DNA from: Nanoarchaeota archaeon
GTDB lineage: Archaea; EX4484-52; LFW-46
Length of the DNA stretch: 8,791 nucleotides
Direction of reading: 5' to 3'
Assembly: GCA_018897155.1 (NCBI GenBank)
Contig: JAHILE010000004.1
Coordinates: forward strand, 1-8,791
Shown: piece after piece, positions 1 through 8,791 of the stretch
How the letters are laid out: each line of letters begins with the position of its first letter
Numbering within the stretch: the stretch's first letter is position 1
Program-made: the position numbers and the translations under genes
Notes under the pieces: generated by a model
Told to the model about the DNA's origin: nothing
What the model saw: only the letters and a program-made list of their open reading frames with translations
The model's database searches: none

Positions 1-106
1 AGCAGTTTAACGAGATATTGCGAAAATTAAAAAAGAAAGATTCTTCTCTTGCAATGCGTCTTTAAAAGGCAAAAGGAGAAAGCATATAGGACGCTGTGCT
101 TACTAA
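1..106 (+). pseudogene. relE-type toxin remnant, copy A (5' end outside window)
   Basis: This is the 3' part of a broken RelE/ParE-family toxin gene that starts outside the window. One frame reads FNEILRKLKKKDSSLAMRL and hits a stop at about 63. The next frame then reads LKGKRRKHIG, the RelE core strand segment. After that only the last residues (Ala-Tyr, stop at 104-106) remain, because the GRYVL...HHDD segment kept in copy B (7273-7463) is missing here. Bases 6-95 are identical to 7300-7389, including the frame break, so the break predates the duplication. RelE toxins cleave mRNA at the ribosome; this copy cannot encode a working one. The family call rests on copy B, where more of the C-terminus survives. 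Confidence 0.7.
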
Positions 107-142
107 AATGCGCTTAATCATCGCATATTCGCAGTAAAAAGC

Positions 143-186
143 TTTAAAGGTTCGCTAAAGCCGAAAATATGCAAACCTTTAAATAG
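143..186 (+). promoter_or_regulatory. ATPase promoter with flanking inverted repeat
   Basis: A TATA-like box CCTTTAAATAG lies at 176-186. The ATG at 208 is about 26 bases downstream, so transcription may begin at or next to the start codon (leaderless). The box lies in a perfect 10-base inverted repeat: TTTAAAGGTT at 143-152 and AACCTTTAAA at 174-183, spacer 21 bases. The repeat could be an operator. The equivalent region of unit B (7464-7500) keeps the upstream TCGCATATTC block and a TATA-like box ending in AGTTGC, but lacks the left arm. Confidence 0.45.
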
Positions 187-207
187 TTGCAATTAGATAA
201 TATTTTC

Positions 208-1590
208 ATGTTTCAACAATTTATAAATAGAAAAGAAGAGCTGAATAGTCTTGAAGAACACTTTGTAAGCGGCAAACCTGAATTTATTCTCATATACGGC
301 AGAAGGCGGGTCGGCAAAACAGAGATTATAACCCATTTTATTAAAAGCAAGCCAAGCATTTACTTTCTTGCGGAAGAAAAACGGTATGATGACAACCTGA
401 ATGAAATGAAGTCTATAATGGGCAATTTTCTGAAAGATGATGAGTTCGGGCGGATTAATTTCGAAAACTGGGCTCAGCTGTTTAAAAGTTTTTTGGAAAA
501 AATATCCGAAAGAACAATCGTGGTAATAGACGAATTCCCTTATTTAGTTATGGAAAATAACGCAATTCCTTCCGAATTCCAGAAAATATGGGATTTGTAT
601 CTCTCCAAATCAGATAAAATCATGCTTGTGCTCGTAGGCTCGTCAATAAGCATGATGGAAAAACTGCTTGGAAGAAAGTCTCCGCTTTTTGGCAGAAGAA
701 CCGCACAGCTCGAGGTAAAGCCGGTTAATATATTCCAGCTAAAAGAATTTTTTCCGGAACGTTCGATAGAAGAATGCATAAACATTTACGGCTGCACCGA
801 CGGCATACCTTTGTATTTGAAGCAATTCGGCACAAAGACGGATGTATTTGAGAATATGAATAATATATTTTTCCGAAGGGATTCCCCGCTCTACAGCGAA
901 GCCGAAATTTTAATGAAGCAGGAATTCCGTGAGCCTGCCAACTATTTTTCAATACTGAAAGCAATATCCTTCGGGAACACAAAACAGAATAAAATTGTGA
1001 ACTATACAAACATAGACAAGAGCATAATCTCGAAATATCTGAAAAATCTCGAAGAAATACGGGTGATAAAAAGAAAATATCCCGTAACAGAGAGAAAGGA
1101 GACGAGAAAAAGCACAAGATATGCATTTTCGGATAACTATTTCATGTTTTGGTTTAGATACATTTATCCTGCAAAGACGCAGATAGAAAGCGGCTCTAAA
1201 GAGGCTTTTGAATCAATGAAGCGGACATACGATGCATATATGGGCTTTATTTTCGAAAAGGCGGCAGAGCAATTATTATTGATGTGCGATATGTTCGCAT
1301 TCGCAAAGGTCGGCGAATGGTGGCACAAAGACTGCGAAATAGATTTAATTGCGTTAAATGAAAATAAGAAAGAGATTTTCTTTTTTGAATGCAAATGGAT
1401 GATTTTAAAAGAAGGAACCGCAAGGAAAATACTTGAGGATTTAAAGATTAAATCTTTAGCGGTTGATTGGAACAACGGCAAAAGAGCAGAACGTTTTGGC
1501 TTGATTGCAAAACGAATTGAAAACAAGGAAAATCTGAAAAAAGACGGCTTTTTGGCTTTTGACCTCCAAGATTTTGAAAAAATTGCGTGA
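208..1590 (+). CDS. Archaeal ATPase_2 / DUF234 family P-loop ATPase
   Basis: A 460-residue cytoplasmic ATPase with an N-terminal AAA-like STAND-type domain and a C-terminal DUF234 domain. Walker A is GRRRVGKT at residues 31-38 and Walker B is IVVIDEF with D108 and E109. A sensor-like serine is in LVGSS (about 145), followed by an arginine pair at 163-164. A probable winged-helix linker follows (about 245-310). The C-terminal region carries a PD-(D/E)xK nuclease-like pattern: E350, D379 and E394-C-K396. I prefer the ATG at 208 over the upstream TTG at 187, because family members usually start a few residues before the NRKEEL motif and the TATA box fits 208. The gene ends 7 bases before the flippase ATG, so the two are probably co-transcribed. 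The biological role of the family is unsettled. Unit B lacks this gene, so it was inserted in A or lost from B. Confidence 0.9.
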   Translation: MFQQFINRKEELNSLEEHFVSGKPEFILIYGRRRVGKTEIITHFIKSKPSIYFLAEEKRYDDNLNEMKSIMGNFLKDDEFGRINFENWAQLFKSFLEKISERTIVVIDEFPYLVMENNAIPSEFQKIWDLYLSKSDKIMLVLVGSSISMMEKLLGRKSPLFGRRTAQLEVKPVNIFQLKEFFPERSIEECINIYGCTDGIPLYLKQFGTKTDVFENMNNIFFRRDSPLYSEAEILMKQEFREPANYFSILKAISFGNTKQNKIVNYTNIDKSIISKYLKNLEEIRVIKRKYPVTERKETRKSTRYAFSDNYFMFWFRYIYPAKTQIESGSKEAFESMKRTYDAYMGFIFEKAAEQLLLMCDMFAFAKVGEWWHKDCEIDLIALNENKKEIFFFECKWMILKEGTARKILEDLKIKSLAVDWNNGKRAERFGLIAKRIENKENLKKDGFLAFDLQDFEKIA

Positions 1591-1597
1591 CGATTTT

Positions 1598-2752
1598 ATG
1601 AAAGCGAAAATCAACGGCTACATCAGCTCAATAATGGAAGAATCCGCACTGATAAAGGACAGCGGAATGCTCTTTCTTGCGGCTTTTGCCGGGAGTTTGT
1701 TCCTGTTTGTTGCGAATATCATGCTTTCCAAGCAGTTCGGCCCCGAAGGCTTCGGCAATTTCAAGACCGTGCTTTCGTTATTCTTGTTTCTTCCTGCTTT
1801 GATTGAATTCGGCGCAGGGGCAACACTAACAAAATACATCGCCGAGGGCAACACCGGAATAATACGATGGTTCCTTAAGTTGAGGGTTGTAAGTTACATA
1901 GTTGTTGGAGCGACAGTATTTATTTTCAGGGAGCAGATAGCTTCCGTGTTCCTCAAAAACGAAGCATTAAGCCATCTCGTCATTCCCGGACTAATTCTTT
2001 TCCTTTTCACATTCTTTGAAATCTTCAAGCCAATAGTGCAGGGTTTTCAGAATTTTAAATTATTGGGCGTATCGCAATTCCTGACAATGTTTTTCCAAGG
2101 TACATTCATCCTTGCTTTAGGATATTATTTCGGCGTTTATTACGCCCTTCTCGGGTGGGGATTAGCGTACTTGTTCGGCAATTTGCCAAATATAAATTAT
2201 CTCTTAAAAAAGAAGCTCAACGGAAAAAAGGCCAATATCAAAAAGATATTCCGTAATTACAGCATTCCCGTGTATCTGATGATAATTCCTGGATTTGTCG
2301 GCGCTGCAATAATTCCAATCTTGTCGTTGTTCTTTTCACAGAAATTGATTGGGTATTATGCGTTTGCATTCACGTTTTATTCCGGGGTTTTGCTTATATC
2401 TACGGCGTTATCGTCAGTAATGTTTCCGAAAGTATCTGAGTTTTTCGGAGCAAAAAAGCATTTGAATGCTAAAAGCGTACTTATGAGGATTTTTGCAGTC
2501 TATACGCCGATTGTTGTATTGGGCGTTGCAGGAACTGCGATGTTATCTGAATACATTATCAACTTTATTTCGCCATCCTATCTTGCAGGCCTTTCAATAT
2601 TTAAAGCGCTGGTAATCTTAGGCTTTATATCTGGATACGCGCAAGTATACAGAACGTATCTAACAGCAAAAGGCGATATGCGCTCTCTCACGATATGGAC
2701 TCTGGCGCAGAACATCGTACTTTTGGGCGTAAGTTTGGCGGCTATGATTTAA
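1598..2752 (+). CDS. Polysaccharide/lipid-linked oligosaccharide flippase (Wzx/MatE-like), only full-length copy
   Basis: A 384-residue integral membrane protein with about ten to twelve hydrophobic segments. It resembles the oligosaccharide flippase branch of the MOP superfamily (PF01943/PF13440), which moves lipid-linked glycans across the cytoplasmic membrane. Supporting motifs are SKQFGPEGFGNFKTVLSL after the first helix, FLPALIEFGAGATLTKYIAE, and FQNFKLLGVSQF in the middle. The ATG at 1598 is chosen, not the start at 1559 that would lie inside the ATPase gene, because three partial copies share homology from this codon and all have TTTATG here. It is rather short for the family (often 400-500), so a C-terminal helix pair may be missing. 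It follows the ATPase by 7 bases. Its first 300 or so bases recur at 5671, 6798 and 7528, and its last 25 codons are echoed at 3666-3734. Confidence 0.88.
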   Translation: MKAKINGYISSIMEESALIKDSGMLFLAAFAGSLFLFVANIMLSKQFGPEGFGNFKTVLSLFLFLPALIEFGAGATLTKYIAEGNTGIIRWFLKLRVVSYIVVGATVFIFREQIASVFLKNEALSHLVIPGLILFLFTFFEIFKPIVQGFQNFKLLGVSQFLTMFFQGTFILALGYYFGVYYALLGWGLAYLFGNLPNINYLLKKKLNGKKANIKKIFRNYSIPVYLMIIPGFVGAAIIPILSLFFSQKLIGYYAFAFTFYSGVLLISTALSSVMFPKVSEFFGAKKHLNAKSVLMRIFAVYTPIVVLGVAGTAMLSEYIINFISPSYLAGLSIFKALVILGFISGYAQVYRTYLTAKGDMRSLTIWTLAQNIVLLGVSLAAMI

Positions 2753-2770
2753 AGCGAATACGGCTACCAA

Positions 2771-2789
2771 TTATATAAACTTTCTTTGG
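2771..2789 (+). promoter_or_regulatory. GNAT-1 promoter (TATA box)
   Basis: TTATATAAACTTTCTTTGG lies about 40 bases before the GNAT ATG at 2812 and is nearly identical to the sequence before the second GNAT gene (7912-7930, with one T for A). Retention in both units, although the flippase upstream is deleted in unit B, suggests the GNAT gene has its own promoter. Confidence 0.55.
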
Positions 2790-2811
2790 AATAAAATATA
2801 AAGGTTTTATT

Positions 2812-3384
2812 ATGAATGAACGCATCTCATCGGAAGATTTGCGAAGAGAGCAATTATCCGAAAAGCACAGAGGGATACTCAACAGCTTTGAAACCGATGA
2901 AACCGAACTCAAAAAGTTTCTTATCGAGGACGCATTGAATAATCAGGATTTGGCTATCTCGAATACCTATGTCTGGTTTTACAACCCGAAAAACGAGCTT
3001 GCAGGATACATGACCCTTCTCTCTGATGCCATACGAGTACATGGAACGAGCTTAGGACAGTCGTTCCTTGACAAAGGCGTGGCATATAAGACGCTTCCGG
3101 CGCTGAAAATCGGCAGGATGTGCGTTGATAAAAAATATTTACGAAAAGGCATCGGTACTGAGATGATCGCATTTGCCGCAAGAACGCTGCTTGAAATCAA
3201 CGAAAGAATAGGGTGCCGCTACGTTGTGGCTGATGCAAAGCAGGATGCCAAGCATTTTTACAATAAGCTGAACTTTCTAATCTTGAAAGATCGTGAGAAA
3301 GGAACTGTTCCAATGTTCTTTGATATGATGAGAACAATAAGATACCAAAGGCAATTAAGAAAGAACGAGGAGGAATTACGATAA
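2812..3384 (+). CDS. GNAT-family N-acetyltransferase, TacT-like toxin candidate
   Basis: A 190-residue GNAT acetyltransferase. The layout matches the TacT/AtaT-type toxins, which acetylate aminoacyl-tRNA: an N-terminal FETDETELKKFLIEDA segment (26-41), then NTYVWFYN and ELAGYMTL, then the core KIGRMCVDKKYLRKGIGT with acetyl-CoA-binding G113-I-G115, and a HFYNKLNF segment with the usual Tyr (Y150). The first position of the Q/R-x-x-G-x-G motif appears to be Leu (L110) rather than Gln or Arg. It has its own TATA box and no upstream ribbon-helix-helix antitoxin. Instead a 47-residue gene faces it 44 bases downstream on the other strand, an arrangement repeated at 7955-8664. The GNAT family call is firm; the toxin role is inferred from sequence pattern and context. 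Confidence 0.85.
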   Translation: MNERISSEDLRREQLSEKHRGILNSFETDETELKKFLIEDALNNQDLAISNTYVWFYNPKNELAGYMTLLSDAIRVHGTSLGQSFLDKGVAYKTLPALKIGRMCVDKKYLRKGIGTEMIAFAARTLLEINERIGCRYVVADAKQDAKHFYNKLNFLILKDREKGTVPMFFDMMRTIRYQRQLRKNEEELR

Positions 3385-3428
3385 AACATTACAATCCGTG
3401 ATTCCGACGCAGATGAAAAGCTACAGAA

Positions 3429-3572
3429 TTAAACCTTTACTTCAAGTATTCTTTTGGCTATTTCGATGTCTTTCGGTGTCAGTTTGCCGGTCTCCGCTTC
3501 CTTCATTTGCTTAAGGAATCGCTGGGCCCAGACACCTTTTAGCTCGGGCGTTGCCCTGATTGGTTTTGCCAT
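3429..3572 (-). CDS. Small conserved protein convergent with GNAT, putative antitoxin
   Basis: A 47-residue protein starting MAKPIRATPELKG, followed by a predicted amphipathic helix (about 14-27) and a second (LTPKDIEIAKRILEVK). No known domain is recognised with certainty; it shows no ribbon-helix-helix or AbrB pattern. The homologue at 8515-8664 shares MAKPIRATP, L-K/R-G, FL-x-x-M, the T-x-x-D-x-E motif and AKR, and faces the other GNAT gene in the same way. Two diverged but conserved copies indicate that it is really coding. Start support: TTGTGATTATATG gives a GTGAT ribosome site, and a TATA-like CTTTTTAAACT lies 30-40 bases upstream. Antitoxin function is inferred from linkage, size and charge. 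Confidence 0.75.
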   Translation of the reverse strand: MAKPIRATPELKGVWAQRFLKQMKEAETGKLTPKDIEIAKRILEVKV

Positions 3573-3601
3573 ATAATCACAATAGGTTATTATGCGCCGC
3601 A

Positions 3602-3612
3602 GTTTAAAAAGA
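3602..3612 (-). promoter_or_regulatory. TATA-like box for the small convergent gene
   Basis: On the minus strand CTTTTTAAACT lies 30-40 bases before the ATG at 3572, followed by GTGAT directly ahead of the start. A near-identical box, CCTTTTTAAACC, precedes the PIN-partner gene at a similar distance (6749-6760). No experimental support. Confidence 0.45.
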
Positions 3613-3619
3613 TTAAAAA

Positions 3620-3734
3620 CGCCAAATTATGCTTTATATCTCTGCCGGATAAAATATTACTGTGAGCGCTCACCGCGCGGACGGTTGCGCAGAACCTTGT
3701 GGTTTTGGGCGTGAGTGTTATTTTTGAGGGATAA
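3620..3734 (+). pseudogene. Flippase C-terminal remnant joined to a repeated leader
   Basis: Bases 3666-3734 read ALTARTVAQNLVVLGVSV plus a short tail and a stop. This aligns with the C-terminus of the intact flippase, SLTIWTLAQNIVLLGVSL (11 of 18 identical, no gaps). It is a leftover tail with no body: an in-frame TGA sits just upstream at 3663. The 45 bases before it (3620-3664) recur at 5036-5080, also followed by a tail-like scrap. A 12-base perfect palindrome GTGAGCGCTCAC lies at 3662-3673. The remnant ends 42 bases from the stop of the HEPN gene, so it marks one border of the MNT-HEPN module. Confidence 0.6.
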
Positions 3735-3775
3735 TTTATGTAAATATCTCGTGATTCGTGAGAATGCGGCAGATT

Positions 3776-4261
3776 TCAATCATGATTTCTGTTTATGACC
3801 GCAAATATGTTTTGCAGAAACTTTCGTGCATTCTCCGCGGATTCATTCGCAAAAGGCAGATTCGCCTGCGGAAGCGTCTGGTATGTAAAGTGCCCTCGTT
3901 TCCATTTTTCCTTTCCGAACAGATTGAGAAGCTCGTCTGCAGTGACAATCATCTTCTTGTAAATGTTCAAAAGTTCAAAATCAAGTATCCCTGTATCTAC
4001 AAATGCTTTTTTGAATTCGTCGATTGTTTTCTTATGGATTTCCGGCGGCTTGGCGTCTATTCCTTTTGTAAGCAGCAGCGCTTTAGCTGCGTAGAATATG
4101 GCATAATAGGCATGAGATATTACTGCGCTATAAAATGTATCACTTTTTTCTGCCTGGAGCTGTTTCTTCAAATCCTCATTTCCGGAGAGCAAAAGCAGGG
4201 ACTTTGCAAGACGCAGTTCATTTTCAGACCGTTCCAGATACAGCTTAACCATTGAATCCAT
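3776..4261 (-). CDS. HEPN-domain protein of MNT-HEPN pair
   Basis: A 161-residue, mostly helical protein of the HEPN family (PF05168-like). The hallmark helix SHAYYAIFYAAKALLL lies at about residues 49-64, followed by a helix around EIHKKTIDEFKKAF. It overlaps the nucleotidyltransferase gene upstream by 17 bases, the usual tight coupling of a two-gene MNT-HEPN operon. In studied pairs HEPN is the RNase toxin and MNT the antitoxin that AMPylates it. The canonical catalytic R-x(4-6)-H motif is not clearly present; only close R-G-H and R-N-H triplets occur near the C-terminal half. The protein may therefore be a HEPN partner without that RNase site. ATG at 4261 is used; ATG at 4252 is an alternative. 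Confidence 0.85.
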   Translation of the reverse strand: MDSMVKLYLERSENELRLAKSLLLLSGNEDLKKQLQAEKSDTFYSAVISHAYYAIFYAAKALLLTKGIDAKPPEIHKKTIDEFKKAFVDTGILDFELLNIYKKMIVTADELLNLFGKEKWKRGHFTYQTLPQANLPFANESAENARKFLQNIFAVINRNHD

Positions 4262-4856
4262 GCTTTCTCGCCTCGTTTATCGTGAGATAATAATTTTCTG
4301 CGCCGAAAAATATAAGCCTTTCTTTAAAGATGAACTTTGCGTAGTTTTCTTCTTTTGCAAGAAGCATTTCTAAGAATTCTTTTTGCGTAAACACATATGG
4401 ATGCACTTCGGGTATTAGAAGGCCGCCTTTGTTTTTCAGAGTGTTCAGAATTGATATCGTATCGTCGTTTGTGATAACTATGACGTCAAGGTCCGAATTT
4501 TTTGTTTCTGTTCCCTTTGCATAGCTTCCTGCGATTATCAGAGTGAAATATGCAGTATTTATGATTTTGAATATTTCATTGATGTTGGGGATTTCCCGTT
4601 CATTTGCTTCAAGCTCGTCCAAAAGAGAAAGGTATTTTATGGCGATGGCTGAATTAAGGTTAATCGTTACTATTTTAGAATGCCCCTTTTCTTCAAGATG
4701 CAAAATCCCGAGTTTTGAAAGCTTTTTTACCGCATTAAATGTCCATGAGTAAGAAGTTGTTTCTACTGCTTTTGAAATCTCCCGGATAGTATATGTCTTA
4801 AACAGCCTTTTCCTGAATATTTCGATTATTCTTAATTCTTTATTTGTCAGCATCAT
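4245..4856 (-). CDS. Winged-helix MNT-type nucleotidyltransferase (antitoxin of HEPN pair)
   Basis: A 203-residue protein in two parts. Residues 1-68 look like a winged helix-turn-helix (TIREISKAVETTSYSWTFNA, then a wing ending KIVTINLN). Residues about 90-203 form a minimal nucleotidyltransferase domain with GSYAKGTETKNSDLD: G110-S111 and the metal-binding pair D122 and D124. Stand-alone MNT proteins usually lack the DNA-binding part, so this one probably also represses its own operon. Three regularly spaced half-sites sit directly upstream. GTGAT precedes the start, which is one of two adjacent ATGs (4856 or 4853). It is the first gene of the operon with the HEPN gene. Confidence 0.87.
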   Translation of the reverse strand: MMLTNKELRIIEIFRKRLFKTYTIREISKAVETTSYSWTFNAVKKLSKLGILHLEEKGHSKIVTINLNSAIAIKYLSLLDELEANEREIPNINEIFKIINTAYFTLIIAGSYAKGTETKNSDLDVIVITNDDTISILNTLKNKGGLLIPEVHPYVFTQKEFLEMLLAKEENYAKFIFKERLIFFGAENYYLTINEARKHGFNG

Positions 4857-4863
4857 ATCACTT

Positions 4864-4900
4864 AAAGTATAATATTATACTTTTAAAAGTATATAAACTT
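4864..4900 (-). promoter_or_regulatory. Promoter/operator of the MNT-HEPN operon, three phased half-sites
   Basis: AAGTATA occurs at 4865-4871, inverted as TATACTT at 4876-4882, and again direct at 4887-4893, so each start is 11 bases after the last, about one helical turn. The first two arms form a perfect 20-base palindrome, AAAGTATAATATTATACTTT (4864-4883). The second and third form ACTTTTAAAAGT (4879-4890). A minus-strand TATA-like TTTATATACT (4889-4898) is about 25 bases before the likely transcription start inside the palindrome. Protein binding here would block both TATA box and start site. The MNT protein's own N-terminal winged helix is the obvious candidate. Confidence 0.6.
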
Positions 4901-5142
4901 TGCTGGAAGAATTTGCGCCGAAACAAGGGGGTAAAAGGTTTGCATGAGCCCAAGGCAGAAAAAGGGCACGCATTATATAATAGGGTGCGGCCATATTTGA
5001 AATGCGTATTTAATTGCAAGCAATGACTTTTTGAGCGCCGGAATTTGCTTTATATTTCTGCCGGATAAAATATTATTGCGAGAGCGCGGACGGCTGCGAG
5101 TTTGGGCTGCGAGGACGGCGGCTGTTTTGCAAAAGAAGTTTG
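4901..5142. other. Intergenic stretch with decayed sequence
   Basis: No convincing intact gene. On the plus strand a TATA-like AGTATATAAACTT (4889-4901) and a purine-rich GGGGGTAAAAGG precede an 18-codon ORF (4944-5000) reading MSPRQKKGTHYIIGCGHI. The YIIGCG pattern resembles the first strand and glycine loop of a TrkA-N/Rossmann domain, so this may be the stub of a lost gene (weak). ATTATATAAT at 4971-4980 is a perfect 10-base palindrome and possible TATA box with no gene behind it. The right part holds the repeat described at 5036. Confidence 0.25.
5036..5110 (+). repeat. Second copy of the 3620 leader plus possible flippase tail scrap
   Basis: TGCTTTATATTTCTGCCGG and the following ATAAAATATTATTG match 3630-3662 at 31 of 33 positions. 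The match continues more loosely through GCGCGGACGGCTGCG and, after a gap, TTTGGGCTGCGAG, corresponding to the flippase tail remnant near 3675-3715. This copy lacks 7 bases of the GTGAGCGCTCAC palindrome region. It appears to be a more decayed copy of the same junction. Both copies contain a TTTATAT box, so the block could have been a promoter. Confidence 0.5.
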
Positions 5143-5394
5143 TTAAGCCATTTCCTTTTCTTCGCCGGAATATTTCCAAAACCATAAAAACAATGCTGTG
5201 ATAAAGACAATGAAATTGACCGCAGCAAAATCATCCATTCGTATGGCGTTTATCAGCCACCAGTGGCCTACAGGCATTGACAATACTCCCATTTGTTTTG
5301 ATAATATCAGCGAATATTGAAATCCGATTGCATACAGCCAGGATAATAAGGATATGCAAAGTACTGTCAATAATGCGGCTTTTTCCAGTTTCAT
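5143..5394 (-). CDS. Small two-helix membrane protein, unknown function
   Basis: Not recognised. An 83-residue protein with two strongly hydrophobic segments, about residues 6-25 and 56-73, separated by a 30-residue loop containing PVGHWWLINAIRMDD. It ends in a charged tail, KYSGEEKEMA. ATG at 5394 is chosen over GTG at 5403, because that GTG is part of a GTGAT ribosome site: GTGATTTTTATG is the same leader pattern seen before other genes here. No convincing TATA box was seen upstream. Composition and start context support a real gene. It lies between the MNT-HEPN module and a broken flippase copy, with no obvious operon partner. Confidence 0.6.
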   Translation of the reverse strand: MKLEKAALLTVLCISLLSWLYAIGFQYSLILSKQMGVLSMPVGHWWLINAIRMDDFAAVNFIVFITALFLWFWKYSGEEKEMA

Positions 5395-5560
5395 AAAAAT
5401 CACATTAGCTACTGTTTTTCTTCAATCCTGCATTAAATCCAACCGGTGCGCATTATTAGTGGCTTCCGGAATATGAATATGATGAGAAGAACTCGCGCCC
5501 AAAATTACACGGCAAAGAGTCTTTTTAGGGCAAAATCATGGAAATCTCCATTTTTCAAGC

Positions 5561-5581
5561 TTTTTCAGCTTTGCTGAAAAA
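5561..5581. repeat. Short perfect hairpin ahead of flippase copy 2
   Basis: TTTTTCAGC at 5561-5569 pairs perfectly with GCTGAAAAA at 5573-5581 around a TTT loop. The sequence AAAATCATG occurs on both sides (5532-5540 and 5578-5586), giving a 46-base direct spacing. It could be a bidirectional terminator or the edge of an inserted segment. No mobile element was recognised. Confidence 0.35.
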
Positions 5582-5583
5582 TC

Positions 5584-6075
5584 ATGCTTAAAAAAGTAAT
5601 GTTACTATATACACCGATAGCGCTTTATTTTGCCTTGACGGGCTGCGGTTGGTATGTGATAGATGATTTTATGCGAGCGAAAATCAACGGCTACATAACT
5701 TCAATAATGGAAGAATCCGCATTGATAAAGGACAGCGGGATGCTGTTTTTAGCGTCATTTGCAGGGAGCATATTCCTGTTCGTGGCAAACATCATGCTAT
5801 CAAAGCAGTTCGGCCCCGAAGGCTTCGGCAATTTCAAGACCGTGCTTTCGTTATTCTTGTTTCTTCCTGCTTTGATTGAATTCGGCGCAGGGGCTACACT
5901 AACAAAATACATCGCCGAAGGCAATACAGGGATAATTAAATGGTTTTTGAAGCTTCGCGTAGTAAGCTATGCGGTTGTAGAGATATTTGCGCATGGTTTC
6001 CGGAATGTTGTGAGTTTGGCGCTTGTGATTAGTGCATTCTCGACTTCGTACTTTGGCAGATGCGGTATCAAATAG
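5584..6075 (+). pseudogene. Flippase copy 2: head and tail joined, middle deleted
   Basis: An open frame of 163 codons that cannot be a complete flippase. From ATG 5671 to about 5977 it encodes the flippase head (MRAKINGYITSIMEE to LKLRVVSYAVV), in register with the intact gene. It then jumps to a sequence whose DNA resembles the flippase 3' end: FRNVV-SLALVI against QNIVLLGVSLAAMI, with about 12 bases missing. The internal loss is roughly 700-800 bases. Codons 5584-5670 (LKKVMLLYTPIALYFAL) look like a late flippase helix, compare IFAVYTPIVVLGVA in the intact copy, so a second fragment may be fused in front (weak). Bases 5803-5894 are identical to 1730-1821. The frame ends 5 bases before the convergent PIN gene. 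Confidence 0.7.
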
Positions 6076-6080
6076 GAAAG

Positions 6081-6530
6081 TTACTCCTCCAGATTCACGA
6101 CTTCAATTAAACCATAAACGCTTCTGGTATTGTAATGCGTATCAAACGTAATCAACTTCTTTGCTTCTGAAGTTGCAGCATCGGCAATTATTCTAACATC
6201 AGTAGAGCCCACTCTATACTCCAGTTCTTTTAGTTTTTGGAGCTTCTCTATGTAGTCTTCTATTTTCGGAGTATGGAGCCGGACACCTTTTAGCAGTATG
6301 GCAAGCTGTTCTATGGCGCTGTAAAATGCATCAAAATTCGTATTCGGATCGTACGCTTCCCTTATTGCTGCTCCGATTTCACCGATGACGAGATGAGAAA
6401 CACACGCCTCGTAAGTGCCGTTTTGCACCCGCCTAAGATACTGTAGTGCCTTTCTTGCTTGATTATCCGCCAATATCGCACTTACAAATATGGAGGAATC
6501 GATAAAATGCAGTCCGTCAAGATTAGGCAT
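6081..6530 (-). CDS. PIN-domain protein, VapC-like toxin candidate
   Basis: A 149-residue PIN-domain nuclease. The acidic residues expected for metal binding are all visible: D11 in FIDSSIF, E51 in VIGEI, D111 in GSTDVRIIADA and D130 in ITFDTHY. PIN toxins of VapBC systems cut tRNA or rRNA. ATG at 6530 is chosen over the TTG at 6542, because GAGGGAG lies directly ahead of it. A 54-residue gene ends 24 bases upstream on the same strand, so the two form a likely operon with the partner first, the normal antitoxin-toxin order. The catalytic set is complete, so the protein should be active. It converges on flippase copy 2. Confidence 0.88.
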   Translation of the reverse strand: MPNLDGLHFIDSSIFVSAILADNQARKALQYLRRVQNGTYEACVSHLVIGEIGAAIREAYDPNTNFDAFYSAIEQLAILLKGVRLHTPKIEDYIEKLQKLKELEYRVGSTDVRIIADAATSEAKKLITFDTHYNTRSVYGLIEVVNLEE

Positions 6531-6554
6531 ATTCTCCCTCAAGAAATACCGGCA

Positions 6555-6719
6555 TTAGAAAACAAATGCGCCTTTTTCCGCCTTAGCCCTTAAGCGCCTT
6601 AAGAGTTGCACTGCTGACTCATCCGGGTGCTTTCGCGCCGAGCGCGGTATCGGCTTAATTCCCAATGATGCGTACAGCTCCTCTAATGACATGCTATCGA
6701 CATCGATTTTATCATTCAT
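6555..6719 (-). CDS. Small protein upstream of PIN gene, putative antitoxin
   Basis: A 54-residue protein with an acidic N-terminal half (MNDKIDVDSMSLEELYASLG) and a strongly basic C-terminal half rich in Arg and Lys (LLRRLRAKAEKG). Acidic and basic segments of this size are common in toxin-binding antitoxins, but I see no AbrB or ribbon-helix-helix DNA-binding signature, so the family is unassigned. Start support: TTGTGATGATTATG gives a GTGAT ribosome site, and a TATA-like CCTTTTTAAACC lies 30-40 bases upstream (6749-6760). It is the first gene of a two-gene operon with the PIN gene, 24 bases apart. The antitoxin role is inferred from position and size. Confidence 0.7.
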   Translation of the reverse strand: MNDKIDVDSMSLEELYASLGIKPIPRSARKHPDESAVQLLRRLRAKAEKGAFVF

Positions 6720-6748
6720 AATCATCACAACCATTATATGTCTTTCGG

Positions 6749-6760
6749 GGTTTAAAAAGG
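6749..6760 (-). promoter_or_regulatory. TATA-like box for the PIN operon
   Basis: On the minus strand CCTTTTTAAACC lies 30-41 bases before the ATG at 6719. It closely matches the box before the small GNAT-linked gene (3602-3612). A transcription start about 25 bases downstream would give a very short leader containing the GTGAT site. Confidence 0.45.
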
Positions 6761-6797
6761 TTAAATTCGATATGAGGGTGCATAGGAAGTCAGTTTT

Positions 6798-6970
6798 ATG
6801 CGAAAAAGAATCAACTGCTACATCAATTCAATAATGGAAGAATCCGCATTGATTAAGGACAGCGGAATGCTCTTTCTTGCAACATTTGCCGGAAGCTTGT
6901 TCCTGTTCGTTGCGAACATCATATTATCCAAGCAGTTCGGACGGATGGATTCGGGAATTTAAAAGCTTTT
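6798..6970 (+). pseudogene. Flippase copy 3: head fragment only, frameshifted
   Basis: ATG 6798 opens a 54-codon frame reading MRKRINCYINSIMEESALIK and on through LSKQFG, matching the first 46 or so residues of the intact flippase. A frame change just after SKQFG puts DGFGNLK, the counterpart of EGFGNFK, into another frame. The original frame stops at 6960-6962. Homology ends at about 6968, exactly where a 16-base palindrome and the relB promoter begin. Substitutions such as Gly to Cys in IN-C-Y mark this as the most worn head copy. Confidence 0.8.
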
Positions 6971-6973
6971 AAA
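6958..6973 (+). promoter_or_regulatory. 16-base perfect palindrome at relB promoter
   Basis: TTTAAAAGCTTTTAAA is a perfect palindrome 31 bases before the relB ATG (7004), which places it at TATA-box distance. RelB proteins repress their own promoters, so it is a natural operator candidate. Its left edge overlaps the end of the flippase fragment. Confidence 0.5.
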
Positions 6974-7003
6974 CTCCCGGAGATAACATTAATAGGCGAG
7001 ATT

Positions 7004-7261
7004 ATGATAGGTCAAGACTTAAAACCGAAGCAATTGTACAGCCAAAAAATTATTGGCAAGCTTCAAAGAGACTTAAATGCTTTTGATATTATGATGAAGA
7101 AGCGCATGCAGCTAATGAAGGATGAACTGGATGAGCTTTCTCTTGTAAACAATAAAGAATTAATGTCTGAATTAAAAAAATCCGAAGAAGATTTCAAAAA
7201 TGGCAGGGTTGTTCGCTGCAACAACAAGGAAGAAATGGAAAAACATTTTGAATCGCTTTGA
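7004..7261 (+). CDS. relB: RelB-family antitoxin (archaeal type)
   Basis: An 85-residue, mostly helical, highly charged protein. The segment NNKELMSELKKSEEDFKNGRV matches the archaeal RelB pattern in which a helix ending E-D-x-K-x-G-R-V wraps around RelE. The N-terminal part (to about residue 50) is a long helix rich in Lys and Met. The start at 7004 is preceded by GGCGAG and a TATA-like TTTTAAAC within a 16-base palindrome. It lies 11 bases before the broken relE gene (7273), the standard antitoxin-then-toxin order. The antitoxin frame is intact although its toxin is not, so the gene may survive as an orphan or guard against another RelE. Confidence 0.8.
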   Translation: MIGQDLKPKQLYSQKIIGKLQRDLNAFDIMMKKRMQLMKDELDELSLVNNKELMSELKKSEEDFKNGRVVRCNNKEEMEKHFESL

Positions 7262-7272
7262 AGGGTGTGCCG

Positions 7273-7463
7273 ATGTACCCTGTCGAATTCTCAGAGTATT
7301 TTAACGAGATATTGCGAAAATTAAAAAAGAAAGATTCTTCTCTTGCAATGCGTCTTTAAAAGGCAAAAGGAGAAAGCATATAGGACGCTATGTTCTAATG
7401 TTCTCGTTTGAATGCGGTGTTGTGCGCATGGAAGGATTTGCGCATCATGATGATGCGTATTAA
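7273..7463 (+). pseudogene. relE: relE toxin, copy B, broken by an out-of-frame internal deletion
   Basis: The first 28 codons read MYPVEFSEYFNEILRKLKKK and on to AMRL, the RelE N-terminal helices, then stop at 7357-7359. In the next frame from 7356 the sequence reads LKGKRRKHIGRYVLMF, then CGVVRMEGFAHHDDAY and a stop at 7461-7463. This is the characteristic C-terminal half of archaeal RelE (compare the LKGRRRVHIG...FDHHDKVY pattern). Together the pieces give about 63 codons against a usual 85-90, so some 60-70 bases between AMRL and LKGK are gone and the frame is broken. The exact same break is present in copy A at the start of the window. It directly follows relB. Confidence 0.78.
7300..7389 (+). 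repeat. 90-base perfect direct repeat (also at 6-95)
   Basis: Bases 7300-7389 and 6-95 are identical at every position and lie 7294 bases apart, in the same orientation. The repeat covers the middle of the broken relE including its deletion junction. Sequences immediately outside differ. It is the longest perfect repeat I find in the window. Confidence 0.95.
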
Positions 7464-7486
7464 CTGCTTATCCTTCGCATATTCAC

Positions 7487-7498
7487 TTAAAAATATTA
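7487..7498 (+). promoter_or_regulatory. TATA-like box before flippase copy 4
   Basis: TTAAAAATATTA lies 30-41 bases before the ATG at 7528. Together with the preceding TCGCATATTC and the following GTTGC it corresponds to the ATPase promoter region in unit A (around 121-190). The promoter following relE' is thus shared by both units but drives different first genes. Confidence 0.45.
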
Positions 7499-7527
7499 GT
7501 TGCTTCTAATGAATGGTTACGATGTTT

Positions 7528-7935
7528 ATGCGAGCAAGAATCAACGGTTATATCAATTCAATAATGGAAGAATCCGCACTGATAAAGGACAGCGGAATGC
7601 TCTTTCTTGCGGCTTTTGCCGGGAGTTTGTTCTTGTTCGTTGCGAACATTATATTATCGAAGCAGTTCGGGCCCGAAGGCTTTGGAAACTTCAAGACGGT
7701 ACTCTCATTATTCTTATTTCTTCCTGCACTGATAGAATTCGGCGCAAGTGCCACACTAACAAAATACATCGCAGAGGGCAATACAGGGATAATTAAATGG
7801 TTCCTGAAGCTTCGTGTAATAAGCTATGCGGTTGTAGGGGTGTTGCTGTTCATATTCCGGGAGCAGATAGCCGCCGTGTTTCTCAAAAATGAATCGCGGA
7901 GCTATTGCGATTTATATATACTTTCTTTGGCGTAA
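7528..7935 (+). pseudogene. Flippase copy 4: head fragment fused to GNAT leader
   Basis: ATG 7528 opens the flippase head, MRARINGYINSIMEE through REQIAAVFLKNE (about 122 residues). Near 7893 the coding match stops, and the DNA continues as the counterpart of the spacer between flippase and GNAT in unit A, including the TATATACTTTCTTTGG box. About 800 bases of flippase are therefore deleted, and the frame runs out at 7935 in non-homologous residues. Bases 7558-7632 are identical to 1628-1702. An alternative start at 7513 adds five residues. With perhaps three membrane helices left it cannot act as a flippase. Confidence 0.78.
7911..7930 (+). promoter_or_regulatory. GNAT-2 promoter (TATA box)
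   Basis: TTTATATATACTTTCTTTGG lies 25-44 bases before the GNAT-2 start at 7955 and matches the GNAT-1 promoter at 2771-2789. A GTGAT ribosome site (7947-7951) follows. The promoter survived the deletion that removed most of the flippase. Confidence 0.55.
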
Positions 7936-7954
7936 ATATGGTATGCGTGATTTT

Positions 7955-8513
7955 ATGGCTGCTGCGCAGATTTCGCAATACGAACTGAGCGTGGAAAAGC
8001 TATCCGAAAAGCACAAATCCGTTCTTGAAAATTTCAAAACCGATAATGTGGAGCTCAAAAAATTTCTTGTTGAAGATGCTTTGAAAAATCAGGGGCTGAA
8101 TATATCGAATACATATCTTTGGTTCTATACGCCCAATAATGAGTTTGTGGCGTATCTGACAATCCTTGCAGACGCCATAGGCATTCATGGCACAGGACTG
8201 GGCGAATATTTTTCAAGTCAAAGGCATATTTTACAAAACTCTTCCGGCGCTCAAAATCGGACGTATTTGCGTGCATAGCGAATACTCCGGAAGGGGTATA
8301 GGAACGCACATGATAGACTTTGCCACGGTAAAGGCGTTCATGTTAAGCGAAGAGGTAGGATGCAGGTTTATCTCAACAGATGCAAAAAGGGATGCCATTC
8401 ACTTCTATAAAAAGAACGGATTTGAGATATTAAGAACACGCGAAAAAGGCACCATTCCTATGTATTTTGATCTTGTGAAGCAGCTGGAAATAAGGAATAA
8501 ACGAATTATATAA
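7955..8513 (+). pseudogene. GNAT acetyltransferase, copy 2, single frameshift
   Basis: A homologue of the GNAT at 2812, split between two frames. The first (ATG 7955 to about 8213) carries KLSEKHKSVLENFKTD, ELKKFLVEDALKNQ and NTYLWFY up to GLGEYF. The second (from about 8214) carries VKGIFYKTLPALKIGRICVH, the acetyl-CoA loop SGRGIGTHM, and HFYKKNGFEI with the usual Tyr. Removing one T from the run of five at 8209-8213 restores one frame of about 185 codons, so there is one extra base. This may be a real mutation, a phase-variable tract or a sequencing error; nothing else in the gene looks damaged. The GTGAT before ATG 7955 supports that start over 7943. The gene ends one base before the convergent small gene. 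Confidence 0.8.
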
Positions 8514-8514
8514 A

Positions 8515-8664
8515 TTATGCGTAAAGCTTGAATTCCTTTAATCTCTTTGCCAATTCCAAGTCCCTTTTCGTTATCGGAGCCTGCTCTCTTTCACGCATTT
8601 TCCTAAGGAACTCTACCGCTTCCCTGCCCCGAAGCGTCGGTGTTGCACGTATTGGTTTTGCCAT
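8515..8664 (-). CDS. Small conserved protein convergent with GNAT-2, putative antitoxin
   Basis: A 49-residue homologue of the protein at 3429-3572. Shared positions include MAKPIRATP at the start, L-R-G, FLRKM (against FLKQM), a Thr-x-x-Asp-x-Glu motif and AKR near the end. It is basic and probably helical from about residue 14. The stop codon lies one base from the stop of the GNAT-2 frame, so the two transcripts must overlap at their ends. The reading frame is intact although its GNAT neighbour is frameshifted. The ribosome-site candidate is GATGATT before the ATG; no clear TATA box was seen at the usual distance. Function is inferred only from linkage to GNAT. Confidence 0.75.
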   Translation of the reverse strand: MAKPIRATPTLRGREAVEFLRKMREREQAPITKRDLELAKRLKEFKLYA

Positions 8665-8791
8665 TTTCAATCATCTCTTTATGCATTGGATTGAAAAGCT
8701 GAGAGCGATACACCTCATGGTTCATAAGATATCGCGAACAGATTTTTCGCCCGTATTTAATGCATTGGGCGAAAACAGCTAATCATAGGTA

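What the first reader, a model, noticed from the sequence alone, without database searches (positions are those of the whole stretch)
2812..3572. GNAT toxin-like gene paired tail-to-tail with a new-looking small protein
Both GNAT genes in the window face a 47-49 residue MAKPIRATP-starting protein on the opposite strand. The GNAT sequence follows the TacT/AtaT toxin pattern, whose known antitoxins are usually ribbon-helix-helix proteins encoded upstream in the same operon. Here there is no such protein. The small convergent protein is the only conserved partner, and its 3' end abuts the toxin gene (44 bases and 1 base). A convergent antitoxin could act as a protein, or the overlapping 3' ends could add antisense control.
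Basis: partly seen in the sequence, partly recalled or inferred. Interest (0 to 1): 0.75.

Follow-up and report, generated by a model that had tools for sequence, protein, structure and literature searches.

The report
Toxin-like acetyltransferase with facing mini-antitoxin
In tiny archaea, a gene resembling bacterial growth-stopping toxins (enzymes that acetylate charged tRNA) is nearly always paired with a roughly 50-residue protein that is its probable antidote and is usually encoded tail-to-tail on the opposite strand, an unusual layout for a toxin and its protein antidote.

Summary
Window GNAT genes at 2812-3384 and about 7955-8513 (+) face 47- and 49-residue MAKPIRATP proteins at 3429-3572 and 8515-8664 (-), 44 and 1 bases apart. 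The second GNAT is frameshifted. The genome has a third pair, also convergent.

In 371 related genomes, independent searches found 38 such GNATs; 36 have the small protein next door (24 convergent, 10 small-then-GNAT, 2 GNAT-then-small). The other two lie at contig ends. The small gene also occurs alone, sometimes beside GNAT remnants. This asymmetry fits small = antidote, GNAT = toxin.

By sequence and predicted fold the GNAT's best solved matches are all tRNA-acetylating toxins (AtaT, KacT, TacT). The small protein matches no Pfam, NCBIfam or PADLOC family and has no recognised DNA-binding domain. It is under purifying selection, co-varies with the GNAT and has its own TATA box. Bacterial, plasmid and phage relatives sit upstream of GNATs in ordinary operons, so the convergent layout looks derived, with later reversals.

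Best reading: a type II-like toxin-antitoxin module with a minimal non-RHH antitoxin, in a conserved convergent arrangement. Toxicity and neutralisation are inferred, not shown. Antisense control was not tested. New variant of a known kind.

The parts
2812..3384 (+). GNAT acetyltransferase, toxin-like (TacT/AtaT group), 190 aa; conserved Tyr150 in the FYNKLNF motif aligns with the FYK tyrosine of AtaT (Y144F is the catalytic mutant used in AtaT structures)
   Evidence: Pfam Acetyltransf_10/7/1 above cut-off; the profile's 15 best PDB matches are GNAT toxins, alignment shown; fold of a close relative
3429..3572 (-). 47-aa MAKPIRATP protein, candidate antitoxin, convergent with the GNAT gene
   Evidence: no Pfam, NCBIfam or PADLOC family; PHROG 13585 of unknown function, E=4.6e-5
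3385..3428 (.). 44-base gap between the two stop codons of pair 1
2771..2779 (+). TATA-like element upstream of GNAT 1
   Evidence: Sequence; enrichment over convergent loci
3601..3611 (-). TATA-like element upstream of small gene 1 (CTTTTTAAACT on the minus strand)
   Evidence: Sequence; enrichment over convergent loci
7955..8513 (+). second GNAT gene, frameshifted near 8187-8220 (two overlapping frames)
8515..8664 (-). second MAKPIRATP protein, 49 aa, intact, 1 base from the GNAT stop
7911..7919 (+). TATA-like element upstream of GNAT 2
   Evidence: Sequence

Best explanation
A two-gene toxin-antitoxin module. The GNAT enzyme is a toxin of the TacT/AtaT/KacT kind, which would acetylate the amino group of aminoacylated tRNA and stop translation. 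The facing protein of about 50 residues is its protein antitoxin: a conserved extended N-terminus (MAKPIRATPTL) followed by two helices that bind and block the GNAT. It has no recognised DNA-binding domain, so it would not autoregulate the operon like RHH antitoxins. Instead each gene has its own TATA-box promoter and, in most DPANN lineages, the two face each other with abutting or slightly overlapping 3' ends. The layout derives from an ordinary antitoxin-then-toxin operon that bacterial, plasmid and phage relatives still have. Shown here: the pair, its conservation, coding selection, covariation, promoters, and the toxin-like sequence and fold. Inferred: acetylation of tRNA, toxicity, binding and neutralisation.
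For: Adjacency: 36 of 38 GNATs in 371 genomes have the small gene adjacent; the 2 exceptions are at contig ends. Own genome: 3 of 3. In the window's phylum all 9 genomes with the GNAT also have the small protein, one of them only as a decayed copy beside a decayed GNAT. Asymmetry: small genes persist beside broken or vanished GNATs (window copy 2; remnants at L011, L033, L041, L063; truncated GNAT in Paenibacillus sp. 37), but no intact GNAT lacking the small gene was seen away from contig ends. GNAT class: the 15 best PDB sequence matches are GNAT toxins, PaiA is 16th; VIA-align ranks 1-18 are toxin GNAT entries at Z 15.2-17.5, next is Z 12.5; Foldseek agrees. Small gene is coding: dN/dS about 0.03-0.28 in comparable pairs. 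Distances of the two proteins correlate, Mantel r=0.86, 0 of 2000 permutations, r=0.63 among the more divergent pairs. Own promoters: TATA-like element at -22 to -38 in 57% of small genes (14% in shuffles) and 37% of GNAT genes (11%), 0 of 1000 shuffles each. Partnership survives changes of gene order: 3 changes among layouts on the GNAT tree, tandem lineages basal against RHH-partnered GNATs. Homologous small proteins precede GNATs in a Bacteroides phage, a Vibrio phage, a Paenibacillus plasmid and, unannotated, a Rahnella plasmid. AlphaFold2 of a natural in-frame GNAT-linker-small stretch read through two stops: pTM 0.81, small part pLDDT mostly 82-91, linker around 50, and several toxin chains align into the small segment, as expected if it is packed on the GNAT.
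Against: No experiment. The docking evidence is indirect: no PAE or coordinates were available, and the small protein alone already has mean pLDDT 82, including 83 for its N-terminus, so only its C-terminal half gains clearly in the fusion. Mantel correlation partly reflects shared descent of linked genes. Several small genes stand alone with no GNAT remnant, so the protein may have another role there or be left over. A link of the small protein to the toxin-binding tail of TacA-type antitoxins was not significant (37 of 150 column shuffles scored as well).
Confidence: 0.8

Rival explanations
1. The GNAT is not a toxin but a regulated acetyltransferase (of a protein, ribosome or small molecule), and the small protein is its stable subunit, activator or dedicated regulator.
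For: Obligate pairing and covariation fit any two-subunit enzyme; general GNAT Pfam families match; no toxicity test exists.
Against: Best sequence and fold matches are all toxins, well above housekeeping GNATs. Patchy distribution (30 of 371 genomes), multiple divergent copies per genome, frequent decay of the GNAT and location among other TA modules are typical of TA loci. A subunit would not be expected to outlive its enzyme so often.
Confidence: 0.12
2. Mixed control: the convergent, overlapping 3' ends also make the two mRNAs antisense to each other (an excludon-like or type I-like layer), so that toxin and antitoxin transcription exclude each other. This would come on top of the best explanation rather than replace it.
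For: Convergent layout kept in 24 of 36 pairs and over a deep clade, facing TATA promoters, little or no room for terminators between genes. The excludon concept for convergent genes lacking a terminator is described in PMC7154746.
Against: No transcript data. Coding overlaps are only 4-30 nt, pair 1 has a 44-base gap, and tandem relatives do without it.
Confidence: 0.2
3. Reverse roles: the small peptide is the toxin and the GNAT is the immunity enzyme that acetylates it, as some GNATs do for peptide antibiotics.
For: The small protein is short and strongly conserved at its N-terminus.
Against: Small genes often survive beside broken or absent GNATs while intact GNATs without the small gene were not seen; the GNAT groups with toxins.
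Confidence: 0.03
4. The convergence has no functional meaning: two neighbouring genes happen to be inherited together after one ancestral inversion.
For: One main origin of the convergent clade is compatible with the tree.
Against: The pair stays together through several changes of gene order and through movement among phyla, paralogous copies and decay, and covaries. The orientation itself may still be neutral.
Confidence: 0.05

Closest known systems
TacAT / AtaRT / KacAT / ItaRT family (GNAT toxin with DUF1778 RHH antitoxin)
   Same: GNAT toxin clade by sequence and fold, shared FY..GF motif with the catalytic tyrosine; two-gene module with a small partner; DUF1778-partnered GNATs on plasmids are the next relatives.
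   Different: Partner is about 50 aa with no RHH or other recognised DNA-binding domain; usually convergent with its own promoter rather than upstream in one operon.
DUF4065-GNAT modules (VcaA-VcaT) in Bikmetov et al. 2022, PMC9177977
   Same: GNAT toxin whose RHH antitoxin is replaced by another protein.
   Different: Partner here is a two-helix mini-protein unrelated to DUF4065 by Pfam scan; layout differs.
TA-like GNAT loci outside the 'true TA clade' with divergent short ORFs, mentioned but not characterised in PMC9177977
   Same: Short ORF lacking a DNA-binding domain directly before a toxin-like GNAT; the bacterial and phage relatives found here match this description.
   Different: That paper gives no family, motif or convergent layout in the passages read; whether these very loci are included was not checked.
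PHROG 1758 (acetyltransferase) and PHROG 13585 (unknown function)
   Same: Window GNAT and small protein match these phage families (E=1.4e-32 and 4.6e-5).
   Different: PHROGs gives no function for the small family; the phage relatives seen here are tandem.

Membership tests
GNAT toxin (TacT/AtaT clade) | Sequence closer to toxin GNATs than to housekeeping GNATs | tested here: met
   15 best PDB matches are toxins, PaiA 16th
GNAT toxin (TacT/AtaT clade) | Toxin GNAT fold | tested here: met
   Model of relative L071: VIA-align ranks 1-18 toxins, Z 15.2-17.5, next 12.5
GNAT toxin (TacT/AtaT clade) | Catalytic tyrosine and acetyl-CoA loop | tested here: met
   Invariant Y150 and G115, nearly invariant G113; the FYK tyrosine aligns with AtaT's and is F in the AtaT Y144F entry 6gtq
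GNAT toxin (TacT/AtaT clade) | Acetylates aminoacyl-tRNA and arrests growth | not testable with these tools
   Needs expression and LC/MS
Type II toxin-antitoxin system | Two small adjacent genes kept together across genomes | tested here: met
   36 of 38; exceptions at contig ends
Type II toxin-antitoxin system | Antitoxin is a protein that binds and blocks the toxin | tested here: inconclusive
   Coding selection and covariation; fusion model consistent with docking but no PAE
Type II toxin-antitoxin system | Both genes in one operon (typical) | tested here: not met
   Window pairs and 24 of 36 pairs are convergent; 12 are tandem. Typical rather than strictly defining
DUF1778 / TacA1 (RHH) antitoxin | RHH DNA-binding domain / PF08681 match | tested here: not met
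   No Pfam match in the small proteins. Absence of PF08681 from the phylum is not shown, because the search's control genomes were blank too
DUF1778 / TacA1 (RHH) antitoxin | C-terminal toxin-binding tail | tested here: inconclusive
   Same-register local alignment, but not better than column shuffles
Type I (antisense RNA) toxin-antitoxin | Antitoxin is an RNA antisense to the toxin mRNA | not testable with these tools
   No transcript data; the partner is a coding gene with dN/dS about 0.03-0.28

The most novel reading that the evidence does not exclude
The conserved convergent layout is itself a control device: a protein antitoxin whose mRNA is also antisense to the toxin mRNA at their 3' ends, giving a hybrid of type II and antisense control in DPANN archaea that replaces the operon autoregulation lost with the RHH domain.
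Probability: 0.2. Interest if true: 0.85.

Novelty: new variant of a known kind. Interest (0 to 1): 0.68.

Why it matters
It suggests a partner family for GNAT toxins that lack RHH antitoxins, a gap left open in PMC9177977, and extends toxin-like GNATs to DPANN archaea, where I found no such module described in the library searched. It shows a toxin-antitoxin-like partnership kept across a switch from operon to facing genes, so it separates what such a module needs (the two proteins) from what is optional (shared operon, autoregulation). If the small protein neutralises the GNAT, it is a very small antitoxin to study.

Tried and rejected
Small protein as an RHH or other known antitoxin: no Pfam, NCBIfam or PADLOC match. 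PF08681 searched in 34 phylum genomes: none, but control genomes were blank too, so absence is not shown. Small protein as a free-standing TacA tail: attractive by eye, not significant against shuffles. Small profile against PDB: nothing. Viral-contig scan with the small profile: nothing; with TacA-type P0004: nothing. First fusion alignment (A8) placed the small rows on the GNAT C-terminus and was discarded; rebuilt with three natural in-frame fusions and trimmed GNAT tails so that all rows fell in place. Weak plasmid hits of the small protein in Leptospira and Clostridioides had no GNAT next to them; Geobacillus virus E3 likewise. Two phage GNAT relatives (Listeria, Acinetobacter) have other short upstream ORFs that do not match the family. 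Two weak hits (L019, L021) look like ribosomal protein L5 by eye and were treated as false. Literature searches for a convergent protein antitoxin found no precedent in the open-access library; this is not proof of absence.

Full report
OBSERVATION. The window is one whole contig (C4) of a 1.43-Mb, 62-contig archaeal genome. The nearest GNAT outside the genome is from a Candidatus Nanohalarchaeota MAG, 87% identical. GNAT 1 (2812-3384, +) and the 47-aa protein (3429-3572, -) are separated by 44 bases; the second pair by 1 base. GNAT 2 is split over two frames meeting near 8187-8220, so it is frameshifted or misassembled. Searches of the own genome give exactly three small proteins and GNATs at the same three loci; the third pair (C45) is convergent with a 2-base gap. 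The three small proteins share 22 invariant positions, including MAKPIRATP.

CONSERVATION. A scan of species-representative genomes with the small-protein profile returned 50 loci, mostly in DPANN archaea (Woesearchaeota, Nanoarchaeota, Pacearchaeota, Diapherotrites, Micrarchaeota, Nanohaloarchaeota, Aenigmarchaeota by record title). Most have the GNAT on the opposite strand with stop codons abutting or overlapping by 4-30 nt. That set was chosen by the small protein, so I ran two independent searches over 371 genomes of the phylum of G056, one with the GNAT profile and one with the small profile. Of 38 GNATs, 36 have a small gene adjacent: 24 convergent, 10 tandem small-then-GNAT, 2 tandem GNAT-then-small. 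The two exceptions start at bases 66 and 152 of their contigs. GNAT paralogues found only by GNAT similarity also have a small partner, with the variant MARPIEPTPTLEGKDAENF, in ordinary tandem order. Eight small genes in that set have no GNAT; at least one lies by a contig end. Among all orphan loci, GNAT remnants lie at the expected convergent place in L011, L033, L041 and L063; others show none.

WHAT THE GNAT IS. Pfam gives generic GNAT domains. The profile of 36 relatives has as its 15 best PDB matches AtaT, KacT, TacT and other GNAT-toxin chains, with PaiA 16th. In the printed alignments the conserved FY of FYKKLGF lies on the FYK of AtaT, and the corresponding tyrosine is F in 6gtq, the AtaT Y144F mutant. 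The predicted structure of relative L071 gives toxin entries as VIA-align ranks 1-18 (Z 15.2-17.5) and non-toxin GNATs from 12.5 down; Foldseek agrees. In plasmids, most of the listed hits to the window GNAT sit beside a DUF1778 gene.

WHAT THE SMALL PROTEIN IS. No Pfam, NCBIfam or PADLOC family matches. PHROG 13585 (52 aa, unknown function) matches at E=4.6e-5 and PHROG 1758 (acetyltransferase) matches the GNAT at 1.4e-32. It is a real protein: dN/dS in comparable pairs is about 0.03-0.28. Alone it is predicted as an extended N-terminus and two helices. Upstream of the convergent small genes a TATA-like element sits 22-38 nt before ATG in 57% of loci (14% in shuffles); for the GNAT genes it is 37% against 11%. 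Both genes therefore appear to have their own, often leaderless, promoters (inference).

ORIGIN OF THE LAYOUT. On a GNAT tree rooted on RHH-partnered GNATs, tandem small-then-GNAT lineages from bacteria, phages and archaea branch first. The convergent loci form one group (support 88) inside which three Micrarchaeota/ainarchaeum loci (100) and L071 are tandem again; three changes are needed among layouts. Some branches are long and this is a quick tree, so the count is approximate. Homologous small proteins were recognised upstream of GNATs in Bacteroides phage BS-TP1 (E=4e-9), a Paenibacillus plasmid (1e-7), Vibrio phage Ch457 ORF14e (3e-4) and, unannotated, a Rahnella plasmid (3e-3, or 6e-6 with the profile that includes Paenibacillus). 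Two viral contigs (L146, L147) carry a look-alike at chance level. The shared core is roughly L-x-G-K-D-A-x-x-F. A Paenibacillus relative keeps the small gene intact beside a GNAT match of only the first 30 residues.

DO THEY TOUCH? Pairwise distances of the two proteins correlate over 42 pairs (Mantel r=0.86, 0 of 2000 permutations; 0.63 for pairs over 35% divergent); linked descent explains part of this. No complex tool was available. In L071 the GNAT and the small gene happen to be in one frame with two stop codons between, so I read the stops as serine to obtain a natural GNAT-linker-small chain as a docking device, not as a claim that it is made. With an unpaired alignment AlphaFold2 gave pTM 0.81, small segment mostly 82-91 and linker around 50. 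Several toxin chains align through to model residues 284-292, inside the small segment, consistent with it packing on the GNAT. The control, the small protein alone, has mean pLDDT 82, so confidence values by themselves prove little; the pTM and the structural alignments are the better hints.

MECHANISM. Most likely the GNAT acetylates aminoacyl-tRNA and halts translation (known for TacT/AtaT/KacT), and the small protein binds and blocks it. Lacking a recognised DNA-binding domain, it would not repress the locus like an RHH antitoxin. Separate facing promoters would then set the ratio. Whether the abutting 3' ends add antisense control is open. Steps shown: pair, conservation, selection, promoters, toxin-like class. 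Steps inferred: tRNA target, toxicity, binding, neutralisation, regulation.

KNOWN OR NEW. GNAT toxins with RHH (DUF1778) or DUF4065 antitoxins are known. PMC9177977 notes TA-like GNAT loci whose short upstream ORFs are divergent and lack DNA-binding domains and says their antitoxins are unidentified. Makarova et al. 2009 (PMC2701414) list GNAT-RHH and GNAT-Xre pairs in the passages read. I found no report of this small family or of a convergent protein antitoxin in the open-access library searched. I file it as a new variant of a known kind, not as a proven type II system.

Noticed in passing
window 1595-2752, 5668-5990, 6795-6960, 7525-7890; also G000 contigs C5, C37, C39 (L168-L170): The 5' end of a polysaccharide flippase gene recurs as one full and three truncated copies in the window and as 12 matching pieces in the genome, several at contig ends, with TA-type modules (HEPN-MNT, PIN, GNAT pairs) lying between copies. 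The cause of this repeat pattern is unknown.
   Followed up: partly
window 3776-4856 (-): HEPN and nucleotidyltransferase (MNT) genes, overlapping, a HEPN-MNT toxin-antitoxin type pair; a similar pair precedes the small gene at L013.
   Followed up: no
window 6081-6734 (-): PIN-domain (VapC-like) gene with a 59-aa gene upstream (6555-6734), a probable VapBC-type pair.
   Followed up: no
window 1-98 and 7295-7392: A 98-base direct repeat (97%) containing what looks like the truncated start of a RelE-like toxin frame, next to a DUF2683-like gene at 7004-7261.
   Followed up: no
L154 (G266:C3): Two small genes of this family on one contig, only the first with a GNAT; the second (1373-1510) is an orphan about 260 bases beyond the GNAT start.
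   Followed up: no
L175 (Rahnella sikkimica plasmid, 613-816): An unannotated small ORF of this family upstream of an annotated GNAT gene, suggesting the partner is often missed by annotation.
   Followed up: partly
L172 686-865 and L173 718-867: Listeria and Acinetobacter phage GNATs are preceded by different short ORFs that do not match this family, possibly further unrecognised antitoxins.
   Followed up: no
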